This document shows, piece after piece, positions 1-64,000 of a DNA stretch of 64,000 bases. Numbering within the stretch: position 1 is the stretch's first letter; the number at the start of each line of letters is the position of its first letter. The notes below the pieces were generated by a model. The model was given only the letters and a program-made list of their open reading frames with translations. It had not been told where the DNA came from and did not search any database. The translations under genes and the position numbers were made by a program. This DNA comes from Pseudomonadota bacterium (GTDB taxonomy: Bacteria > Pseudomonadota > Alphaproteobacteria > Rickettsiales > UBA3002): positions 186,001 to 250,000 of the forward strand of contig JAZKJM010000001.1 of assembly GCA_040384265.1 (NCBI GenBank), read 5' to 3'.

Positions 1-94
1 TAGACAGCCAAATAATCTATATACCTAAATAGGTTATTTGCCTCTCTTTAATTCTTTCCCGCTATCGGCCAGTGGGGGCGTGGTTTGCGAGCGT

Positions 95-937
95 TTATAC
101 TCCAAGCTTGAATATCAGGGAGCACGCAATTTGGTCGTTGCTAAGCAAGTATTCAGAACTCGCGGCAATCGAAGCAGCGGTCGTGTAAGCAACATTACTA
201 CAACCAGTGCTGGCATTGGCCTGTGCGGCAGATTTTGCGCTCGTGACGCGTCCGGTGCCAGGCTTTCCATCATCCAGCTTGGTGTCGATATTCCATGCCT
301 CTTCGGGTTTTAATAATGCACCCACGCCGTTCGTTGGGCTGCTGATGTTGGGAAGCAGAAGAACATTACCATAATCACCATCAAAAAGCAGGGTGCTCGC
401 AATAGGCGCTGTTCCTTGATATTGAATAATCCAAAATCCGCCATTCACTTTCGAAGCGGGGGAGTTGGGTGTGGTAAGCGAACTATTGTATGAATTGACA
501 GTAACGGAATTCGAGACACCGGTATAGCTGCCTTCAATGAGCCCTGCATTGGCAAGATGCTGCCATGCGCGGTAAGGTTCGTGTGAAACGGAGGCGTTGT
601 AGTTAATCATCCCATCGCCGTTACCATCGCATGTTGTGCTGTGTGGCCCCGTGCTGGAAACATTGTTGCCCGGGCAACCGCCCGCATCCTGAGACCAAAA
701 GCTGGTGGCGTTCGCCAAATCGCCGGGTAACGCGAAATATTTGTCACGGAAGGTATAGACGCTTGTGCGCAAACGATTGGACTCAGTGATTGCAGCACGC
801 AATTCCGCGGCGCGGATCAGGCTTTTTCCGGTAAGAATGCCGCCTACCAGCAACCCGAGGATCACCAGCACGATACTTAATTCAACAAGCGAGAAAGCGC
901 TGCCAGATGCAGGATTAACACGGCGGATGTTACTCAT
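95..937 (-). CDS. type IV pilin-like secreted protein (prepilin)
   Basis: A 280-aa protein with a class III (type IV prepilin) leader. A short basic leader MSNIRRVNPASGSA is followed by FSLVELSIVLVILGLLVGG, which has the invariant Glu at mature position 5 and one hydrophobic helix. The residue before the cleavage site is Ala, not the usual Gly. A DGNGDG loop near residue 105 resembles the calcium-binding loops of some pseudopilins. The start at 937 is preferred over 955 because an AGGTG lies just upstream. It shares the block TFRDKYFALPGD and the ending EEAWNIDxKLDDG with the protein at 49235-50077, so the two are paralogues. No pilus assembly genes are nearby, so pilus versus pseudopilus role is open. 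Confidence 0.85.
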   Translation of the reverse strand: MSNIRRVNPASGSAFSLVELSIVLVILGLLVGGILTGKSLIRAAELRAAITESNRLRTSVYTFRDKYFALPGDLANATSFWSQDAGGCPGNNVSSTGPHSTTCDGNGDGMINYNASVSHEPYRAWQHLANAGLIEGSYTGVSNSVTVNSYNSSLTTPNSPASKVNGGFWIIQYQGTAPIASTLLFDGDYGNVLLLPNISSPTNGVGALLKPEEAWNIDTKLDDGKPGTGRVTSAKSAAQANASTGCSNVAYTTAASIAASSEYLLSNDQIACSLIFKLGV

Positions 938-981
938 GGGGCACCTGTAAAGCACGCTGCGCGGACGGTTTGTAGAATGGC

Positions 982-1137
982 ATGGGAGCCTCTATTTTAG
1001 ATCATGATTTTATGGCGGTCTATGTACAATTTATGAAGAAGGACTATTATCGCAATCCGCGTCACCCGCGAGTAGAAATGCGGGTGGATTTCTGGGATAC
1101 CATCATTAGCATCTTTAACCTGTGGCGTCTGCGGTGA
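982..1137 (+). CDS. possible small protein of 51 aa
   Basis: An ATG-initiated 51-codon frame lies between the divergent pilin gene and the glycosyltransferase gene. The product is rich in aromatic and charged residues (MKKDYYRNPRHPR) and ends in a hydrophobic/Trp-rich stretch (WDTIISIFNLWRLR). It could be a small membrane-associated protein, but no family was recognised. No convincing ribosome binding site precedes it. It may belong with the glycosyltransferase downstream, which starts 31 bp later. It could equally be chance coding. Confidence 0.4.
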   Translation: MGASILDHDFMAVYVQFMKKDYYRNPRHPRVEMRVDFWDTIISIFNLWRLR

Positions 1138-1168
1138 TTGTTCATCGGCCACCGCTAGGAATTCTACC

Positions 1169-2110
1169 ATGACCATCGACGTTTCCATCATCATCACGAG
1201 CTACAATGTCGAGCGCTATATTGAGCGGGCGGTGCGTAGTGCGTTGGTGCAGGCGGGGGTGCGGGTGGAGGTGATTGTGGTCGATGACGGCTCGACCGAT
1301 GGGACATGGGAGCGGCTTGGTGCGATGGATGACCCGCGCATCACCCGGCTGCGGATGCCGGAAAATGGGGGCCCCGGTGCGGCGCGCAACATGGGGTTCG
1401 CGGCGGCAACGGGCGCGTGGATTGCGGTGCTGGATGGGGATGATGCACTGCTGCCCGGGCGGCTGGAGCGCTGCCTCGCCTGCGCGCGGGCCAGCCACGC
1501 GGATATGGTGGTCGATAACCTGATGCGGCATAACGAAGATGGGCAGGCCGATGCGCCGATGTTTGCGCCGCAACCCTTCGCGCGGCTGGGCAAGCTGACG
1601 CTGGCGCGCTTCATTCGCGGCACGTTATCGGTGTTTGGCGGGCATTCGCTGGGCTATCTCAAACCCGTTTTTTCGGCGGCGTTCCTGAAGCGTCACGGGT
1701 TGGCCTATGACACCAGCATCCGCATCGGCGAGGATTATTTTTTGCTCGCAGATGCGCTGGCGCTTGGCGGGGTGTGTGCGGTGGAGCCGTCAGTTGGCTA
1801 TCAATATACGGTGCGAGCGGGGTCGATTTCGCACCGGCTCGACCTTGCGAGCGTGGAGCGGATGCAGACGCTCGACCAGCAGTTTATGGCGCGCCACCGG
1901 CTGGATGCGGTGGCGCAACGGGCGCAAACCATGCGCAGCTTTTTGCTGCGCGAGACGCATGCCTATACCCGGCTGATTATGGCGCTGAAGGCCCGTTCGC
2001 CGCGGATGGCGGCGCAGGCAGTGCTGGCCTGCCCAAGCGCGCTGCGGCATCTGCGCCAGCCCATCGGAAAACGATTACGGCGTGGGATGGCCGCCTTTAA
2101 ACCGTTGTGA
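1169..2110 (+). CDS. family 2 glycosyltransferase, ExoO-like
   Basis: A 313-aa GT-A fold family 2 glycosyltransferase that should move a sugar from a nucleotide donor to a lipid-linked oligosaccharide at the cytoplasmic membrane. The N-terminal nucleotide-binding signature VSIIITSYN is followed by VVDDGSTDGTW and the metal-binding VLDGDD near residue 91. The tract GGPGAARNMGFAAATG and the segment LGYLKPVFSAAFLKRHGL followed by GEDYFLL resemble ExoO of succinoglycan synthesis. That likeness is from memory, not a search. An AGGA lies 9 nt before the ATG. It is followed by an O-antigen ligase/polymerase-like gene on the same strand. Confidence 0.85.
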   Translation: MTIDVSIIITSYNVERYIERAVRSALVQAGVRVEVIVVDDGSTDGTWERLGAMDDPRITRLRMPENGGPGAARNMGFAAATGAWIAVLDGDDALLPGRLERCLACARASHADMVVDNLMRHNEDGQADAPMFAPQPFARLGKLTLARFIRGTLSVFGGHSLGYLKPVFSAAFLKRHGLAYDTSIRIGEDYFLLADALALGGVCAVEPSVGYQYTVRAGSISHRLDLASVERMQTLDQQFMARHRLDAVAQRAQTMRSFLLRETHAYTRLIMALKARSPRMAAQAVLACPSALRHLRQPIGKRLRRGMAAFKPL

Positions 2111-2168
2111 AAATCGCCCTGGGCGGCTACATACGGCACATCGCCTCTCACGCAACGGATGCACGATC

Positions 2169-3401
2169 ATGAACCTCGCCCGGGCCTTCGCGGCCATGCA
2201 CGCCACGCGCGATGACGCGCTGAGCCACCCGGTGGCGGTGGGATATGTGGCGTTGACAGTGCTTATCATGGCCTATTCGGCATTGTTTCCGGTGGTGCCG
2301 ATCCTTGTTTTTCTGGTGCTGTGGCTGTCGCTGCTGCTGGTGAAAGGGCCGCAGCTGCTTCGCCCCACTCGCGCCACGCTGTGGGTGATGGCGCTGCCCG
2401 CGCTCAGCATGCTCTCCAGCCTGTGGTCGGACTATCCGGGCCGAACGCTCTACCTTGGCGCGGCGTTCATGGGGATGATGCTGTGCGTGCTCATCATCGC
2501 GCGCACGGTACGGTTTGCGGCGCTGGCGCAGGGGCTGGTGCTGGGCTGTGTCGCCACGCTGCTCATCACGCTCTATGCCAATATTTACGATGTGGATTTC
2601 ACCAGCGGCACGGTGGCCCTGATTGGGTATTTCGGCTCCAAAAACACGGTAGGGTTTGTCGCGCAAGTTGGGGTGATCACCAGCATGGTGCTGCTCATTT
2701 CCAGCCACGGTTGGGTGCGGCGCTGCCTGCTGGGGCTGGTGCCGCTGCTGTTTAGTGCAGGCTGCCTTTATGCCAGCCGTTCCAGCAGTTCGCTCGTATC
2801 GCTGGCGGTTGTGATGGGCGCTATGCTGGCGCTTTACGCGCTGGTGCGCATAAAGCCGGCGCGTCGGTGGGCGGCGATTCGCTGGGCTGGGCTTCTCATG
2901 GCCGCGATGCTGGTGCTGGGCACGCAGCTGGGCGGGCAGGATGCACTGTTGAAAGCGCTGGGCAAGGATGCAACGCTGACCGGGCGCACCTATCTGTGGC
3001 AGGAGGGTATGCAGATCGGCCTGGAGCGCCCCCTGCTCGGCCATGGTTATGGCGCGTTCTGGGTGCAGGGCCAACCGCAGGCAGAGCGCTACTGGCGCGA
3101 ATTCCACATCGCCAGCCGGGGCGGGTTTCACTTCCATAGCAGCTTCGTGCAGAGCTTTGTGGATCTGGGCGCAGCGGGGCTGGCGGTGACGGCGCTGCTG
3201 ATCGTCCTGAATCTCTATGGCACGTTACGCCTCGCGCTGCGGCAGGATATGGCGCCGGAAGCGGCGCTGCTGGTTGGCTTTGCGGTGATGTTCGCCGTGC
3301 GTGCGCTGGTCGAGGTGGATGCGGGCGGACCGTTTGGGCTGGGCGTGCTGCTGTTTTACAGCATCCTGCCGCGGTTGGCGCTGACGAGGCAGGAACCATG
3401 A
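2169..3401 (+). CDS. O-antigen ligase / Wzy-type polysaccharide polymerase, ExoQ-like
   Basis: A 410-aa integral membrane protein with about ten hydrophobic segments. Near the C-terminal half is the periplasmic loop typical of the Wzy_C/O-antigen ligase family: LTGRTYLWQEGMQIG, then PLLGHGYGAFW, then FHFHSSFVQSFVDLG. In this family the large loop carries the conserved Arg and His residues used in joining undecaprenyl-linked glycans. The start at 2169 avoids overlap with the upstream glycosyltransferase gene; a longer start at 2082 is less likely. The neighbouring ExoO-like gene suggests polymerisation of a succinoglycan-like repeat unit. It overlaps oxyR by 4 bp (ATGA). Confidence 0.82.
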   Translation: MNLARAFAAMHATRDDALSHPVAVGYVALTVLIMAYSALFPVVPILVFLVLWLSLLLVKGPQLLRPTRATLWVMALPALSMLSSLWSDYPGRTLYLGAAFMGMMLCVLIIARTVRFAALAQGLVLGCVATLLITLYANIYDVDFTSGTVALIGYFGSKNTVGFVAQVGVITSMVLLISSHGWVRRCLLGLVPLLFSAGCLYASRSSSSLVSLAVVMGAMLALYALVRIKPARRWAAIRWAGLLMAAMLVLGTQLGGQDALLKALGKDATLTGRTYLWQEGMQIGLERPLLGHGYGAFWVQGQPQAERYWREFHIASRGGFHFHSSFVQSFVDLGAAGLAVTALLIVLNLYGTLRLALRQDMAPEAALLVGFAVMFAVRALVEVDAGGPFGLGVLLFYSILPRLALTRQEP

Positions 3402-4276
3402 ATTTGCGCGATTTGCAGTATCTGGTTGCGGTGGCAGACCACCAGCATTTCAGCAAGGCGGCGCAGGCCTGCCATGTTAGCCAGCCCACCCTGAGCATGC
3501 AGCTGAAGAAGCTGGAAGACTATCTCGGCGTGCAGCTGCTGGAGCGCAGCAACAAAAAGGTGATGGTGACGCCAATTGGCAAAATCGTCGTCGAGCGGGC
3601 GCGACGGATGATGCAGGAAGCGCACGCGATTGAACAGGTCGCCAAAGCCGCGCAGGACCCCTATAGCGGCGATTTTCGGCTGGGTGCATTCCCGACACTG
3701 GCGCCGTATTTTCTGCCGCGCATTGCACCGCTCATCCGCAAGAAGCTGCCCAAGCTGAAGCTGCTGTTGATCGAGGAGAAAACCGCGCAGCTGCTGGAGC
3801 GGCTGCAGGCAGGCACGCTGGATGCGGCGCTGGTGGCGCTGCCGGTGGAGAGCGACACACTCACCACCGCACCGCTGTTCGATGACCCGTTTCTGCTCGC
3901 CGTGCCGCTTGGCCATGCGCTCGCCAAGCGCCGCACCATCCGCCAGCATGACATCGAGGATGAGCCGCTGCTGTTGCTGGAGGACGGCCACTGCCTGCGC
4001 AACCAGGCGCTCGCCGTGTGCAGCCTGATCGGCGCATCGGAGCATCAGGATTTCCGCGCCACCAGCCTTGAGACCCTGCGCCAGATGGTGGCCAGCGGCG
4101 TCGGCATCACCCTCATCCCCGAGCTGGCGATGAAGAAAAACGACGGGATTGCCTATATTCCCTTCAGCAGCCCCACGGTCTCGCGCACCATCGGCCTCGC
4201 CTGGCGCAAAACCAGCGCCCGGCAACCCTGCATCGACCGGCTGGCCGGGCTGATGACGGGGCTTTCGGCGGAGTGA
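3398..4276 (+). CDS. oxyR: hydrogen peroxide-sensing LysR regulator OxyR
   Basis: A 292-aa LysR-type regulator with an N-terminal winged helix (MNLRDLQYLVAVADHQHFSKA, helix-turn-helix around CHVSQPTLSMQLKKLE) and a C-terminal effector domain. The peroxide-sensing pair is present: the Cys in EDGHCLRNQ and a second Cys nine residues later (ALAVC), at the spacing of E. coli Cys199/Cys208. The following FRATSLETLRQMVASGVGITLIP is the OxyR hallmark. In the family, disulfide formation activates catalase and peroxiredoxin genes; none of those lies here. It starts inside the stop codon of the polymerase gene, so it is probably co-transcribed with polysaccharide genes. Confidence 0.93.
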   Translation: MNLRDLQYLVAVADHQHFSKAAQACHVSQPTLSMQLKKLEDYLGVQLLERSNKKVMVTPIGKIVVERARRMMQEAHAIEQVAKAAQDPYSGDFRLGAFPTLAPYFLPRIAPLIRKKLPKLKLLLIEEKTAQLLERLQAGTLDAALVALPVESDTLTTAPLFDDPFLLAVPLGHALAKRRTIRQHDIEDEPLLLLEDGHCLRNQALAVCSLIGASEHQDFRATSLETLRQMVASGVGITLIPELAMKKNDGIAYIPFSSPTVSRTIGLAWRKTSARQPCIDRLAGLMTGLSAE

Positions 4277-4382
4277 CGCAAGCATACCCAAAGGGTTAAC
4301 AAATCATTAATTTTTCTTGATGACGGCAGACGTGCTTGGTATGAATCGGGCCTGTTCACCCCCACCCACAGATTGCCACCGG

Positions 4383-4991
4383 ATGACTGCGACCCCTTTG
4401 CTGAAACGTGACCCGCAGGCGCTGCTTGATGCGCGCATGAGCCGCCGCGCGTTTATTGCCAAGGGACTTGGCGGGGCGGCGCTCTTGATGGCGGCACCCC
4501 ACTTCATCAGCACCGCGCAGGCGGCACTGCTGCACTCCCCTGCCCGCCGCATTGCGCTAAACAACCTGCATACCGGCGAGACATGCGCGCTGACCTACTG
4601 GGAGGATGGCGATTACCTGCCTGAAGCCATGGCGACCATCAACCGCGTGCTGCGCGACCACCGCACGAACGAGACCCACCCCATCGACCCGGCGCTGATG
4701 GATTTGCTGGCGGCGCTGCATCAGCGGCTCGAAACACGCCAGCCGTTCGAGGTGATTTCCGGTTACCGCTCCCCGGCCAGCAACGCGGCGATGCATGCGC
4801 AATCCTCCGGCGTGGCGGGCAAAAGCCTGCATATGGAAGGCAAAGCGATGGATTTACGCGTCGCCGACCGGGCACTCACCGCGGTGCATGCAACCTCAGT
4901 CGCAATGGGGCTTGGCGGGGTGGGGTATTACCCCAGCTCCGATTTTGTGCATGTCGATACCGGCCGCGTGCGGCGCTGGAGCGGGGCTTAA
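4383..4991 (+). CDS. Tat-exported DUF882 / MepK-like peptidoglycan endopeptidase
   Basis: A 202-aa protein with a twin-arginine signal (MSRRAFIAKGLGGAALLMAAP) and an M15-type zinc peptidase domain. Zinc ligands are in SLHMEGKAMDLRV (His and Asp) and in FVHVDTG (His), preceded by SGYRSPASN. This is the DUF882/YcbK family; E. coli MepK cleaves the 3-3 cross-links made by L,D-transpeptidases. Here it converges on an L,D-transpeptidase gene with the stop codons overlapping in TTAA. In E. coli ycbK and ycbB are also adjacent. The start is uncertain: 4317 would add 22 residues, and 4437 would begin at the MSRR itself. Confidence 0.83.
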   Translation: MTATPLLKRDPQALLDARMSRRAFIAKGLGGAALLMAAPHFISTAQAALLHSPARRIALNNLHTGETCALTYWEDGDYLPEAMATINRVLRDHRTNETHPIDPALMDLLAALHQRLETRQPFEVISGYRSPASNAAMHAQSSGVAGKSLHMEGKAMDLRVADRALTAVHATSVAMGLGGVGYYPSSDFVHVDTGRVRRWSGA

Positions 4992-6652
4992 TTCATCGCC
5001 AGTTTAACGCTATCCGACGAACGCGGTTGCGGGGTGGCCATGGCGGCGAGCAGGGCTTTGTCTTTGCCGTAAATGTCGCGGGTGAAGTGCGGGCGGCCGC
5101 TGCTATCGACCCAGCTCGTCCAATAGACCAGATGCACCGGCATCGGCGTGATTTTCACGGTTTTTGACGTAGCGCTATCGTAAGACGCATCGATTTTTGC
5201 TTCCGACCAACCTTCGCTTTGCAGCAGGAACTGGGTGAACGCCCTGGGATCGCCCAAACGCACGCAGCCATGGCTGAGGTCGCGATCACTGCGGGTGAAT
5301 ACGCCGCGGTTGGAGGTATCGTGCAGGTAGATATTATCCGAATCCGGAATCGTGAATTTCACTTTTCCAAGTGCGTTGCCACTGCCGGGATTCTGGCGGA
5401 TGGCGTAGTTGAAATTGCCATGGCCGACGGATTCCCAATCAACCGCGGTCGGGTCCACCGCTTCGCCATTGCTGACGACGGTGAAACCGGCGCTGGCCAA
5501 ATAGCCAGGGTTTTTGCGGATTTTCGGCAGCATTTCGTTCACCGCGATTTTGGCGGGCACGCCCCAGCTTGGGTTGAACACCACATCCGTGATGGCTTTG
5601 CTGAACATAGGCGTCGGGCTCGCGGTTTTGCCAACGACGACATTCATCTCCATCTGCTTGCCACCGGCGACGGCGGTGAGCTGGTAGCTGGGGATGTTGA
5701 CGAGCACATAACGGTCGCCGAGGTCACGCGGCATCCAGCGCATGCGCTCCATGGTCATGGCGATTTGCTCGATGCGTTTGCTGACTGGCACGGCAAGCGC
5801 GGCCTGCGTGCTGGCGCCAAGCACCCCATCCGCCTCGATGCCGTGGCGCTGCTGGAATTGTTTGACGCCTTCGACAATCGCTTCGTCATAGGTCAGGCTG
5901 TCGGTGCTGGTTTTTTTCATGTCACCGGTGATGGTGAGCATCTCGCGCAGGGAGGCCACGCGGGCATCGCTCATGCCGGGCTTGATGGGCTTGCCGACGG
6001 TAAATTCCGGCCAGCCGCCGTTTTTGGCGATTGTCTGGTAATCGGCGAGCATGGTTTTCATGGTCGCATAGGGCGCGGCTTGCGGGGTCAGGCTGGCGAG
6101 GTAGCCCGCCGTGTCGCGCGTCGCGGCGGCGGCGGTGAGCATGGCGGCCTGTTCAGCAGTGGAAAGCGCGGCGATGCCGGTGTTGGCTTGCGGGCGCACA
6201 GTGCCGCGATTCATGGTCGTGGCGTAACGCAGCACGGCGTTGCTCATCAGCATATCCAGCCCAACGCGGCGCGCGGTGGCTTGCTCCGCCGTGCCGCGCG
6301 GCATGCTGTGCAGCGTGCGGATGGTGCGGGCGGCGAACAGGTTCGCATCCAACCCCTGCTCGCTGGCAGCGGTGATGACATCCAACGCCTTACGGGCGCG
6401 GCGGGTCAGGCCGGAGGAATCCACCCACAGCAGCTGGTTGCCGTTCGCGCTATACACCTCACGCAACGCCTCGGTGCGGATAGTAGTATCGGCGATGGTG
6501 ACGCTTGGTTGCTTGAGCGACTGGGCGAGATAGGCGCTGGTGGTATCGGCATCGTCGCCGGCGACCGCATATTGCGTGGCGACAATGGCAAGCGCTGCAA
6601 TGGCAACGAAGCCGCGCGCGAAGGTGGCGAATTTAGAGGAGTGCCGTAACAT
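4988..6652 (-). CDS. periplasmic L,D-transpeptidase, LdtD/YcbB family
   Basis: A 554-aa exported enzyme that makes 3-3 meso-DAP cross-links in peptidoglycan. It has an N-terminal signal peptide (FARGFVAIAALAIVATQYAVA), the helical scaffold seen in YcbB (region TTIRTEALREVYS), a peptidoglycan-binding type 1 domain (VKQFQQRHGIEADGVLG) and a C-terminal YkuD catalytic domain with the motif LSHGCVRLGDP holding the nucleophilic Cys. The length is near that of E. coli LdtD. The ATG at 6652 is chosen over a TTG at 6664. It converges on the MepK-like gene, so the likely synthase and hydrolase of 3-3 cross-links lie tail to tail. Confidence 0.9.
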   Translation of the reverse strand: MLRHSSKFATFARGFVAIAALAIVATQYAVAGDDADTTSAYLAQSLKQPSVTIADTTIRTEALREVYSANGNQLLWVDSSGLTRRARKALDVITAASEQGLDANLFAARTIRTLHSMPRGTAEQATARRVGLDMLMSNAVLRYATTMNRGTVRPQANTGIAALSTAEQAAMLTAAAATRDTAGYLASLTPQAAPYATMKTMLADYQTIAKNGGWPEFTVGKPIKPGMSDARVASLREMLTITGDMKKTSTDSLTYDEAIVEGVKQFQQRHGIEADGVLGASTQAALAVPVSKRIEQIAMTMERMRWMPRDLGDRYVLVNIPSYQLTAVAGGKQMEMNVVVGKTASPTPMFSKAITDVVFNPSWGVPAKIAVNEMLPKIRKNPGYLASAGFTVVSNGEAVDPTAVDWESVGHGNFNYAIRQNPGSGNALGKVKFTIPDSDNIYLHDTSNRGVFTRSDRDLSHGCVRLGDPRAFTQFLLQSEGWSEAKIDASYDSATSKTVKITPMPVHLVYWTSWVDSSGRPHFTRDIYGKDKALLAAMATPQPRSSDSVKLAMN

Positions 6653-6722
6653 AAAACTACCCAATCGTTAGAATGCCTATGAGGCCATTCTATCGCGGAA
6701 GGGTTAAATAAGTTTTAAGCGG

Positions 6723-7979
6723 CTAACGCGCGGCGCGCAGATGGGCCAACGCCAGGAGTTTACTGGCTTCCACGGCGGGCTGGTCGAAGGCATTGATGCC
6801 TAAAAGATGCGCCGTGAACATAATTTCGAGCGAGCCGTGCATGAGCAATGCCCCGAGCGTCATTTCGTTGAGCTTAGGGATCGCAAAGCTGCGCAGCGGG
6901 GCGCCGCTTTGAATGAGGGTGGTATTGGTGGCAAGCTGCTCAGCCATCAGCAAATCGCCCAGCGTATGGCCGACGAGATAGGCCAGCCGCGCATCCGTCT
7001 CGCCCGGAAACTCGATGACGGGCCCCTGCCCTTTGCTCTCCTCGACGATGAGGGCGGTGAAGAGCTTGTCCTTGGGCCCATCGAGATAAAGCTGCAGCTG
7101 GCTGTGCTGGTCGGTGACGCCGCGGCTGGGCACGAGCGTGCTGGCGCGGTCGCATTTGCCCAGGCTCTCGCCCCAGCACTGGCGGAACCAGCCCGCAAAC
7201 CCGCCGAGGCGGTCGCAATAATGCATCAGCACCTGAATGCTGACCTGCTTTTCGCTGAGCGCGAGGTGGAGCGCGGCGCTCTCGGCCGCATCCTGCGCAC
7301 GCACGGCAGCGGCACCGGCGCGCAGCGCGCGGATATCGAGGCCAATGGCGGCGGCTGGAATAAGGCCAACGGCGGAAAGGATGGAAAAACGCCCGCCGAG
7401 ATCCACATCATGCGCCAACAGGCGGAAGCCGTGAGTGGTGGCAAGGCGATGCAGCGGGTTGTCATTGGGAATGGTGATGACGAAGAAATGCGCCGCATAA
7501 TCCGCCACCGCGCGGCGTGCATGGGCAAGGAAAACGCCCAACGCCGCCAGGGTTTCAACCGTGTTACCGGATTTGCTGATGACGAGAAACGCCGTGTCGC
7601 GCCAGACGAGGCTATCGAGCAATGCAGTGAAGCTATGCGGGTCGATGTTATCGACAAACCGCAGCGTAAGTAGCCCCGGCGCGCGGATGCTGGCAAGCGC
7701 CTCGCCGCTGAGGCTGGAGCCGCCCATGCCAACCACCACCAGCGTGCTGAAGCGGCCAGCGATATGGGCGGCGATGGCGTCAATCTCGGCAAGGTCATCG
7801 CTGCGGGTCGGCAGTGCGAGGATGGGTGCAGCTTCGCGTGGTGGGTTGGCGAGCAGCCCGGGCTGCGCGGCGGCAAGCGATGCGCGCCAGAAATCATACC
7901 GCCCACGGTTCGCGCCATGCACGCCGACGGCGTCCTCGAAGGCGGTGTCGATGGTTTGGGTGTAGAGTCCGTGGGTCAC
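6723..7979 (-). CDS. pgi: glucose-6-phosphate isomerase
   Basis: A 418-aa cytosolic isomerase of glucose-6-phosphate and fructose-6-phosphate with two SIS domains. Visible signatures are VVGMGGSSLSGEAL near residue 85, VISKSGNTVETL (sugar-phosphate loop), GGRFSILSAVGLIPAA and the C-terminal GINAFDQPAVEASKLLA. It is shorter than the 549-aa E. coli enzyme. The start is a GTG immediately after the TAA of galE, so the two are translationally adjacent. It is third in a minus-strand run with the initiating sugar transferase and galE, linking central hexose phosphate to UDP-sugar supply for polysaccharide. Confidence 0.93.
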   Translation of the reverse strand: MTHGLYTQTIDTAFEDAVGVHGANRGRYDFWRASLAAAQPGLLANPPREAAPILALPTRSDDLAEIDAIAAHIAGRFSTLVVVGMGGSSLSGEALASIRAPGLLTLRFVDNIDPHSFTALLDSLVWRDTAFLVISKSGNTVETLAALGVFLAHARRAVADYAAHFFVITIPNDNPLHRLATTHGFRLLAHDVDLGGRFSILSAVGLIPAAAIGLDIRALRAGAAAVRAQDAAESAALHLALSEKQVSIQVLMHYCDRLGGFAGWFRQCWGESLGKCDRASTLVPSRGVTDQHSQLQLYLDGPKDKLFTALIVEESKGQGPVIEFPGETDARLAYLVGHTLGDLLMAEQLATNTTLIQSGAPLRSFAIPKLNEMTLGALLMHGSLEIMFTAHLLGINAFDQPAVEASKLLALAHLRAAR

Positions 7980-8966
7980 TTAGGCCGCCTGCGATGGGTT
8001 CGATTGGTGCCACTGGTAGGCGGAACGGACGATCATTTCAATATCGGTGTGCGCAGGCGCCCAACCGAGCGCGGCGCGCGCGGCGCTGGCGTCTGCCACC
8101 AAACGGGTGGGGTCGCCCGCCCGGCGCGGCGCAAACCGGTGCGGCACGGGATGGCCGATGCGCGCGAAACACTGCAGGATATCGCCAATCGAGGTGCCGA
8201 TGCCGTTGCCGAGATTATAGGCCGCGGATGGCGCGCCGCGGAGCAACGCTTCCACCGCGCGCACATGGGCCGCAGCCAGGTCGCTGACATGGATATAATC
8301 GCGGATGGCGGTGCCGTCGGGCGTGTCGTAATCATTGCCGAAAATTTCCAGCGGCGCAATGCGGCCAAGGCTGGCAAGGCAGGCGCGCGGAATCAGGTGC
8401 GTTTCCGGGTCATGCGCTTCGCCGATGTCGCCATCCGGCGAGGCCCCGGCGGCATTGAAATAACGCAAGGCCATAAAGTTTGGGCCACCGGCGGCGGCGA
8501 AATCGCGCAGCAGCTGCTCGAACATCAGCTTCGACCAGCCATAGGGGTTTTTCGGCTGGCAGGGATGGGATTCATGGATCGGCACCGCCTGCGGCTCGCC
8601 GTAGACCGCCGCCGTTGAGGAAAACACGAACGCGCGCACACCGCCGATGGCAAGGGTGCGCAGGAAGCGGATTTTTTTGGCAAGGTTATTGTCGTAGTAA
8701 TGCAGCGGATCACTCACGGAAGCGCCGACTTCGATGGAACCGGCAAGGTCGATAACAGCGACGATGCCATACTCCGCGATGGTGCGCGCGACGGCCTCAC
8801 CATCCGACACGCAGGCGCGCACCAGCGGGCCAAAACGCACGAAATCGGCATGGCCGGCGGAAAGATCATCCAGCGTGACGGGGGTGTAACCGGCCGCCGC
8901 CAGCGCTTTGCAGACATGGGCGCCGATATAGCCAGCGCCACCGGCGACGAGGATTGCCTGTGCCAT
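7980..8966 (-). CDS. galE: UDP-glucose 4-epimerase (ExoB-like)
   Basis: A 328-aa extended short-chain dehydrogenase that interconverts UDP-glucose and UDP-galactose. It begins with the NAD-binding Rossmann motif ILVAGGAGYIGAHVCKAL, and has FSSTAAVYG (catalytic Ser/Thr) and the YxxxK pair in NPYGWSKLMFEQLL. Later RDYIHVSDLAAAHVRA and YNLGNGIGTSI are typical GalE signatures. The start at 8966 places the glycine-rich motif at the N-terminus; upstream codons are not conserved-looking. It lies 4 bp after the polyprenyl sugar transferase gene. That enzyme family often uses UDP-galactose, so galE probably feeds it. Confidence 0.95.
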   Translation of the reverse strand: MAQAILVAGGAGYIGAHVCKALAAAGYTPVTLDDLSAGHADFVRFGPLVRACVSDGEAVARTIAEYGIVAVIDLAGSIEVGASVSDPLHYYDNNLAKKIRFLRTLAIGGVRAFVFSSTAAVYGEPQAVPIHESHPCQPKNPYGWSKLMFEQLLRDFAAAGGPNFMALRYFNAAGASPDGDIGEAHDPETHLIPRACLASLGRIAPLEIFGNDYDTPDGTAIRDYIHVSDLAAAHVRAVEALLRGAPSAAYNLGNGIGTSIGDILQCFARIGHPVPHRFAPRRAGDPTRLVADASAARAALGWAPAHTDIEMIVRSAYQWHQSNPSQAA

Positions 8967-8970
8967 GCGG

Positions 8971-10449
8971 CTAGTAAGCGCCACGGCGCTTGAGCAGCGC
9001 GGGCACGGTTTTGCACATGATCGCCACATCGTGCCAGAGCGACCAGTTGCGCACATACCAGCTATCCATCTGCACGCGCTGGTCGTAGGTCACATCGTTG
9101 CGGCCGCTGACCTGCCACAGGCCCGTGATGCCGGGGCTGACGCGGTAATAATGGGCGATGTCGTGGGCATATTTCGCCACTTCACCGGCAACGATCGGGC
9201 GCGGGCCGACGAGACTCATCTCGCCTTTCAGCACGTTGAACAATTGCGGCAATTCATCGAGGCTGGAGCGACGCAGGAACGCACCAAAGCCGGTGATGCG
9301 CGGATCGTTCTTCAGCTTGTGATCGGCCTCCCACTCGGCGCGGGCGGTCGGGTTTTCGGCCAGATGCTGGGCGAGAATAGCCTGCGCGTTATGCACCATC
9401 GAGCGGAATTTGAGGCACTGGAACACCGCGCCTTTTTTGCCGATGCGGGCATGGCCGAAGAACACCGGCCCGCCATCGCGCTTGGTGAGCACGGCAAGTG
9501 CCAGCATCAGCGGGCTGATGAGCAGCAGCAAGGTGCCCGAAACGGTAATATCGAACAGGCGCTTCACCAGCCGCGGCAACGGCTGTTCGAGGCCGCTGCT
9601 ATAGGTCAGCAATTTCACGTCGTGGCTGAAGAAATATTGCGGCACCATGTCGAGCACCGGCAAATGGCGGCGCGGCGGCGAGATGGAAAACGGCACCGAA
9701 TCGCGCGTCAGCTGGGCGATGGGCTGGGTGGCCTGATCGAATTCCGTGCCATCCAGCGCGATGACGACGTAATCGACCTCATGCTCGGCACACAGCCGCT
9801 CCCACGAACGGCCCGCCATCAGGAAGGCTTCCGGCAGGTTGGCGATGCGGGCGGTGATGTCGTAGCCAAGCCCGGTTTCCGATTGCAAGGCGGCGCTGGT
9901 GTCAGCGGCCGTTTGCCCGTTGCCGACAAGCATGGTGGCGACCCGCCAATGGCCGCTGCGGCGCAGCAGCGCACGGTAAAGCCCGCGCATGGCGAGGATG
10001 CCGACGCAGGCAAACATCCACCCGGACATCAGCCACAGGCGTGAAAATTCGTTCTTCGCGGCGAATTGCAGGAAGCCATCCACCAGCATGGCGATGGTGA
10101 GTGCGGTGATGACGTTTTTCAGCTCCAGCCAGAAATTCATGCGCACGCGGTAGTGGCCCTTGTGCTGGAACCAGACCAGCGTGATCGCGGCAACGCTGAG
10201 CAGGCCGATGGCGCGCATCGAGGTCATGCCATAAAAGGGGCTTGCCATTTCGCGGCCGTAATAGAGGCTGTTGATGAGGGCCGCCATGCTCCACGAGCAG
10301 AGGAAGCCGGCCAGCAGCGCCAGCATATCTGTCGCCAGATAGCCGCGCAGCACATGGTTGAAACGCCGACGCGGCGCGCCCTGAATGGGGGTGAGCGACG
10401 CCGAATCCAGGGCCTCGCTATTGGCATGCGATTTGGGCTGCGGCCCCAT
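8971..10449 (-). CDS. polyprenyl-phosphate sugar-1-phosphate transferase, WbaP/ExoY type
   Basis: A 492-aa polytopic initiator of glycan assembly that transfers a sugar phosphate to undecaprenyl phosphate. The N-terminal half has several membrane segments ([19 protein letters not shown] and following) and a CoA-binding-like central domain. The C-terminal catalytic domain holds [44 protein letters not shown] and [12 protein letters not shown]. This full-length architecture matches WbaP rather than short ExoY. With galE 4 bp downstream, galactose-1-phosphate is the most likely substrate (inference). It diverges from the exoL-exoA-exoM-like operon across about 260 bp. Confidence 0.9.
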
Positions 10450-10709
10450 AGGCTTCCACTCCGAAGGTTGCGATACTACGCTTCACGAGGGGCGCAGACC
10501 GCACCGCTCATACCTGAAATGCTGCAGTGCAGCCACAATAATTTGAAGAAAAAGAGGATCGCCGCCAAGTAATCGGCCTGCCGGGAGCCAAAATCGATTT
10601 AACCAGTAGCGTCGCGGCGGCCCATCGTTTATGGAATGGCGGGTGGAAGTGAACCGGCCGGGGACTGAATATGCACGTTATTTCAATGCTGAAGCGCGGA
10701 TAACCGGCC
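10450..10709. promoter_or_regulatory. divergent intergenic region between initiating transferase and exoL-like genes
   Basis: About 260 bp separates the divergent starts of the initiating transferase (minus) and the ExoL-like protein (plus). It must hold the promoters of both polysaccharide operons. I see no near-consensus sigma-70 or sigma-54 element and no long palindrome. Confidence 0.4.
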
Positions 10710-11837
10710 ATGCGTATCCTCTACCTCACCCATGACCTTGGCGATGCGATGACGGCGCGGCGCGTGCAAATGCTGCGCGCCGGCGGGGCGAGCGTGCAGA
10801 TTGCCGGTTTTCGGCGGGGGGACGCGCCAATTCAGATGATAAACGGCAGCGAAGTGACGGATTTTGGCCGCACCCATAATGGGCGGTTTGCCCAGCGGGT
10901 GCTGGCGGTGCTGCGGGCGCTGGTGCTGCTTCACCGCCACCGCGCACTGTTTGCACAGGCGGATATGATCCTCGCCCGCAACCTTGAAATGCTGGCGCTG
11001 GGCGTGCGTGGCCGGGCGTTTAGCGCAAAACCCGTGCTGGTCTATGAATGCCTCGACATTCACCGGCTGATGCTGGGCACAGGCCTAATCAGCAAGGCGT
11101 TGCGCGGGCTGGAACGCTGGCTATGCAGACGGGCGGCGATGGTGTTGACTAGTTCACCTGCTTTTATCCGGGAATATTTCACGGGGCGGATCGCCGCGCC
11201 GCTGAAGCTGCTGGAAAACAAGGTCTATACGGATGATGCGCCGCTGCCGTTGGCGCGCGTCGCCGGGCCGCCATGGCGCATTGGCTGGTTTGGCGTGATC
11301 CGCTGCGCGAAAAGCTTGGCACTGCTGTGCGGCCTTGCCCGCGCCTGCCCGGGGCTAGTGGAGGTGGTGATCCGCGGGCGGCCCGCCTATGACCAGCTGC
11401 CGGATTTTAATGAAATCGTCGCCCAGACGCCGGGGGTGACGTTCCACGGCCCATACCAAAGCCCGCAGGATCTCGCGGAAACATATGGCGATGTGCATTT
11501 CACCTGGGCGATCGATATGTTCGAGGAAGGGTTGAATTCGGCCTGGCTGCTGCCCAACCGAGTCTATGAAGGCGGGCTGTATGGCGCGGTGCCGCTGGCT
11601 GCGCACGGGGTGGAAACGAGCCGGTTTATCCAGCAACTGGGCATCGGCGTGACGCTGGATGAGCCCAAGGATGCGTTCCTGAAAACCTATTTCACGCAGC
11701 TGAACGCCGCCGATTACCACGCGTTGCAAGCGCAGGTGGCCGCGGTTGGGCGAGATGCCTGGGCTTGCAGCACGGCGGATTGCATGGCGCTGGTGGCCGC
11801 CCTCGCCGCTTTGCACAACCCGCACGGAGCCGCGTGA
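10710..11837 (+). CDS. exoL: glycosyltransferase, ExoL-like (GT4-type fold)
   Basis: A 375-aa cytosolic glycosyltransferase resembling succinoglycan ExoL. The N-terminus MRILYLTHDLGDAMTARRV plus GRTHNGRFAQRVLAV matches what I recall of the ExoL family. The C-terminal half has the GT-B donor-site pattern WRIGWFGVIRCAKSL, then FEEGLNSAWLLPNRVYEGGLYGAVPLA with the conserved Glu. The stop overlaps the start of the exoA-like gene by 1 bp (TGATG), and an exoM-like gene follows. The order exoL-exoA-exoM is that of the Sinorhizobium exo cluster, which supports the assignment. The start is ATG with only a weak ribosome binding site. Confidence 0.78.
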   Translation: MRILYLTHDLGDAMTARRVQMLRAGGASVQIAGFRRGDAPIQMINGSEVTDFGRTHNGRFAQRVLAVLRALVLLHRHRALFAQADMILARNLEMLALGVRGRAFSAKPVLVYECLDIHRLMLGTGLISKALRGLERWLCRRAAMVLTSSPAFIREYFTGRIAAPLKLLENKVYTDDAPLPLARVAGPPWRIGWFGVIRCAKSLALLCGLARACPGLVEVVIRGRPAYDQLPDFNEIVAQTPGVTFHGPYQSPQDLAETYGDVHFTWAIDMFEEGLNSAWLLPNRVYEGGLYGAVPLAAHGVETSRFIQQLGIGVTLDEPKDAFLKTYFTQLNAADYHALQAQVAAVGRDAWACSTADCMALVAALAALHNPHGAA

Positions 11838-12787
11838 TGGCCCAGCTGCTCACCATCATTCCCTGCCTGAACGAGGCCGCGACGATGGAGCGGCTCATCA
11901 CCTATTTGCTTGGCGAACGCGCGCGCTGCGCGATGCGCATCGTCGTCAGCGATGGCGGCAGCACGGATGGTACGGTGGAGATTGTGCAACGGCTGGCGGC
12001 GGTGCACCCTTGCGTGACCTATCTGCCCAACCCCAAACGCATCCAAAGTGCGGCGGTGAATGCGGCGGTGGCGCTCTATGGGCAGGATGCGGATTACCTG
12101 CTGCGCATCGACGCGCATGCCGATTACCCGCCCGGTTTCTGCCGGGATTTGGTGGATGAAGCAGTGCTGACCGGGGCCGATAGCGTGGTGGTGGCCATGC
12201 GTACGGTGGCGCCAAGCGGGTTTGCCGCAGCGGTCGCCGCGGCGCAGAATTCGCCACTGGGCAATGGCGGCTCGGCCCACCGCTCACGCCCGGGTGATGG
12301 CCAGTTTGTCGATCACGGGCACCATGCGTTGATGCGGGTGGCCGCCTTCCGCACGGTCGGTGGGTATGACGAGAGCTTCAGCCATAACGAGGATGCGGAG
12401 CTGGATATGCGGCTGCGCAAAGCGGGTTTCCGCCTGTGGCTGACGGGAAAAACATCGCTCGATTATCACCCGCGCGGCACGGTGGGTGGGCTGTTTCGCC
12501 AATACCGCAACTATGGCCGCGGGCGGGCGCGCACCTTGCTGAAACACCGCGCACGGCCACGTTTGCGGCAGTTGCTGCCGGTCGCCATTGCGCCATGCCT
12601 TGTGCTTGCGCCGCTCGGCGGGCTGCTGCCGCTGCTGCTATGGGCGCTGCTGTGCATGGGCTATGGCCTGCTGCTCGCCATGCGCGCACGGCGGCCGCTG
12701 ATCGTGCTTTCCGGCCCGGCGGCGATGGTGATGCATGCGGCCTGGTCGCTCGGTTTCTGGCAGGCGCTGATGGAGCATCAACGATGA
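11837..12787 (+). CDS. exoA: family 2 glycosyltransferase, ExoA-like
   Basis: A 316-aa GT2 enzyme with a C-terminal membrane anchor. The catalytic domain has LLTIIPCLNEAATMERL, VSDGGSTDGTVEIV, RIDAHADYP (metal-binding DxD-type) and GGYDESFSHNEDAELDMRLR. A hydrophobic segment (LLPVAIAPCLVLAPLGGLLPLLLWALL) follows at the C-terminus. The tract YLPNPKRIQSAAVNAAV and the DAH motif match ExoA, which adds a glucose in succinoglycan synthesis; the sugar used here cannot be told. It is coupled to its neighbours by overlaps of 1 bp upstream and 4 bp downstream. Confidence 0.82.
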   Translation: MAQLLTIIPCLNEAATMERLITYLLGERARCAMRIVVSDGGSTDGTVEIVQRLAAVHPCVTYLPNPKRIQSAAVNAAVALYGQDADYLLRIDAHADYPPGFCRDLVDEAVLTGADSVVVAMRTVAPSGFAAAVAAAQNSPLGNGGSAHRSRPGDGQFVDHGHHALMRVAAFRTVGGYDESFSHNEDAELDMRLRKAGFRLWLTGKTSLDYHPRGTVGGLFRQYRNYGRGRARTLLKHRARPRLRQLLPVAIAPCLVLAPLGGLLPLLLWALLCMGYGLLLAMRARRPLIVLSGPAAMVMHAAWSLGFWQALMEHQR

Positions 12788-13671
12788 GCGCGGTCACGAT
12801 TGCCATTTGCACTTTCCGGCGCGCCCATATCGCGCAGACGCTGGGCTCGCTGGCGCTGCTGGCGGTGCCCGCACAATCAAGCATCGAGGTGCTGGTGGTC
12901 GATAATGACGATACGCCAAGCGCCCAAACGCTGGTGGAGCAGGCCTTCGCCGCGCTGCCCTTCCCTGCCCGCTACCTGCATGCCCCGGCGCGCAATATTT
13001 CCCTCGCCCGCAATGCCTGCCTTGCGCACACGCGCACGCCGCTGCTGGCATTTATCGATGATGATGAAACCGTGCAGCCGGGCTGGCTCAGCGCCATGCT
13101 GGCACAGCAGGAGCGCACGCAAGCGGCGGCGGTGCTTGGGCCGGTGAACGCCATTTACCCCCCCACCTGCCCGGTATGGATGCGGCGTGGGGATTTTCAC
13201 TCCACACGGCCCGTCTGGGTGGATGGCACCATCCGTACCGGCTACACCGGTAACGTGCTGCTCAACCTTGCCCACCCGGCGCTGCAGGGCCTTCCGTTCG
13301 TGCTGGAACTTGGAACCAGCGGTGGCGAAGACACGATGTTTCTGGGCACCCTAGTGACGCGCGGCGGCACTATTGCTTATGCGCCCGATGGCATTGCTGA
13401 GGAGCCGGTGACGACCGATCACGCACGGCTGGGGTGGCTGCTGAAACGCCGGTTCCGCTCCGGCCAGACCCATGCAATGCTGCTGGGCGGCGGGCTGAAA
13501 CTCGGCGCAACCGCATTGGCTAAAGCCTGCGCCTGTGCAGGGATCGCCCTCGCCCATGCATTCAGCCCGGCACGCATGATACACTGGCTGCTACGCGGCA
13601 CCTTGCATGCAGGGGTGGTGACGCAGGTTATCGCGGGTTGGTGCGCCAAAAGGCAATTTCCTCGCGGATAA
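12784..13671 (+). CDS. exoM: family 2 glycosyltransferase, ExoM-like
   Basis: A 295-aa GT2 enzyme with VTIAICTFRRAHIAQTL, VVDNDDTPSA, ARNISLARNACLAHT, the metal site FIDDDETVQPGWL, and MRRGDFHSTRPVW with GGEDTMFL. These blocks line up with Sinorhizobium ExoM from memory, including the C-terminal LLKRRFRSGQTHAMLL. The family makes a beta-1,4 glucosyl linkage in succinoglycan. It begins inside the exoA stop codon (ATGA overlap) and ends the operon. Its last 44 bp overlap the 3' end of the convergent flippase gene. Confidence 0.85.
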   Translation: MSAVTIAICTFRRAHIAQTLGSLALLAVPAQSSIEVLVVDNDDTPSAQTLVEQAFAALPFPARYLHAPARNISLARNACLAHTRTPLLAFIDDDETVQPGWLSAMLAQQERTQAAAVLGPVNAIYPPTCPVWMRRGDFHSTRPVWVDGTIRTGYTGNVLLNLAHPALQGLPFVLELGTSGGEDTMFLGTLVTRGGTIAYAPDGIAEEPVTTDHARLGWLLKRRFRSGQTHAMLLGGGLKLGATALAKACACAGIALAHAFSPARMIHWLLRGTLHAGVVTQVIAGWCAKRQFPRG

Positions 13672-15058
13672 AGCGGCGCTGCATCCACCCGCTGATGCCG
13701 ATGCCAAGCATCGCCAGCAGCATCGCCATGAACACCTGTTCATAATTGGAGAGCGCATGACTCGCATCCACCAACGCATACAGGCCGATGCAGATGGCGG
13801 TAGTGATGACCGGCAGCACAAAAGTCGCGAGGTAATCGCGCGAGCGGCAGCCGATCAGCGGCAGCACCAGCCGCATGCTGCGCGGGGTGTAAAGCAGCAT
13901 CGCCACGCTGAACGACACCGCCACCGCCGCTAACCCGAACCAGCTGGCGACAAACAATGCCGTCAGCCACAGCAGCCCAAATTCCACCGTGCTGCGCAGC
14001 TCAAGCTCTGTGCGCCCCATAACGAGGCGCACCGTGCCGCACAGCCCCGTTACCGCCTGCACCGCGCTGCCCAGCGCCGCCAGCATGAACACATGGCCCG
14101 CCATATACCATTTCGCGGAAAGCAGGATGGTGAAGATCGGGGTATGCGCCACGGCGATCATGCCGATGGCGGGAAAAATGATGGTGGCCAGCAACCGCGT
14201 CAGGATGAGAAAGGTGCGGCCGATGAGCGGCTTATCGTCGCGCAGGCTGGTCAGCTGGGCATAAAGCACATATTGCAGCGGCCCGCCGACCAGCATGATC
14301 GGCAGGCGCACGAACTGGAATGCCATGGAATAAATCCCCACCGCCACCGTATCGATAATTTTGCCGACGATGAGATTATCCGACGAGCGGCTGAGGAAGC
14401 TGAAGAGGTTCACGCTCAGCACATCGCGGCCGAAACGCACATGCTGCTTTACGCCCGAGAGGTCGAACTGGGCGGCAACGCGAAAGGGCGAGAGCAGATA
14501 ACTCATCACCAGTCGCACGAGGAAGAAGAGCAGTTGCTGCACCACCAGCGCCCACACCCCGGCACCATGCATCGCCATCAGCAACGCTGCGCCGATGCTG
14601 AAGAAAATAGCCGTAATCTCGATAGCTGCGATGGTTTTGAATCGCTGGCTCTGCTGGAGCGCGGCGCTGGGAATGCAGAGCAGCGCTTGCAGCCAGATCA
14701 CCAGCGAGAGCGAAGCAATGATCGTCGTCAGGTGCGGCTCGCCAAACAGCATGGCAACCAGCGGCGCGCTGAGTGCCAGCAGCACCATCAGCAGCAGGCC
14801 AAGGCCCGCGGATAACCAGAAATAGGTCGACCAGATTTTTTTCTCGCTCAGTGGCGTACGCACGAGCGACATGCCGATCCCCGCATCGGCCAATGTCATC
14901 GCCAGCGCGATGAACGGCATAGCGATGCCGATGAGGCCGTAATCCTCGACCGATAACAAGCGCGAGAGGATGGGAATGGCAAAAAATTGCGTCAGCAGCC
15001 GCAGCATGCTGACCGAGGACATGGTCACCGTGCCCATCACGATCTTACGCAGCGACAT
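13628..15058 (-). CDS. Wzx-type lipid-linked oligosaccharide flippase
   Basis: A 476-aa polytopic protein with about 12 to 14 hydrophobic helices, of the polysaccharide-specific MOP superfamily (Wzx, ExoT). The N-terminus has TMSSVSMLRLLTQFFAIPILSR, then LLSVEDYGLIGIAMPFI and the conserved DAGIGMSLVR. It would flip undecaprenyl-linked repeat units to the periplasm for the ExoQ-like polymerase. Its 3' end overlaps the exoM-like gene by 44 bp on the other strand. The location among exo-like glycosyltransferases fits an ExoT-like role. Confidence 0.87.
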   Translation of the reverse strand: MSLRKIVMGTVTMSSVSMLRLLTQFFAIPILSRLLSVEDYGLIGIAMPFIALAMTLADAGIGMSLVRTPLSEKKIWSTYFWLSAGLGLLLMVLLALSAPLVAMLFGEPHLTTIIASLSLVIWLQALLCIPSAALQQSQRFKTIAAIEITAIFFSIGAALLMAMHGAGVWALVVQQLLFFLVRLVMSYLLSPFRVAAQFDLSGVKQHVRFGRDVLSVNLFSFLSRSSDNLIVGKIIDTVAVGIYSMAFQFVRLPIMLVGGPLQYVLYAQLTSLRDDKPLIGRTFLILTRLLATIIFPAIGMIAVAHTPIFTILLSAKWYMAGHVFMLAALGSAVQAVTGLCGTVRLVMGRTELELRSTVEFGLLWLTALFVASWFGLAAVAVSFSVAMLLYTPRSMRLVLPLIGCRSRDYLATFVLPVITTAICIGLYALVDASHALSNYEQVFMAMLLAMLGIGISGWMQRRFIREEIAFWRTNPR

Positions 15059-15327
15059 GGCACCCCTTCCCGCCCGCCACCCGATTGGCGATGCGGCGCA
15101 GTGCGGACATGGTCGCCGGAAGGGTCATCGGTGCGCCTTGCATGGGTGAAACGCAGGCGGATAGCCGCGCGCGGGGTTCGTTGCGATATAGCGGCGATGG
15201 GGGCAAGTATCAATCACTAGATATGTAGCACTCCCCTGCCTGGGCATGCCTGCTACGCAAATCCCTATGGAAATAAGTACGTTTCGGTTGTAGGAACGGG
15301 CGTGCCCCTTATTCAGAAAGCCCTGCT
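15059..15327. promoter_or_regulatory. divergent intergenic region, flippase / GT2
   Basis: A 269-bp gap between the divergent flippase and glycosyltransferase starts. It should contain both promoters. I see no consensus promoter, riboswitch or strong palindrome in it. The right edge carries AGAAAG upstream of the TTG start of the plus-strand gene. Confidence 0.35.
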
Positions 15328-16227
15328 TTGACCCGTATTTCACTCATTATTTCGACCTTCAACCGCGCCGCGTCGCTGGAAAAATCGCTGCCGACCATTG
15401 AAGCGGCGGTCGCCGCATCGCCGCAAGTGCCGGTTGAAATCATCCTGGTGGATAATGGCTCAACCGACGCCACGCCCCAACTGCTCGCCGCGTGGAAAGC
15501 GCGGGTGACGTTTCCGGTGATTGTCATCCGCGAAATGCGGCCGGGCGTTTCCTGCGGGCGCAATGCGGGCATGCGCGCCGCGACCGGTGATATTTTCGCC
15601 TTCAGCGACGATGACTGCCACCTGAACCCGGATTTCTTCAGCGCCATGGCGCGCTGCTATGCTGCCGATACCACCCCCGTGCTACGCGGCGGCCGGGTGG
15701 ATCTGGGCACCAGCGACGACATCGCCTTCAGCATCAAAACCCTCGACGAAACGGTGCGGATGGACGGGCGCAGCTTCCCCGGCGGGTTCCTGATGGGCGC
15801 CAACATGGCCGTCACCCGCACCATCGTCGATCGCATCGGCTATTTCGACGAACGCTATGGCGGCGGCGCGATTTTTCCGGCGGCGGAAGATGCGGATTAT
15901 CTCTACCGCGCGTTCCTCGCCGGGTTTGTGGTGGAATATACGCCCGAGATTATTGTTCACCATTTCCATGGCCGCAGCGACATCGCGACCATCAAAAAGC
16001 TGAATTACGGCTACCATATCGGCAACGGCGCGCTGTTTGCGAAGAATATCACGCGGCTGAACCTGCTGCGCCATTTCATCTGGAGTTCGCGCCAGATGGT
16101 GCGCGAAATCTTCGGCGGGCCGCTGATGTATCCGCCCCTTGGCCTCACCTACCGCGACGCGTTCGTGGGCAACCTGCACGGCATGGCGCTTTATGTGAAG
16201 CACTTGGTTGGGCGACGTCAAAAATAG
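15328..16227 (+). CDS. family 2 glycosyltransferase
   Basis: A 299-aa GT2 enzyme. It has ISLIISTFNRAASLEKSL, ILVDNGSTDATPQLL, the arginine/glycine loop GVSCGRNAGMRAATGD and the metal site AFSDDDCHLNPDFF. GGGAIFPAAEDADYLYRAFLAG carries the ED catalytic-base motif near residue 190. The start is TTG at 15328; no in-frame ATG lies close, and the protein begins properly at the first beta strand. Sugar specificity is unknown. It probably adds another residue to the same polysaccharide as the Exo-like enzymes. Confidence 0.83.
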   Translation: MTRISLIISTFNRAASLEKSLPTIEAAVAASPQVPVEIILVDNGSTDATPQLLAAWKARVTFPVIVIREMRPGVSCGRNAGMRAATGDIFAFSDDDCHLNPDFFSAMARCYAADTTPVLRGGRVDLGTSDDIAFSIKTLDETVRMDGRSFPGGFLMGANMAVTRTIVDRIGYFDERYGGGAIFPAAEDADYLYRAFLAGFVVEYTPEIIVHHFHGRSDIATIKKLNYGYHIGNGALFAKNITRLNLLRHFIWSSRQMVREIFGGPLMYPPLGLTYRDAFVGNLHGMALYVKHLVGRRQK

Positions 16228-16300
16228 TGGTGCACAGCAACGTGCATCCCTGTTATAGCCGTTCGGGATTAGAGTCGATTTGCGTTTCAACACCCCCGCA

Positions 16301-16373
16301 TTGTCACCCCGGGCCTGTCCCGGGGTCTGGCCGTGTGGCTGGGCTGGATGCCGGGACAAGCCCGGCATGACAA
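16301..16373. repeat. REP-like palindromic element, CCCGGG type
   Basis: A 73-bp element with inverted termini TTGTCA/TGACAA. It consists of two hairpin cores, CCCCGGGCCTGTCCCGGGG and ATGCCGGGACAAGCCCGGCAT. A near-identical copy lies at 25503-25575. It sits between the GT2 gene and galU and could influence transcript ends, but no T-run follows. Confidence 0.85.
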
Positions 16374-16424
16374 GCTCTGGGAATGAATCTCGTATCAATG
16401 TATCACACTGAGAAGGATCTTGTA

Positions 16425-17339
16425 GTGGCGACCACATCATTCCCTAAAGTACGCAAAGCTGTTTTCCCCGTTGGCGGGCTGGGCACGCGGTTTTTACCGG
16501 CGACCAAATCCATGCCCAAGGAAATGCTGCCGGTGGTCGATAAGCCGCTGATTCACTACGCATTCGAGGAAGCGCGCGCGGCGGGCATCGAGCAGTTTAT
16601 TTTCGTCACCGGCCGCAACAAACACGCGATCGAAGACCATTTCGACCATATGTATGAGCTGCAAAACCATCTCAGCAAGAAAAACAAAGCGCATGAGCTG
16701 GAGCAAACCAGCAACTGGCTGCCCGAGCCCGGCAATGTCTGCTTCACCCGCCAGCAGGAGCCGCGCGGGCTGGGCCACGCCGTGTGGTGCGCCCGCCACC
16801 TGATCGGCGACGAGCCGTTCGCGGTGATCCTCGCCGATGACATGGTGCATGCGCCCACGCCCTGCCTCGCCCAGATGGTGAAGGCCTATGACAAAGCCCG
16901 CGGCAATATTCTCGGCGTGATGGATGTGCCGCGCGCCAAAACATCGAGCTACGGGATTGTCGATATCGATACGACCGCCAAAACGCCGGATAAGCGGCTG
17001 GTGGCGGCCAAGGGGCTGGTTGAAAAGCCGGCGCCGAAGGATGCGCCGTCGACTCTTTCCATCATCGGCCGCTATATTTTGCAGCCGGAGATTTTCGCGA
17101 TTCTCGATAAACAAAAACCCGGCGCCGGCGGCGAAATTCAGCTGACCGATGCCATCGCCAAAATGATCGGCAAGGACGATGTGTTCGGCTACCGCTTCGA
17201 CGGCGTGCGCTACGATTGCGGCTCGCTGGTTGGGTTTGTCGCCGCCAACGTCGCCTACGCGCTCGACCGCAAGGAAATCACCGCCACCATGGCGGAGGAA
17301 CTGAAGCAGGTCTTCGCCCGCGCGGGGATTACCGTCTAG
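16425..17339 (+). CDS. galU: UTP-glucose-1-phosphate uridylyltransferase (ExoN/GalU)
   Basis: A 304-aa cytosolic nucleotidyltransferase making UDP-glucose. The signature VFPVGGLGTRFLPATKSMPKEMLP is followed by VVDKPLIHYAFEEA. Later come VILADDMV (metal-binding Asp), GLVEKP and GEIQLTDAI. The start is taken as GTG at 16425 because AGAAGG lies 8 nt upstream and the N-terminus then matches the usual GalU length. An ATG at 16383 would add 14 unlikely residues and has no ribosome binding site. UDP-glucose made here feeds GalE and the glucosyltransferases of the cluster. Confidence 0.94.
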   Translation: MATTSFPKVRKAVFPVGGLGTRFLPATKSMPKEMLPVVDKPLIHYAFEEARAAGIEQFIFVTGRNKHAIEDHFDHMYELQNHLSKKNKAHELEQTSNWLPEPGNVCFTRQQEPRGLGHAVWCARHLIGDEPFAVILADDMVHAPTPCLAQMVKAYDKARGNILGVMDVPRAKTSSYGIVDIDTTAKTPDKRLVAAKGLVEKPAPKDAPSTLSIIGRYILQPEIFAILDKQKPGAGGEIQLTDAIAKMIGKDDVFGYRFDGVRYDCGSLVGFVAANVAYALDRKEITATMAEELKQVFARAGITV

Positions 17340-17474
17340 AGGCGCCGGAGGGGGCTTTGGCCACCGGATACATACACCTTCCCGGCACATGAGCTGTCAC
17401 GCATGGATCGCACAGGAAACATTTACAACTTAGTGAAAAGGTTTTTACTCCCAAGATGCCCCCCAGGTAAAACT

Positions 17475-17708
17475 ATGACTCAGAATATGGTAACTATTCA
17501 CATTAAATTGCTCGATGAGGGATTTGAAACCGCGAAGCGTGCGCAAGCACTGGTTCTTGGTAATGATGCATACAAAATCTTGCTTCCTGCAGATTATGAC
17601 CCGGAAGACGAAAAATGGGAATTTGCACCAGGTGACATCGTGCGGTGCGAGTTACAGCATGAAGGGTGGCCTATTCCTATGCTCATCGCCGTAGAAAAAC
17701 TTAGTTAG
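17475..17708 (+). CDS. small protein, single copy of an unrecognised domain
   Basis: A 77-aa acidic protein of unknown function. The visible core is IKLLDEGFETAKRAQAL, then YDPEDEKWEFAPGDIVRCE. The same pattern occurs twice in the protein encoded just downstream, so this gene is a one-domain paralogue of that two-domain gene. A long beta-rich fold is suggested by alternating hydrophobic residues and the PGDIV turn. The DNA is more AT-rich than its surroundings, which may mean recent acquisition. The ATG at 17475 follows an AGGT; a longer frame from 17403 looks non-coding. No signal peptide is present. Confidence 0.72.
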   Translation: MTQNMVTIHIKLLDEGFETAKRAQALVLGNDAYKILLPADYDPEDEKWEFAPGDIVRCELQHEGWPIPMLIAVEKLS

Positions 17709-17753
17709 AGCAATGCAATCTGACAGCAAATCGTTCGGTTCATTAGGATGTCG

Positions 17754-18203
17754 ATGAGCAATATAATAAAAGCGCATGTCGAGTTATTAGATGAAGGTAC
17801 CGGCACTTTGCGTGAGGTAGACCTCACGCCTCTAGACAATGGATTGTACCGACTACAAAAACCCCTAACGTATGATGCTGAAGACGAATCATGGGCATTT
17901 CTTCCTGAATCTATCGTCGCATTAGAGGAAATAACATTAGACGATGGAACGAAAGGATTGCTTGTCCGTCATCCCGACCCCAATGCCATACGCATTCATG
18001 TCGAAGGCACTTCAGAAAGCATTTTTTGGATACATCGGACGAATGCGCTTCATCTCGGCGATGGGCTATACACAATTTTGCCAACACCACATTACCGAGT
18101 AGACCATCACTGGAAGTATGCGCCCGGCACTATGGTCCGACTAAAAACCATGCACTTTCATGGCTTTTCTTTCCTTGTGCCTTTTGAAGAAGTAACCATC
18201 TGA
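17754..18203 (+). CDS. two-domain paralogue of the upstream small protein
   Basis: A 149-aa protein with two copies of the domain seen in the preceding gene. Copy one (about residues 3-73) has HVELLDEGTGTLREVDL and YDAEDESWAFLPESIVALEE. Copy two (about 76-149) has YRVDHHWKYAPGTMVRLK and diverges more, losing the LLDEG block. Both end in a hydrophobic strand plus (P)FEEV/VEKLS-like tail. The second ATG (17754) is chosen because AGG lies 6 nt before it. Base composition is AT-rich like its neighbour. Function is unknown; a binding or immunity-type role would be speculation. Confidence 0.72.
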   Translation: MSNIIKAHVELLDEGTGTLREVDLTPLDNGLYRLQKPLTYDAEDESWAFLPESIVALEEITLDDGTKGLLVRHPDPNAIRIHVEGTSESIFWIHRTNALHLGDGLYTILPTPHYRVDHHWKYAPGTMVRLKTMHFHGFSFLVPFEEVTI

Positions 18204-18265
18204 TCGGTTAAATACCCGATATGAAACAATCTGCATAAGGCCACACCAACCAAAGCGCCACCCGT

Positions 18266-19699
18266 CTAAATCCGCTGATACGCGTCCTCGAAGCGCTGGA
18301 TGTCGTCCTCACCGAGATAATCGCCGGTTTGGACTTCGATGACGATTAAATCCTCCGCTTCGCGGTTTTCGAGGCGATGGGTGGTGCCGGCGGGAATGTG
18401 GGCGGATTCGTTCTTGCCCAGCACTACCACATCACCATCACGCGTGACGGTGGCGCGGCCTTTGACCACCACCCAATGTTCGCAGCGGTGCTGGTGCGAC
18501 TGCATGGAAATTTTTCCGCCGGGGATGATGCGCAGCTTTTTCACCTGATGATCCGCGCTGCGGTCGATGGTGACATACCCACCCCACGGGCGGTGGGCAA
18601 AGGAGGTCAGGTGCGTGTCCGGTAGCGCCGAAGCGCGCATGGCGGCAAGCAGGGTTTTTACCTCTTGCATGCGCTCTTTCGGGCCAACCATGACGGCGTT
18701 ATCCGCCGCGATGACGACCATATCGCGCAGGCCAATGGCGGCGACCAGTGCATCGCCGCTGCGGATATAGCAGCCGCTCACATCATGGGTGATGGCACGG
18801 CCGATGCAGGCATTGCCATGCACATCCTTGGGCGACGCGGCATCGAGCGCAACCCATGAGCCAAGGTCGCTCCAGCCCATATCCACAGGCATCGCTGCAC
18901 CATGACTGGTATGTTCCATGACGGCATAGTCAAAGGATATGCTTTGGCATTCGCCCATCAAAGCTTCATCAAAATGAATGAACGTATGACCACTGGATTG
19001 TGAATCATGGATGCGCTTGATGATATCGAACATGGCCGGGGCATGGGTGGCGCATTCGGCAAGAGCGGTCGCCGCTTCCATGACGAACATGCCGCTATTC
19101 CAGCCATAGCCACCCTCGGCAAGATAGGCGTGCGCGGCGTCGGCATTGGGCTTCTCGATAAAGCGGCCGATGCTGTGCAGCCCCGCATGGCCGGCGAGCG
19201 GCGCACCGAGCTTGATGTAACCATAGGCCGTTTCCGGCGCATCCGGCGTGATAGCGAAGGTGACGAGCCAACCATCCTGCGCGGCGGTGGCGGCGGTTTC
19301 GACTGCGCGCAACAATGCCGCGGGCTGCGTGATCTGGTGATCGGAGGGCATGACCACCATCACGGCGTTGGGCGCGCGGGTGGAGGTGATGTGGAATGCC
19401 GCCAGCAGCACGGCAGGCGCGGTGTTGCGGGCGACGGGCTCAACCAGAATAGTTGCATCCGCACAGCCTATGGCCGCGAGCTGCTCGCTGACGAGGAAGC
19501 GGTGATCCGCGCTGCACAGGATGATGGGAGCCGCGAAACGGGCGCGGTCCGCAACGCGCGCCAGCGTGGCCTGAAATAAGCTCAACCCGCTATCATCGAG
19601 ACACAGAAATTGCTTTGGATAATCGACTTTCGAAAGCGGCCAGAGGCGCTCCCCGACACCACCGGCGAGGATGACCGGGATCAGCGCGCACTCAGCCAT
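18266..19699 (-). CDS. manC: mannose-1-phosphate guanylyltransferase / mannose-6-phosphate isomerase
   Basis: A 477-aa bifunctional enzyme supplying GDP-mannose. The N-terminal nucleotidyltransferase has PVILAGGVGERLWPLSKVDYPKQF, and FIEKPNADAAHAYLAEGGYGWNSGMF. The C-terminal type II isomerase cupin has RPWGGYVTIDRSADHQVKKL, HQHRCEHWVVVKGRA and HIPAGTTHRLENREAEDLIVIEVQTG. The start at 19699 overlaps the end of phoU by 8 bp, so the two are translationally coupled. The mannose donor would serve envelope polysaccharide synthesis. Confidence 0.94.
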   Translation of the reverse strand: MAECALIPVILAGGVGERLWPLSKVDYPKQFLCLDDSGLSLFQATLARVADRARFAAPIILCSADHRFLVSEQLAAIGCADATILVEPVARNTAPAVLLAAFHITSTRAPNAVMVVMPSDHQITQPAALLRAVETAATAAQDGWLVTFAITPDAPETAYGYIKLGAPLAGHAGLHSIGRFIEKPNADAAHAYLAEGGYGWNSGMFVMEAATALAECATHAPAMFDIIKRIHDSQSSGHTFIHFDEALMGECQSISFDYAVMEHTSHGAAMPVDMGWSDLGSWVALDAASPKDVHGNACIGRAITHDVSGCYIRSGDALVAAIGLRDMVVIAADNAVMVGPKERMQEVKTLLAAMRASALPDTHLTSFAHRPWGGYVTIDRSADHQVKKLRIIPGGKISMQSHQHRCEHWVVVKGRATVTRDGDVVVLGKNESAHIPAGTTHRLENREAEDLIVIEVQTGDYLGEDDIQRFEDAYQRI

Positions 19700-20369
19700 T
19701 CGCCGCGGCCGCGCGCTTATCGAACTTGGTGGCAAAATGGATGAAGTGACTGGTCTTCATAATCTCGACCGCCATATCGGCGATTTGCTCAAGGTTTTTG
19801 GCGACCAGCAGAATATGCGTCTCATCATCCGCCGAGGAATGGTGGGCGTGCAGATGCAGCAGGATCGCGCGGTAGGACTGCTGGACAGTGGCGCCGTGCT
19901 TCAGCAGTTTCTCAGTTGCTTCCGGTGCGTAATCAAGCACCTGGGCAAGGCTGAGCGGCAGCATCGCGCTGAGCGAAGCGATGGCGGTGGCCAGTTCGGC
20001 CTTGACCGCACCATCGAGCGGATGGGCGACGCGGCTGAGGCGCTTGGCGCAGTTTTTGATTTTATCCGCCGCGCGCTCCAGCGTCCCGGCGATTTTAACG
20101 GCGGCGAGCGTGAAGCGCAGGTCCTCGCCCATTACGGTGAATTTATTGATGATGGCGGCGACGGTAGAATCCACCCGCAGCTCATCTTCGTTGATGGTTT
20201 TATCGATCGCTTTGGCGCGGGCGAAGGACTCGGGATCCGCTACTTCCAGCGCATCCGGCAGCAGGGCGATGAGTGCTTGCGCGCCCTCCCCCATCGCGGT
20301 GAGCAGGGCGAATAGCTGCTTGAGGGATTCGTCCATCCCCTTGAAGGCATGATTGTCGAAACGGATCAT
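19692..20369 (-). CDS. phoU: PhoU-family phosphate signalling protein
   Basis: A 225-aa all-helical protein with two three-helix bundles. The metal-binding E/DxxxD-type repeats are in NEDELRVDSTVAAIINKF with LERAADKIKNCAKR, and in LVAKNLEQIADMAVEI. PhoU restrains PhoR and the Pst transporter in phosphate signalling. No pst, phoR or phoB gene is in this window; instead phoU overlaps manC by 8 bp. AAGG lies 8 nt before the ATG at 20369, which decides the start over upstream ATGs. Confidence 0.85.
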   Translation of the reverse strand: MIRFDNHAFKGMDESLKQLFALLTAMGEGAQALIALLPDALEVADPESFARAKAIDKTINEDELRVDSTVAAIINKFTVMGEDLRFTLAAVKIAGTLERAADKIKNCAKRLSRVAHPLDGAVKAELATAIASLSAMLPLSLAQVLDYAPEATEKLLKHGATVQQSYRAILLHLHAHHSSADDETHILLVAKNLEQIADMAVEIMKTSHFIHFATKFDKRAAAANG

Positions 20370-20523
20370 CGCATGCGTTACCTTGTTGGTTTCCCCAACC
20401 ATACGGCCAATAACGGCGTTAGTATAGTGGTTACGGCGAAAAAATCGCGTGTTTGCGCATGATCGGCGCACGACTGTCACCCGCTTGCATGAATGGTGCT
20501 TCCCTTTAGGCCGCTAACAGGCT

Positions 20524-21441
20524 ATGGCTGCGGCTATGCCAAGGAAACCCATCCTGTTCATCGCGCCGACCCGCATTGGCGACGCTGTGCTTGCTGCGAG
20601 TTTGCTGCGCCATATTCAGCAAACGCAGCCGGATGCTAAAGTCACCATTGTCACCAGCGCCCTCGCCGCACCGCTTTATGCGGGTTACCCGCAGCTGGAC
20701 CGCATTATTCCCATCGTTAAAAAGCCCTATAACAAGCACTGGCTGGAAGTGTGGAAATACACGGTCGGCACACGTTGGGACGCGGTGTGGGACATGCGCG
20801 GGTCGATCATCAGCTATGTCGTCAGCCGCCGCTTGCGCCACACTTACGTGCCGCCAAAGGAAATTGCGCCCAAAGTAGTTCAATATCAAAAAGCCTTCGG
20901 TCTTCCGTCGCTGCCGCCGCCGGTCCTGTGGCCGACCGCTGCCGATACGCAAGCCGCCACGGCACTGATGGCGGACAAGGTAAACTATCTCATCCTCGCG
21001 CCAATCGCCAATTGGGCGCCGAAGGAATGGCCGATCACCGCGTTCATCGCATTGGCGGAACTGCTGCTGAACGGTGCCTGCGCGGGCTATCGTCCGGTGA
21101 TTATCTGCGCGGGCCACGAGCGCGAGCGGGCGCAGCCCCTGCTCGACGCCCTCGCCGCCTACGACCCGCTCGACCTGACGAACGGCGACGCGCCGCTGCT
21201 GACGATTTATGCCTGTATGGAGCGGGCGCATGGCTTCATCGGCAATGATTCCGGGCTGATGCATATGGCCGCTGCGGCAGGCATTCCCACCCTTGGCCTG
21301 TTCGGCCCCACCCCGGCGGATGTTTACCAGCCATGGGGCAACACCGCCAAAGCCCTGCGCGCGCCGGATAACGACATGGCGCAACTGATCCCCGAAGCTG
21401 TGGCGCAGGTGTTCGAAGGTATGTTGCCGCCGCGGGGATAA
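20524..21441 (+). CDS. GT9 family glycosyltransferase (heptosyltransferase-like)
   Basis: A 305-aa GT-B enzyme of the ADP-heptose:LPS heptosyltransferase family. It has ILFIAPTRIGDAVLAASLLRHI at the N-terminus. The donor-site block FIGNDSGLMHMAAAAGIPTLGLFGPT is near residue 240, and LAPIANWAPKEWP lies at the inter-domain region. The member resembles WaaF/RfaF in layout but is somewhat short. It would add a sugar to the LPS core or to a related acceptor. It diverges from the phoU-manC pair. Confidence 0.85.
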   Translation: MAAAMPRKPILFIAPTRIGDAVLAASLLRHIQQTQPDAKVTIVTSALAAPLYAGYPQLDRIIPIVKKPYNKHWLEVWKYTVGTRWDAVWDMRGSIISYVVSRRLRHTYVPPKEIAPKVVQYQKAFGLPSLPPPVLWPTAADTQAATALMADKVNYLILAPIANWAPKEWPITAFIALAELLLNGACAGYRPVIICAGHERERAQPLLDALAAYDPLDLTNGDAPLLTIYACMERAHGFIGNDSGLMHMAAAAGIPTLGLFGPTPADVYQPWGNTAKALRAPDNDMAQLIPEAVAQVFEGMLPPRG

Positions 21442-21483
21442 AGCCCACTTCTTTCGGCTCCACCTAATTTCTCCACATCCCCT

Positions 21484-21561
21484 CACCCGTCATGCCGTCG
21501 CATGACGGCATCCATCTTGGCAACGGGTACAGATGGACCCCGTCATCCGACGGGGTGACAG
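21484..21561. repeat. REP-like palindromic element, CGTCGCATGACGG type
   Basis: A composite palindrome between convergent genes. The left core is GCCGTCGCATGACGGC and the right core is CCCCGTCATCCGACGGGG, ending in GGTGACAGC. Related copies lie at 26197, 40375 and 60955. Confidence 0.8.
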
Positions 21562-21582
21562 CTAGAGGCCTTGGAAACATCC

Positions 21583-21622
21583 AAAAAAAAGAAAACCCAC
21601 CCGGTTTCCCGGATGGGCTTTG
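21583..21622 (-). terminator. rho-independent terminator of amtB
   Basis: Reading the minus strand, CCCATCCGG and CCGGGTGGG form a 9-bp stem around a GAAA tetraloop. The stem is followed by TTTTCTTTTTTTT. It lies 23 bp past the amtB stop codon. Confidence 0.9.
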
Positions 21623-21644
21623 TGCGAGGTCGCTTGGGCTGTTG

Positions 21645-22970
21645 TTAGAGGACTGGTTTGGCGACCACTTGATCGATACGGGCGTTTTCGCCGTGTTGGG
21701 AGGAATCGAGGCCATGGCCCTCGGCGTCCATGCCCACCCGGATCGGGATGAACAGGCCGACGAGCTTCACAATCACGATGGTGCCGATGAAGGAGAACGC
21801 TGCAACGGCAACCACGCCGATGACGTTCGCCATGAACAGGCCGGTTTCGCCGGAGACGAACAGGCCTTCCACCGTCACCGTATCCGGGTTGACGGCTTTG
21901 CTGGCATACAGCCCGGTCAGGATGGCACCGCAGACACCGCCCACACCGTGGCAGGCAAATACATCGAGCGAATCATCCAGATGGGTGATTTTCTTCACGG
22001 CGCGGGCCACGAAGAAGCAGATCACCGTCGAGACAAACCCGATGATGAGCGCCGAGCTCAGGCTCACGAAACCCGCCGCCGGGGTGATGGCGACAAGGCC
22101 GACCACGATCCCGATCGAGGAACCAACCGCCGTTGGCTTACCGTGGATGGCCCAATCGAGGAACATCCATGTCAGGAAAGCAGCGGCAGCGGCGAGGAAG
22201 GTGTTCATGAACGCATACGAAGCAAGCGAACCCGAGGTGATAGCGGAACCGGCGTTGAAGCCGAACCAGCCAAACCACAGCAGCGCCGCGCCGAGCATGA
22301 TCATCGGCACGTCATTCGGGGTTGGGGCGGCATCCACATCGCGGCGGCCAAACAGGAACCCGCAGGCCAACGCCGAGAACCCGGCGGTGATGTGCACGAC
22401 AAGGCCACCGGCGAAATCAAGCCCGCCTTTGGCCGCAATCCAGCCGCCCGGGCCCCAGACCCAATGCGCGACCGGCACGTAAATAAACAGATTCCACAGT
22501 AGCATGATCACCAGCCACGCCTTGAAATTCACCCGCTCGGCAAACGCGCCGGTGATGAGGGCGGGGGTGATGATGGCAAACATCATCTGGAAAGCGACGA
22601 AGGCCAGCGTTGGGATGCCGGTCGCCATGTAGAGCGAGGTTTCGAGACCCTTCAGCATGGTCGCCGTGGTGCCGCCGATCAGCGCGCCGCCCTCGGTGAA
22701 CACAAGGCTGTAACCAATCACCACCCAGACAATGCCGACAATGGCGAGCGCCACATAGTTCTGCAGCAGGGTCGAAACAACGTTTTTACGGTGCACCATG
22801 CCGCCATAGAAAAAGGCGAGGCCCGGCGTCATCAGCATGACGAGCGCGGCGCTCATCAGCAACCAGGTGGTGTTGCCGGTATCGACTTTCTGCGCCTCTT
22901 CGGCAAGCGCGGGGCTGGCCATTGCGGCCACCGCCAACGCGGGAATCAATAAACGTTTGAACAGGCTCAT
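21645..22970 (-). CDS. amtB: ammonium transporter
   Basis: A 441-aa Amt/Rh channel with a cleavable signal sequence (MSLFKRLLIPALAVAAMASPALA) and eleven membrane helices. Family signatures are LMTPGLAFFYGGMVHRKNV near residue 60, FAGGLVVHITAGFSALACGF with the first pore His, and VFACHGVGGVCGAILTGLYA with the second pore His. The start at 22970 places the signal peptide at the N-terminus. A strong terminator follows. The usual partner glnK is absent on either side: upstream is a divergent mscS-type gene. The C-terminal tail DAEGHGLDSSQHGENA is the usual Amt tail that meets GlnK. Confidence 0.95.
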   Translation of the reverse strand: MSLFKRLLIPALAVAAMASPALAEEAQKVDTGNTTWLLMSAALVMLMTPGLAFFYGGMVHRKNVVSTLLQNYVALAIVGIVWVVIGYSLVFTEGGALIGGTTATMLKGLETSLYMATGIPTLAFVAFQMMFAIITPALITGAFAERVNFKAWLVIMLLWNLFIYVPVAHWVWGPGGWIAAKGGLDFAGGLVVHITAGFSALACGFLFGRRDVDAAPTPNDVPMIMLGAALLWFGWFGFNAGSAITSGSLASYAFMNTFLAAAAAFLTWMFLDWAIHGKPTAVGSSIGIVVGLVAITPAAGFVSLSSALIIGFVSTVICFFVARAVKKITHLDDSLDVFACHGVGGVCGAILTGLYASKAVNPDTVTVEGLFVSGETGLFMANVIGVVAVAAFSFIGTIVIVKLVGLFIPIRVGMDAEGHGLDSSQHGENARIDQVVAKPVL

Positions 22971-23157
22971 AGCAGGAACTCCCTTGATGGACGTTAATTC
23001 AGGTGAACGGGATTTTCCCATCCGTGAGCGGGGTGTGCCCCGCCCGTTTTGCTGTTCCTGCAAGAACATGACGACACATAAGCGCAGAAATTATTGCGCT
23101 GCAACTAAAATCACGCACAGTACTTTACAACCCGTGCGGTGGTCGTATGGTGTCACT

Positions 23158-24459
23158 ATGGAACCGTCGCTTTTAGAGAATGTTACGATCAGCACCGCGC
23201 TGCAGGATGCGCATACGCGGCTGGATGCGTCGTCGCTGCTGGAGCTTGTGTGCGCGCTGGCGATTCCGCTGTTGGCGATGCTGATCGGGCTGCATGTCAA
23301 CCGCTTCATCGACCGCCGGCCGCATACGACGCTCGGCCTCAAGATCATTGATTTCACCGCGCCGCTGGTGAGCCCGCTGCTGGCGATTGCCATGTGCTTT
23401 GGCGCGCTGATGACGTTTAAATACATGGAAACGGCCACCCATGTGCTGCCGTTTGTGCTGAAGCTGACTGTCGCCTGGCTGGCGGTGCGCATTGTGGTGT
23501 TGATGAGCTCGCGCCAATCGGCCGGGTGGCTGATTGTCTGCATCGTGATCCCGATCACCATGCTGCATTTGTTCGGGCTGTGGGATATCACGCTCGAGAC
23601 GCTCAGCGCGCTCAGCTTTTCCATCGGCACGGTGACGCTCAATGTTTACCTTATCCTGAAAGGCATTGCGGCGATTTTTGTGCTGCAATGGCTGGCGAGC
23701 TTTTCGATCCGGATGGTGGATAACCGGCTGCGGCGCATCCGCGATATGCGGGCGAGCAACCGCCTGCTGATCCTCAAAATCTGCCAGATTGCGCTCTATT
23801 GCTTCGTGTTTGTGTTCGGCATGCAGCTATTGGGTATCAGCCTCACGGCGCTGAGCGTATTCGGCGGAGCGCTCGGGGTTGGGCTTGGGTTTGGCTTGCA
23901 GAAAATCGCCTCCAACTTCATCAGCGGCATTATCCTGCTGTTCGAGAAATCCATCGAGGTCGGCGATTTGATCGAGCTGGCGGATGGCACGACTGGCTTT
24001 ATCCGCCAGACCAATGCGCGCTATACGCTGCTGGAAGCACCCGATGGGCGCGAGGTGCTCATCCCCAACGAGGAATTCATCAGCCAGCGCGTGGTGACAT
24101 GGACCCATAGCGACAAGCGCGCGCGGGTCGAGATCATCATCAGCGTGGCCTATGACAGCGACATGGAACAGGTGCGCCAGCTGATGATTGATGCCGCGAA
24201 CGCCCATCCGAAACGCAAAAACGACCGCGAACCGATTTGTAGCCTGACCGCCTTTGGCAATAGCGGGGTCGAGCTGCGACTCTATTTCTGGATTATCGAT
24301 GTCACCGATGGACGGCAGGAGCCGCGCAGCGAGGTGATGCAGGCGATCCTGAAGAGCTTCAAGGCACACGGCATCGTGATTCCGTATCCGCAGCAAGAAG
24401 TGCGCTTCCTAAACGCCGCCGCCCCTGTCCCCGCCGCACCGGAAGGGCCAACCGCATGA
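23158..24459 (+). CDS. MscS-family small-conductance mechanosensitive channel
   Basis: A 433-aa inner-membrane channel that opens under membrane tension. Several N-terminal hydrophobic helices (from LLELVCALAIPLLAMLIGL) precede the pore-lining TM3, seen as SVFGGALGVGLGFGLQKIASNF with alternating Gly and Ala. The beta domain follows, with SGIILLFEKSIEVGDLIEL and EAPDGREVLIPNEEFIS. The C-terminal alpha-beta part ends in a Pro/Ala-rich tail. The start at 23158 is chosen because upstream sequence is the amtB control region. The stop overlaps the next gene by 4 bp. Confidence 0.92.
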   Translation: MEPSLLENVTISTALQDAHTRLDASSLLELVCALAIPLLAMLIGLHVNRFIDRRPHTTLGLKIIDFTAPLVSPLLAIAMCFGALMTFKYMETATHVLPFVLKLTVAWLAVRIVVLMSSRQSAGWLIVCIVIPITMLHLFGLWDITLETLSALSFSIGTVTLNVYLILKGIAAIFVLQWLASFSIRMVDNRLRRIRDMRASNRLLILKICQIALYCFVFVFGMQLLGISLTALSVFGGALGVGLGFGLQKIASNFISGIILLFEKSIEVGDLIELADGTTGFIRQTNARYTLLEAPDGREVLIPNEEFISQRVVTWTHSDKRARVEIIISVAYDSDMEQVRQLMIDAANAHPKRKNDREPICSLTAFGNSGVELRLYFWIIDVTDGRQEPRSEVMQAILKSFKAHGIVIPYPQQEVRFLNAAAPVPAAPEGPTA

Positions 24460-25463
24460 GCATTCTGAATATCGGCGGCGAGGAAATCCTACTGGGTGAG
24501 CGCCGCCAACTGGCGCTGACGGTTGCCAAGCTCTATGATTTCACGGATATGAAAATCCCGGTCGAGGTGGTGCGCGGGCTGACCGCCGGGCCGACCCTGT
24601 TCATTTCCGCCGCCATCCATGGCGACGAGATCAACGGGGTGGACATTGTACGGCGGCTGCTCAAGCACCGCGCGCTGAAAAGCATCCACGGCACGCTGAT
24701 CGCGATTCCGATCGTCAATGTGTTCGGCTTCAACGACAAATCGCGCTACCTGCCGGATCGGCGCGACCTGAACCGCTCGTTCCCGGGCGCGGAGCATGGC
24801 TCGCTGGCAAGCCAGATCGCCTATATGTTTCGCACCGAGATCGTCAGCCAATCGACCCATGGGATTGATTTGCACACCGGCGCCATCCACCGGCGCAACC
24901 TGCCGCAGATCCGCGCCGACCTGTCGCGCCCGGCCAATCTCATGCTGGCGAAGGCCTTCGGCGCGCCGGTGATCCTCAACGCCTCGCCGCGCGACGGCAG
25001 CCTGCGCGAAATGGTCGATGGGCAAAAGATTCCGATGCTGCTTTACGAAGCGGGCACCGCGCTGCGTTTCGATAAGCGGGCGGCGCTGATGGGGGTCGAA
25101 GGCATCCTCAATGTCATGCGCGCCATTGGCATGCTGCCCGAAGCAAAACTGGTGACGCCAACACCCAAACCGTTTATCGCCAAGTCCAGCCAATGGGTGC
25201 GCGCGCCGATCAGCGGCATTTTCGTGACGCGCAAGAAGCTCGGCGAGCGAGTGGTCAAAGGCGACAAGCTGGGCTTCATCACCAACCCGTTCGGCGATTA
25301 CGAATACGCGATCCTCTCGCCGACGGATGGTATCATCATCGGCAATTCTATCCTGCCGCTGGCCAACGAAGGCGACGGAATTTACCATATCGCCGTCTTC
25401 GACGCCGAACCGCGGCCGCATGACGAGGAGCTATATCCCTATATCGATCCGGAGCTGATTTAG
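24456..25463 (+). CDS. succinylglutamate desuccinylase/aspartoacylase family zinc enzyme
   Basis: A 335-aa M14-like zinc hydrolase of the AstE/ASPA family. The zinc-ligand motif is AAIHGDEING near residue 54 and the second part is GIDLHTGA near residue 140. DRRDLNRSFPG holds substrate-binding Arg residues. The C-terminal third (APISGIFVTRKKLGERV onward) is a biotinyl-lipoyl-like beta barrel common in this subfamily. It begins inside the stop codon of the mscS-like gene (ATGA), so the two are co-translated. In other bacteria such enzymes sit beside RimK ligases; none is here. Substrate unknown. Confidence 0.85.
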   Translation: MSILNIGGEEILLGERRQLALTVAKLYDFTDMKIPVEVVRGLTAGPTLFISAAIHGDEINGVDIVRRLLKHRALKSIHGTLIAIPIVNVFGFNDKSRYLPDRRDLNRSFPGAEHGSLASQIAYMFRTEIVSQSTHGIDLHTGAIHRRNLPQIRADLSRPANLMLAKAFGAPVILNASPRDGSLREMVDGQKIPMLLYEAGTALRFDKRAALMGVEGILNVMRAIGMLPEAKLVTPTPKPFIAKSSQWVRAPISGIFVTRKKLGERVVKGDKLGFITNPFGDYEYAILSPTDGIIIGNSILPLANEGDGIYHIAVFDAEPRPHDEELYPYIDPELI

Positions 25464-25502
25464 GCGGGGCTGGTGACTTGTATTCGCGTAATCACTCCCC
25501 CT

Positions 25503-25575
25503 TTGTCACCCCGGGCCTGTCCCGGGGTCCCGCCGTGCAGCTGGGCCGGATGCCGGGATAAACCCGGCATGACAA
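25503..25575. repeat. REP-like palindromic element, CCCGGG type
   Basis: A close copy of the element at 16301-16373 with the same TTGTCA/TGACAA ends and the same two GC-rich hairpin cores. The spacer between the cores differs by a few bases. Confidence 0.85.
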
Positions 25576-25607
25576 GCATTAAGGATGGGAATATCTCAAT
25601 GCGGCAT

Positions 25608-25658
25608 TTATTGCCCATTAAGGCAAATAATTACCTATGATAGGAAATTATTGCCCAT
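25608..25658. promoter_or_regulatory. candidate enhancer-binding site cluster
   Basis: Three copies of the half-site TTATTGCC (one as TTATTTGCC): forward at 25608, inverted at 25622-25630, and forward at 25648. The last two form an inverted repeat GGCAAATAATTACCTAT / ATAGGAAATTATTGCC around one central G. The cluster lies about 90-140 bp upstream of the sigma-54 promoter at 25746, a usual distance for an enhancer-binding activator. A similar TTGCCTAT lies between the flagellar operons. Confidence 0.55.
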
Positions 25659-25745
25659 CTATAGAAGAAATGCATAAAATCCGCTGAAATTTCAAAAAAT
25701 TGGCATTTGTTGAAATACAGCAGCTTATCCATATCATCCCCATCT

Positions 25746-25762
25746 TGGCACGGTCGTTGCAT
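25746..25762 (+). promoter_or_regulatory. sigma-54 promoter of the 71-aa gene
   Basis: TGGCACGGTCGTTGCAT is a full match to the -24/-12 consensus TGGCAC-N5-TTGCA/T. The predicted transcript would start near 25773, leaving a leader of about 35 nt before the ATG at 25807. Confidence 0.85.
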
Positions 25763-25806
25763 ATCCTTTAGCAAGCGCTGACAGAGCGCAACAACAGGAG
25801 GTGCAC

Positions 25807-26022
25807 ATGACCCAACAACAACGCGAAGTGAACGCAACGATCCAGTCGATGGCAGAAGAGCAAGTTCTGTTCCTCAAGAATCGTTACAAAATGAACCCCG
25901 AAGAAATCATCAATCTTTACACCGGCGAAAAGCGCAACGAAGCCACCTATTCGGATGCGATCCGCTCGATCATGCTTTTCAACAGCCAAAACGCGCAACA
26001 GCGTGGGTTTATCGCCTCTTAA
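25807..26022 (+). CDS. 71-aa protein of a probable sigma-54 regulon
   Basis: A 71-aa soluble, helix-rich protein of unknown function. It starts MTQQQREVNATIQSMAEEQ and contains FLKNRYKMNPEEIINLYTGE and YSDAIRSIMLFNSQNAQQRG. The ribosome binding site AGGAGG is 5 nt before the ATG, the strongest in this window. A perfect sigma-54 promoter lies upstream and a rho-independent terminator downstream, so this is a dedicated single-gene transcript. The half-site shared with the flagellar control region hints at a motility role. The codon use and AT content differ from neighbours. No domain was recognised. Confidence 0.85.
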   Translation: MTQQQREVNATIQSMAEEQVLFLKNRYKMNPEEIINLYTGEKRNEATYSDAIRSIMLFNSQNAQQRGFIAS

Positions 26023-26120
26023 GTCCTCCCTCGGAAAGAACTGCAAAAAGCGCGGTCAAGCGCTCGGCAAGCAACCAGTTTCTCCCGACATCACGGACAC
26101 ACAAACACACCATCCTAACT

Positions 26121-26150
26121 GGGTCGTTCGCAAGAACGGCCCATTTTTTT
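26121..26150 (+). terminator. rho-independent terminator of the 71-aa gene
   Basis: GGGTCGTTC and GAACGGCCC pair over 9 bp (one G-T pair) around GCAA, followed by ATTTTTTT. It lies about 100 bp past the stop codon. Confidence 0.88.
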
Positions 26151-26196
26151 GCCTGTTTGCTGGAATATTCCTCTCGTCGTGCCGATGATCACACCC

Positions 26197-26270
26197 TGTC
26201 ACCCCGTCGCATGACGGGGTCCATCTTAGTCACGGGCACAGGTGGACCCCGTCATGCGACGGGGTGACAA
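26197..26270. repeat. REP-like palindromic element, CGTCGCATGACGG type
   Basis: A 74-bp element with ends TGTCACC/GGTGACA and cores CCCCGTCGCATGACGGGG and CCCCGTCATGCGACGGGG in mirrored order. It lies between the convergent 71-aa gene and hisI. Confidence 0.85.
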
Positions 26271-26295
26271 CTGGCGGATGCGGAGGCGGATAAAC

Positions 26296-26754
26296 CTACA
26301 AAATCGTCGGATTCGGGGCGTCGCCGTAGACTTTTTGGGGGTCGAAGAGCTTTTCGGACTCGCGGAATTCCAGCGGCGCACCAACCTGCTTGCCGGTGGG
26401 AATAGCGCGGTAGAAGCAGGAGCGGTAGCCAACATGGCAGCTCGCATCGCCGGGGATTTCGACCGCGATCCAGATGGCGTCCTGATCGTCATCGATACGC
26501 ATATCGGTGACTTTTTGAACGAGGCCGGAGGTGGCGCCCTTGTGCCAGAGCACTTTACGGCTGCGGCTGTAGTAATGCGCCTCGCCGGTTTCAATCGTTT
26601 TTTCAAGCGCTTGGGCGTTCATATACCCCAGCATCAGCACCTCGCCGCTGCCCGCCGCGGTGGTGACGCAGGGGATCAACCCTTCCGCGTCGAATTTGGG
26701 GGCGAGCTCATGCCCCTCTTCCACCTGCTCGATGCTTACGCGTTTTGAAAACAT
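26296..26754 (-). CDS. hisI: phosphoribosyl-AMP cyclohydrolase
   Basis: A 152-aa cytosolic enzyme that opens the purine ring of phosphoribosyl-AMP in histidine synthesis. Signatures are [37 protein letters not shown], the metal site DDDQDAIWI and the zinc-binding [11 protein letters not shown]. It is the stand-alone HisI form without a HisE domain. No other his gene is near. It is followed on the minus strand by a REP-like element. Confidence 0.95.
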
Positions 26755-26821
26755 AGCTGCTCCTCGTCTGACTGCGCAGTGATATAATGCGTTTTGGCGT
26801 CAAATCCAGTGAAAATTACGC

Positions 26822-27628
26822 CTAAAGCGGATCATACTCACGCAGGCGCTGCAGTAAGGACTTCTCGACGACCGGGATAACCGGCATCGGCATCGACTCG
26901 TTATAGACGCAGATGATGTCCGGGCCACGGCGTAGGGTGAAGCGCGACGTCACACGCTCGACCACGATGTAGTTGCCCCGTTTACGGAAGTTGATCAGTT
27001 CCTCATTCCCAGCGGAATCAACGCGGAAAAAGGCCGGAACATCGGCGTTTTTGTCGCGGAATTCAAAATAGGTGAATTCGCCGTTATCGAAAATGCGGAT
27101 CGGCTCGATCACGCTCGAACCACGGATGGAGTAATTGAAATTGAACTTCTCGGGGTGCTTTTCGATGTCCGGGAATTCCTCGAACTCGTTGCCGTAATCA
27201 ATCGCCGAAGTGTCGGCCTGCGGATAAACGAAACGGTAGGAGAAAACCATGTTTTTGTCGCGGATGTCCTGCGTTTCCTCGGCATGCAGCTCGAACAGGT
27301 AGGAGCGCTTGTCGGTGATGACCGTCATGTTGGTCATCGCATTTTGCTCGATTGGCTTAAGAAACAGCCGGTTGCCCGATGGATTGATGAGCCATGCCGT
27401 CGAATCGCCGATGGAAACGGTCTGGATTTTCTCGCCCTCCTCCAGCTCGATGGCGGACTGGTAGCTGTAATGGCCAATGAACTGGTAAACCTCGTTGGGG
27501 CTGTAGCGCACGGTGCGGATACGACTATCGGTGGCGATCGCGCGCGGGGTCTGCAGCGCCAGCGCTGGCGCCACCGCCAGCAGGCCAAGCATCAGGCAGA
27601 CAGCCTTACTTAAGTTCATTGCTTTCAT
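26822..27628 (-). CDS. virB9: VirB9/TrbG/CagX-family type IV secretion protein
   Basis: A 268-aa periplasmic protein of the type IV secretion outer-membrane core. A signal peptide (VCLMLGLLAVAPALA) precedes the family pattern RIRTVRYSPNEVYQFIGHY, then GEKIQTVSIGDSTAWLINPSGNRLFLKP and NMTVITDKRSYLFEL. The C-terminal domain has TYFEFRDKNADVPAFFRV and GNYIVVERVTSRFTLRRG. In known systems VirB9 sits with VirB7 and VirB10 around the pore. Only VirB8 is beside it here, overlapping by 23 bp; the rest of the system is outside the window. Confidence 0.9.
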   Translation of the reverse strand: MKAMNLSKAVCLMLGLLAVAPALALQTPRAIATDSRIRTVRYSPNEVYQFIGHYSYQSAIELEEGEKIQTVSIGDSTAWLINPSGNRLFLKPIEQNAMTNMTVITDKRSYLFELHAEETQDIRDKNMVFSYRFVYPQADTSAIDYGNEFEEFPDIEKHPEKFNFNYSIRGSSVIEPIRIFDNGEFTYFEFRDKNADVPAFFRVDSAGNEELINFRKRGNYIVVERVTSRFTLRRGPDIICVYNESMPMPVIPVVEKSLLQRLREYDPL

Positions 27629-28322
27629 AACTAATTACCTGAAAATGTGGATCCTGGAATTCAACCTCGTCGCTGCTCTCGCCTTGCGGGTCGACGACGG
27701 CGAGATCAGTATAGGTGTATTGCATCCGGGCCGTCCATCGCGTTTTCACAGGGGCGCTGCTACCGGTGGTTTCGGCGGTGAAATCAACTTCTGCGCTCAT
27801 GGGGCTGGTATTGGTGTTGATCTGGATTGCGGTGACGGTGATGTTGCGGGCACCCGTCGCACCAAGGGTGGCGGCGGGGCTGGTCGGGTTAGTGGCGGTG
27901 AAGGCCTTGCTGAACGCGCCATACACCGCATCGTTCGACTGAGCGCGCACGAAGGCGGCGCCACTGCCATAGGTGCTCACGCTGTAGCCCTCACGGGCAG
28001 CAACGTAATGGACGATAAAAAACCGCAATAGCGAGCTGGTGAGGGATTTCTCCGGCTCTTTCAGCACTTCAAGGCGGGGGATAATATCATCGATCCGCGG
28101 GCCGCTGCGGATGAGCAGGCCCGGACGACTGACCAGTGGCAGCATAGAATTAACAGCAATCAGGCTGGCGATGGCGACCACCACCGAAAGGGCGGCAATA
28201 AGCAGGAAGAAACTCCGCTCGGAAATGGGGCCAATATAGACTGCCTGATACCAGGCACGCGCTTCATCGAAATAGGTGCCTTTGCGCATCATTTCCGAGA
28301 TTTTTTGTGCTTCGTCATCCAT
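27606..28322 (-). CDS. virB8: VirB8-family type IV secretion inner-membrane protein
   Basis: A 238-aa bitopic protein: a short cytoplasmic tail with EARAWYQAVYIGPISERSFF, one membrane helix near residues 38-60 (LLIAALSVVVAIASLIAV), then a periplasmic NTF2-like domain. Family features are RFFIVHYVAAREGYSV and, near the end, TRWTARMQYTYTDLAVVDPQG. VirB8 links the inner-membrane complex to VirB9 and VirB10. It is first in the virB8-virB9 pair. Its start is 102 bp from that of a divergent large secreted protein. Confidence 0.85.
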   Translation of the reverse strand: MDDEAQKISEMMRKGTYFDEARAWYQAVYIGPISERSFFLLIAALSVVVAIASLIAVNSMLPLVSRPGLLIRSGPRIDDIIPRLEVLKEPEKSLTSSLLRFFIVHYVAAREGYSVSTYGSGAAFVRAQSNDAVYGAFSKAFTATNPTSPAATLGATGARNITVTAIQINTNTSPMSAEVDFTAETTGSSAPVKTRWTARMQYTYTDLAVVDPQGESSDEVEFQDPHFQVISYESNELK

Positions 28323-28351
28323 TTGACATCAATCTCTAAAATACTTACAAT
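28323..28351 (+). promoter_or_regulatory. sigma-70-type promoter of the secreted repeat protein
   Basis: TTGACA, a 17-bp spacer, then TACAAT: one base short of consensus. Transcription would begin near 28358, about 67 nt before the TTG start. It is one of the best housekeeping promoters in the window. Confidence 0.75.
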
Positions 28352-28424
28352 TTCGAGTGCAGCTTAATGGTCAATATGATAATGTAAACAACAATCACAA
28401 TAACAAGCAGATCGGTGTGGGCAG

Positions 28425-31400
28425 TTGGGGATTCCGAAATACAAAAGCATAATTGCCGCCACTTTGCTGTTGATTTCCGCTGGTGCGGCCTATGCACAGG
28501 TTTGCAAGGAAGCTAACCCCACCAATTCCAGCGGCACCGCCAATCTCGATTGCGACATGACCTACCGCGACACGGTCGTCGCCTGCACCGGCAACAACCC
28601 TGGCGATATCGCCGGTACCGGCCCTTCCTGTCCGCGCAAACCGATGCCGATGATCCAGACCACGGCCTCGTCGTATATCTCGGATTATTCGCCCTATCTG
28701 TTCGCCTATCCGCGCGATCCGGATGATGCGAACAAGCCCTATTCCGGCGCGTTCGGTATTGGCACGCAAGGGGATGCGAACAGCAACTACCAGCTGTTTG
28801 GCAACTCGGCGGATGGGGCGACACGCCTGGCCTCCTGCACGGCCCAGATCACGGTGCCAAACCCAACGACCGGCAACCCGACGGAAGACGCCAAACTGGC
28901 ACGCCTGCAGCTCGATAACTGCACCAACCAGTATATCCTGAATTCTGCGATGTATCCGTTCCAGAAGGAAAACGTGCAGCTGCTCGCCGGGGATGATCCC
29001 TCGAACCCGAACAAACGCATTTCGCTCGCCGATAGCTGCCAGCCGTTGCGCACGACCAATGTCACCGCGAATGAATATTCGCCGTCGGATTACCTGAAAG
29101 TGGCATGGATCAAGACGCTGCAGGACCCCGGCTACCGCAAAACGACCGGGGTGTTTAAGAATATCCCCTGCGTGGCGACAGGCATTCCGTGCGACCGCGA
29201 GCCGCATTTGCCCGATGGGGTGACGATCAACAATCCCATCGCACCGCCGGATCCATTCCCGGATGTGCCGCTTTCGAGCCTCGCGGCGGTGAAATACGAA
29301 GAGATTATCGACCCAACGCACCCCTTCTCCCCCCGCTGGGACTTTTTGCTGACCGACCGCGAATATTCCAAACCCGCCATGAGCTGGGCGGATGCGGCGG
29401 CGTTCAAGGGGGTCATCGCCAATTACGTCGCCATGCAGACCTATATGAGCAATACGGATAATGCCGTGTTCTGCGCTGGCATCAAAAAGGCCGATGGCGA
29501 ATCCGATCAGAAAAAGAAAAACGACCTGCTGGTGCCGGTGGATGTGCTTGAGTTCCGCCGCAAAGCGTTTGAAAATGGCCTCTTCCGCCGCACGGTTTAC
29601 AACACTGCCTGCTATGCCCACAAAGAGCTGAAGCCCACGCTGTATGATTTCGTGGGCCTTGCCGCGACGGCGGTTTCGTTCTGCTATTATTTCTACTGGA
29701 CGGGCAATATCTGGAACCCGCCCTACGTCGCCTTTGAATACGAAGATTGCTGGACGTGTTTTGGCCTGTTCGGCAAAGTGGATGATGAAATCCAGCACCC
29801 GCCATGCACCACCAACTATCTCGGCTCGGATGGCAAAATGTGGCTGTTTCCCGGTGGCCTGAACCTTTATAGCCGCACCGCCTTGTGCAACTACCCGCTG
29901 CAACCACGCAAGGGCGAATACGCGATGGATAAGCTCTGCCGCGACCTGCGCAAGCCCTATACGCAGATGAACCGCCTCAAGATGCGCTACCACAACCCCG
30001 ATGACGCAAATGACCCCAATGGCGATAACGTGGTGCTGAAAGATGGCGTGGCCGAGGGCTTCAGCTTCAAGGAATATTTCGGCAACCATATGCCCTATCC
30101 ACGGCTGTGGGACACCGGCACGGCATTGCAAAAAACCAACAGCTCGGATTCGGGCGACCAGCCACCGCTCGACACGACCGGCCAGTATACTGCCATTGTC
30201 GGTATCGGCCGTGAAGCCGCTGCAAAATCGGCTGCCACTCCGGCGGCGCAAGCAACCTACACCGACCAGCGCTGCCTTGCCGGCGGCTGGGGCGGCCCTG
30301 CCCCCCACCTGCCCTTTATCAAAGGGGTGCCAACCAGCTTTGGCGGGGTGAAGATCTATATGCCCGACCCGATCAGCAGCTGGACGGAAACTAAACTTTA
30401 CCAGACCCGTGCGCTGCGCAGCGTGGGGCTGAGCTGCCTTGTGCGCTATGAAAAGATTTACAAACCCGGCGGTGCCGAGAACATGCTGATGCTGGCCGCA
30501 GGCGGTGAATGGTCGCAGATCCTCATCTCGAAATGCCCACGCACCGGGCCCGGCCGGACCGGGAATTGCCAATACATGTCGCTCAAGGATTATGCGGATT
30601 CCGGCAGCCCGGCCAATGACAACAGCACTATCTACATGAAGCAGCTGGAGAAGCAGGCATGGCCTAACAGCTGGCGCGGCTATATGGCGTCGCCGGTGTG
30701 GGACAACCAGTTCCCCAATTTCGGCGGGCCGGGCACACCGGGCGGCAGCGCGAGCGGCCTTACCGCGACACTGGCAGGCCAGCTATCCAATGCCGCCACT
30801 GTCGCGGCGACCAACGCCGCGAACCAAGCCGTTAACAGCGCCACAGGTGCTGTAACCGGGACCATCAACGGCGCTACCAGAGTTGCCGTGAACGCCGCGG
30901 GCCAAGTGATTAACACCGCCACCGGCACGGTGATGGGAACCGTCAACGGCGCTGTCGGCCAGGCCAACCAGATGGTGATGACCACCACGGGCCAGATCGT
31001 CAATTCAACGACCGGGGCGATCGTCGGCAATATCCGAGGGGCGACGGGCCAGTTGACCGGCACGATTAGCGGGTTCACGAATTCAATCACCGCGCCTGTC
31101 ACTAACGCGATCGGCGAAATCACCAGCGCGCAACAAAACGTGACGAATACCGTGAATGGAGCAGTCAACACTATCACCGCGCCGATTACTGAAGTCACCG
31201 GTCAGATTAATGGCACCATCAACGAGGTAAACGGCACCATCAACGGGGTGAACAATACCATCAATGGCGTAACGAACACGGTTAACGGTGCGGTGAACAC
31301 CGTGAACAATACGGTGAACACCGTCAATAACGTGACGAACACGGTGAATAACGTCACCAATACCGTGAACAATGTTGCCAACGGCATAGGCAATGTTAGC

Positions 31401-32561
31401 GGCGCAGTATCGACCGTCACGAACGGCATAAGCGGTGTTACTGGTGCCGTATCCGGTGTCACCAGCGGCATTTCCGGCATCACCGGCGGGATCACCGGAT
31501 CGCTGACTGGCATGACCGGGGCACTTACCGGCATCACCGGCAGTCTCTCGGGTATCACCAGTACACTTTCGGGGCTGACCGGCACGCTGTCGAGCCTGAC
31601 CAGTGGCCTTGGCAGCATTACCAGCAGCATCAGCGGCTTTGTCAGTGGGTTTGCCGGCAATGCCATGTCCGGCATGCTTTCGTTTATCGGGTTCGATGGG
31701 TTCCTGTCGGCGTTCAGCGCCGTTTCCAACCTGTCGTCGATTTACGACATGATCAGTAACCTCGGCGGCTCGGTGCTGTCGGGCCTGAGAACCAGCATCA
31801 CCAATTTCGCCAGCCAAACGCTGAATATCGGCGGGCTTGGCACAAACATCGTGGCGGGCCTGAACAACGCAGTGGCCGGCGCAGGCACGCAGGTTGCCAA
31901 CATCGCAAGCTCGGTCACGGGCGTGGCGACGGGTGCCATCGGCAGCGCCGCCTCGACACTCGGGGCGCAGGCATCCGGCCTGCTGACATCGGGCATCAAT
32001 AGCGCCACCAGCGCCCTCACCGGCGGCACGGCAACGCTGATGGCACAGGCGGCAAACCTTGCTAACCAGCAATTGGCAGGCACCATTGCAGGCCAGCTCT
32101 CGGTGCTGGGCGACACAGCGACTTATTCGTTCGGCCTCGATAAGGCGCAAAAAGGCGATATTGTGCTGATGCCCTATGGCCCGAACAACAACCCCATTCG
32201 CCCAGGTCTGGCTAAGCTGGCGATGGTGATCGAAGTGAACCTGCCGGGCACCTCGGACTGCGCGACGCGCGGCAACTGCTATGTGAAGGTGCTCGAGCCC
32301 GATAACGGCAAATGGCCGGATGCGTGCGGCACCACCGATACATGGGGCGAAATGAAATCGCGCTACTATTACAAGCCGGGCAACCTGCCAACGGATGCCC
32401 AGCAGGAATTCAGTCGCCTGAACTATACCAAGGATTGCGAAGAAACGAAATTCTCGCAATGCGAGATGTCGTCATGGGCGTCGCTGCGGCTCTACCGCAT
32501 TCGCAACGATAACCGCAATGGGTGTACTCAAGAAAATGCGGCCAATTGTGCAGGTGAATAA
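28425..32561 (+). CDS. large secreted repeat protein of unknown function
   Basis: A 1378-aa exported protein of no recognised family. It has a signal peptide (SIIAATLLLISAGAAYA), a Cys-containing N-terminal region of about 770 residues with a hydrophobic/aromatic patch near 405-450, a low-complexity tract (about 780-1080) rich in Asn, Thr, Val, Gly and Ser, another hydrophobic stretch near 1065-1100, and a C-terminal domain from about 1238. That domain has AQKGDIVLMPYGPN and AKLAMVIEVN, faintly like CHAP/NlpC proteins, but without an obvious catalytic Cys-His pair. The start is TTG, with no competing in-frame ATG near the signal peptide. It lies head to head with virB8-virB9 and is followed by a second secreted protein 1 bp later. 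Confidence 0.85.
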   Translation: MGIPKYKSIIAATLLLISAGAAYAQVCKEANPTNSSGTANLDCDMTYRDTVVACTGNNPGDIAGTGPSCPRKPMPMIQTTASSYISDYSPYLFAYPRDPDDANKPYSGAFGIGTQGDANSNYQLFGNSADGATRLASCTAQITVPNPTTGNPTEDAKLARLQLDNCTNQYILNSAMYPFQKENVQLLAGDDPSNPNKRISLADSCQPLRTTNVTANEYSPSDYLKVAWIKTLQDPGYRKTTGVFKNIPCVATGIPCDREPHLPDGVTINNPIAPPDPFPDVPLSSLAAVKYEEIIDPTHPFSPRWDFLLTDREYSKPAMSWADAAAFKGVIANYVAMQTYMSNTDNAVFCAGIKKADGESDQKKKNDLLVPVDVLEFRRKAFENGLFRRTVYNTACYAHKELKPTLYDFVGLAATAVSFCYYFYWTGNIWNPPYVAFEYEDCWTCFGLFGKVDDEIQHPPCTTNYLGSDGKMWLFPGGLNLYSRTALCNYPLQPRKGEYAMDKLCRDLRKPYTQMNRLKMRYHNPDDANDPNGDNVVLKDGVAEGFSFKEYFGNHMPYPRLWDTGTALQKTNSSDSGDQPPLDTTGQYTAIVGIGREAAAKSAATPAAQATYTDQRCLAGGWGGPAPHLPFIKGVPTSFGGVKIYMPDPISSWTETKLYQTRALRSVGLSCLVRYEKIYKPGGAENMLMLAAGGEWSQILISKCPRTGPGRTGNCQYMSLKDYADSGSPANDNSTIYMKQLEKQAWPNSWRGYMASPVWDNQFPNFGGPGTPGGSASGLTATLAGQLSNAATVAATNAANQAVNSATGAVTGTINGATRVAVNAAGQVINTATGTVMGTVNGAVGQANQMVMTTTGQIVNSTTGAIVGNIRGATGQLTGTISGFTNSITAPVTNAIGEITSAQQNVTNTVNGAVNTITAPITEVTGQINGTINEVNGTINGVNNTINGVTNTVNGAVNTVNNTVNTVNNVTNTVNNVTNTVNNVANGIGNVSGAVSTVTNGISGVTGAVSGVTSGISGITGGITGSLTGMTGALTGITGSLSGITSTLSGLTGTLSSLTSGLGSITSSISGFVSGFAGNAMSGMLSFIGFDGFLSAFSAVSNLSSIYDMISNLGGSVLSGLRTSITNFASQTLNIGGLGTNIVAGLNNAVAGAGTQVANIASSVTGVATGAIGSAASTLGAQASGLLTSGINSATSALTGGTATLMAQAANLANQQLAGTIAGQLSVLGDTATYSFGLDKAQKGDIVLMPYGPNNNPIRPGLAKLAMVIEVNLPGTSDCATRGNCYVKVLEPDNGKWPDACGTTDTWGEMKSRYYYKPGNLPTDAQQEFSRLNYTKDCEETKFSQCEMSSWASLRLYRIRNDNRNGCTQENAANCAGE
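30780..31660 (+). repeat. internal low-complexity repeat tract in the secreted protein
   Basis: Within the 1378-aa gene, short imperfect repeats encode units such as NTVNNVT, GAVNTVN, TGAVTGT and later GISGVTG/GSLTGMTG. The tightest part is 31195-31400, where a 7-residue unit recurs almost without interruption. The pattern would give a long beta or rod-like stalk (inference). Confidence 0.8.
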
Positions 32562-32562
32562 C

Positions 32563-34464
32563 ATGGCAAGAGCGTGGGTTCTCGTGATGGCACTGCTTGG
32601 CGCAAGCCCGGCCATGGCCGCGACAGTCGATTGCGGCGCTGTGAAAAATATCGATGGCAACACCAGCTACAAAATCCAGACGACCGACGCCAAGCAGTGC
32701 ATGCTGCGTGGCTTTGACCCGGCAACCAGCCTGAAACCCGACGGCGGCAAAAGCAGTGGCATCAAATCCGCCGGACAGGGCTATCATTACGGTGGCATGA
32801 ATGCGCCAGACAGGCCACCGGGCAAAACCACCGGCACCGCCAGCATCAGCAGCGGCGCCATGAATGCGAGCTGTAATTTTCCGCCCACCAAAGCAACCGA
32901 TATTTTCGATGCAAGCTTTGTCGGCGGGCTCACCTCCCTCAAGGCAACAGACCTGCTCAACTCAAACATCACATCGAAACTCACCCCAAGCTTCAAAGCC
33001 GGATCCTGCTACAAGTTCCTGCAAAACCAGCTGAGCGACAACAGCAACGGCAATGCCGCCGGGTCGATACCCATTTCCGATGGCGGCCTCTGCCCGGAGG
33101 ATACGGATAGCACCGGGCTTTTCGGCGTGAAACGCAGTGTCTCAAACGGCGGCACCGCCTTACGCCCGTGCGGTGGGATGCTGCCAGTCACGACCTATGA
33201 CCTCGTGATGAACCGCAACCCGGACTACATATTAAGCACCGAGAACGGTGGCTATGCGATGTGGGTCTATCGGAGATCCACGACTATTTTTCCACGGATC
33301 ATCAATGGCAGCAATGCTAACAGCACCTCCCACGAAGGCAGGCTGCCGCGCTGCCTCGCTGAACAGCACATCGAGACCGTCGGCGATGGCGATCAGAAGA
33401 TTTACTGGGTAAAAACCGTCGATCTTACCCCGCCCGTCGCACAGATGATTACGTATACTGCGAGCCACACGACCATCAACATCCGCCTGCAGCCGCGCGA
33501 GAGCATGCGGGCGGACTTTATCCCGGCGTACGACGATTCCGCACCGGTATTCGATCTGGTGCTGCCCATCGACCCGACAACCGGTAAACCGGAAGTGCCT
33601 CAGGAATTTATCACAACGTCGGGTGAGTCCTGTGCGAGCGACACCAGCGGCGTGTGGCGGGTTCCGGTGAACAATCAGGAAATCACGCTACACTCGGCCA
33701 CCAGCGCCGGCTGCGAAGGGCCGCCGACATTGCCGACATGCTCCTCCTGGGCCCAACGCGACACTACTGGAAGCGAAGCAGGCTGCAACGACCCTGCCGC
33801 CCCCTCGACGGCTGATTTTGTCGCAGCATCGCTGCCCACATCGCTGGCCAGCGTGGATGTTGCCAGCACCTGCCCCGCAGGCACCACCTCCGCCGCGCCG
33901 GATGCCAGCTGCGATGTGGTGACCATCTATCCGAAAGGCACGTTTGCCGATACCGTCTGCGACGGCAAGAAGCAGTATGCCGTGCTGAACCGCCCCAACC
34001 TCTATTACCCACCCAATACGACATCCACCCTCTATAAGATGACGGGGCGCACGGCGCTGATGGCCACCGTTGTAGACGGTAGCACGCTGTTCATGCAGTC
34101 CAACGCGACGATCAGCCTTTCCCCAACCGCACCGGCAGTGAAACTGAACGAAGGCGGCTTCATTAAAATGAAGGACGGCTCGATCCTGATCGCCAGCCCA
34201 CCGGCGGTAGTGAACCCGAGCACATTCACCGTGGTTATGGAACAAGGTGGCCAGCTGGTGAGCAGCGGTGGCAGCCAGATCCAGGGCTTCGACCCGGGCG
34301 CGACCTTTGTGATTCCGACAGCACTGCAGCTGTCGCCCATCCAGATTCGCGTGGGGCGTAGCATTATCCTGCCCGCGGGCTACATGATTCCCACGATGCC
34401 GGTGATGGCGTCGGATCCGTTGGCGCCTTATATGCGCTTACCGGCGGATAAGCCGCCGTCATAG
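32563..34464 (+). CDS. secreted protein of unknown function, partner of the repeat protein
   Basis: A 633-aa exported protein with a signal peptide (ARAWVLVMALLGASPAMA) and several Cys residues in the mature part. No family was recognised. Distinct blocks are DASFVGGLTSLKATDLLNSN, YILSTENGGYAMWVYRRS, and a C-terminal beta-rich region (VDGSTLFMQSNATISLSPTA onward) that resembles repeated hydrophobic strands. It starts one base past the stop of the 1378-aa gene with AGGTG upstream, so the two are one operon. Its 3' end overlaps the convergent murU gene by 37 bp. The position suggests a surface complex with the repeat protein. Confidence 0.85.
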   Translation: MARAWVLVMALLGASPAMAATVDCGAVKNIDGNTSYKIQTTDAKQCMLRGFDPATSLKPDGGKSSGIKSAGQGYHYGGMNAPDRPPGKTTGTASISSGAMNASCNFPPTKATDIFDASFVGGLTSLKATDLLNSNITSKLTPSFKAGSCYKFLQNQLSDNSNGNAAGSIPISDGGLCPEDTDSTGLFGVKRSVSNGGTALRPCGGMLPVTTYDLVMNRNPDYILSTENGGYAMWVYRRSTTIFPRIINGSNANSTSHEGRLPRCLAEQHIETVGDGDQKIYWVKTVDLTPPVAQMITYTASHTTINIRLQPRESMRADFIPAYDDSAPVFDLVLPIDPTTGKPEVPQEFITTSGESCASDTSGVWRVPVNNQEITLHSATSAGCEGPPTLPTCSSWAQRDTTGSEAGCNDPAAPSTADFVAASLPTSLASVDVASTCPAGTTSAAPDASCDVVTIYPKGTFADTVCDGKKQYAVLNRPNLYYPPNTTSTLYKMTGRTALMATVVDGSTLFMQSNATISLSPTAPAVKLNEGGFIKMKDGSILIASPPAVVNPSTFTVVMEQGGQLVSSGGSQIQGFDPGATFVIPTALQLSPIQIRVGRSIILPAGYMIPTMPVMASDPLAPYMRLPADKPPS

Positions 34465-35162
34465 GCCTGCGCTTTTTCGAGGCCTGCAAGGTCGCCGACA
34501 TTGAGCCATGGGCCGTCATGCACCACGGCGCGGATGCGGCTGTGCCAGCCATCGGCCTCTTGCGAACGTTTCCAGAGCGTTGAGAGCGAGAATGCCCCTT
34601 GCGGGCAACCGGCGAACACGCGCGGGTGGATGATTTCGACCCCGGTGAAGATATAGGGCGCGGCTTCGCCGTCGCGCGGGCGGCGGATGCGTCCCTGCTC
34701 ATCCATGATGAAATCACCGCGCGCGCCGTCCCAGCCGATGGCCTGGGCGATGGGAACGAGCAGCATCAGGAAATCCACATCGTCGCGCCAAGCCTGTTGC
34801 AATGTGTGGATGGGATGGATGGGCATGGGCGGAAAAATCGCGTCGCTGTTGAGGGCGAGGAAGGGTGCATCGCCCAGCAGTGGCAAGGCTTTGGCGATGC
34901 CGCCGCCGGTTTCGAGCGGCCCGCCCTCCTCGCGCGAAAACCGCACGGATGGTTCGCCCACCAGATGGGCTTCGAGCTGCTCGGCGAGGTAGGACGTGTT
35001 GATGACCACCGAATCGATCCCGGCATCGCACAGCCAGTCGAGGCACCAGTCAATCAGCGGTTTTCCGGCGACGGGAATCAGTGGCTTGGGCATGCTGTTG
35101 GTGAGCGGGCGCATGCGGGTGCCAAGGCCTGCGGCGAGGATAATGGCGCGCTCCAGCCTCAT
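34428..35162 (-). CDS. murU: N-acetylmuramate-1-phosphate uridylyltransferase
   Basis: A 244-aa nucleotidyltransferase of cell-wall recycling that makes UDP-MurNAc from MurNAc-1-phosphate. It has AIILAAGLGTRMRPLTNSMP and KPLIPVAGKPLIDW at the N-terminus, LETGGGIAKALPLL, and ALNSDAIF with the metal-binding Asp. The start at 35162 overlaps the amgK stop by 4 bp. Pairing with an AmgK-type kinase and TsaE is the usual order in Gram-negative bacteria with this bypass of fosfomycin-sensitive MurA. The identification rests mainly on that context, because the nucleotidyltransferase family is broad. Confidence 0.88.
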   Translation of the reverse strand: MRLERAIILAAGLGTRMRPLTNSMPKPLIPVAGKPLIDWCLDWLCDAGIDSVVINTSYLAEQLEAHLVGEPSVRFSREEGGPLETGGGIAKALPLLGDAPFLALNSDAIFPPMPIHPIHTLQQAWRDDVDFLMLLVPIAQAIGWDGARGDFIMDEQGRIRRPRDGEAAPYIFTGVEIIHPRVFAGCPQGAFSLSTLWKRSQEADGWHSRIRAVVHDGPWLNVGDLAGLEKAQAYDGGLSAGKRI

Positions 35163-36217
35163 GCCGGCAACCCGCCGATGGTAAGGTTGGGCGTGAAACT
35201 GCCGCGCCACGCCAGCGGCACATGCTGCTCGATGAAGCCACGCAGCGGCGCGAGGGCGGGATGGTTGAGATCATGCATAAAATGGGCCCAGACCCGCGGC
35301 AGGTAATCGAGGTAATGGGCCTTGCCGTCGCGCAGGCATAGGCGCGCAAAAATGCCGATGATCTTGGCGTTGCGCTGGGCGGCGATGATGGCATAGCGCG
35401 CCGCAAAAGCATGCGATTCCTCCCCGGTTTCGGTCGCGAACCGGGCGAAACAATCGGCCATGGTCGAGAGCGACACGTCGCGCCGCGCATCCTCCAGCAG
35501 GGAGGCGAGGTCATACGCCGGGTCACCCCACAGCGCGTCCTGATAGTCAATCATGCCAACCGCGCCATGCCCGGTGCGATCCTCCAGCCAGAACAAATTA
35601 TCGGCATGGTAATCGCGGTGGACGAGGCAGGATTGCTTGGGCTGCGCCTGCTGCAGGCAATCGCGCCAGAGGTCGAGATATTCGCCGCGCAAGGCCTGTG
35701 CGCGCTCCAGCCCATAAATTTGTGGCAGGAACCATTCGGCCAGCAACGCTGCTTCACGCAGGTAGACGGTGGTGTCGTAGGGCTTCAGCACCTGCGACAG
35801 CGTTGCCGCATGGGCACGGCTGGCGGTGTGAATGGCCACCAGCGCCTCGGTCGCGGCAAGGTAAATCGCCCGCTCGCGCTCGGGGTGGGCTTTCAGCAAG
35901 CGGGTGAAGGACTGGTCGCCCATATCTTCGAGCAGCAGGAACCCGCCCTCCTCGTCACGCGCGAGGATGCTCGGCACGGTGACGCCGCACCCCGCCAGCA
36001 TGTCAGTAACAGCGATGAAGGGGCGCACATCCTCCCATGGCGGCGGCGCATCCATCAGCACGGCGACGGTGCCTGCGTTTTCCACGCGCTCATAGCGGCG
36101 GAAGGACGCATCGCCGGCGAGGAAATGCCGGGTCGCACCATGCCAGCCGATGCGCTGCAGGAAATCGTCCATATCGGCGCTGCGGTCGGGGCGAATGGCG
36201 GGCAATGGGGTAGTCAT
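35159..36217 (-). CDS. amgK: anomeric N-acetylmuramate/N-acetylglucosamine kinase
   Basis: A 352-aa aminoglycoside-phosphotransferase-fold kinase that phosphorylates recovered MurNAc at C1. Visible are GDASFRRYERVE (nucleotide loop), VLMDAPPPWEDVRPF, LLLEDMGDQSF, the catalytic loop LVHRDYHADNLFWLE and the metal site GMIDYQDALWGDPAYDLASLL. The Asp in HRDYH is the base. It lies between tsaE and murU with 4-bp overlaps at both ends, so the three genes form one translationally coupled unit. Confidence 0.9.
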   Translation of the reverse strand: MTTPLPAIRPDRSADMDDFLQRIGWHGATRHFLAGDASFRRYERVENAGTVAVLMDAPPPWEDVRPFIAVTDMLAGCGVTVPSILARDEEGGFLLLEDMGDQSFTRLLKAHPERERAIYLAATEALVAIHTASRAHAATLSQVLKPYDTTVYLREAALLAEWFLPQIYGLERAQALRGEYLDLWRDCLQQAQPKQSCLVHRDYHADNLFWLEDRTGHGAVGMIDYQDALWGDPAYDLASLLEDARRDVSLSTMADCFARFATETGEESHAFAARYAIIAAQRNAKIIGIFARLCLRDGKAHYLDYLPRVWAHFMHDLNHPALAPLRGFIEQHVPLAWRGSFTPNLTIGGLPA

Positions 36218-36675
36218 GGGCGTAGATCCTTCCAGCGCGGGTCGTCACCTGTGGCGGTGACACTGCGCGCCCCATCCTTGGCGAGGTGAAAGGAAAGTGC
36301 AAGCGCGATGGGCAATCGGTAGCCGCCAAGACGCTCGGGCCACTCGATGAGTGTCGTTGCGGCCAATGCATCCTCCAGCCCCAGCTCAATCAGCGCCGAT
36401 TCATGCTCGATGCGGTAGAGGTCGTAATGGTATAGCTCGCACGGCGCGCCATCGCTCAGGATCACAGGATAGGTCTGCAAGATAGTGAAGGTGGGGCTTG
36501 TCACCTCAACCGGCACCGGCGACAGCGCATGGATGAGGAACTGCGCGAAGGTGGTCTTGCCCGCCCCCACCTCGCCGCGCAACGTCACCACGTCGCCCAC
36601 GCGCAAACGGGCGGCGAGCGCCTGCGCCAGCGCAGCGCAATCCGCAAGCGTGGGGATGGGCAATGACTGGCTCAT
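36214..36675 (-). CDS. tsaE: tRNA t6A synthesis ATPase TsaE
   Basis: A 153-aa P-loop protein of the threonylcarbamoyladenosine tRNA modification complex. The Walker A is LRGEVGAGKTTFAQFL near residue 35, followed by VTSPTFTILQTYP and HYDLYRIE with the Walker B-like Asp. LIEWPERL is typical of the C-terminus. It is first in the tsaE-amgK-murU operon; the partners TsaB and TsaD are elsewhere. Confidence 0.93.
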   Translation of the reverse strand: MSQSLPIPTLADCAALAQALAARLRVGDVVTLRGEVGAGKTTFAQFLIHALSPVPVEVTSPTFTILQTYPVILSDGAPCELYHYDLYRIEHESALIELGLEDALAATTLIEWPERLGGYRLPIALALSFHLAKDGARSVTATGDDPRWKDLRP

Positions 36676-36687
36676 GCGGCGGCGCGA

Positions 36688-36882
36688 TTAATCACGTTCA
36701 TCGATCCATGCCATCTGGATGGCCTCCAGGATTTTTTCATTGCACCCGTTCGGTGCGCCGACAAAACCGGGAATGGCGAGTATCCACTCGCGCAAATCGG
36801 TGTAGCGCAGGTTGATGTTATCGGTGGTGGGGTGAGCCTCATCCAGCGCGATGGCGATGGGGCGTATGTCGTTCCAGTTCAT
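36688..36882 (-). CDS. iscX: iron-sulfur assembly accessory protein IscX
   Basis: A 64-aa acidic protein. Features shared with E. coli IscX (YfhJ) are the start MNWNDIRPIAIALDEAHP, YTDLREWILAIPGF and the end NEKILEAIQMAWIDE. In the family it binds IscS and may modulate iron delivery. The isc operon is not here. It lies 12 bp upstream of tsaE on the same strand, so it may share that transcript. Confidence 0.92.
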   Translation of the reverse strand: MNWNDIRPIAIALDEAHPTTDNINLRYTDLREWILAIPGFVGAPNGCNEKILEAIQMAWIDERD

Positions 36883-37030
36883 GCTCGTATCCGCAGTGGT
36901 TCGCTGCGAACGTAGCGGCTTGCGGCTACGGCAATCAACAGAAATGATCGGCAGGCGATGCGGCGCATGGATTTTTTCACTGCATAACCCGCTCTAGATA
37001 GTTGCAATGGGTTGAATTTGCGGGAAGATA

Positions 37031-37047
37031 GGCGTTGAAAAAACGCC
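37031..37047 (+). promoter_or_regulatory. hairpin abutting a start codon
   Basis: GGCGTT and AACGCC pair around a short A-rich loop and end directly before the ATG at 37048. The likely ribosome binding region (GGGAAGATAGG) is about 17 nt upstream; the hairpin could bring it closer. Confidence 0.4.
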
Positions 37048-40000
37048 ATGACCCTGCACAGAAAAAAAACATCGCTGTTTGCCCTTGTCGCCAGTGTGTT
37101 GTTGGCGGCATCGCCCGCCTGCGCGGCGAATATTTCGACCGCGCCGCATAAGGGTTATGGGCGCATTACCTTCAATTTCGACCAGCCCGCCAAGCTGCGC
37201 ATGGCCAATAGCGGCACCACCGCCGAGCTGGTGTTCGATGCGCCAGTCAGCGGGTCGGCCGCCGCCATCAAGGCCGGGCTACCGGGTTATGTCAGCAACG
37301 CCGCGCTTTCGGCCGATAAGAAAACCGTGACGCTGACGCTGAACAAGCCCTACCGGATGCGCCAGTTTGTCAGCGGGGCGACCGTCGGTATCGACCTTAT
37401 CGGCGCCGCGACCACGACGAATGCGCCGGAGGACCTCACCAAGGATGCAACGGCGCAAGCGCCCACGCCGCCCCCTGCCCCCGCGTCCACGCCGGTGGAA
37501 AAGAAACCGATAGCGAAGCCGCCCGTCGCCGTGGCAGTGAAAAAAGTAGAGAAGCCGGTAACGCCACCGAAGCCCACAGCAGAAAAACCCGCACCGGCAC
37601 CGGACCCCATGCTGAGCACCAAAGCGGTGGCGGAACCAGCAGCAGCAGTACCGACGCATGAAGCGACGCCGGTACTGACAACAAAAGAAGAAAAGCCATC
37701 CGCAGACGAACATGCAACGGCGCCCACGCCCCCAGCACCGGTTGCCAAAGCAGAGGAGAAACCGCAAGCAGCACCTGTCGCAGCGGCAGCTGAGCCTGCC
37801 GCCACCGCTCCCGCCAAAGCCGCTAAGACGGAGCCCTTCATCGTCACCATGCGCACGGTGAATGCGGAAACGATCATGCATTTCCCCTGGCAGGCGCGCA
37901 CGGCGGCCGCCGTGTTCAAACGCGCAAACCACCTGTGGGTGGTGTTCTCGCGTGCGGAAAATGTGAATGTGCCGCTGCTGCGCACGGTGTTGCCACGGCA
38001 GGTGGTGAACATCACCCAGTATGCCTATGCGGGTAACACGGTGCTGCATCTGGTGACGGACGGCTCCGTGCATGCACGCGCAGTGCAGCAGGAAGGGAGC
38101 TATCCGTGGAACGTGATCCTGAGCACGACGGCAACCGCGCCCACCCTCGACACCCCCGCCGCCAGCGACAACCTTGACGGCCAGATGCGGCTGGTGCTTG
38201 GCGTATTCGACGTGGCGCCGCCCGTGCGGTTTTACGACCCCGATGCCGGCGACCTGCTGGTGGTGATACCCACCTATGAAAACGGGCGCGGCGTCAGCAA
38301 CGAGCGCAATTTCCCGCAATTCAGCATCCTCAGTTCTAACCAGGGCGTGACACTGGTCGGCCGCGAGGATGGGCTGCGCACGCACACCACCCGCGCCGGG
38401 GTGATTGTCGAGGGCGAGCACGGGCTAGCATTATCAGCCAACTTGCCACTGATCGCGGGGGCGACGGCAATGCCGCTCGCCGGGGCAAGCACCAATTCCG
38501 GCGTGATGATGCCATATGAACAATGGTATGTGCCGCCGGAGCGCTATTTCGATACGCTATTTGAGCGGCTGCGTGCCGTGGCCGCCGCCACCCCCGCCAG
38601 CAAAGCCCAAAGCCTGATGGAGCTGGTGAAGCTCTATCTCGAAGGTGGGCGGGCGGCAGAGGCAAGCGGTGTGCTGAAGCTGATCGCACGCGACCATCCG
38701 GATTATTACCGCGACTATAAACTCGCGCTGCTGAGCGCGGTATCGAACATGATGATGCTGCATTACGACCTCGCCTATGCCGACCTTGCCGCGCCGGAAT
38801 TACAAACGCTCGATGAGGCCATGCTGTGGCGCGAGGCGCTGGCCCTGTATGCCCCGCCAGCCAGTAGCACGCAGTTGCTGGAGCATGGCGGCCCACAGGT
38901 GGCAACCAGTGACACAGCCGCCAACCCCATCGCCCCGGGCGACCAGCCAGCAGCAGCCGCACCGCCGCCGCCCGCAACGAAACCCGTGTTCCGTTTCCTG
39001 AAATACAACAAGCCCTATATCCGTTTTTACCCACCGCGGGTGCGGCAATATCTCGCGGTCATCGCGGCGGATGCCTATCTGGCGGATGGGCAGGACGAAA
39101 AAGCACTCGCCGCGTTCGACACGCTGATTCCCGACGATATCCTCGGGCCGGTCAAGCTGAACGCGGAATATACCCTCGGCATGGTGGCGATTAAAAAGGG
39201 CAAACAGGAGCAGGCGCTGGAAATCCTCGACCAACTGTCGAAGCAGACGAGCGATCCCTACATCGCCGCGCGGGCGCGCTACAGCGCGGCCATGGCGCGG
39301 TTTAAATATGGTTTGCAGACTTCCGAACAAACGACTCAGGCTATCCAGTCCGTGCGCATGACATGGCGTTCGGATGGGCTGGAGCGGCAAATGCTGGTCA
39401 GCCTGATCGATATTTATAAGATCACCAAGCGTTACGCCGATGTGCTGCGCACGCAGCAGACGCTGCTCAACACCTTCCCCAACGACCAGGAAGCGCTGAC
39501 TATTTCAGCCGATATGGGCGAGCTGTTCGCCAACATCTTCCTCGATGGGCTGGCCGATGACATGCCACCGCTCAAGGCGCTGTCGCTGTTTTACGAGTTC
39601 CGCGAACTGACGCCGATTGGTGATCGCGGCGACCGCATTATCCAGCGCCTCGCCGACCGGCTGGCCGCGTTCGACCTGCTCGACCGCGCGACGCAATTGC
39701 TGGAACACCAGATTCAGTTCCGCCTTAGCGGCGAAGTGCGCTCGCAGGTGGGCGCGCGGCTGGCGCTGCTGCACCTGTTCAACCACCGTCCGCAAGAGGC
39801 GCTGAACGTGCTGGAAGTGACGAATTATGGCAATAACTCGCCTGAGCTGCAAAATCAGCGCCAGCAATTGACGGCGGAAGCCCTCACCCGCCTTGGCAAA
39901 AACGAGGAAGCGCTGGGCACCCTGTTCAACGACACCACCCGCCCCGGCGCGCTGCTACGACTGGATATTCTGTGGTCGATGCAGGACTGGCCGAACGTGG

Positions 40001-40326
40001 TGAACCGCGCGGAAGATATCCTCAACGAGCGGCCCGACCTGACGCAAACGCTCAGCCCGCAAGAGACAGAAGTGCTGCTGAAGCTGGCGCTGGGCTATAG
40101 TTTCCAGAACGATAATACGCAGCTGCGCTATTTGCGTGATTATTATTCCGGGCTGATTCCCGACACCGCCTATAAGCAGATTTTTGATTTCATCACCAAC
40201 GACACCACCCCGCTCGACCCCGAAGATTTCGCCATGCTCGCCGCGCAAATCAGCCGCACGGAAGGGTTCCTCGATACATTCAAGGCGAAAATCGCGGCGG
40301 GGAAACTGAGCGAGGCAATTCAGTAG
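37048..40326 (+). CDS. large secreted AMIN-like/TPR-like protein
   Basis: A 1092-aa exported protein. It has a signal peptide (LFALVASVLLAASPACA), an AMIN-like beta domain (residues about 30-130, YGRITFNFDQPAKLRMAN), a Pro/Ala/Lys-rich linker (about 130-265), a second AMIN-like domain (about 267-380, FIVTMRTVNAETIMHFPW) and a long helical TPR-like C-terminal half (about 510-1090) with repeats such as GQDEKALAAFDTLIPDDI and KGKQEQALEILDQLSKQ. AMIN domains bind peptidoglycan or pilus/secretion proteins. It lies 3' to 3' with the fliO-fliP operon. The function is not known; a structural role in the envelope or motility is inference. Confidence 0.85.
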   Translation: MTLHRKKTSLFALVASVLLAASPACAANISTAPHKGYGRITFNFDQPAKLRMANSGTTAELVFDAPVSGSAAAIKAGLPGYVSNAALSADKKTVTLTLNKPYRMRQFVSGATVGIDLIGAATTTNAPEDLTKDATAQAPTPPPAPASTPVEKKPIAKPPVAVAVKKVEKPVTPPKPTAEKPAPAPDPMLSTKAVAEPAAAVPTHEATPVLTTKEEKPSADEHATAPTPPAPVAKAEEKPQAAPVAAAAEPAATAPAKAAKTEPFIVTMRTVNAETIMHFPWQARTAAAVFKRANHLWVVFSRAENVNVPLLRTVLPRQVVNITQYAYAGNTVLHLVTDGSVHARAVQQEGSYPWNVILSTTATAPTLDTPAASDNLDGQMRLVLGVFDVAPPVRFYDPDAGDLLVVIPTYENGRGVSNERNFPQFSILSSNQGVTLVGREDGLRTHTTRAGVIVEGEHGLALSANLPLIAGATAMPLAGASTNSGVMMPYEQWYVPPERYFDTLFERLRAVAAATPASKAQSLMELVKLYLEGGRAAEASGVLKLIARDHPDYYRDYKLALLSAVSNMMMLHYDLAYADLAAPELQTLDEAMLWREALALYAPPASSTQLLEHGGPQVATSDTAANPIAPGDQPAAAAPPPPATKPVFRFLKYNKPYIRFYPPRVRQYLAVIAADAYLADGQDEKALAAFDTLIPDDILGPVKLNAEYTLGMVAIKKGKQEQALEILDQLSKQTSDPYIAARARYSAAMARFKYGLQTSEQTTQAIQSVRMTWRSDGLERQMLVSLIDIYKITKRYADVLRTQQTLLNTFPNDQEALTISADMGELFANIFLDGLADDMPPLKALSLFYEFRELTPIGDRGDRIIQRLADRLAAFDLLDRATQLLEHQIQFRLSGEVRSQVGARLALLHLFNHRPQEALNVLEVTNYGNNSPELQNQRQQLTAEALTRLGKNEEALGTLFNDTTRPGALLRLDILWSMQDWPNVVNRAEDILNERPDLTQTLSPQETEVLLKLALGYSFQNDNTQLRYLRDYYSGLIPDTAYKQIFDFITNDTTPLDPEDFAMLAAQISRTEGFLDTFKAKIAAGKLSEAIQ

Positions 40327-40374
40327 CGGCGCTGGTTTTCAGGCCTTGGTGTTCGGGTGAAGGCAGATTGTCAC

Positions 40375-40524
40375 TTGTCACCCCGTCGCATGACGGGGTC
40401 CGGTTTGCGATGCACCAGCCATAGTGCCCGCCTCACGGCCAGACCCCGGCATAAAGCCGGGGTGAAAACGGTGGGGTGGGTTGAGTGGGGCACAGATGGC
40501 CCCCGTCATGCGACGGGGTGACAG
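40375..40524. repeat. compound REP-like element
   Basis: Outer ends are TTGTCACCCCGTCGCATGACGG and its mirror. A different core, ACCCCGGCATAAAGCCGGGGT, is nested inside. It is about twice the size of the other copies and lies between convergent genes. Confidence 0.8.
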
Positions 40525-40567
40525 CTAGTGGAATGACTAGAGGAAAGCCGTACCGCCGCGAACCGTA

Positions 40568-40843
40568 TTAGTCCGCTTTGTTCTCGGGCTGTTTCTCGTC
40601 CACCCGCTGAAAATCACCCTCGATGAGGGTGGCCTCGGCTTCGCCCGGGGGCTGCATGCGCACGCCGGGGGTGGGGTTGAGGATGCCTTTGGCGAGCAGG
40701 AAGGATTTCACATGCGTCCAGATGACCATGCCAAGGCCGACGCAGAACAGCACCAGCAGCAGCCAGAAAGAAATCCACAGCGCGACGCCGATGCCAAGCA
40801 ACAGCAGCGCGAAACCAAGCATTTGCATGACCCAGGGCATCAC
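40568..40843 (-). CDS. small double-membrane-span protein in the flagellar operon
   Basis: A 91-aa protein with two adjacent hydrophobic helices (MQMLGFALLLLGIGVALW and WLLLVLFCVGLGMVIW), a basic KSF segment and an acidic C-terminal tail (EATLIEGDFQRVDEKQPENK). It overlaps the fliP stop by 4 bp and ends the operon, so it is translationally coupled to export-gate genes. No known flagellar family was recognised. Confidence 0.72.
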   Translation of the reverse strand: MMPWVMQMLGFALLLLGIGVALWISFWLLLVLFCVGLGMVIWTHVKSFLLAKGILNPTPGVRMQPPGEAEATLIEGDFQRVDEKQPENKAD

Positions 40844-41583
40844 GTTACTCCGAAGGATCGCACGAGGCTTCCGGCCAGCATATACCAGCCATCCACCAGC
40901 ACGAAGAAGATGATTTTAAACGGCAACGAAATCACGATCGGCGGCAGCATCGCCATCCCCATCGCCATCAGCACGCTGGCCACCACCATATCGATAATGA
41001 GGAACGGGATGAAGATAAGGAACCCGATTTCGAACGCGCGCTTCAACTCGCTGATCATGAAGGCCGGGATCAACACCTGATAGGGCACGTCCTCAGGTTT
41101 TTCGACCTTGGTTTTGCTCATATCGACAAAGAGCTGGAGGTCTTTCTCGATCACATGGTGCATCATGAAATCATGAAACGGCTGGGCGGCGAGTTTGATG
41201 CCGGTGGCTTCGTCCACCTTCTGTTCGATCATCGGCTTGATGCCGTCATCGTAGGATTTCTGGAAGGTCGGCGTCATGATGAAGAGCGTCAGGAACAGCG
41301 CGAGCGCGACGAGCACCTGGTTAGGCGGGGTGTTTTGCGTCCCCATCGCGGTGCGCACGAAGGAAAGCACAATCATGATACGCATGAACGAGGTGACCAT
41401 GATGAGCAGCGACGGCGCAAGGCTCAGCACCGTCATCAGCACCACCAGCTGCACCACCCGTGCCGTGCCCGAACCGCTGGCCCCGCCCATGTCGAGATTG
41501 AGGCTCTGCGCGCTTGCGGCAAGCGGCAGGAAGACGAACAGAGCGAGAATGATACTACGCAGTCGGGTCATTTTCTTTCGCAT
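40840..41583 (-). CDS. fliP: flagellar type III export gate protein FliP
   Basis: A 247-aa membrane protein of the flagellar export gate. It has a signal-like N-terminus (LRSIILALFVFLPLAASA), then SLAPSLLIMVTSFMRIMIVLSFVR, GTQNTPPNQVLVALALFLT and near the end FLIFIPFLIIDMVVASVLMAMGMAMLPP. These are FliP/SctR hallmarks. It overlaps fliO by 29 bp and the small membrane gene by 4 bp. Confidence 0.96.
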   Translation of the reverse strand: MRKKMTRLRSIILALFVFLPLAASAQSLNLDMGGASGSGTARVVQLVVLMTVLSLAPSLLIMVTSFMRIMIVLSFVRTAMGTQNTPPNQVLVALALFLTLFIMTPTFQKSYDDGIKPMIEQKVDEATGIKLAAQPFHDFMMHHVIEKDLQLFVDMSKTKVEKPEDVPYQVLIPAFMISELKRAFEIGFLIFIPFLIIDMVVASVLMAMGMAMLPPIVISLPFKIIFFVLVDGWYMLAGSLVRSFGVT

Positions 41584-41839
41584 CCAGTGTGTCGATTAAC
41601 TGCGCACGGTCGCCGGAAATGAGCAACACATATTCACGGTTATCCGCACGAACAAGGGTGAGTTTGCGCTTGGGATCGAGATAGAGCACATCGACCACGG
41701 CGAGCCGCCCGCGCTGGCCGGTGACACCGCGCATGCGCTTGTCGAGCCCGGTGCGCTTGGCGATATAGGCCACAAGCCAAATCAGGCCGACCACGAAAAT
41801 CAGCGCGAAGACAAAGCGCGAGTAATCGGCGAGTTCCAT
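41555..41839 (-). CDS. fliO: flagellar protein FliO
   Basis: A 94-aa single-span membrane protein. It has one N-terminal helix (FVFALIFVVGLIWLVAYIA), then GLDKRMRGVTGQRGRLAVVDVLYLDPKRKLTLVRADNREYV, which matches FliO. The family helps assemble FliP in the export gate. It overlaps the upstream 111-aa gene by 1 bp (TAATG). Confidence 0.88.
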   Translation of the reverse strand: MELADYSRFVFALIFVVGLIWLVAYIAKRTGLDKRMRGVTGQRGRLAVVDVLYLDPKRKLTLVRADNREYVLLISGDRAQLIDTLDAKENDPTA

Positions 41840-42174
41840 TATTCCTCCGTCGGGTTGATATAGGCCCGCGCCGCTTTGGAACGGGTGCCGAGCGAATTGA
41901 TGGTGGTCGCCAGCTCATCCTGCAGGGCGACCATGCGGTTTTGTAATTCCGTCAGCCGCTGCATCAGGTGATCCAGCTCAGGCGCGTATTCCTTCGCATC
42001 CTCGGGCACGAGGGTGAGGATGCGCGTGCACAGCGCATCGACCGTGGCATCGAGCCCGGCAAGGGAAAGCGTCTGGCGCGCGGTGACGATTTTTTCGGCG
42101 TCTTCGATATAGGTGAGAATATCACCCAGCAACGTTTCTGGCGTGCGGGATGGGTCGAGGCTCGGAAGTTCCAT
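41839..42174 (-). CDS. helical protein of unknown function in the flagellar operon
   Basis: A 111-aa protein, mostly helical, without signal or membrane segment. Features are SRTPETLLGDILTYIEDAEKIVTARQ and a coiled-coil-like stretch LDHLMQRLTELQNRMVALQDEL. It lies between the FlhB-like gene and fliO with tight spacing (4 bp and a 1-bp overlap). The size and helical nature would suit a flagellar chaperone such as an FlgN-like protein, but I could not recognise the family. Confidence 0.75.
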   Translation of the reverse strand: MELPSLDPSRTPETLLGDILTYIEDAEKIVTARQTLSLAGLDATVDALCTRILTLVPEDAKEYAPELDHLMQRLTELQNRMVALQDELATTINSLGTRSKAARAYINPTEE

Positions 42175-42178
42175 AGTG

Positions 42179-42547
42179 CTACTCCTTATAGACCGGCGGG
42201 CGCGGCTTGCGCGCGGCATTGGCTTGATAAACATAGGCGAGGATTTCGGCAACCGCGCTGAACGCTTCGAGCGGAATGGGCGAATCGACCTCGACCAGCG
42301 AGAGGATTTCCACCAGCTCGGCATCCTGGCGGACTTTGATGCCGCGATCGAACGCGATGGCGAGGATTTGCTCGGCAATGGCGCCGTTGCCACTGGCGGT
42401 CACGCGCGGCGCGTCATCCGAACCTTTTTCGTACTCAATGGCGACGGCTTTGGTGATGGCGGCGGGCGCCTTGTCGCGGCTGTCGCGCTCGCGGATGTCG
42501 CGCTCGCGGATGTCGAAGCTGGGGGATGTGTCGTCCGGCCCGGTCAT
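42179..42547 (-). CDS. FlhB C-terminal-domain-like protein, no membrane part
   Basis: A 122-aa soluble protein resembling the cytoplasmic domain of FlhB/EscU. Its core AITKAVAIEYEKGSDDAPRV, then AIAEQILAIAFDRGIKVRQDAELVEILSLVEVDSPIP and AVAEILAYVY aligns with FlhB residues after the cleavage site. The autocleavage motif NPTH is not present. It carries a duplicated 12-bp stretch giving RERDIRERD. A full FlhB is encoded at 45425-46561. Such proteins can replace the cleaved FlhB C-domain in other bacteria. It overlaps csrA by 4 bp. Confidence 0.83.
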   Translation of the reverse strand: MTGPDDTSPSFDIRERDIRERDSRDKAPAAITKAVAIEYEKGSDDAPRVTASGNGAIAEQILAIAFDRGIKVRQDAELVEILSLVEVDSPIPLEAFSAVAEILAYVYQANAARKPRPPVYKE

Positions 42548-42783
42548 GGCTTGGGCTCACTCTCGAATTCGAGATCATCGAAATTGATGTCCCCCTCGCC
42601 GCCACCGGCTGCGGCCATGTTCTCGGCCATGATTTTATCGTAAATTTCCTTGCGCAGCACCGTCGCATCGGCCGGGAAATCAAACCCGAGCTTCACGGTT
42701 TTGCCGCGCACCTCGATCACCGTCAACTCGATGGAGTTGTTGATGACAATGGATTCACCTATTTTACGCGATAAATACAGCAT
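42544..42783 (-). CDS. csrA: carbon storage / flagellar regulator CsrA
   Basis: A 79-aa RNA-binding protein that represses or stabilises target mRNAs. It begins MLYLSRKIGESIVINN, continues ITVIEVRG-like (LTVIEVRGKTVKLGFDFP) and AVLRKEIYDKI-like (TVLRKEIYDKIMAEN). The C-terminal tail is longer than in E. coli. It heads a minus-strand flagellar operon transcribed from the sigma-54 promoter at 42840-42855, fitting a role in flagellar assembly control. Confidence 0.95.
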   Translation of the reverse strand: MLYLSRKIGESIVINNSIELTVIEVRGKTVKLGFDFPADATVLRKEIYDKIMAENMAAAGGGEGDINFDDLEFESEPKP

Positions 42784-42839
42784 GATATGACCTACGTGGC
42801 TGGCTGTGTGACCTACTGGTTCTTCTGGTCTATCACAGC

Positions 42840-42855
42840 AGCAAGGGCGATGCCA
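42840..42855 (-). promoter_or_regulatory. sigma-54 promoter of the csrA-fliOP operon
   Basis: Reading the minus strand, TGGCATCGCCCTTGCT gives TGGCAT-N5-TTGCT, an excellent -24/-12 match. The transcript would start near 42829, about 46 nt ahead of csrA. Confidence 0.8.
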
Positions 42856-42886
42856 ACGCATATTTTAATTGCAATGTCGGTATTTT

Positions 42887-42894
42887 TTGCCTAT
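42887..42894. promoter_or_regulatory. possible activator half-site
   Basis: TTGCCTAT resembles the TTGCCCAT half-sites upstream of the 71-aa gene. It lies between the two divergent flagellar sigma-54 promoters. Confidence 0.35.
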
Positions 42895-42963
42895 TATGCA
42901 GATATAGAGGATGGCGATTAAGAACCAACCGGAAATCCATACGCTAGGCACCCACGCAATGAA

Positions 42964-42980
42964 TGGCATCAGGCTTGCAT
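42964..42980 (+). promoter_or_regulatory. sigma-54 promoter of the flgB operon
   Basis: TGGCATCAGGCTTGCAT gives TGGCAT-N5-TTGCA, matching the -24/-12 consensus. The transcript would start near 42991, about 40 nt before the flgB start. Confidence 0.82.
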
Positions 42981-43032
42981 ATAACGCATTAAAACAATGC
43001 GGAATGCACGCAAGCAATGCAAGGAGCCGATG

Positions 43033-43437
43033 ATGGATACGACATCCCCCAGCCTCGATACGATGCTGAAAATGCATATGAAATACCAGACCGAGCGCCA
43101 ACGGGTGCTGGCGCAGAACATTTCCAATATCGATACCCCCCAATACAAGGCGCAGGATCTCAAGAAACTGGATTTCAAGAAGATGATGGGCGCAAGCTCG
43201 GGCCGGCTCGAGATGCGCGCCACCTCGCCCAAACATTTGCCCGGCACCCTGGGCGGCGCGACCAGCTTTGCAGCCAGCAATGCGAGCGATGCGTTCGAAA
43301 CCAGCCCAACCAAAAACAACGTGGTGCTGGAAGACCAGATGGCGAAAGTGTCCGATACCGGCGCGCAGTTCCAGCTTTCGAGCAACATGCTGCGCAAGTT
43401 CACCCAGCTTTACCGCACCGCGGCTGGCAATAAATAA
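43033..43437 (+). CDS. flgB: flagellar proximal rod protein FlgB
   Basis: A 134-aa rod protein without a signal peptide, exported by the flagellar type III system. It has the rod N-terminal signature RQRVLAQNISNIDTPQYKAQDL. The C-terminal amphipathic part is FQLSSNMLRKFTQLYRTA. AAGGAG is 6 nt before the second ATG at 43033, so that start is preferred over the ATG 3 nt earlier. A sigma-54 promoter precedes it; flgC and fliE follow in the same operon. Confidence 0.94.
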   Translation: MDTTSPSLDTMLKMHMKYQTERQRVLAQNISNIDTPQYKAQDLKKLDFKKMMGASSGRLEMRATSPKHLPGTLGGATSFAASNASDAFETSPTKNNVVLEDQMAKVSDTGAQFQLSSNMLRKFTQLYRTAAGNK

Positions 43438-43450
43438 GGAGGGATGACGG

Positions 43451-43858
43451 ATGGATTTACTCGATACAGTTCATATTTCCTCAGCCGGGCTGAAAACGCA
43501 GCAGGATCGCCTGAAGATCGTGGCGCAAAATATCGCCAACGCCGAATCGGTCGGCACGCGCGATGGGCAAGCGCCTTACCGCCGCAAAACCATCAGCTTC
43601 AAAAACGCACTCGATAAAGAAACCGGCGTGCAAATGGTGAAGACGGATAAAATTCGTACCGACCGCTCCGATTTTGTGAAAAAATACGAGCCGAGCCACC
43701 CGCAAGCGGATAAGGATGGCTACGTGCTTTATCCCAACGTGAACTCCATCGCCGAGATGATGGATATGCGTGAGGCGCGGCGCGGCTATGAGGCAAATAT
43801 CAACGTGATTGAATCTTCCAAGGCGATGCTGAACCAGACAATCAGCTTGCTGCGGTAA
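43451..43858 (+). CDS. flgC: flagellar proximal rod protein FlgC
   Basis: A 135-aa rod protein. Signatures are ISSAGLKTQQDRLKIVAQNIANAES near the N-terminus, PNVNSIAEMMDMREARRGYEANINVI and the C-terminal ESSKAMLNQTISLLR. It lies 13 bp after flgB, with a purine-rich ribosome binding site in the gap. Confidence 0.95.
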   Translation: MDLLDTVHISSAGLKTQQDRLKIVAQNIANAESVGTRDGQAPYRRKTISFKNALDKETGVQMVKTDKIRTDRSDFVKKYEPSHPQADKDGYVLYPNVNSIAEMMDMREARRGYEANINVIESSKAMLNQTISLLR

Positions 43859-43913
43859 GGCCGACGAGACTAAATAGACCATAATAATAAAAGACTGACA
43901 CAGGGGAATGATT

Positions 43914-44252
43914 ATGAGTGATGTAAGCTTCTCACGCGCCGCGGGTGCGTATCAGGATGCACTGAAGGCAGCACAGAATATTCTTGAAAAAGTCGGCAGC
44001 GGCAGCAGCACGCAGGACACGCAACAGGCCCAGGGCGGCAGCTTCCTGGAGATGGTTGGCTCGGCGCTGCAAGGGGCAGCAACTACCGGCTATAAGAGCG
44101 AATCGCTCGCCACCAAAGCGCTCTCCGGCAAAGCGGATTTGACGGATGTCATCACCGCGGTTTCCGATGCGGAGACAGCGCTTAACACCGTCGTCGCCGT
44201 GCGTGACCGGGTGATTAATGCTTATCAGGACATCATCAAAATGCCGATTTAG
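43914..44252 (+). CDS. fliE: flagellar hook-basal body adaptor FliE
   Basis: A 112-aa protein joining the MS ring to the rod. The conserved C-terminal half is SESLATKALSGKADLTDVITAVSDAETALNTVVAVRDRVINAYQDIIKMPI in outline: only its parts ADLTDVITAVSDAE and VVAVRDRVINAYQDI are diagnostic. AGGGG is 7 nt before the ATG at 43914, which decides between two close ATGs. It follows flgC after 55 bp. Confidence 0.94.
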   Translation: MSDVSFSRAAGAYQDALKAAQNILEKVGSGSSTQDTQQAQGGSFLEMVGSALQGAATTGYKSESLATKALSGKADLTDVITAVSDAETALNTVVAVRDRVINAYQDIIKMPI

Positions 44253-44366
44253 TGAGGGCCCTCTCCACTTCGTCATTGCGAGCAACACGCTAAAAACACT
44301 AGCCGCCCGCGCCATTACGGATTAGCTATAACGAATCGTATCTTCCCTCACTCACGGTGATGTTGC

Positions 44367-44633
44367 ATGGAATCGGCTGAAATGATGGATCTGGCGCGCG
44401 AAGGCATCTGGGTGCTGCTGCTCGTCAGCGCGCCGATGATGGTGACGGCGCTGGTGGTCGGGCTTGCGGTATCGCTGGTGCAGGCGCTGACACAGATTCA
44501 GGAGACCACCCTCACCTTCGTGCCAAAACTGGTGTCGATGTTGCTGGTCATGGTGCTGGCCATGCCCTACATGCTCCAATCGCTCGAAGATTACGGACAG
44601 AAACTGTTCGAGCGCATCGCCATCATCGAGTAA
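44367..44633 (+). CDS. fliQ: flagellar export gate protein FliQ
   Basis: An 88-aa protein with two membrane helices. It carries the family pattern LVSAPMMVTALVVGLAVSLVQALTQIQETTL in outline, with QALTQIQE and LTFVPKLVSML diagnostic. It is part of the FliPQR gate. A 114-bp gap separates it from fliE, including a CGTCATTGCGAGCAA fragment of a widespread repeat; no promoter was recognised there. Confidence 0.95.
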   Translation: MESAEMMDLAREGIWVLLLVSAPMMVTALVVGLAVSLVQALTQIQETTLTFVPKLVSMLLVMVLAMPYMLQSLEDYGQKLFERIAIIE

Positions 44634-44648
44634 GCGCGGGGCGCACGC

Positions 44649-45425
44649 ATGTCGATCAGCCTGCTCAACTATTTCGTGATATCGCAGCTGACGGCGTTTA
44701 TCTTCCTGTTCGCCCGCATCGGCGCGGCACTGATGGTGATGCCCGGCATCGGCGACCCCTATGTGTCGCCGCGCATGCGGCTGATTATCGCGGTTGCCAT
44801 CAGCATCGTGCTGACCCCGCTGATGCAGGACCGCATGCCCGCGATGCCAGATAGCATCATCACCCTCACGCTGTTTCTGATCGGCGAAATCCTGATCGGC
44901 GCGTTTATCGGCATGATCGCGCGGACGATCCTTTCGGCATTGCATACGGCGGGCACGATCATCGCCTACCAATCCTCGCTGGCGGTGTCGTCGATCTTCG
45001 ACCCCGTCACCGGCGCGCAGACGGCGGTGTTGAGTAATTTCATGACCATCGTGGCGATGACGCTGATGTTCATCCTCAACATTCACCACCTGCTCATCGC
45101 CTCGGTGGTGGAGAGCTACCAGCTGTTCGTGCCGGGCGTGTTCCCAAGCATCGAGGATATGTCGAAGCTGCAGATCCGCATGGTGGCCGATTGCTTTACG
45201 CTGGGTGTGCTGCTGGCAGCGCCGCATATTGTGTTCTCGTTCATCTTCAACCTGATGAACGGCCTGATGGCGCGGCTGATGCCCAACTTCCAGATTTTCT
45301 TCGTGATGATGAGCCCGCAAATCATCATCGCGTTTCTGCTGATGTTTGCCATCCTGCCGGTGGTGATGGAAGTGTTCGTTGATTTCATGCAAGACCAGCT
45401 CCAGTATTTTGTAGGGGATCGCTGA
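44649..45425 (+). CDS. fliR: flagellar export gate protein FliR
   Basis: A 258-aa membrane protein with five to six helices. Signatures are FLFARIGAALMVMPGIGDP, MRLIIAVAISIVLTPLM, GEILIGAFIGMIARTILSAL and VVSYQLF-like (VESYQLFVPG). It completes the FliPQR gate and hands over to FlhB, whose start overlaps its stop by 1 bp (TGATG). Confidence 0.95.
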   Translation: MSISLLNYFVISQLTAFIFLFARIGAALMVMPGIGDPYVSPRMRLIIAVAISIVLTPLMQDRMPAMPDSIITLTLFLIGEILIGAFIGMIARTILSALHTAGTIIAYQSSLAVSSIFDPVTGAQTAVLSNFMTIVAMTLMFILNIHHLLIASVVESYQLFVPGVFPSIEDMSKLQIRMVADCFTLGVLLAAPHIVFSFIFNLMNGLMARLMPNFQIFFVMMSPQIIIAFLLMFAILPVVMEVFVDFMQDQLQYFVGDR

Positions 45426-46561
45426 TGTCGGAAGATTCAGACGATTCCTCAAAAACCGAGGAACCTTCCCAGAAAAAACTCGATGAAGCCCGCAAGAAAG
45501 GGCAGATTCCCGCCAGCCGGGAACTGAACCATTTTTTTATGATGCTGGCAGCGACGTTCTTCGTGTTTGTGCTGGGGCCGCACATGGCACTCAAGATCAC
45601 GGATTTGCTGGCGCCGTTCATCACCAAACCCGAAGCCTTCGAGATGAGCGCCGCCGGGGTATCGATGACGCTGAACATGGTGGTGTTTGGCATGCTGGGC
45701 GCGCTGGCATTGCCGTTCCTACTCACCTTCGCGGGCGCGCTGGCCCCGGCGGTGCTGCAGCGAAAAATGGTCATCTCGGGCGAACATATCAAACCCAAGC
45801 TGAGCAAGATTTCGCCACTCGCCGGGGTGAAGCGCATTTTCGGGATGAAGGCGCTGATCGAGTTCATCAAGAACTTCATCAAAATATGCGTGGTCGGTAT
45901 CATCATCGCCTCGGTGGCGATGCCCTACCGCGAGCAGCTGCCGCAACTGCTGCATTCGCCCAACAAACTGACGATGTTTGTGTACGCCGAGAAAATCGCC
46001 GGGAAAATCCTGATCGCGGTCTGCATCTTCCTGTTCCTGCTCTCCATCGTCGATTACCTGTACCAGCGCTTCACGATCATGAAATCGCTGCGCATGAGCA
46101 AGCAGGAAATGAAAGACGAATACAAGCAGCAGGAAGGCGATCCGCATGTGAAGCAGAAGATCCGCCAGATGCGGCGCGAACGCGCCAAGAAACGCATGAT
46201 GGCCAACGTGCCCAAGGCGGATGTTATCATCACCAACCCCACCCACTTTGCGGTGGCATTGAAGTATGATGCGGCAACGATGGCAGCGCCCAAAGTGTTG
46301 GCCAAAGGAGCTGATGAGGTCGCCGCCCGCATCCGCGAACTGGCAACCAAGCACAAGGTGCCGATCGTGCGTAACCCGCCGCTGGCGCGGATTCTCTATG
46401 ACACCGCCGAAATCGATGAAGCGATCCCGGTCGAGCATTACCAGGCGGTGGCAAAAATCATCGGCTACGTCTACCGCCTGAAGGGCAAGACACCGGGCGC
46501 ACCACCGCCCAAAGGCAAGGGCGGAAAAACAAAAATGCCCACGCTGAAAATGAAGAAGTAG
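45425..46561 (+). CDS. flhB: flagellar export switch protein FlhB
   Basis: A 378-aa protein with four membrane helices and a cytoplasmic domain that switches export specificity. The N-terminus is SSKTEEPSQKKLDEARKKGQIP. The autocleavage motif is intact in ADVIITNPTHFAVALKYD near residue 268. The C-terminal NPPLARILYDTAEIDEAIP and YQAVAKIIGYVY are typical. The tail is Lys/Pro-rich. A second, domain-only FlhB-like gene lies in the divergent operon at 42179-42547. Confidence 0.96.
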   Translation: MSEDSDDSSKTEEPSQKKLDEARKKGQIPASRELNHFFMMLAATFFVFVLGPHMALKITDLLAPFITKPEAFEMSAAGVSMTLNMVVFGMLGALALPFLLTFAGALAPAVLQRKMVISGEHIKPKLSKISPLAGVKRIFGMKALIEFIKNFIKICVVGIIIASVAMPYREQLPQLLHSPNKLTMFVYAEKIAGKILIAVCIFLFLLSIVDYLYQRFTIMKSLRMSKQEMKDEYKQQEGDPHVKQKIRQMRRERAKKRMMANVPKADVIITNPTHFAVALKYDAATMAAPKVLAKGADEVAARIRELATKHKVPIVRNPPLARILYDTAEIDEAIPVEHYQAVAKIIGYVYRLKGKTPGAPPPKGKGGKTKMPTLKMKK

Positions 46562-46646
46562 CGGCGCACCGGCCATGCGCGACTATATCTGTTGCCAAAC
46601 CCCATGGCTTTGCTAATGGTTATGCATCAAATGAAAGAGCCCGCGC

Positions 46647-47624
46647 ATGCGTTTTAGTGAAATGGACTCCATGAACTCCGACCAGCTGGATTTTGTCCCA
46701 CGCGGTGATCGCAACCAGATTTTCAAACTCATCCTCGCATTTGTGCTCACCATCGCCGTGATTTTCGTGCTGGCTTATGCGCCGCTGGGGCTGGAGCTTT
46801 ACGCACCCCTGCTGGCCATTGTGCTTGTCGCGGTGCTGTGCCTGTATACGGTCGCCAGCAAACAAATCAGCATGGATAAGGTGATGTCGGCGGAATACCA
46901 GCTGATGCTGTTTTCGCAGGCGGCCACCCTCAATGCCAGCTTCTGCCTGTTCGTGCGGCGCGATGGCACGATTGTGTTCGCCAATGATGGGCTGAGCCGG
47001 GTGTTCCCGCACTTTGATTATTCGCAATCCCAGGCACTCGAAGGGCTGTTCGCGCAGAGCAATGTGCGTAAAGTAGACCGCGAGCGCATTCTCGGTGCGC
47101 TGCTCAGCAACAGCAGCGACCATATTATTTTCCCCATCGAAGGCCTGAACGGCGAGAGCAAGGATTACATCGTGACGGTGGATCCCCTCACCCGCCCGAG
47201 CGGTTTCTGCGTCATCCGCGGGCGCGAATATCTCGGCCAGCGCGCCGGCGCCCAGCGCATGCCCGATATGCTGCGCTCGACCTCACTCGACAAGCTGGAG
47301 CATTTGCTGACCACCAGCACCGCCGCCCAATATGTGACGGATAACTTCGGTAAGTTCGAATATGCCAATCCCGCTTTCGCCGCGCTGCTGGGCTATGCAC
47401 CCGGCGATATTCTCGATGCAAAACTGAGCCTGCACCACCTCGTCGTCACGCTGGGTGAACAGGTGATGACCGAGGAATACATGCTCAGCGATTATAGCGG
47501 CGAGGCCTCGCTGCTGCACCGCAACGGCTCATATGTGCAGGCGACGCTGTCACAATCGGCGCTGCGCGACGCGGCGGGCAAGGTGATCGGCGCCACCGGC
47601 ACACTCGCCGGGCAGGCCGCCTAG
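46647..47624 (+). CDS. cckA: membrane and PAS part of a split CckA kinase
   Basis: A 325-aa protein with two N-terminal membrane helices (LILAFVLTIAVIFVLAYAP and LLAIVLVAVLCLYTV) and two PAS-like modules (about 85-190 with LFVRRDGTIVFANDG, and 215-320 with YVTDNFGKFEYANPAFAALLGY). This is the sensory front end of alphaproteobacterial CckA. It ends at a TAG at 47622. After a single CCC codon the kinase part begins in the same frame at 47628. Together they would make about 863 aa. Either the kinase is made as two proteins, or the TAG is read through, or it is a mutation or sequence error. Confidence 0.82.
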   Translation: MRFSEMDSMNSDQLDFVPRGDRNQIFKLILAFVLTIAVIFVLAYAPLGLELYAPLLAIVLVAVLCLYTVASKQISMDKVMSAEYQLMLFSQAATLNASFCLFVRRDGTIVFANDGLSRVFPHFDYSQSQALEGLFAQSNVRKVDRERILGALLSNSSDHIIFPIEGLNGESKDYIVTVDPLTRPSGFCVIRGREYLGQRAGAQRMPDMLRSTSLDKLEHLLTTSTAAQYVTDNFGKFEYANPAFAALLGYAPGDILDAKLSLHHLVVTLGEQVMTEEYMLSDYSGEASLLHRNGSYVQATLSQSALRDAAGKVIGATGTLAGQAA

Positions 47625-47627
47625 CCC

Positions 47628-49238
47628 ATGCCACACCCACTGACACACGGGCTTGGATTTTCCGAAGCCAAAGCCACCGGCCTCAGCATCAACAGCTTTG
47701 TGGAACTCTCCCCCATTGCGATTGTGCGCCTCGATCACGCGGGCCACATCATCGAGGCCAACCGCTCGTTCCACACGCTGATGAACCATGTGCTGCCGCT
47801 GGATCGCTGCATCACCCTCAGCGAATTCATCGATGCCGAAGACCGCACCCGCTTTGCGGATGCCTTCCGCCGCACCCTCGCCAACGAGGTGGTGCCGCCG
47901 ATTTCGCTGACGCTGCGGTTGAACGAGGATGCAATCGTGATCGTGCACACCTATTTCAGCCTCATGCATCCGGGCGCGGGCCATGAGCCGGTGCCGGTGC
48001 TGCATATGATCGACCAGACCGAGCAGAAAAATCTCGAACTGCGCTTCTCGCACAGCCAGAAAATGCAGGCGGTCGGCCAGCTCGCCGGCGGCGTGGCGCA
48101 TGATTTCAACAACCTGCTGACCGCAATGATCGGCTTTTCGGATCTGCTGCTGATGCGCCACCCGGCGGGTGACCCATCCTTTGCCGATATCATGCAAATT
48201 AAGCAGAACGCCAACCGCGCCGCCAACCTTGTGCGCCAGCTGCTCGCCTTCTCGCGTCGCCAGACGCTGCAGCCCAAGACGGTGGACCTCACCGAAGTGC
48301 TCGCCGAGCTGAGCAACCTCATCCGCCGCCTGATCGGCGAGAATATCCAGATGAAAATGCTCCATGGCCGCGAACTGGGCATGGTCAAGGCCGACCAGGG
48401 CCAGCTGGAGCAAGTCATCATCAACCTCGCCGTCAATGCGCGCGACGCGATGAAGGGCGGCGGCACCCTCACCATCCGCAGCAGCAATGTCACCATTGAA
48501 TCGCCCGACGCGCTCGACCGCGACCTCATCGCCCCGACGGAGGACGAAGTGATTGTGCCCGGCGATTACGTGCTGGTGGAAGTCAGCGACACCGGCTCAG
48601 GCATTCCGCCGGAAATTGTAAAAAACATCTTCGAGCCATTTTTCTCGACCAAGGAAGTCGGCTCCGGCACCGGGCTTGGGCTCTCGACCTGCTACGGCAT
48701 CATCAAGCAAACCGGCGGCTATATCTTCGTGAAAACGGAGCTGGGCGTGGGCACCAGCTTCAACCTCTACTTCAAACGCTTCGAGGCGGATGCCACGCAA
48801 GCCACCACCACCGAGACGCATGAAGAAAAATCCGGCGGCGACCTGACCGGCCGCGCCACCGTGCTGCTGGTCGAGGATGAAACGCCGGTACGCATTTTCG
48901 CCGCCCGCGCACTGCGCAACAAAGGCTATCAGGTGCTGGAAGCCGATTCCGGCGAAAACGCCATCGAGGTTTTTTCTGAATCCGCCGCCACCATCGACCT
49001 CATCATCAGCGATGTGATGATGCCCGGCATCAACGGCCCACAAATGATCGCAACACTGTATGACACCCATGCCGAGCGAATGAAAAACATCCGCGTGGTG
49101 TTCATCTCCGGTTATGCGGAGGACGCTTTTGTCGATAGTTTCGGCAGCGAGCGGGCCTTTAATTTTCTGCCCAAGCCCTTCACGCTCAAGCAGCTGGCCA
49201 GCAAGGTCAAAGAAGTGATCGACGGAACCGCGGATTAA
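47628..49238 (+). CDS. cckA: CckA kinase/receiver part (PAS-HisKA-HATPase-REC)
   Basis: A 536-aa hybrid histidine kinase controlling the cell cycle (CtrA pathway in Caulobacter). The order is a PAS domain (about 20-125), HisKA with the phospho-acceptor His in [20 protein letters not shown], HATPase with [11 protein letters not shown] and [12 protein letters not shown], and a C-terminal receiver with [10 protein letters not shown] and the phospho-Asp in [36 protein letters not shown] is a CckA hallmark. It lacks membrane helices, which are in the preceding ORF of the same frame. There is no good ribosome binding site before its ATG. Its stop overlaps that of the convergent pilin gene in TTAA. 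Confidence 0.93.
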
Positions 49239-50077
49239 TAGCCGGTCTTAATCAGGAACGTACAGACAGTGCCCGCATTGCTCAGGTTGTAAACCGCAGT
49301 GCTGGCGGATGCGGTCGTGCTGCAATTGGGAACGCTGGCATTGCTGGTGGGATAGCTGATGATTTTGCCATAGCCGGGGCGCCCATCATCCAGCTTACTA
49401 TCGATGTTCCACGCCTCTTCCGCTTTGATGACCGGCGCACCAGTGCTGTTATTGTTATCCGCGCCGAAGAACAGGAAATTGCCAACACTGTCGCCAAAGA
49501 AATCAACCGTGGTGACCGGGGTATTGAAATAAGTAACATAGTAACCCGCCTTGGCGATTTTGCTGCGCGGCACGTTGGTGCCAATCACCGGCTGCTCTAC
49601 TGGCGTCCCACCACCGCCACCCGCAACGCCGGTATAGGTGCCCTCGATCAACCCGGCATTGGCCATATGCTGCCAGAAACGGAAACGCTCGCTCACCGTT
49701 GTGCCGCCATCCACCGTGCCGATCTGGCCATCACCATTGCCGTCGCAGGTGGCCGCGCTGGTGCTGGAAGTGGTGCGGCAGGTGGCCGGGGTGGCGTGGG
49801 CCGCGCCCCAGAAGCTGATCGCGTTGGCCATATCGCCCGGCAGCGCGAAATATTTGTCGCGGAAGGTGCCCATCGCAGTGATATAACGCTGGCTATCGCT
49901 GATGACGCTGCGCATTTCCGACGCGCGAATGAGCGACTGGCCGGATAAAATCCCCCCAACCAACAGACCGAGAATGACCAGCACAATCGACAGCTCAACG
50001 AGAGAGAATGCGCTCTTTCCGATTTTCCGGGATCGATTATCCACCTGAAGAATCATATGAAATACAACCAAAAGCAT
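49235..50077 (-). CDS. type IV pilin-like secreted protein, paralogue of 95-937
   Basis: A 280-aa prepilin with a leader ending KIGKSA, then FSLVELSIVLVILGLLVGG with the Glu at mature position 5. As in the paralogue, Ala replaces Gly before the cleavage site. The mature part has TFRDKYFALPGDMANAISFWG, a CDGNGDGQIG loop and EEAWNIDSKLDDGRPGYG. The start at 50077 gives a 23-residue leader; an ATG at 50056 would give 16 residues. It is convergent with cckA and divergent from recA. Confidence 0.85.
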   Translation of the reverse strand: MLLVVFHMILQVDNRSRKIGKSAFSLVELSIVLVILGLLVGGILSGQSLIRASEMRSVISDSQRYITAMGTFRDKYFALPGDMANAISFWGAAHATPATCRTTSSTSAATCDGNGDGQIGTVDGGTTVSERFRFWQHMANAGLIEGTYTGVAGGGGGTPVEQPVIGTNVPRSKIAKAGYYVTYFNTPVTTVDFFGDSVGNFLFFGADNNNSTGAPVIKAEEAWNIDSKLDDGRPGYGKIISYPTSNASVPNCSTTASASTAVYNLSNAGTVCTFLIKTGY

Positions 50078-50227
50078 CTCCCCTTAGCCTCGGTCAGAAT
50101 ACGCCCAATCATGGGATAACTCAAGCGCCATATGCCGCCGCAGCGCAGCAAAGACACACCGCGCCGCGAGTTTTGCACATGGCCGTACGATTGTTGATTT
50201 TTGTCGTTGTAGCGGGCGATTTCGTGA

Positions 50228-50246
50228 TGTACATAATATCTGTACA
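50228..50246. promoter_or_regulatory. candidate operator upstream of recA
   Basis: TGTACA, seven bases, TGTACA. Each 6-mer is itself a palindrome and the pair sits 39 bp upstream of the recA ATG. It could be an SOS-type site, but it does not match the usual alphaproteobacterial GTTC-N7-GTTC box. Confidence 0.45.
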
Positions 50247-50284
50247 GAATTCAAGTTTGCCCACGAACGAGCCAAGGAGCTGCC

Positions 50285-51370
<1,086 letters not shown>

Positions 51371-51392
51371 GCAGCATTTCACGTCACACGGC

Positions 51393-51429
51393 AAAGCGGC
51401 ATTCCAGCGATGGGATGCCGCTTTTCTTT
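51393..51429 (+). terminator. rho-independent terminator of recA
   Basis: AAAGCGGCATTCC and GGGATGCCGCTTT pair over 13 bp (one mismatch region) around AGCGAT, followed by TCTTTA. It lies about 25 bp past the recA stop. Confidence 0.88.
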
Positions 51430-51458
51430 ATAGCCATGTGCACCAATAAACGCCCAGG

Positions 51459-51602
51459 CTGTCATCCCGGCCTTGCGCCGGACCCGGAGCGAAGCGGAGA
51501 GAGGCGAAGCCAATCTCCCGCCGATTGCGCTCCATTCTGATGGATATCCCGGCACACTCGTAGCGAAGCGAAGAGAGGCGAAGCCAACGCCGGGATGACA
51601 AC
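51459..51602. repeat. REP-like element with direct repeats
   Basis: Ends are TGTCATCCCGG and CCGGGATGACA in mirror. Inside are two direct copies of a GCGAAGCGgAGAGAGGCGAAGCC-like block near 51487 and 51553. It lies between convergent genes and between two copies of a terminator-like hairpin. Confidence 0.75.
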
Positions 51603-51638
51603 GGCTCTCTTATGTTTGTAAGGGTGTATATCTATAGC

Positions 51639-51676
51639 GAAGCGGCATTTCAGCGGTGGGGTGCCGCTTTTCTTTA
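51639..51676 (+). terminator. second terminator-like hairpin, copy of the recA terminator
   Basis: AGCGGCATTTC and GGGGTGCCGCTTT form a stem close to that at 51393-51429, followed by TCTTTAG. No plus-strand gene ends here, so it looks like a duplicate of the recA terminator. Confidence 0.65.
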
Positions 51677-51693
51677 GTGATCGTTGAAAAGCC

Positions 51694-52902
51694 CTAGGCG
51701 CGGGCGGTGGCCACGACAGGTTCCGGTGGCGCGGTGGTGACGCGCGCGGCCCAGCTTTGGGGCGTCACGTTGGGGTCATCGTTCTGGCGGGCATGGTAGG
51801 CGTCAACATCATGCTCCTTCACACCAAACACCCGGCCGACGGTTTTGGTGAGCGGCACCACCACATGTTTCCCGGCGGTGCGATCCCACGCATGGGCCTT
51901 ATCGGGCGCAGCAGCGCGCGCACCAAACACGGTGAGCGCGGTGACACCCGCCCCCACCGCCTTCATCCGCGCAAACTGGCCAATAGTAATGTCTTTTTCG
52001 AGGTGCAACTTCATCGCCCCATAATGCAGGCCGATGGAGAATACGGTCCATGCCCCCATCTGCGGCAGGTGCTTTATCTCGTAGCGGTAGAGCTCCTGCG
52101 CATGGGCGACCACTTCCTGATTGTCATCATCCAGCCCGCGCTTGGCACCCCATTTATGGGCTGCATGCTCCGCTCCGCGACGAAATACGCCACCCACGAC
52201 CGGCTCCATCGCGCGGCCAATCCCGTCCATCATCCCAGGCGCACAACGCTGGAGTGGAATGGTGACAAGCGCCGCCCCAACATCGCCAATCGCCTCGCCC
52301 GCAATCCAGTGACCGGCGGTTTTCCATGTCAGGTTTTTGATGGTGGTGGGGATATGCTTGATGTTCCAGACCAGCTTACCAAAGAACGAAAGCTCCGCGG
52401 GTGCATGGTGGTGCCCCACATGCGCCGCGGCGCTGCTCGCCGTGGATGCGCTATGCGAATACGATGACGCAGTGGATGCTTTGGCACCGCCGCCGCCCGC
52501 CACATGGAGGTCGTCGCAGCCGGGCACGGCGCATCCCATTTTTTGCGCCTCACCCGAATTCAACATACCAGTAAACATCCCTTTCTTTGGGGATGCAGCT
52601 GCAGGTGCCGCAGCAGGCGGCGGCGCGGCGGGGGATGGCGCCGCCGATGATGACGCATAGTAGGTGCCGCCGCTCGACACCGCGGCGGGCGCCGGTTTTT
52701 CATGCGCGTGGCTGTGACCAATATCCCAACCGGTGAGCGCCTGAATGGCTGGAACCACGATAAAATCCGTCAACGACAGGCAGGTGAAGGTGTGATTCAG
52801 GGTGTAAATCACATCTTCCGCGCGCTGCTGCGGGGTTTTGGCCCGCTCGCGTTGCTTGGGGGTCAGCACGGTGGTTTGCTGCAATTCAGGGGCCAGCGCC
52901 AT
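51694..52902 (-). CDS. protein of unknown function, second gene of a dyad-controlled operon
   Basis: A 402-aa protein of no recognised family. It starts MALAPELQQTTVLTPKQRERAK and has a hydrophobic stretch SLTDFIVVPAIQALTGW, a long Ala/Pro/Ser-rich and His-containing linker (about 65-160), and a C-terminal half with possible membrane or hydrophobic helices such as IGDVGAALVTIPLQ and GAGVTALTVFGARAA. GGAGG lies 7 nt before the ATG at 52902, overlapping the previous gene's TGA by 1 bp. Two Cys-containing motifs (GCAVPGCDD) occur mid-protein. It may be membrane-associated. Confidence 0.75.
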   Translation of the reverse strand: MALAPELQQTTVLTPKQRERAKTPQQRAEDVIYTLNHTFTCLSLTDFIVVPAIQALTGWDIGHSHAHEKPAPAAVSSGGTYYASSSAAPSPAAPPPAAAPAAASPKKGMFTGMLNSGEAQKMGCAVPGCDDLHVAGGGGAKASTASSYSHSASTASSAAAHVGHHHAPAELSFFGKLVWNIKHIPTTIKNLTWKTAGHWIAGEAIGDVGAALVTIPLQRCAPGMMDGIGRAMEPVVGGVFRRGAEHAAHKWGAKRGLDDDNQEVVAHAQELYRYEIKHLPQMGAWTVFSIGLHYGAMKLHLEKDITIGQFARMKAVGAGVTALTVFGARAAAPDKAHAWDRTAGKHVVVPLTKTVGRVFGVKEHDVDAYHARQNDDPNVTPQSWAARVTTAPPEPVVATARA

Positions 52903-53735
52903 CATACCACCTCCATCGCGAGGTCGGCGGCGTTCACGGTGCCACGGTAGTTTTTGGGGCCGCTGACGCTGCTGGCGGGCGGTGGTGCGGGTGCCGCTGG
53001 GGCCGGTGCTGGGGCATGTTTCTGCTGGGCGGCCTGCACGGTGCCGCGCATCGCCTGGGTATAAATTGCGCCACCGGGCTTCACCGCATCGGCCACGGCC
53101 TTTGCGCGCACTTGCCGGTCTTCCAGCCATGTCGCCGCGAAGTTTTCAAGCACCTCACCACTGGCTTGCGGCCATGCGGTGGCCAGCGCATGTACCAGCG
53201 GTGCCCGCAGGCGGCCTGCCGGTCTGAACAGTTCAGACAGCGCCTGATGGCCGATCTGGTGGCCCATCATGCTCATCCCGGCATGGATCGGCGGTTCCGC
53301 CCCGCCCCGGGCATTCAACTGAACGAAACCGTTCACGATCACCGCCACCTTATCGGCCGGAAGCTGGTATGGTGCGGCACGCGGCGCGGGCTGCGCGGCC
53401 GCCGCACGGGCACTGGCGATAAACGCCGGATCGGCGAGCGTGCGCACGCATTGCTGCGCATCCGCAATGCGGTGCTGGATCACATTTTCGATCTGCAGAT
53501 GGGCCTGCTCCATCGTCACGGCATAGGCCGGATTCGGCTGTTGAACGGCCACTTCCTTGATGTAGCCGTCCGCCATCGCGTGGATGAAGGCATGGTCGGT
53601 TAGCGCTTTGGCAAGCGCCACCTGCTCGCCGACAAACTGGGCGATAACGGCGGACTCCGCCTGCCCGCGCGCGGCGCCCTCACGCATGCGCGACGCAATG
53701 CGCACGCGAAGCGCATCCAGCTGGTCTGCCGACAT
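52902..53735 (-). CDS. protein of unknown function, first gene of a dyad-controlled operon
   Basis: A 277-aa protein. The N-terminal half is helical with LDALRVRIASRMREGAARGQ and AVIAQFVGEQVALAKAL. The C-terminal part has an Ala/Pro-rich linker (QKHAPAPAPAAPAPPP). No family was recognised. The first ATG at 53735 lacks a ribosome binding site. In the same frame, AGGAG lies 6 nt before an ATC codon at 53798, and the extra residues (IATALAAFLPISGAPAAP) look like a signal sequence, so a non-standard start is possible. It is coupled to the downstream gene by a 1-bp overlap. Confidence 0.75.
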   Translation of the reverse strand: MSADQLDALRVRIASRMREGAARGQAESAVIAQFVGEQVALAKALTDHAFIHAMADGYIKEVAVQQPNPAYAVTMEQAHLQIENVIQHRIADAQQCVRTLADPAFIASARAAAAQPAPRAAPYQLPADKVAVIVNGFVQLNARGGAEPPIHAGMSMMGHQIGHQALSELFRPAGRLRAPLVHALATAWPQASGEVLENFAATWLEDRQVRAKAVADAVKPGGAIYTQAMRGTVQAAQQKHAPAPAPAAPAPPPASSVSGPKNYRGTVNAADLAMEVV

Positions 53736-53830
53736 AGTGGCCGTGGGCGCCGCTGGGGCGCCTGAAATGGGCAGGAAAGCTGCGAGTGCGGTGGCGATGC
53801 GATACTCCTGAATAGAAACCGATGACCGCC

Positions 53831-53859
53831 TTAATTGCGAATCGTTCGCAACAAGTCAA
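53831..53859 (-). promoter_or_regulatory. promoter with an operator in its spacer
   Basis: Reading the minus strand, TTGACT (53859-53854), a 17-bp spacer and AATTAA. The -35 is good and the -10 is weak. The dyad at 53836-53850 fills the spacer, the layout expected of a repressor-controlled promoter. Confidence 0.55.
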
Positions 53860-53891
53860 TCCATAAGATGATTTTATGCGAATTATTCGCA
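53836..53891. promoter_or_regulatory. paired 15-bp dyads TGCGAA-N3-TTCGCA
   Basis: Two perfect dyads with identical arms: TGCGAATCGTTCGCA at 53836-53850 and TGCGAATTATTCGCA at 53877-53891. The centres are 41 bp apart, close to four helical turns, so two protein dimers could bind the same DNA face. They lie between the unknown operon and alaS. Confidence 0.75.
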
Positions 53892-54020
53892 CAAACATAA
53901 TGAAGATTGTGTGACAGTCCCATCATATTAACGTTTCAAAGCCGCCTGTTTCCTGACTTTTTACTTGCCGCCATCCCCTGCTCCGCGATATGGGTTTGAC
54001 CTTCGATTTCAGAGGAAGTT

Positions 54021-56774
54021 ATGCCCAGCACCACCGACGTCCGCCGCCAGTTTCTTGAGTTTTTCGCGAGCAAAGGCCACACCGCGCTGCCCAGCAGCTC
54101 GCTGGTGCCCCATAACGACCCCACGCTGATGTTTGCCAATGCGGGCATGAACCAGTTCAAAAACATCTTCACCGGCATGGAAACGCCGCCGAACCCACCG
54201 CGCGCCACCACCGCGCAAAAATGCGTGCGCGCCGGCGGCAAACACAACGATCTAGATAATGTGGGCTACACCGCCCGCCACCATACGTTCTTTGAAATGC
54301 TGGGCAATTTCAGCTTCGGCGATTACTTCAAGGAACAGGCGATTTCCCATGCTTGGGAGCTGCTGACCGGCACCTGGGGCATCCCGAAAGAGAAGCTCTG
54401 CGTTACCGTCTACCACACGGATGACGAAGCGGCGAATTTGTGGAAAAAAATCGCGGGCCTTAGCGATGACAAAATCATCCGCATCGCCACCAATGATAAT
54501 TTTTGGGCGATGGGCGATACCGGCCCGTGCGGCCCCTGCTCCGAGATTTTTTATGACCATGGGGCACATATTGCGGGCGGCCCTCCCGGTTCGCCGGGCG
54601 AGGATGGCGACCGCTTTATCGAAATCTGGAACCTCGTCTTCATGCAGTTCGAGCAGAAGGACAAGGACACCCGCGTGGCCCTGCCCAAGCCCAGCATCGA
54701 CACCGGCATGGGCCTTGAGCGGCTGACAGCCGTGCTGCAAGGCGTGCATGATAATTACGACATCGACCTGTTCCAGACGCTGATGAAAGCGTCTGAGGAA
54801 TTTTCGAAAAACACCAACCCGGCACAGCATGTTTCCCACCGGGTGATTGCCGATCACCTGCGCTCCAGCTCGTTTTTGATTGCCGATGGCGTGCTGCCCA
54901 GCAACGAAGGCCGCGGCTATGTGCTGCGGCGGATCATGCGCCGGGCGATGCGCCATGCGCATATGCTCGGCTGCAAAGCGCCGCTGATGCACCAGCTGGT
55001 GCCGACACTGGTCACTGAAATGGGCGGCGCCTACCCGGAATTACAGCGCGCGCAAGCCGCCATCAGCGAAACGCTGAAGCTGGAGGAAGAGAAGTTCAAA
55101 GAAACCCTCGAACGCGGCCTCAAGCTGCTGGAAGAAGAGAAAAAAGGATTGAGCGCGGGCGGTTCGTTCCCGGGTGCTGCGGCCTTCAAGCTTTATGACA
55201 CGTATGGCTTCCCGCTCGACCTGACGCAGGACATCCTGCGCGGCGAGAACATCACGGTGGATCTTCCCGCCTTCACCGCCGCCATGGACGAGCAAAAAGC
55301 CAAGGCCCGCGCGGCATGGAAGGGCTCCGGGCAGTCTGCGACTGCAGGCTTGTGGTTTGACATAAAAGAGCGTGTTGGCCCGAGCGAATTCCTTGGCTAC
55401 AGCATGGAAACCGCCCAAGGCCAAATCACCGCGCTGGTGAAGGATGGCGTGGAAGTAACCACCCTGAAAGCCGGTGAAACCGGTCAGGCAATCACCAACC
55501 AAACACCATTCTACGGCGAATCCGGTGGCCAGGTCGGCGATCATGGGACGCTCAAAACCAGCACCGCAACCGCGCAGGTTACAGATACCAGCAAACCGCT
55601 GGATGGGCTGTTCGTGCATGCCGTCACCCTCACGCACGGCACGCTCAGCATCGGCGATACGGTCGAACTTACCGTCGACACCGGCCGCCGCAACCGCATC
55701 CGCGCCAACCACTCGGCGACCCACCTGCTGCATGCCGCCTTGCGCGAGCAGCTGGGCGAGCACATCACCCAAAAAGGCTCGCTGGTCGATGCCGAACGCC
55801 TGCGTTTCGATATCACCAATCCCAAAGCCATCAGCCGCGAGGAACTGGCCACGGTGGAAGCGCAAGTGAACCATTATGTCGCCCAGAAATCCCACGCGAC
55901 CACGAAACTGATGAACCAGCAGGACGCCATCGCCGCTGGTGCCATGGCGCTTTTTGGCGAGAAATATGGCGCGGAAGTGCGTGTACTCGCCATGGGCAAG
56001 CGGGCCGATGGCAAGGATTTCTCGGTCGAATTATGCGGCGGCACCCATGTCAGCAATACCGGCGAGATCGGCCTGTTCAAAATCATTTCGGAAGGCTCCG
56101 TTTCCTCGGGTGTGCGCCGCATCGAGGCGGTCACGGGCGAGAATGTGCGCAGCTATCTCAGCGAGCAACTGGGCAAGCTGGATGAACAATTGCAAGCACT
56201 GGCCAAAGAGAATGCACGTTTGCTCGGCGAACTGAAAAAAACCGGCACCGTGAAAATCACGGCGCCGGCGCTCGATGCGATCAAGGCCGCACCGCTTGCC
56301 GATGTGGTGGCGCGCTATGATGAACAGAGCAGCAACGCCCAACGCTCCATCGACGCCTTGCAGGAAGAGAGCAAAAAACTCGGCAAAGAAGTCGCCGAAG
56401 CGAAGAAGCAAGCGGCCCTTTCCGCCGGTGGCGAGGATGTGATCGAAACCATCGGCACCACTCAGCTTGCCGCCAAAATCTTCGGCGAGCTGGATGCCAA
56501 ATCCCTGCGCGACATTGCGACCAGCATGCAGCAGAAACATGCGGATGCCGTGAGCGTGCTGCTGGCCGCGAGCGACGGCAAAGCCTCAGTCATTGTCGCG
56601 GTGGGCAAGGAACTCAGCGGCAAGGTGGATGCGCCAAGCCTCGTCAAAGCGGCGGTGGCTGCCGTTGGCGGCGCAGGCGGTGGCGGACGCCCGGACTTCG
56701 CCCAAGGCGGCGGCCCGGATGGCGACAAGCTGGAAGCAGCGCTGAGCGCAGTAAAAGCAGCGCTGGCCGGCTAG
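54021..56774 (+). CDS. alaS: alanyl-tRNA synthetase
   Basis: A 917-aa class II synthetase charging tRNA-Ala. Domains in order: catalytic core with [35 protein letters not shown] and [10 protein letters not shown]; tRNA-recognition region with [19 protein letters not shown]; editing domain with the zinc-binding [14 protein letters not shown] and [13 protein letters not shown]; and a C-Ala domain ending [21 protein letters not shown] lies just ahead of the ATG. It probably has its own promoter in the shared gap with the dyad-controlled operon. Confidence 0.98.
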
Positions 56775-56931
56775 CAGCCACGCGCGCGCTCATACGAAAT
56801 TGCCACAACCGGCCAATTAATGGCGTTCGCAACGAAGCTCCCGCATGGTTTCGCTAGAATCACCCACTGCACCTGCGTAGGCTCCGCCCATACCCGCGCT
56901 GCACGTGGGAGATTTTAACAGGGAGCCGCAT

Positions 56932-58407
56932 ATGTCCGTTGTCCAACTCAACAAGAAACCGCAACCACACCCAATCACGGTGGCGTATGGCGACGGGATT
57001 GGACCGGAGATCATGGAAGCGGTGCTGAAAATCCTCGCCGAAGCACGGGTGCCGCTCAATATCGAAACCATCGAAGTCGGCCAGAAATTCTACGAAAAAG
57101 GCGTGACCACCGGCATCCCGCCATCGGCATGGGATTCGATCCGCCGCACCAAAGTGCTGCTGAAAGCGCCCATCACCACGCCACAGGGCGGCGGCTACAA
57201 GTCGCTCAACGTGACCATGCGCAAGTCGCTGGGCCTGTATTCCAACGTGCGCCCCTGCACCAGCTTCCACCCGTTCATCAAGTCGATGCATGCGAACATG
57301 AACCTCGTCATCATCCGCGAGAACGAGGAAGATCTGTATGCCGGGATTGAATACCGCCAGACGCAGGATGCGTTCCAGTCGGTGAAAATCATCACCCGCT
57401 CGGGCTCTGAGCGCATCATGCGCTACGCGTTTGAATATGCGGTGAACAACAACCGCAAAAAAGTGACCTGCATGAGCAAGGACAACATCATGAAACTCAC
57501 CGATGGTGCGTTTCATGATATGTTCACCATGGTCGCCAAGGAATACCCGCAGATCGAGGCGGATCACTATATCATCGATATTGGTTCGGCGCGCATTGCA
57601 AGCAAGCCGCATATTTTCGACGTGATCGTGACCGAGAATCTGTTCGGCGATATTATCTCGGATATTGCGGCGGAAGTGTCGGGCTCGGTGGGCCTTGCCG
57701 GTTCGGCCAATATCGGCGCGAACTACGCGATGTTCGAGGCAATCCACGGCTCCGCACCCGATATCGCGGGCAAGGATATTGCCAACCCATCCGGCCTGCT
57801 GCATGGCGCGATCATGATGCTCGTGCATCTGGGCCTCAACGAGGATGCGTCGCGGATTCATAACGCATGGCTCAAAACCATCGAAGACGGCACCCACACG
57901 GTTGATATTTTCAACGATATGAGCAAGCGCAAAGTCGGCACCATGGAGTTCGCACAAGCGGTGATCGATAATCTCGGTGCCGAGCCAAGCACCTACCGTC
58001 CGGTGAAATATGCCGCCCTGAAGGGCGGCCAGGTTGGCATCCACGCGGTGATGGCCAAGGAAACCGAGAAACGCGAGCTGGTCGGCGTCGATCTGTTCGT
58101 CCATTGGTATGGCAAGGAAATCAACGCGCTGGGCACCATGCTCAACGAGCTGTCGAACGACGCGCTGAGCCTGAAAATGATCTCGTGCAAAGGCCTCAAA
58201 GTCTGGCCGGATATCATCACCGAGATGGATGTCACCGACCGCTTCCGCGCGCGTTTCACGCCGGTGGCCAAGGATGGCAAAGTCACCCTCAAAGACATCG
58301 CTGACCTGTTGAGTGCGGCTGCCGATAAGGGCGTGGACTTCCTGAAAATCGAAACGCTCTACACGTTCGACGGCAAAAACGGCTTCAGCTCCAGCCAGGG
58401 CGAATAA
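56932..58407 (+). CDS. icd: NADP-dependent isocitrate dehydrogenase, long (Thermus/Rickettsia) type
   Basis: A 491-aa TCA-cycle enzyme oxidising isocitrate to 2-oxoglutarate. The core has TVAYGDGIGPEIMEAVLKI, NVTMRKSLGLYSNVRPC, VIIRENEEDLYAGIEYRQ, the metal site in GDIISDIAAEVSGSVGLAGSANIG, and AIHGSAPDIAGKDIANPSGLL. An extra C-terminal domain of about 130 residues (VGVDLFVHWYGKEINALG onward) distinguishes this from the E. coli enzyme. This long form occurs in Thermus and Rickettsiales. AGGGAG precedes the ATG at 56932. It stands alone. Confidence 0.94.
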   Translation: MSVVQLNKKPQPHPITVAYGDGIGPEIMEAVLKILAEARVPLNIETIEVGQKFYEKGVTTGIPPSAWDSIRRTKVLLKAPITTPQGGGYKSLNVTMRKSLGLYSNVRPCTSFHPFIKSMHANMNLVIIRENEEDLYAGIEYRQTQDAFQSVKIITRSGSERIMRYAFEYAVNNNRKKVTCMSKDNIMKLTDGAFHDMFTMVAKEYPQIEADHYIIDIGSARIASKPHIFDVIVTENLFGDIISDIAAEVSGSVGLAGSANIGANYAMFEAIHGSAPDIAGKDIANPSGLLHGAIMMLVHLGLNEDASRIHNAWLKTIEDGTHTVDIFNDMSKRKVGTMEFAQAVIDNLGAEPSTYRPVKYAALKGGQVGIHAVMAKETEKRELVGVDLFVHWYGKEINALGTMLNELSNDALSLKMISCKGLKVWPDIITEMDVTDRFRARFTPVAKDGKVTLKDIADLLSAAADKGVDFLKIETLYTFDGKNGFSSSQGE

Positions 58408-58419
58408 CCAAAAATCTCG

Positions 58420-59100
58420 CTACGGCGTGATGGTCGCAGGTTTGCTGAGCAGTTTGGTCTGCTCGCTGGCGGCGGCGCGCACCATCATGCCATCGGGCAC
58501 ATGGTGGGTGACGACGGCGCCTGCGCCAACAACCGCGCCCGCGCCGATGCGGATGCCCTGAATAATCACCGCACCCGCGCCGATATGGCTGGCTTCGCCC
58601 ACGCTGACATGGCCGCACAGCACTGCACCCGGCGCGATATGCGCGTGCGGCGCAATCACCACATCATGATCGACCGAGGCACGGCTGTTGATGATCACAT
58701 TTTCGCCGATGATGACGCCCGGCTGCACCACCGCGCCCGCCATGATTTGCACGCCCTCACCCATCGTCACATGCGGCTGCACGAACGCGGCAGGGCTGAT
58801 GAGCGGCAGGAAATCAAACCCGAGTGCACGGTAGCGGCGATAGAGATCGGCGCGCGGCGCGAGTGCCGGGCCCTCGCGGCTGGCGCGATTGCCAACACCG
58901 TTGATGAGGGTCACTTCCGCCGGGTTAAGGGCGACGCTGCCTTCAAGGCCGAGTACCGGCACATCGAGCACATCCGTGCCGAGCAGCGCGGGATCGCTGG
59001 TGACAATGCCACGCAGCGGCGCGCCAAGCGCCTGCAGCAGACCAACCAACACCCGCGTGTGGCCGCCACCGCCGATGAGAATAAGGGAACGTGATTGCAT
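58420..59100 (-). CDS. pglD: PglD-like sugar N-acetyltransferase (NeuD family)
   Basis: A 226-aa left-handed beta-helix acyltransferase. The N-terminal sugar-binding domain is LILIGGGGHTRVLVGLLQAL. The hexapeptide part has GAVVQPGVIIGENVIINSRASVDHDVVIA, whose His in VDHD is the catalytic base, then HIGAGAVIIQGIRIGAGAVVGAGAVV. In Campylobacter, PglD acetylates UDP-4-amino sugar to UDP-diNAcBac. It diverges from pglC and pglE, the next steps, 62 bp away. The neighbour genes make this role likely; other NeuD-family acetylations remain possible. Confidence 0.82.
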   Translation of the reverse strand: MQSRSLILIGGGGHTRVLVGLLQALGAPLRGIVTSDPALLGTDVLDVPVLGLEGSVALNPAEVTLINGVGNRASREGPALAPRADLYRRYRALGFDFLPLISPAAFVQPHVTMGEGVQIMAGAVVQPGVIIGENVIINSRASVDHDVVIAPHAHIAPGAVLCGHVSVGEASHIGAGAVIIQGIRIGAGAVVGAGAVVTHHVPDGMMVRAAASEQTKLLSKPATITP

Positions 59101-59162
59101 GCTGTTGCATAGCTGAGCGCGCATCCATTGACAAACACAGATGCGCGGCTTAACGCAAATCC

Positions 59163-59780
59163 ATGGATTTTATTATCAAACGCATGGTCGATATCGCCGT
59201 CGCGGGCGGGTTGCTGCTGGTGCTTTCACCATTGTTGCTGGTGCTAGCGGTGCTGGTGCGCCTGCGGCTGGGTGCGCCGATTTTCTTTACGCAAACGCGC
59301 ATTGGCCGCGGCGAAGCGCCCTTCACCCTCATCAAATTCCGCACCATGACGGATGCGCGCGGCAGCGATGGCGCGTTGCTGGGCGACGATGTGCGCCTCA
59401 CCGCGTTTGGCCGCTGGCTGCGCGCGACCAGCCTCGATGAGCTGCCGGAGCTGTGGAATATCCTGATGGGCGATATGAGCCTCGTCGGCCCGCGGCCGCT
59501 GCTGCCGGAATATCTGCCGTTTTACAGCGAGGCCGAAAAACTGCGCCACCGCATGCGCCCGGGCATCACCGGCCTTGCGCAGGTGAACGGCCGCAACGCC
59601 ATCGGCTGGGATGCGCGCCTCGCGCTTGATGCCGCCTATGTGCAGAATTTTTCCATCGCCGCCGATGCGCGGATTTTGTGGCACACGATCGCGGTCGTGC
59701 TACAACGCGAAGGCATCAGCGCAGATGGGCATGTGACCATGCAGCGGCTGGATATTGAACGCAGCAAAGGTACCGTATGA
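59163..59780 (+). CDS. pglC: PglC-like monotopic phosphoglycosyltransferase
   Basis: A 205-aa initiating enzyme placing a sugar phosphate on undecaprenyl phosphate. It has a single N-terminal hydrophobic helix (AVAGGLLLVLSPLLLVLAVLV), LIKFRTMTDARG, the catalytic region [27 protein letters not shown] and RPGITGLAQVNGRNA. This is the minimal PglC form, unlike the long WbaP type at 8971-10449. Its stop overlaps the next gene by 4 bp. The substrate is probably diNAcBac phosphate given PglD and PglE. Confidence 0.88.
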   Translation: MDFIIKRMVDIAVAGGLLLVLSPLLLVLAVLVRLRLGAPIFFTQTRIGRGEAPFTLIKFRTMTDARGSDGALLGDDVRLTAFGRWLRATSLDELPELWNILMGDMSLVGPRPLLPEYLPFYSEAEKLRHRMRPGITGLAQVNGRNAIGWDARLALDAAYVQNFSIAADARILWHTIAVVLQREGISADGHVTMQRLDIERSKGTV

Positions 59781-60910
59781 GCAACTTTCCGCGCATTTTT
59801 CTTTCACCGCCGCATATGGGCGGGCAGGAACAGCAGTATGTCGCGCAGGCCTTTGAGAGCAATTACATCGCGCCGCTGGGGCCGATGGTCGATGGGTTCG
59901 AGCGCGCGTTTACGCAGCTGACCGGCATCCCGCACTGTGTCGCCCTCACCTCGGGCACGGCGGCGCTGCATCTTGCGTTGCGCGGGCTGGGTGTCGGCGC
60001 GGGGGATACGGTGATTGCGTCATCCCTCACCTTCATCGGCAGCATCACGCCGATTATCTATCAGGGCGCGACGCCGATTTTTATCGATGCCGATCCCGCC
60101 CATTGGACGATGGATGTGAACCTGCTACGCGAAACCCTCGCCGCGGCCAAAAAGCAAAACGCGCTGCCCAAAGCCGTGGTGCCGACCGACCTCTATGGCC
60201 AGAGCTGTGATGCCGCCGCCATCCGCGCGGTGTGCGATGAGTATGGCGTGCCGCTCGTGATCGACGCCGCCGAATCCGTCGGCGCGAGCTATGGCGACCA
60301 GCATGCGGGCTACCTTGCCCATGCCGCGGCGTTCTCGTTCAACGGCAACAAAATCATCACCACCAGCGGCGGCGGCATGCTCGCCAGCCACGACAAAAAA
60401 CTGATCGACGAAGCGCGCTTCCTCAGCCAGCAGGCGCGTGACCCAGCGCCCTATTACGAGCACACGACCTATGGCTATAACTACCGGATGAGCAATATTG
60501 TCGCCGCCATCGGCTGCGGGCAGCTGGAAGTGCTGGCAGAACGGGTGGCACGGCGGCGCGCGGTGTTCGATGCTTATCATGCCGCGCTGGCCGACCTGCC
60601 GGGCATCGGGTTTATGCCCGAAGCCGCTTATGGCCGCGGCAACCGCTGGCTGAGCGTCATCACGGTGGATGCGGCGGCATTTGGCGCCGACAGCGAAACC
60701 ATCCGCCTCGCGCTGGAGCAGGAAAATATTGAAGCGCGACCAACCTGGAAACCGATGCACCTGCAGCCGGTGTTCCACGGCGCGCGGATGGTGGGCGGCG
60801 CGGTCAGCGAACAGCTTTTCCGCAACGGGCTCTGCCTGCCTTCGGGCACACAGATGAGCGACGCCGACATCGCGCGGATTGTCACGGTGATTCGCGGGTG
60901 CCAGCGGTAA
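59777..60910 (+). CDS. pglE: PglE-like DegT/DnrJ aminotransferase
   Basis: A 377-aa PLP-dependent sugar aminotransferase. It has HCVALTSGTAALHLALRGLGV, VIASSLTFIGSITPIIYQGATP, DADPAHWTMD, and the Schiff-base Lys in AAFSFNGNKIITTSGGGML near residue 190. The C-terminal RPTWKPMHLQPVF is a family landmark. PglE makes UDP-4-amino-4,6-dideoxy-GlcNAc, the substrate of PglD. The 4,6-dehydratase PglF is not in the window. It begins inside the pglC stop codon. Confidence 0.9.
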   Translation: MSNFPRIFLSPPHMGGQEQQYVAQAFESNYIAPLGPMVDGFERAFTQLTGIPHCVALTSGTAALHLALRGLGVGAGDTVIASSLTFIGSITPIIYQGATPIFIDADPAHWTMDVNLLRETLAAAKKQNALPKAVVPTDLYGQSCDAAAIRAVCDEYGVPLVIDAAESVGASYGDQHAGYLAHAAAFSFNGNKIITTSGGGMLASHDKKLIDEARFLSQQARDPAPYYEHTTYGYNYRMSNIVAAIGCGQLEVLAERVARRRAVFDAYHAALADLPGIGFMPEAAYGRGNRWLSVITVDAAAFGADSETIRLALEQENIEARPTWKPMHLQPVFHGARMVGGAVSEQLFRNGLCLPSGTQMSDADIARIVTVIRGCQR

Positions 60911-60954
60911 TTACACCGCAGATTGATAATGGTTTTACTTCCCTACACAACAAC

Positions 60955-61030
60955 CTGTCACCCCGTCGCATGACGGAGTCCACCTGTTTGCGGTGGTGAA
61001 GATGGACCCCGTCATGCGACGGGGTGACAG
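60955..61030. repeat. REP-like palindromic element, CGTCGCATGACGG type
   Basis: Ends are TGTCACC/GGTGACA with cores CCCCGTCGCATGACGG and CCCCGTCATGCGACGGGG. It lies between convergent pglE and rnc. Confidence 0.85.
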
Positions 61031-61072
61031 TTGGGGGATGACGATGCGCGCATTCAATAGAGAGAAAAGATC

Positions 61073-61750
61073 CTACAACACCGCCAACAACGCTTCCGCC
61101 GCTAACCGCTCGGCGAGTTTTTTGGTGCCGGCTTCACCGCGGGCGGGAGGGCTATCGCCGACGCGGGCTTCGATGATGAAATGCGGCGCGTGGCTTGGGC
61201 CATCTGCGCTGAGGACGGTATAGGTCGGCAGCGCCAGGCCGCGCGCTTGCGCCCATTCCTGCAGCGCGGTTTTGGGGTCTTTGGGTGGTGCCTTCATGGC
61301 TTGCGCCTGTGATTTCCAGAAACGGTCGATGACCGCGCGGGCAGGCACCAACCCGCCATCCAGATAAATCGCGCCGAGCAGCGCCTCACACGCGTCCTCC
61401 AGGTTGGAGGGGTTGGTGCGGCCGCCCTGCTCCGCCTCGCCGCCGCTGAGCACGAGATGGTCGCCCAGCTGCATCGAAATGGCGATTTTGGCGAGCTGGT
61501 CACCGTTGACGAGCGACACTTGCCGCTTGCTCAAATCCCCCTCCGCCTCGCCGGGAAAGAGGTGATACAGCATATCCGCAATCACAAGGCCCAGCACCGC
61601 ATCGCCCAGAAATTCGAGGCGCTGGTTATGCGCATCGCCCGCATCCCGCCCGAGTGAGCGGTGGGTGAGCGCAAGGCTAAGCAAGGCCGGGTTGCGGAAG
61701 CTGTAGCCAAGCGCCTGCTGGAGGTCGGTCAATGTCACGGCGCTTGCCAT
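61073..61750 (-). CDS. rnc: ribonuclease III
   Basis: A 225-aa double-strand-specific endoribonuclease for rRNA and mRNA processing. The catalytic domain has NQRLEFLGDAVLGLVIADMLY with the signature acidic residues and NLEDACEALLGAIYLDGG with the second metal site. A double-stranded RNA-binding domain ends the protein (DPKTALQEWAQARG and AGTKKLAERLAAEALLAVL). The start at 61750 overlaps the lepB stop by 1 bp (TAATG). Confidence 0.96.
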   Translation of the reverse strand: MASAVTLTDLQQALGYSFRNPALLSLALTHRSLGRDAGDAHNQRLEFLGDAVLGLVIADMLYHLFPGEAEGDLSKRQVSLVNGDQLAKIAISMQLGDHLVLSGGEAEQGGRTNPSNLEDACEALLGAIYLDGGLVPARAVIDRFWKSQAQAMKAPPKDPKTALQEWAQARGLALPTYTVLSADGPSHAPHFIIEARVGDSPPARGEAGTKKLAERLAAEALLAVL

Positions 61751-62529
61751 TAGAGGATGGACTTCAACCACCGCCCCGGCTCGCCCTTCCATGAGAAGGC
61801 GATGATCTCGGCGCGGCCGATCAGGTTTTCAAACGGCACGAAGCCCGGCGCATTGCCATAGCCCAGCTCCTTGCTGAAGCGGCTGTCCTGCGAGTTATCG
61901 CGATTGTCGCCCATCATGAAGAAATGCCCCTCGGGCACGGTGTAGACCGCCGTATTATCCGAATTGAAGCCCGTGGTGGGGTCCTGGTTATCGGGATTGG
62001 CATCAAGCACGACGTGGCTGCGGCCGCCGGGCAGCGTTTCCTCGTAGCGCGGGATGGCATGCATCTGCCCCTGCGAATCGGGCAGGGTCACATCGCCACG
62101 GCGGGTCTGCTCGACCAGCGTACCGTTGATATAGAGCCGGTCATGCTTCATCTGCACCCTGTCGCCAGGCAGGCCGATCACGCGCTTGATGTAATCGGTG
62201 CTGGTATCGACCGGGTTGCGAAACACCACCACATCGCCACGCGCCGGCATGGTGCCAAGCACGCGCTCGCCGCCAAACATATCCGGGCTGAAGGGGAAGG
62301 AATAGCGGCTGTAGCCATAGGACAGCTTCGACACGAAGATATAATCGCCCTCATACAGCGTGCTCAGCATCGAGCCCGAGGGAATGTGGAACGGCTCATA
62401 CGCCACCGAGCGGAACAGCAGCGCCAGCAGCACCGCAAACGCAAACGAGCGGAACATCTCGCCGGGCGTTTCTTTTTTCTTCGCTTTTTTCGGGGTGAGC
62501 AAGGGCGATACGGGTTGGGTCTCGGTCAT
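61750..62529 (-). CDS. lepB: signal peptidase I
   Basis: A 259-aa membrane protease removing signal peptides. A basic N-terminal tail and one membrane helix (FRSFAFAVLLALLFRSVAYE) precede the catalytic Ser in HIPSGSMLSTLYEGDYI and the catalytic Lys in TDYIKRVIGLPGD. The box MMGDNRDNSQDSR is also present. The start at 62529 is chosen over an upstream ATG at 62583 that overlaps rimO. It lies in the run rimO-lepB-rnc. Confidence 0.96.
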   Translation of the reverse strand: MTETQPVSPLLTPKKAKKKETPGEMFRSFAFAVLLALLFRSVAYEPFHIPSGSMLSTLYEGDYIFVSKLSYGYSRYSFPFSPDMFGGERVLGTMPARGDVVVFRNPVDTSTDYIKRVIGLPGDRVQMKHDRLYINGTLVEQTRRGDVTLPDSQGQMHAIPRYEETLPGGRSHVVLDANPDNQDPTTGFNSDNTAVYTVPEGHFFMMGDNRDNSQDSRFSKELGYGNAPGFVPFENLIGRAEIIAFSWKGEPGRWLKSIL

Positions 62530-62536
62530 GAAGCCT

Positions 62537-63898
62537 CTAGCTGGGTTGGCGGATGAGGCCATACAGATCATACGCATCCGCATCGGTGATATCCAAATTC
62601 ACAAAGTCGCCCACGCGGATGCCTTTTTGCGCGGGCGCGAAGGCATTGCCATCCACTTCCGGTGCATCGGCGCGGGTGCGGCAGATGAGTTTCCCATCGG
62701 CGATGCCATCGACAATCGCTTGCTGGGTGGTGCCGATTTTTTTGGTGAGCTGGCGCGCGGAAATGCCCTGCGCGGCCTCCATGAAGCGGTGCCAGCGCTC
62801 CTCTTTCACTTCCTCGGGCACATGGTCACCAAGCTCGCGCGCGGTGGCGCCCACCACGTTTTCATATTTAAAGCAGCCGACGCGGTCGAGGTTCACCTCT
62901 TCCATCCAATCGAGCAGGAACTGGAAATCCTCTTCCGTTTCGCCGGGGAAGCCGACGATGAAGGTCGAGCGCACCGCGAGATCCGGCACGGCGCGGCGCC
63001 AGGCGGCGATGCGGTCGGCGGTTTTTTCCTGATTGGCCGGGCGCTTCATCGCTTTGAGCACCTTCGGCGAGGCATGCTGGAACGGGATGTCGAGATACGG
63101 CAGAATTTTGCCCTCCGCCATCAGCGGCATCACATGGTCCACATGCGGATAAGGATACACATACTGCAACCGCACCCAGATGCCGAGCGCGCTCAACGCC
63201 TCGCACAGCTCCAGCATCGAGGTTTTATATTCACGGTCACGCCAGCTGCCGGGCGCATATTTCACATCGATGCCATAGGCGCTGGTGTCCTGCGAAACGA
63301 CCAGCAGCTCTTTCACCCCCGCTTTGGCGAGCAGTTCGGCTTCTTTCAGCACATCCGCAATCGGGCGGCTGACGAGATCACCACGCAGCGCCGGGATGAT
63401 GCAGAAGGTGCAGCGGTTGTTGCAGCCTTCCGAGATTTTCAGATAGGCATAGTGGCGCGGCGTCAGGCGGATGCCTTGCGGCGGCACAAGGTCGGCATAG
63501 GGCTCGTGCAGGCGCGGCAGGGCTTTGTGCACGGCGTCCATCACCGCTTCGTAATGCTGCGGACCGGTGATGGCGAGCACGTTGGGATAGCGCGCGGTAA
63601 TCACCTCTGGCTCCGCTCCCAAACAGCCGGTGACAACCACTTTGCCATTATCGTTCAGCGCCTCGCCGATGGCGGCAAGCGATTCCTCGCGCGCCGAATC
63701 AAGAAAACCGCACGTGTTGACGATGACCAGATCCGACCCGCGATAATCCGGCGCCAACTCGTAGCCCTCGGCGCGCAGACGGGTCAGGATGCGTTCGGAA
63801 TCCACCAGCGCCTTGGCGCACCCCAGCGACACGAACCCAACGCGCGGGGCGGCGGAAACGGTGCTGTTCTTTTTGGTAGTGGCGGCGGCGCGGGCCAT
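62537..63898 (-). CDS. rimO: ribosomal protein S12 methylthiotransferase RimO
   Basis: A 453-aa radical SAM enzyme that methylthiolates Asp89 of ribosomal protein S12. The N-terminal MTTase domain has [18 protein letters not shown] and [14 protein letters not shown] plus GCLGAEPEV, carrying the three Cys of the auxiliary cluster. The radical SAM motif CxxxCxxC is in [24 protein letters not shown] domain ends the protein. It is the first gene of the rimO-lepB-rnc group, 7 bp from lepB. Confidence 0.96.
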
Positions 63899-64000
63899 AT
63901 GGATATTCCCTTAGAATTTTCGGGCGTTAGAGCATAGCTTCACGCCCATTGCAAGCGCCTCAGGAATCCCCGAATCCAAGGTAGGATTCCAACCGCTCGA

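Follow-up and report, generated by a model that had tools for sequence, protein, structure and literature searches.

We consider it somewhat probable that the products of genes 1 and 2 of this Rickettsiales locus are a pair of exported proteins, rich in disulfides, which act for the rvh type IV secretion system (T4SS) at the cell wall, in a role like that of VirB1 or PrgK. The pair lies in the neighbourhood of a second virB8-virB9 pair, its first gene was found only in Rickettsiales among the genomes sampled, and two relatives of the gene 1 protein carry both SLT and M23 domains. Sequence comparison supports a T4SS link together with a putative wall-related function.

The two-gene locus and its genome

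The window, i.e., the whole 64,000-nucleotide stretch that was analyzed, belongs to a 2.0-Mb Rickettsiales genome. Gene 1 (BIG; 28425–32561, + strand) begins with TTG and encodes a 1378-residue protein with a signal-peptide-like N-terminus, and is regarded as a real gene because its homologues within the same genus share 46–54% identity with it. Residues 1–762 (28425–30710, +) comprise the signal-peptide-like start, a Cys-rich N-terminal core, and the first half of a C-terminal domain, in which the motifs SWTETKLYQ, GLSCLVRYEK (containing Cys671), and WRGY are located. Residues 763–1225 (30711–32099, +) constitute a species-specific low-complexity insert (G/T/A/N/S/V) with a heptad VIL pattern, and residues 1226–1378 (32100–32561, +) form the second half of the domain, designated CHAP-like below, with GDIVLM, AKLAMV replacing PHVAYV, and PDACGTT. 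The numbers of cysteines in these regions are 21, 0, and 7, respectively. Gene 2 (32563–34464, +) begins 1 bp after gene 1 and encodes a 633-residue protein having a signal-peptide-like N-terminus and 14 cysteines; an alternative in-frame ATG at 32518 would give a 648-residue product overlapping gene 1. A sigma-70-type promoter-like site (TTGACA-17-TACAAT; 28323–28351, +) matches 11 of the 12 consensus bases, for which the chance expectation was 0.5 sites at a looser threshold. The coordinates, the protein sizes, and the gap to virB8 given in the first-pass annotation were all correct, and its description of a tight two-gene arrangement behind a near-consensus promoter was borne out.

Divergent from gene 1, and separated from it by 102 bp, are second copies of virB8 (27606–28322, −; Pfam VirB8, 3.7e-18) and virB9 (26822–27628, −; CagX, 3.1e-63), the latter of which passes the TIGR02781 model of VirB9. 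On the other side of the pair lie genes for a MurU-like MurNAc-1-P uridylyltransferase (34428–35210, −) and an AmgK-like MurNAc/GlcNAc kinase (35159–36217, −), both named from the best NCBIfam match, which falls under the curated cut-off, and the tsaE of this murU-amgK-tsaE group, whose TsaE match passes its own cut-off. Beyond tsaE, an exported-looking protein of 1092 residues (37048–40326, +) was observed, which had no NCBIfam match and keeps its position in many relatives.

The window's genome contains two virB8 and two virB9 genes. Its main vir cluster is located elsewhere (L065:8746–19266, from VirB2 to VirD4) and encodes VirB2, VirB4, VirB6, VirB8, VirB9, VirB10, VirB11, and VirD4; no SLT gene was found within this cluster. 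Four SLT matches were obtained in the genome, all of them outside the cluster. The VirB8 of another member of the order (L147, family f12) matches a VirB8-like protein, PDB 4o3v, at 7.8e-79, which we take to be RvhB8-II of Rickettsia typhi. This match is one of the grounds for placing the window in Rickettsiales. From resemblance and pairing, the virB8-virB9 pair of the window is probably of the RvhB8-II/RvhB9-I type. The two copies of each gene fit the virB8 and virB9 duplication reported for the rvh T4SS (PMC11077975; PMC10732058), and no counterpart of gene 1 or gene 2 is described in the consulted passages of the rvh literature.

The window proteins gave no meaningful match in PHROGs, PADLOC, NCBIfam, or Pfam, and none in the PDB by sequence profile, so that the earlier statement that neither protein matches a known family holds for direct matches in Pfam and NCBIfam profile searches. 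No PADLOC model of anti-phage defence was matched. The locus was also considered as a phage or mobile element, which was dropped on the grounds of no phage match and a conserved chromosomal order.

Distribution of gene 1 and its linkage to virB8-virB9

Relatives of gene 1 were detected in 43 of the 219 order genomes examined (completeness 80% or more), and relatives of virB9 in 213 of the same 219, which indicates that gene 1 is the variable part. In the class and phylum samples (385 and 398 genomes, partly overlapping), the matches were confined to the window itself, a second genome from Rickettsiales, and a spurious hit; the last, G460 from outside the order, was rejected as a family member on account of nine internal stops. 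In the genomes sampled, gene 1 founds a predicted protein family restricted to Rickettsiales. No genome of families f10, f12, f15, f16, and f20, which are mostly small, was among the 43 carriers. These families are likely intracellular, judging from the small genomes and, for f12, also from the 4o3v match. The carriers look like free-living relatives of the Rickettsia group, and the intracellular-looking families sampled look to have lost gene 1. Given this loss and the degraded wall-enzyme-like domain of its product, gene 1 may specify an overlooked component with which the secretion system handles the wall.

The proposal that the locus is linked to type IV secretion was examined through its co-occurrence with virB8-virB9 in related genomes, and it holds. 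One or both of these genes were found within five genes of gene 1 at 25 of 45 loci, representing 11 family-level groups, and virB8 is divergent from gene 1 at all 23 loci where its orientation could be measured, mostly at a distance of 69–270 bp. Related genomes do not give independent evidence of gene order, and the virB8-virB9 linkage is nonetheless common to the eleven groups. The linked loci are in genomes having an rvh-like T4SS. Gene 1 is hence genetically linked to rvh genes, as a component of the rvh T4SS is expected to be. Homologues that lack such neighbours do occur in f24, f9, f6, and some f5 and f23 loci, some of them at contig edges. The homologues in f24, f9, and f6 weaken the link and do not overturn it, since virB9 relatives are retained in almost every genome of the order.

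The genes murU and amgK function in the recycling of wall sugars. They lie within five genes of gene 1 at 23 of the 45 loci, and 12 of the 45 have both murU/amgK and virB8/virB9 in the vicinity; the murU-amgK-tsaE linkage may be passive synteny. In f24 (L064, L125, L128, L130, and L131), gene 1 adjoins murU-amgK without virB8-virB9, and the genes upstream of it resemble lipid A (lpx) genes by sequence.

Domains of the two proteins

The conserved C-terminal motifs of the gene 1 family are W.ELK.YQ, GL.CI..YEK.FK, WRGY, GDI, HVAYV, and PD.CG.T. Several individually modest lines add up to a region that looks CHAP-like, i.e., of a cysteine peptidase/amidase fold. The Pfam CHAP model matched one full-length member at 4.3e-5 and others weakly, the isolated domains that matched CHAP (PF05257) scored 14–20 bits against the Pfam cut-off of 26, and the window protein itself gave no match to Pfam CHAP. 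Profile–profile comparison with a CHAP alignment using hhalign gave 87% (P 4e-6), as against less than 1% for reversed and unrelated controls. For L045, a close relative of the gene 1 protein, a model was obtained with a pLDDT of 76 and a pTM of 0.82. The best structural matches of the full-length model include NlpC/P60 proteins (Z 4.6 and 4.2), and in a second structural comparison, of the A2 model against 45 chains, the best four were all CHAP proteins at modest Z-scores of 6.0 to 3.9. Foldseek returned nothing significant for both models, and no known fold was found for the N-terminal core in the whole-model structure search. The family shares with CHAP and NlpC/P60 cysteine peptidases/amidases the probable fold, the GD...HVA motif, and, in several members, the Cys and Glu/Asn positions. 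It differs from them in being very divergent, in having long insertions, and in having lost the His in f1, f5, and most of f24. By eye, about 17 members have the His, either in HVAYV or in a variant of this motif, and some relatives keep Cys-His-Glu/Asn. The window copy retains Cys671 and has Lys at the His position (AKLAMV), as the His is lost in its family; because of this loss, the window copy is probably non-catalytic.

Further wall-related domains were detected in relatives. Among 44 members scanned, SLT was found only in L060 and L061; L060 carries SLT (6e-15) and M23 (1.7e-46), L061 also has both, and HxxxD and HxH are intact. These proteins combine M23, SLT, and the CHAP-like domain in one chain, which equals the LytM + SLT + CHAP set of PrgK from the conjugative T4SS of pCF10. 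PrgK is likewise a T4SS-linked wall protein, and the comparison is one of domain sets. Only the SLT domain of PrgK was active in vitro; the CHAP part had no detected activity, and the non-functional domains were able to regulate SLT (PMC11323569). PrgK is Gram-positive and membrane-anchored, whereas the Rickettsiales proteins bear a signal peptide and are Cys-rich, and the window copy, having no SLT match and no M23 domain, retains only the CHAP-like part of the set. The VirB1-type specialised lytic transglycosylases have a wall-opening accessory role in vir-type T4SSs, and VirB1 binds VirB8 and VirB9 according to work cited in PMC2653234; it is a small SLT enzyme, in contrast to the gene 1 family, where SLT occurs in the two members only. 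A signal-peptide-like start was also observed in the family member from L063 (5709–11618, −), a 1970-residue protein which contains a TrbC/VirB2 pilin domain at residues 511–583 (E 9.4e-12).

The tract at residues 763–1225 consists of 21-nt (7-residue) repeats, detected in part as tandem repeats. The first-pass annotation had regarded it as a stalk joining two domains. It lies instead between the two halves of one C-terminal domain and has no counterpart in the same-genus L045 (950 residues) and L048 (884 residues), nor in L049 as far as the fragment covers. Low-complexity inserts of other composition are found at other positions in further members, such as L055 and L138. The absence in congeners and the inserts elsewhere suggest that the tract is a tolerated insertion, which perhaps acts as a surface arm. 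Weak matches to DUF948, Baculo_PEP_C, ZorA, and similar models fall in the tract and were judged to be composition matches. The L138 protein (5378–9562, −) ends in an almost pure Gly and Ser tract at about residues 1190–1395.

The gene 2 protein has a CxxxGxDP-type motif at residue 46 and a beta-rich-looking C-terminus, and is poorly conserved and fast-evolving, yet syntenic. A CxxxGxDPP-type motif occurs close to the start in 10 of 25 second genes, against a background of 12 in 660 ORFs that includes these 10; the motif was picked after viewing these sequences, and the contrast is descriptive. In f24 and f27, the same motif is found close to the C-terminal end of the gene 1 protein, which suggests that this gene 2 motif was fused to gene 1 in these two other families and, in turn, that the two proteins probably act together. 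The fusion link relies on this motif; a search with a gene 2 profile did not pick up the fused domain of L058 at E 10.

Probable role and alternative explanations

In the role that we favour, the gene 1 protein would leave the cytoplasm by Sec export, bind to peptidoglycan and to the RvhB8-II/RvhB9-I subassembly, and create or maintain a wall opening for the T4SS channel. Relatives having Cys-His-Glu/Asn or SLT/M23 would cut the wall. The window copy lacks the His as well as any further hydrolase domain and would most likely be a non-catalytic wall anchor or regulator, comparable to PrgK's degenerate LytM domain and silent CHAP domain, and its repeat insert would be a lineage-specific surface arm.

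The first-pass annotation had suggested an adhesin or host-contact device, with the tract reaching outward from the cell, the C-terminal domain attaching to a second surface, and the T4SS nearby. The signal peptide, the Cys-rich core, the Gly/Thr/Asn/Val tract, and the recurrence of low-complexity inserts in other members are in line with this design, which we nevertheless consider unlikely. The supposed stalk interrupts the CHAP-like domain and is missing in congeners, and the other inserts vary in composition and position. The conserved parts, namely the CHAP-like C-terminus together with SLT and M23 in some relatives, point to the cell wall. Gene 1 is missing from the Rickettsiaceae-like families with small genomes that were sampled, which is likewise a poor fit to host contact. 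Equally improbable in our estimation is that the gene 1 protein is a T4SS substrate attacking the walls of neighbouring bacteria, with gene 2 as its delivery partner or immunity factor. Schon et al. (PMC9352585) proposed that the ancestral rvh T4SS served to kill bacteria, and SLT, M23, and CHAP-like domains are present in the family, resembling the peptidoglycan hydrolase domains of the bacteria-killing T4SS effectors of Xanthomonadales. The family differs from these effectors in its Sec-type signal, which is unusual for such a substrate, and in that no small immunity gene stands alongside; gene 2 is large and has a motif that can be fused to gene 1, unlike an immunity protein. Moreover, the occurrence of one copy beside core genes across many families looks like that of a structural part, and the window copy is without the His.

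Little probability is likewise given to a cell-wall or envelope maintenance protein without a role in type IV secretion, for which the virB8-virB9 neighbourhood would be inherited gene order. The murU-amgK-tsaE linkage, which f24 keeps where virB8-virB9 are not adjacent, speaks for such a protein. The divergent virB8-virB9 linkage, however, persists in 11 family-level groups, several of which share little other conserved order, and the VirB2-like domain in L063 also argues against it.

A wall-facing role in the rvh T4SS leads to a broader proposal, which is possible and which we hold only tentatively. Genes 1 and 2 might represent an undescribed module of the ancestral rvh T4SS on the RvhB8-II/RvhB9-I pair, through which free-living Rickettsiales could pass or attack bacterial walls, and which was lost along with the shift to life inside eukaryotic cells. 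If true, this loss would explain why duplicated RvhB8 and RvhB9 were left without a known partner. Gene 1 defines a protein family that has no Pfam or NCBIfam model, and the pair was previously undescribed. The pair offers a concrete candidate partner for RvhB8 and RvhB9, whose duplication in Rickettsiales is in need of a functional explanation. As an exported pair that is apparently confined to the order and has a wall-enzyme-like fold, it suggests a way, amenable to testing, in which the rvh system may have crossed the wall before intracellular life.

Follow-up and report, generated by a model that had tools for sequence, protein, structure and literature searches.

Why should the gene for CckA, which in Alphaproteobacteria carries polar and membrane cues to CtrA, consist in a member of the Rickettsiales of two open reading frames (ORFs) separated by little more than a stop codon? 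The question is raised by positions 46647-49238 of the window (the whole stretch of 64,000 nucleotides analyzed here), where an earlier note described a cckA gene interrupted by one in-frame TAG and left the choice between a genuine two-protein kinase whose catalytic part is soluble, amber readthrough, a recent nonsense mutation and a sequence error. As argued below, this cckA orthologue was very probably split by an ancestral gene fission, with the membrane sensor likely acting in trans on a soluble kinase.

Two genes at the cckA locus

Translation of 46647-49238 confirms that two ORFs lie in one frame with only TAG-CCC-ATG between them: 46647-47624 encodes 325 aa and ends in TAG (47622-47624), and 47628-49238 encodes 536 aa and ends in TAA (49236-49238). 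The first ORF contains no other stop codon, and its start, the ATG at 46647, is backed by a conserved MRF/MRx N-terminus among relatives. Both halves are intact, as had been claimed, in that each ORF is complete and homologous to a part of CckA. The pair is more than a chance arrangement because both ORFs match CckA parts and because 38 loci show the two-gene form.

The upstream gene (46647-47624, forward strand, as are the features below unless noted) corresponds to the N-terminal half of CckA. Two transmembrane (TM) helices, at aa 25-43 (46719-46775) and aa 51-69 (46797-46853), are predicted by hydropathy; in the AlphaFold2 model (mean pLDDT 80.6), these become helices 22-44 and 52-93, the latter a long helix running to aa 93, and are followed by PAS-A and PAS-B. 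Pfam missed PAS-A (aa 99-194; 46941-47228), which is assigned from the model and from Foldseek matches to PAS proteins in the PDB, and recognized PAS-B (aa 214-322; 47286-47612; PF00989), in agreement with the model; Foldseek searches with the model of this half retrieved generic PAS proteins only. The downstream gene (47628-49238) corresponds to the C-terminal half, a hybrid kinase in which hydropathy reveals no credible TM helix. Here Pfam detects HisKA (48075-48263, with the phospho-acceptor His158 encoded at 48099-48101), HATPase_c (48393-48776) and a receiver domain (48861-49208, with the phospho-acceptor Asp462). The AlphaFold2 model (mean pLDDT 77) contains, ahead of the long DHp helix pair, the ATPase and the receiver, a further domain, PAS-C (aa 21-129; 47688-48014), which an NF046026 alignment from position 205 equates with the PAS-B region of Caulobacter CckA.

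The identity of the kinase is supported by several observations. The downstream ORF is CckA-like by NCBIfam NF046020 (E 4e-184), and the two ORFs read through the TAG span positions 23-868 of this 868-position model, so that the CckA architecture is tiled by both: two TM helices and two PAS domains in one, PAS, HisKA, HATPase and REC in the other. The kinase core matches Caulobacter CckA (PDB 5IDJ) with E 4.6e-70 and keeps all catalytic residues; His158, Asn270, Asp321 and Asp462 are invariant across the split set. Also kept, in alignments to 5IDJ, 5IDM and 6TNE, is Tyr356 of the ATPase domain, the equivalent of Caulobacter Tyr514, mutation of which impairs c-di-GMP binding (PMC5189948). Both the C-terminal half (614 bits) and the read-through product (629 bits) fall below the NCBIfam equivalog cut-off of 1000 bits, but this cut-off cannot tell split from fused forms because fused CckA proteins of the same order miss it too (625 and 632 bits). 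With two ORFs, the second of which lacks a credible TM helix, the locus departs from the single-polypeptide membrane CckA. The same genome (G000) encodes ChpT (G000:C5:444315) and CtrA (G000:C5:441313; 406 bits, above the cut-off). A second, fused CckA was sought there and not found, the next-best kinase match having 28% identity.

The neighbor on the upstream side, 85 nt away, is flhB (45425-46561). The flhB-cckA synteny is common to fused and solo cckA orthologues, many of which have this neighbor, as do 21 of the 38 split loci; it is absent in the f5 stretches retrieved. Directly downstream, and convergent with the kinase gene, lies a gene for a type IV pilin-like prepilin (49235-50077, reverse strand).

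Distribution of the two-gene form

The survey covered 343 genomes of the order, with many loci coming from fragmented metagenome-assembled genomes (MAGs). In the family to which the source genome belongs, two genes are present in all 13 genomes that yielded the kinase ORF; the kinase frame is 519-560 aa long in these, and an ORF for the N-terminal half lies directly upstream. The two-gene form is also found in families f4, f5, f13, f20, f23 and f26, which brings the total to 38 loci with both halves, in seven families. In two genomes, G010 (f1) and G247 (f26), the upstream gene is reduced to the TM region and PAS-A. Fused CckA, of 820-890 aa, occurs in f7, f8, f9, f11, f17, f21, f24, f28 and part of f29.

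Soluble CckA is not in itself new in these data: kinases devoid of TM helices and of a linked N-terminal half are present in families f43, f125 and f163 of the class and in f6 of the order. The unusual part is the retained, adjacent membrane partner. Many kinases of f5 and solo kinases start with a short aromatic-basic segment (MFWNKK, MWFFSKK, MSLFDRWFRR, MPKWWKTW); this is the case for 7 of 9 f5 kinases and 5 of 8 solo kinases (the solo CckAs compared include G018, G330, G356, G488 and G438), versus 13% of background ORFs. Possibly, these N-termini substitute for a membrane tether.

An ordinary gene boundary

Comparison of the 38 loci bears directly on the four explanations. The upstream gene ends in TAA in 20 loci, in TAG in 10 and in TGA in 8; the distance from that stop to the kinase start ranges from -35 to +39 nt; and the two frames agree in 8 loci, below the one third that chance predicts. 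Stop, spacing and frame vary, and both ORFs remain intact. Alignment with fused homologues places every junction in the variable linker that follows the last strand of PAS-B and precedes the first helix of PAS-C, and the present one, at 47622-47630 (sensor stop, the Pro codon CCC and the kinase ATG), is no exception. Kinase starts have a median Shine-Dalgarno complementarity of -2.8 kcal/mol, close to the -2.6 of the upstream genes and superior to the -0.6 of internal ATG controls (p 1.6e-4). The sister genome G001, an independent assembly, carries the identical TAG at the same place, with the two ORFs again in one frame. Given the variation across the 38 loci, the in-frame TAG is an accident of the source species and this sister, not a conserved signal, and the frame agreement is due to chance. 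The TAG at 47622-47624 is thus an ordinary gene boundary, neither a mutation nor a readthrough site.

How do the other explanations stand up to these data? Amber readthrough, by which one mRNA would yield a short membrane protein and, through decoding of TAG, a full-length CckA, can point to the shared frame across a single TAG in the source genome and G001, but is very improbable given that the frames differ in 30 of the 38 loci, that any of the three stops is used and that the kinase gene possesses a start of its own. TAG is an ordinary terminator here (it closes 17 of the 46 long ORFs in the window, including flhB and alaS), and the amber-suppressor tRNA that the earlier note envisaged did not come to light: ARAGORN assigns a CTA anticodon to none of the 38 tRNA genes in the assembly, which is 95% complete. 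Nor is the TAG conserved in relatives as such a mechanism would have it (10 of 38 loci), and the locus was rejected as a programmed readthrough gene, the stop being in frame in 8 of 38 cases and represented by three codons. An error at 47622 might be suspected in a MAG-like assembly (2.0 Mb in 9 contigs), where single-base errors do occur, and a recent nonsense mutation or a decaying pseudogene has a precedent in Wolbachia, where cckA ORFs are split by single-base changes (PMC4426382), with similar-looking breaks within a domain in G044 (f17), G549 and G564. Both explanations retain a negligible probability. Against an error stand the independently obtained TAG of the sister and the split in every family member; against a mutation, the conservation of 38 loci with the N-terminal half intact throughout, low omega values and a junction located exactly at the linker. 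The 38 split loci were independently assembled, with varying stop, spacing and frame, which contradicts both, and an unbroken ORF, looked for in sister strains, was not encountered: G001 is split, as are all 13 family genomes that yielded a kinase ORF. For this clade, then, recent nonsense mutation or decay is refuted by the comparative data, and of the options originally listed, the one borne out is a true two-protein kinase, its catalytic part being soluble.

The breaks within domains are a separate matter. In G044 (L081), cckA is interrupted inside PAS-C (399 + 454 aa) and the close sister G045 has a fused gene; this break appears to be recent and of a different kind from the conserved fission. 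The short class-level ORFs of G549 and G564 result from apparent frameshifts inside PAS-B and are not clean splits.

Selection on both halves

Purifying selection acts on the membrane gene. When G337 is compared with G338, the closest pair (dS 0.28), omega is 0.034 for the N-terminal and 0.020 for the C-terminal part, and for wider pairs, where both are estimable, the ranges are 0.11-0.28 and 0.08-0.12, respectively. The ratio of N-terminal to C-terminal protein distances is 3.7 among split pairs versus 3.2 among fused pairs, and this near-equality indicates that fission relaxed the N-terminal part little if at all. The distances of the two parts correlate (rho 0.66), with shared ancestry accounting for part of the correlation. 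A pseudogene was considered and dismissed: the relaxed constraint expected for a cut-off part is not seen, with omega of 0.03-0.28 and a distance ratio near that of fused proteins.

Origin of the fission

When 77 sequences of the kinase part are placed in a maximum-likelihood tree, one fused f25 sequence groups with 37 split loci in a single clade (bootstrap 97, SH-aLRT 95), and a single split clade is not rejected either without f4 (p-AU 0.09) or with it (p-AU 0.12). Judging by this tree, one ancient fission in the ancestor of several families is the simplest reading. However, f25 and f4 are ambiguously placed, and for that reason a single origin is not proven. The f25 proteins (L051 of G136 and L067 of G135) have the TM region and PAS-A fused directly to a PAS-C kinase, with PAS-B missing. 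G136 sits inside the split clade, and the f25 form may represent a re-fusion or a branch that predates the fission.

How the two proteins may work together

What has to be accounted for is a conserved two-gene form in which both halves are under selection and the catalytic residues are intact. In the scenario that we favor, one transcript region would give rise to a membrane sensor (two TM helices, PAS-A, PAS-B) and a soluble hybrid kinase (PAS-C, HisKA, HATPase, REC) by termination at the sensor stop and a close restart, independent or coupled, at the kinase ATG. The kinase would retain the role that CckA has towards ChpT and CtrA; its membrane partner would bind it through PAS/PAS contacts, holding it at the membrane or the pole, and set the kinase versus phosphatase output in trans. 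In Caulobacter, the cytosolic part of CckA, without TM helices, shows activity in solution; polar accumulation and density-dependent activation at membranes require PAS-A, and control by c-di-GMP requires PAS-B (PMC4853435). Taken together with the alignment of PAS-C, these roles suggest that the fission parts a membrane and localization half from a probably c-di-GMP-responsive catalytic half, and it is from this separation that we infer recruitment and tuning of the kinase in trans. Furthermore, given that the membrane half persists beside the kinase and is under selection, non-covalent contacts may keep the kinase at the membrane.

The existence of soluble CckA with no linked N-terminal half in f43, f125, f163 and f6 implies, conversely, that the kinase may be able to do without the membrane protein. 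The fission could then be real and the membrane half could serve another partner or role, with the kinase alone in the cytoplasm. This alternative, which can also invoke the unlinked solo TM-PAS paralogues of the N-terminal half (one in the source genome) and the faster evolution of that half compared with the kinase, is distinctly less likely. It has to contend with the location of the N-terminal half directly beside the kinase across seven families, with a rate relative to the kinase that is nearly the same as in fused CckA, and with the correlated distances of the two halves, in part a matter of common descent.

The solo paralogues merit a description of their own. The one in the source genome, outside the window (G000:C1:304559-305104; L192:4781-5605), is an unlinked TM plus PAS-A protein of about 200 aa encoded upstream of an ABC-F-like ATPase gene; in a tree with weak support, its relatives in G001, G251, G255 (two in tandem) and G256 nest, together with it, within the split upstream genes. 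Another group of solo TM-PAS proteins (L197, L198, L199, L200, L201, L202, L203, L204, L205 and L206; 205-260 aa), typically with the N-terminus RFIDR, comes from genomes with fused CckA, and Pfam recognized nothing in the two members that were scanned. A rather doubtful idea is that the membrane subunits are exchangeable, such that the soluble kinase docks either on its TM-PAS-PAS operon partner or on duplicated solo TM-PAS paralogues; if so, alternative sensors would compete for one cell-cycle kinase.

More broadly, such a long-lived natural split between the membrane and localization part of CckA and its catalytic part suggests that the covalent link between them is dispensable in environmental and aquatic relatives of Rickettsiales. 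With its two parts already separated, the system also lends itself to studying how membrane position is relayed to the kinase.

Comparison with known systems

Split cckA ORFs are known already, and for the conserved two-gene form we found no description in the open-access literature; two papers on deep-branching Rickettsiales do not mention CckA in their main text. The closest relative in architecture is the fused three-PAS CckA of the order and of the Rhizobiales type (NF046020), with the same domain order and flhB-cckA synteny and a model that the two halves tile, from which the present locus differs by the interruption of the ORF at the PAS-B/PAS-C linker. Caulobacter crescentus CckA (PMC4853435; PDB 5IDJ, 5IDM and 6TNE) shares the homologous kinase core and receiver, the catalytic residues and the Tyr514 equivalent, and its two TM helices and PAS domains have counterparts in the two-gene set; it is, however, one polypeptide with two PAS domains, compared with two genes and three PAS domains here. 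Within Rickettsiales, cckA is also annotated as two ORFs in Wolbachia, namely in wAlbB, where the split was confirmed by resequencing and the receiver is truncated, and in the deposited sequence of wMel (PMC4426382). Those splits are ascribed to single-nucleotide changes in single strains, whereas the linker break described here is conserved over many families. Finally, the PAS-only DivL of Rhodobacterales (PMC9430884) is likewise a sensory PAS component that exists in the CckA network without its catalytic part, although it is a DivL, described as a PAS-only regulator, and not the N-terminal half of CckA.
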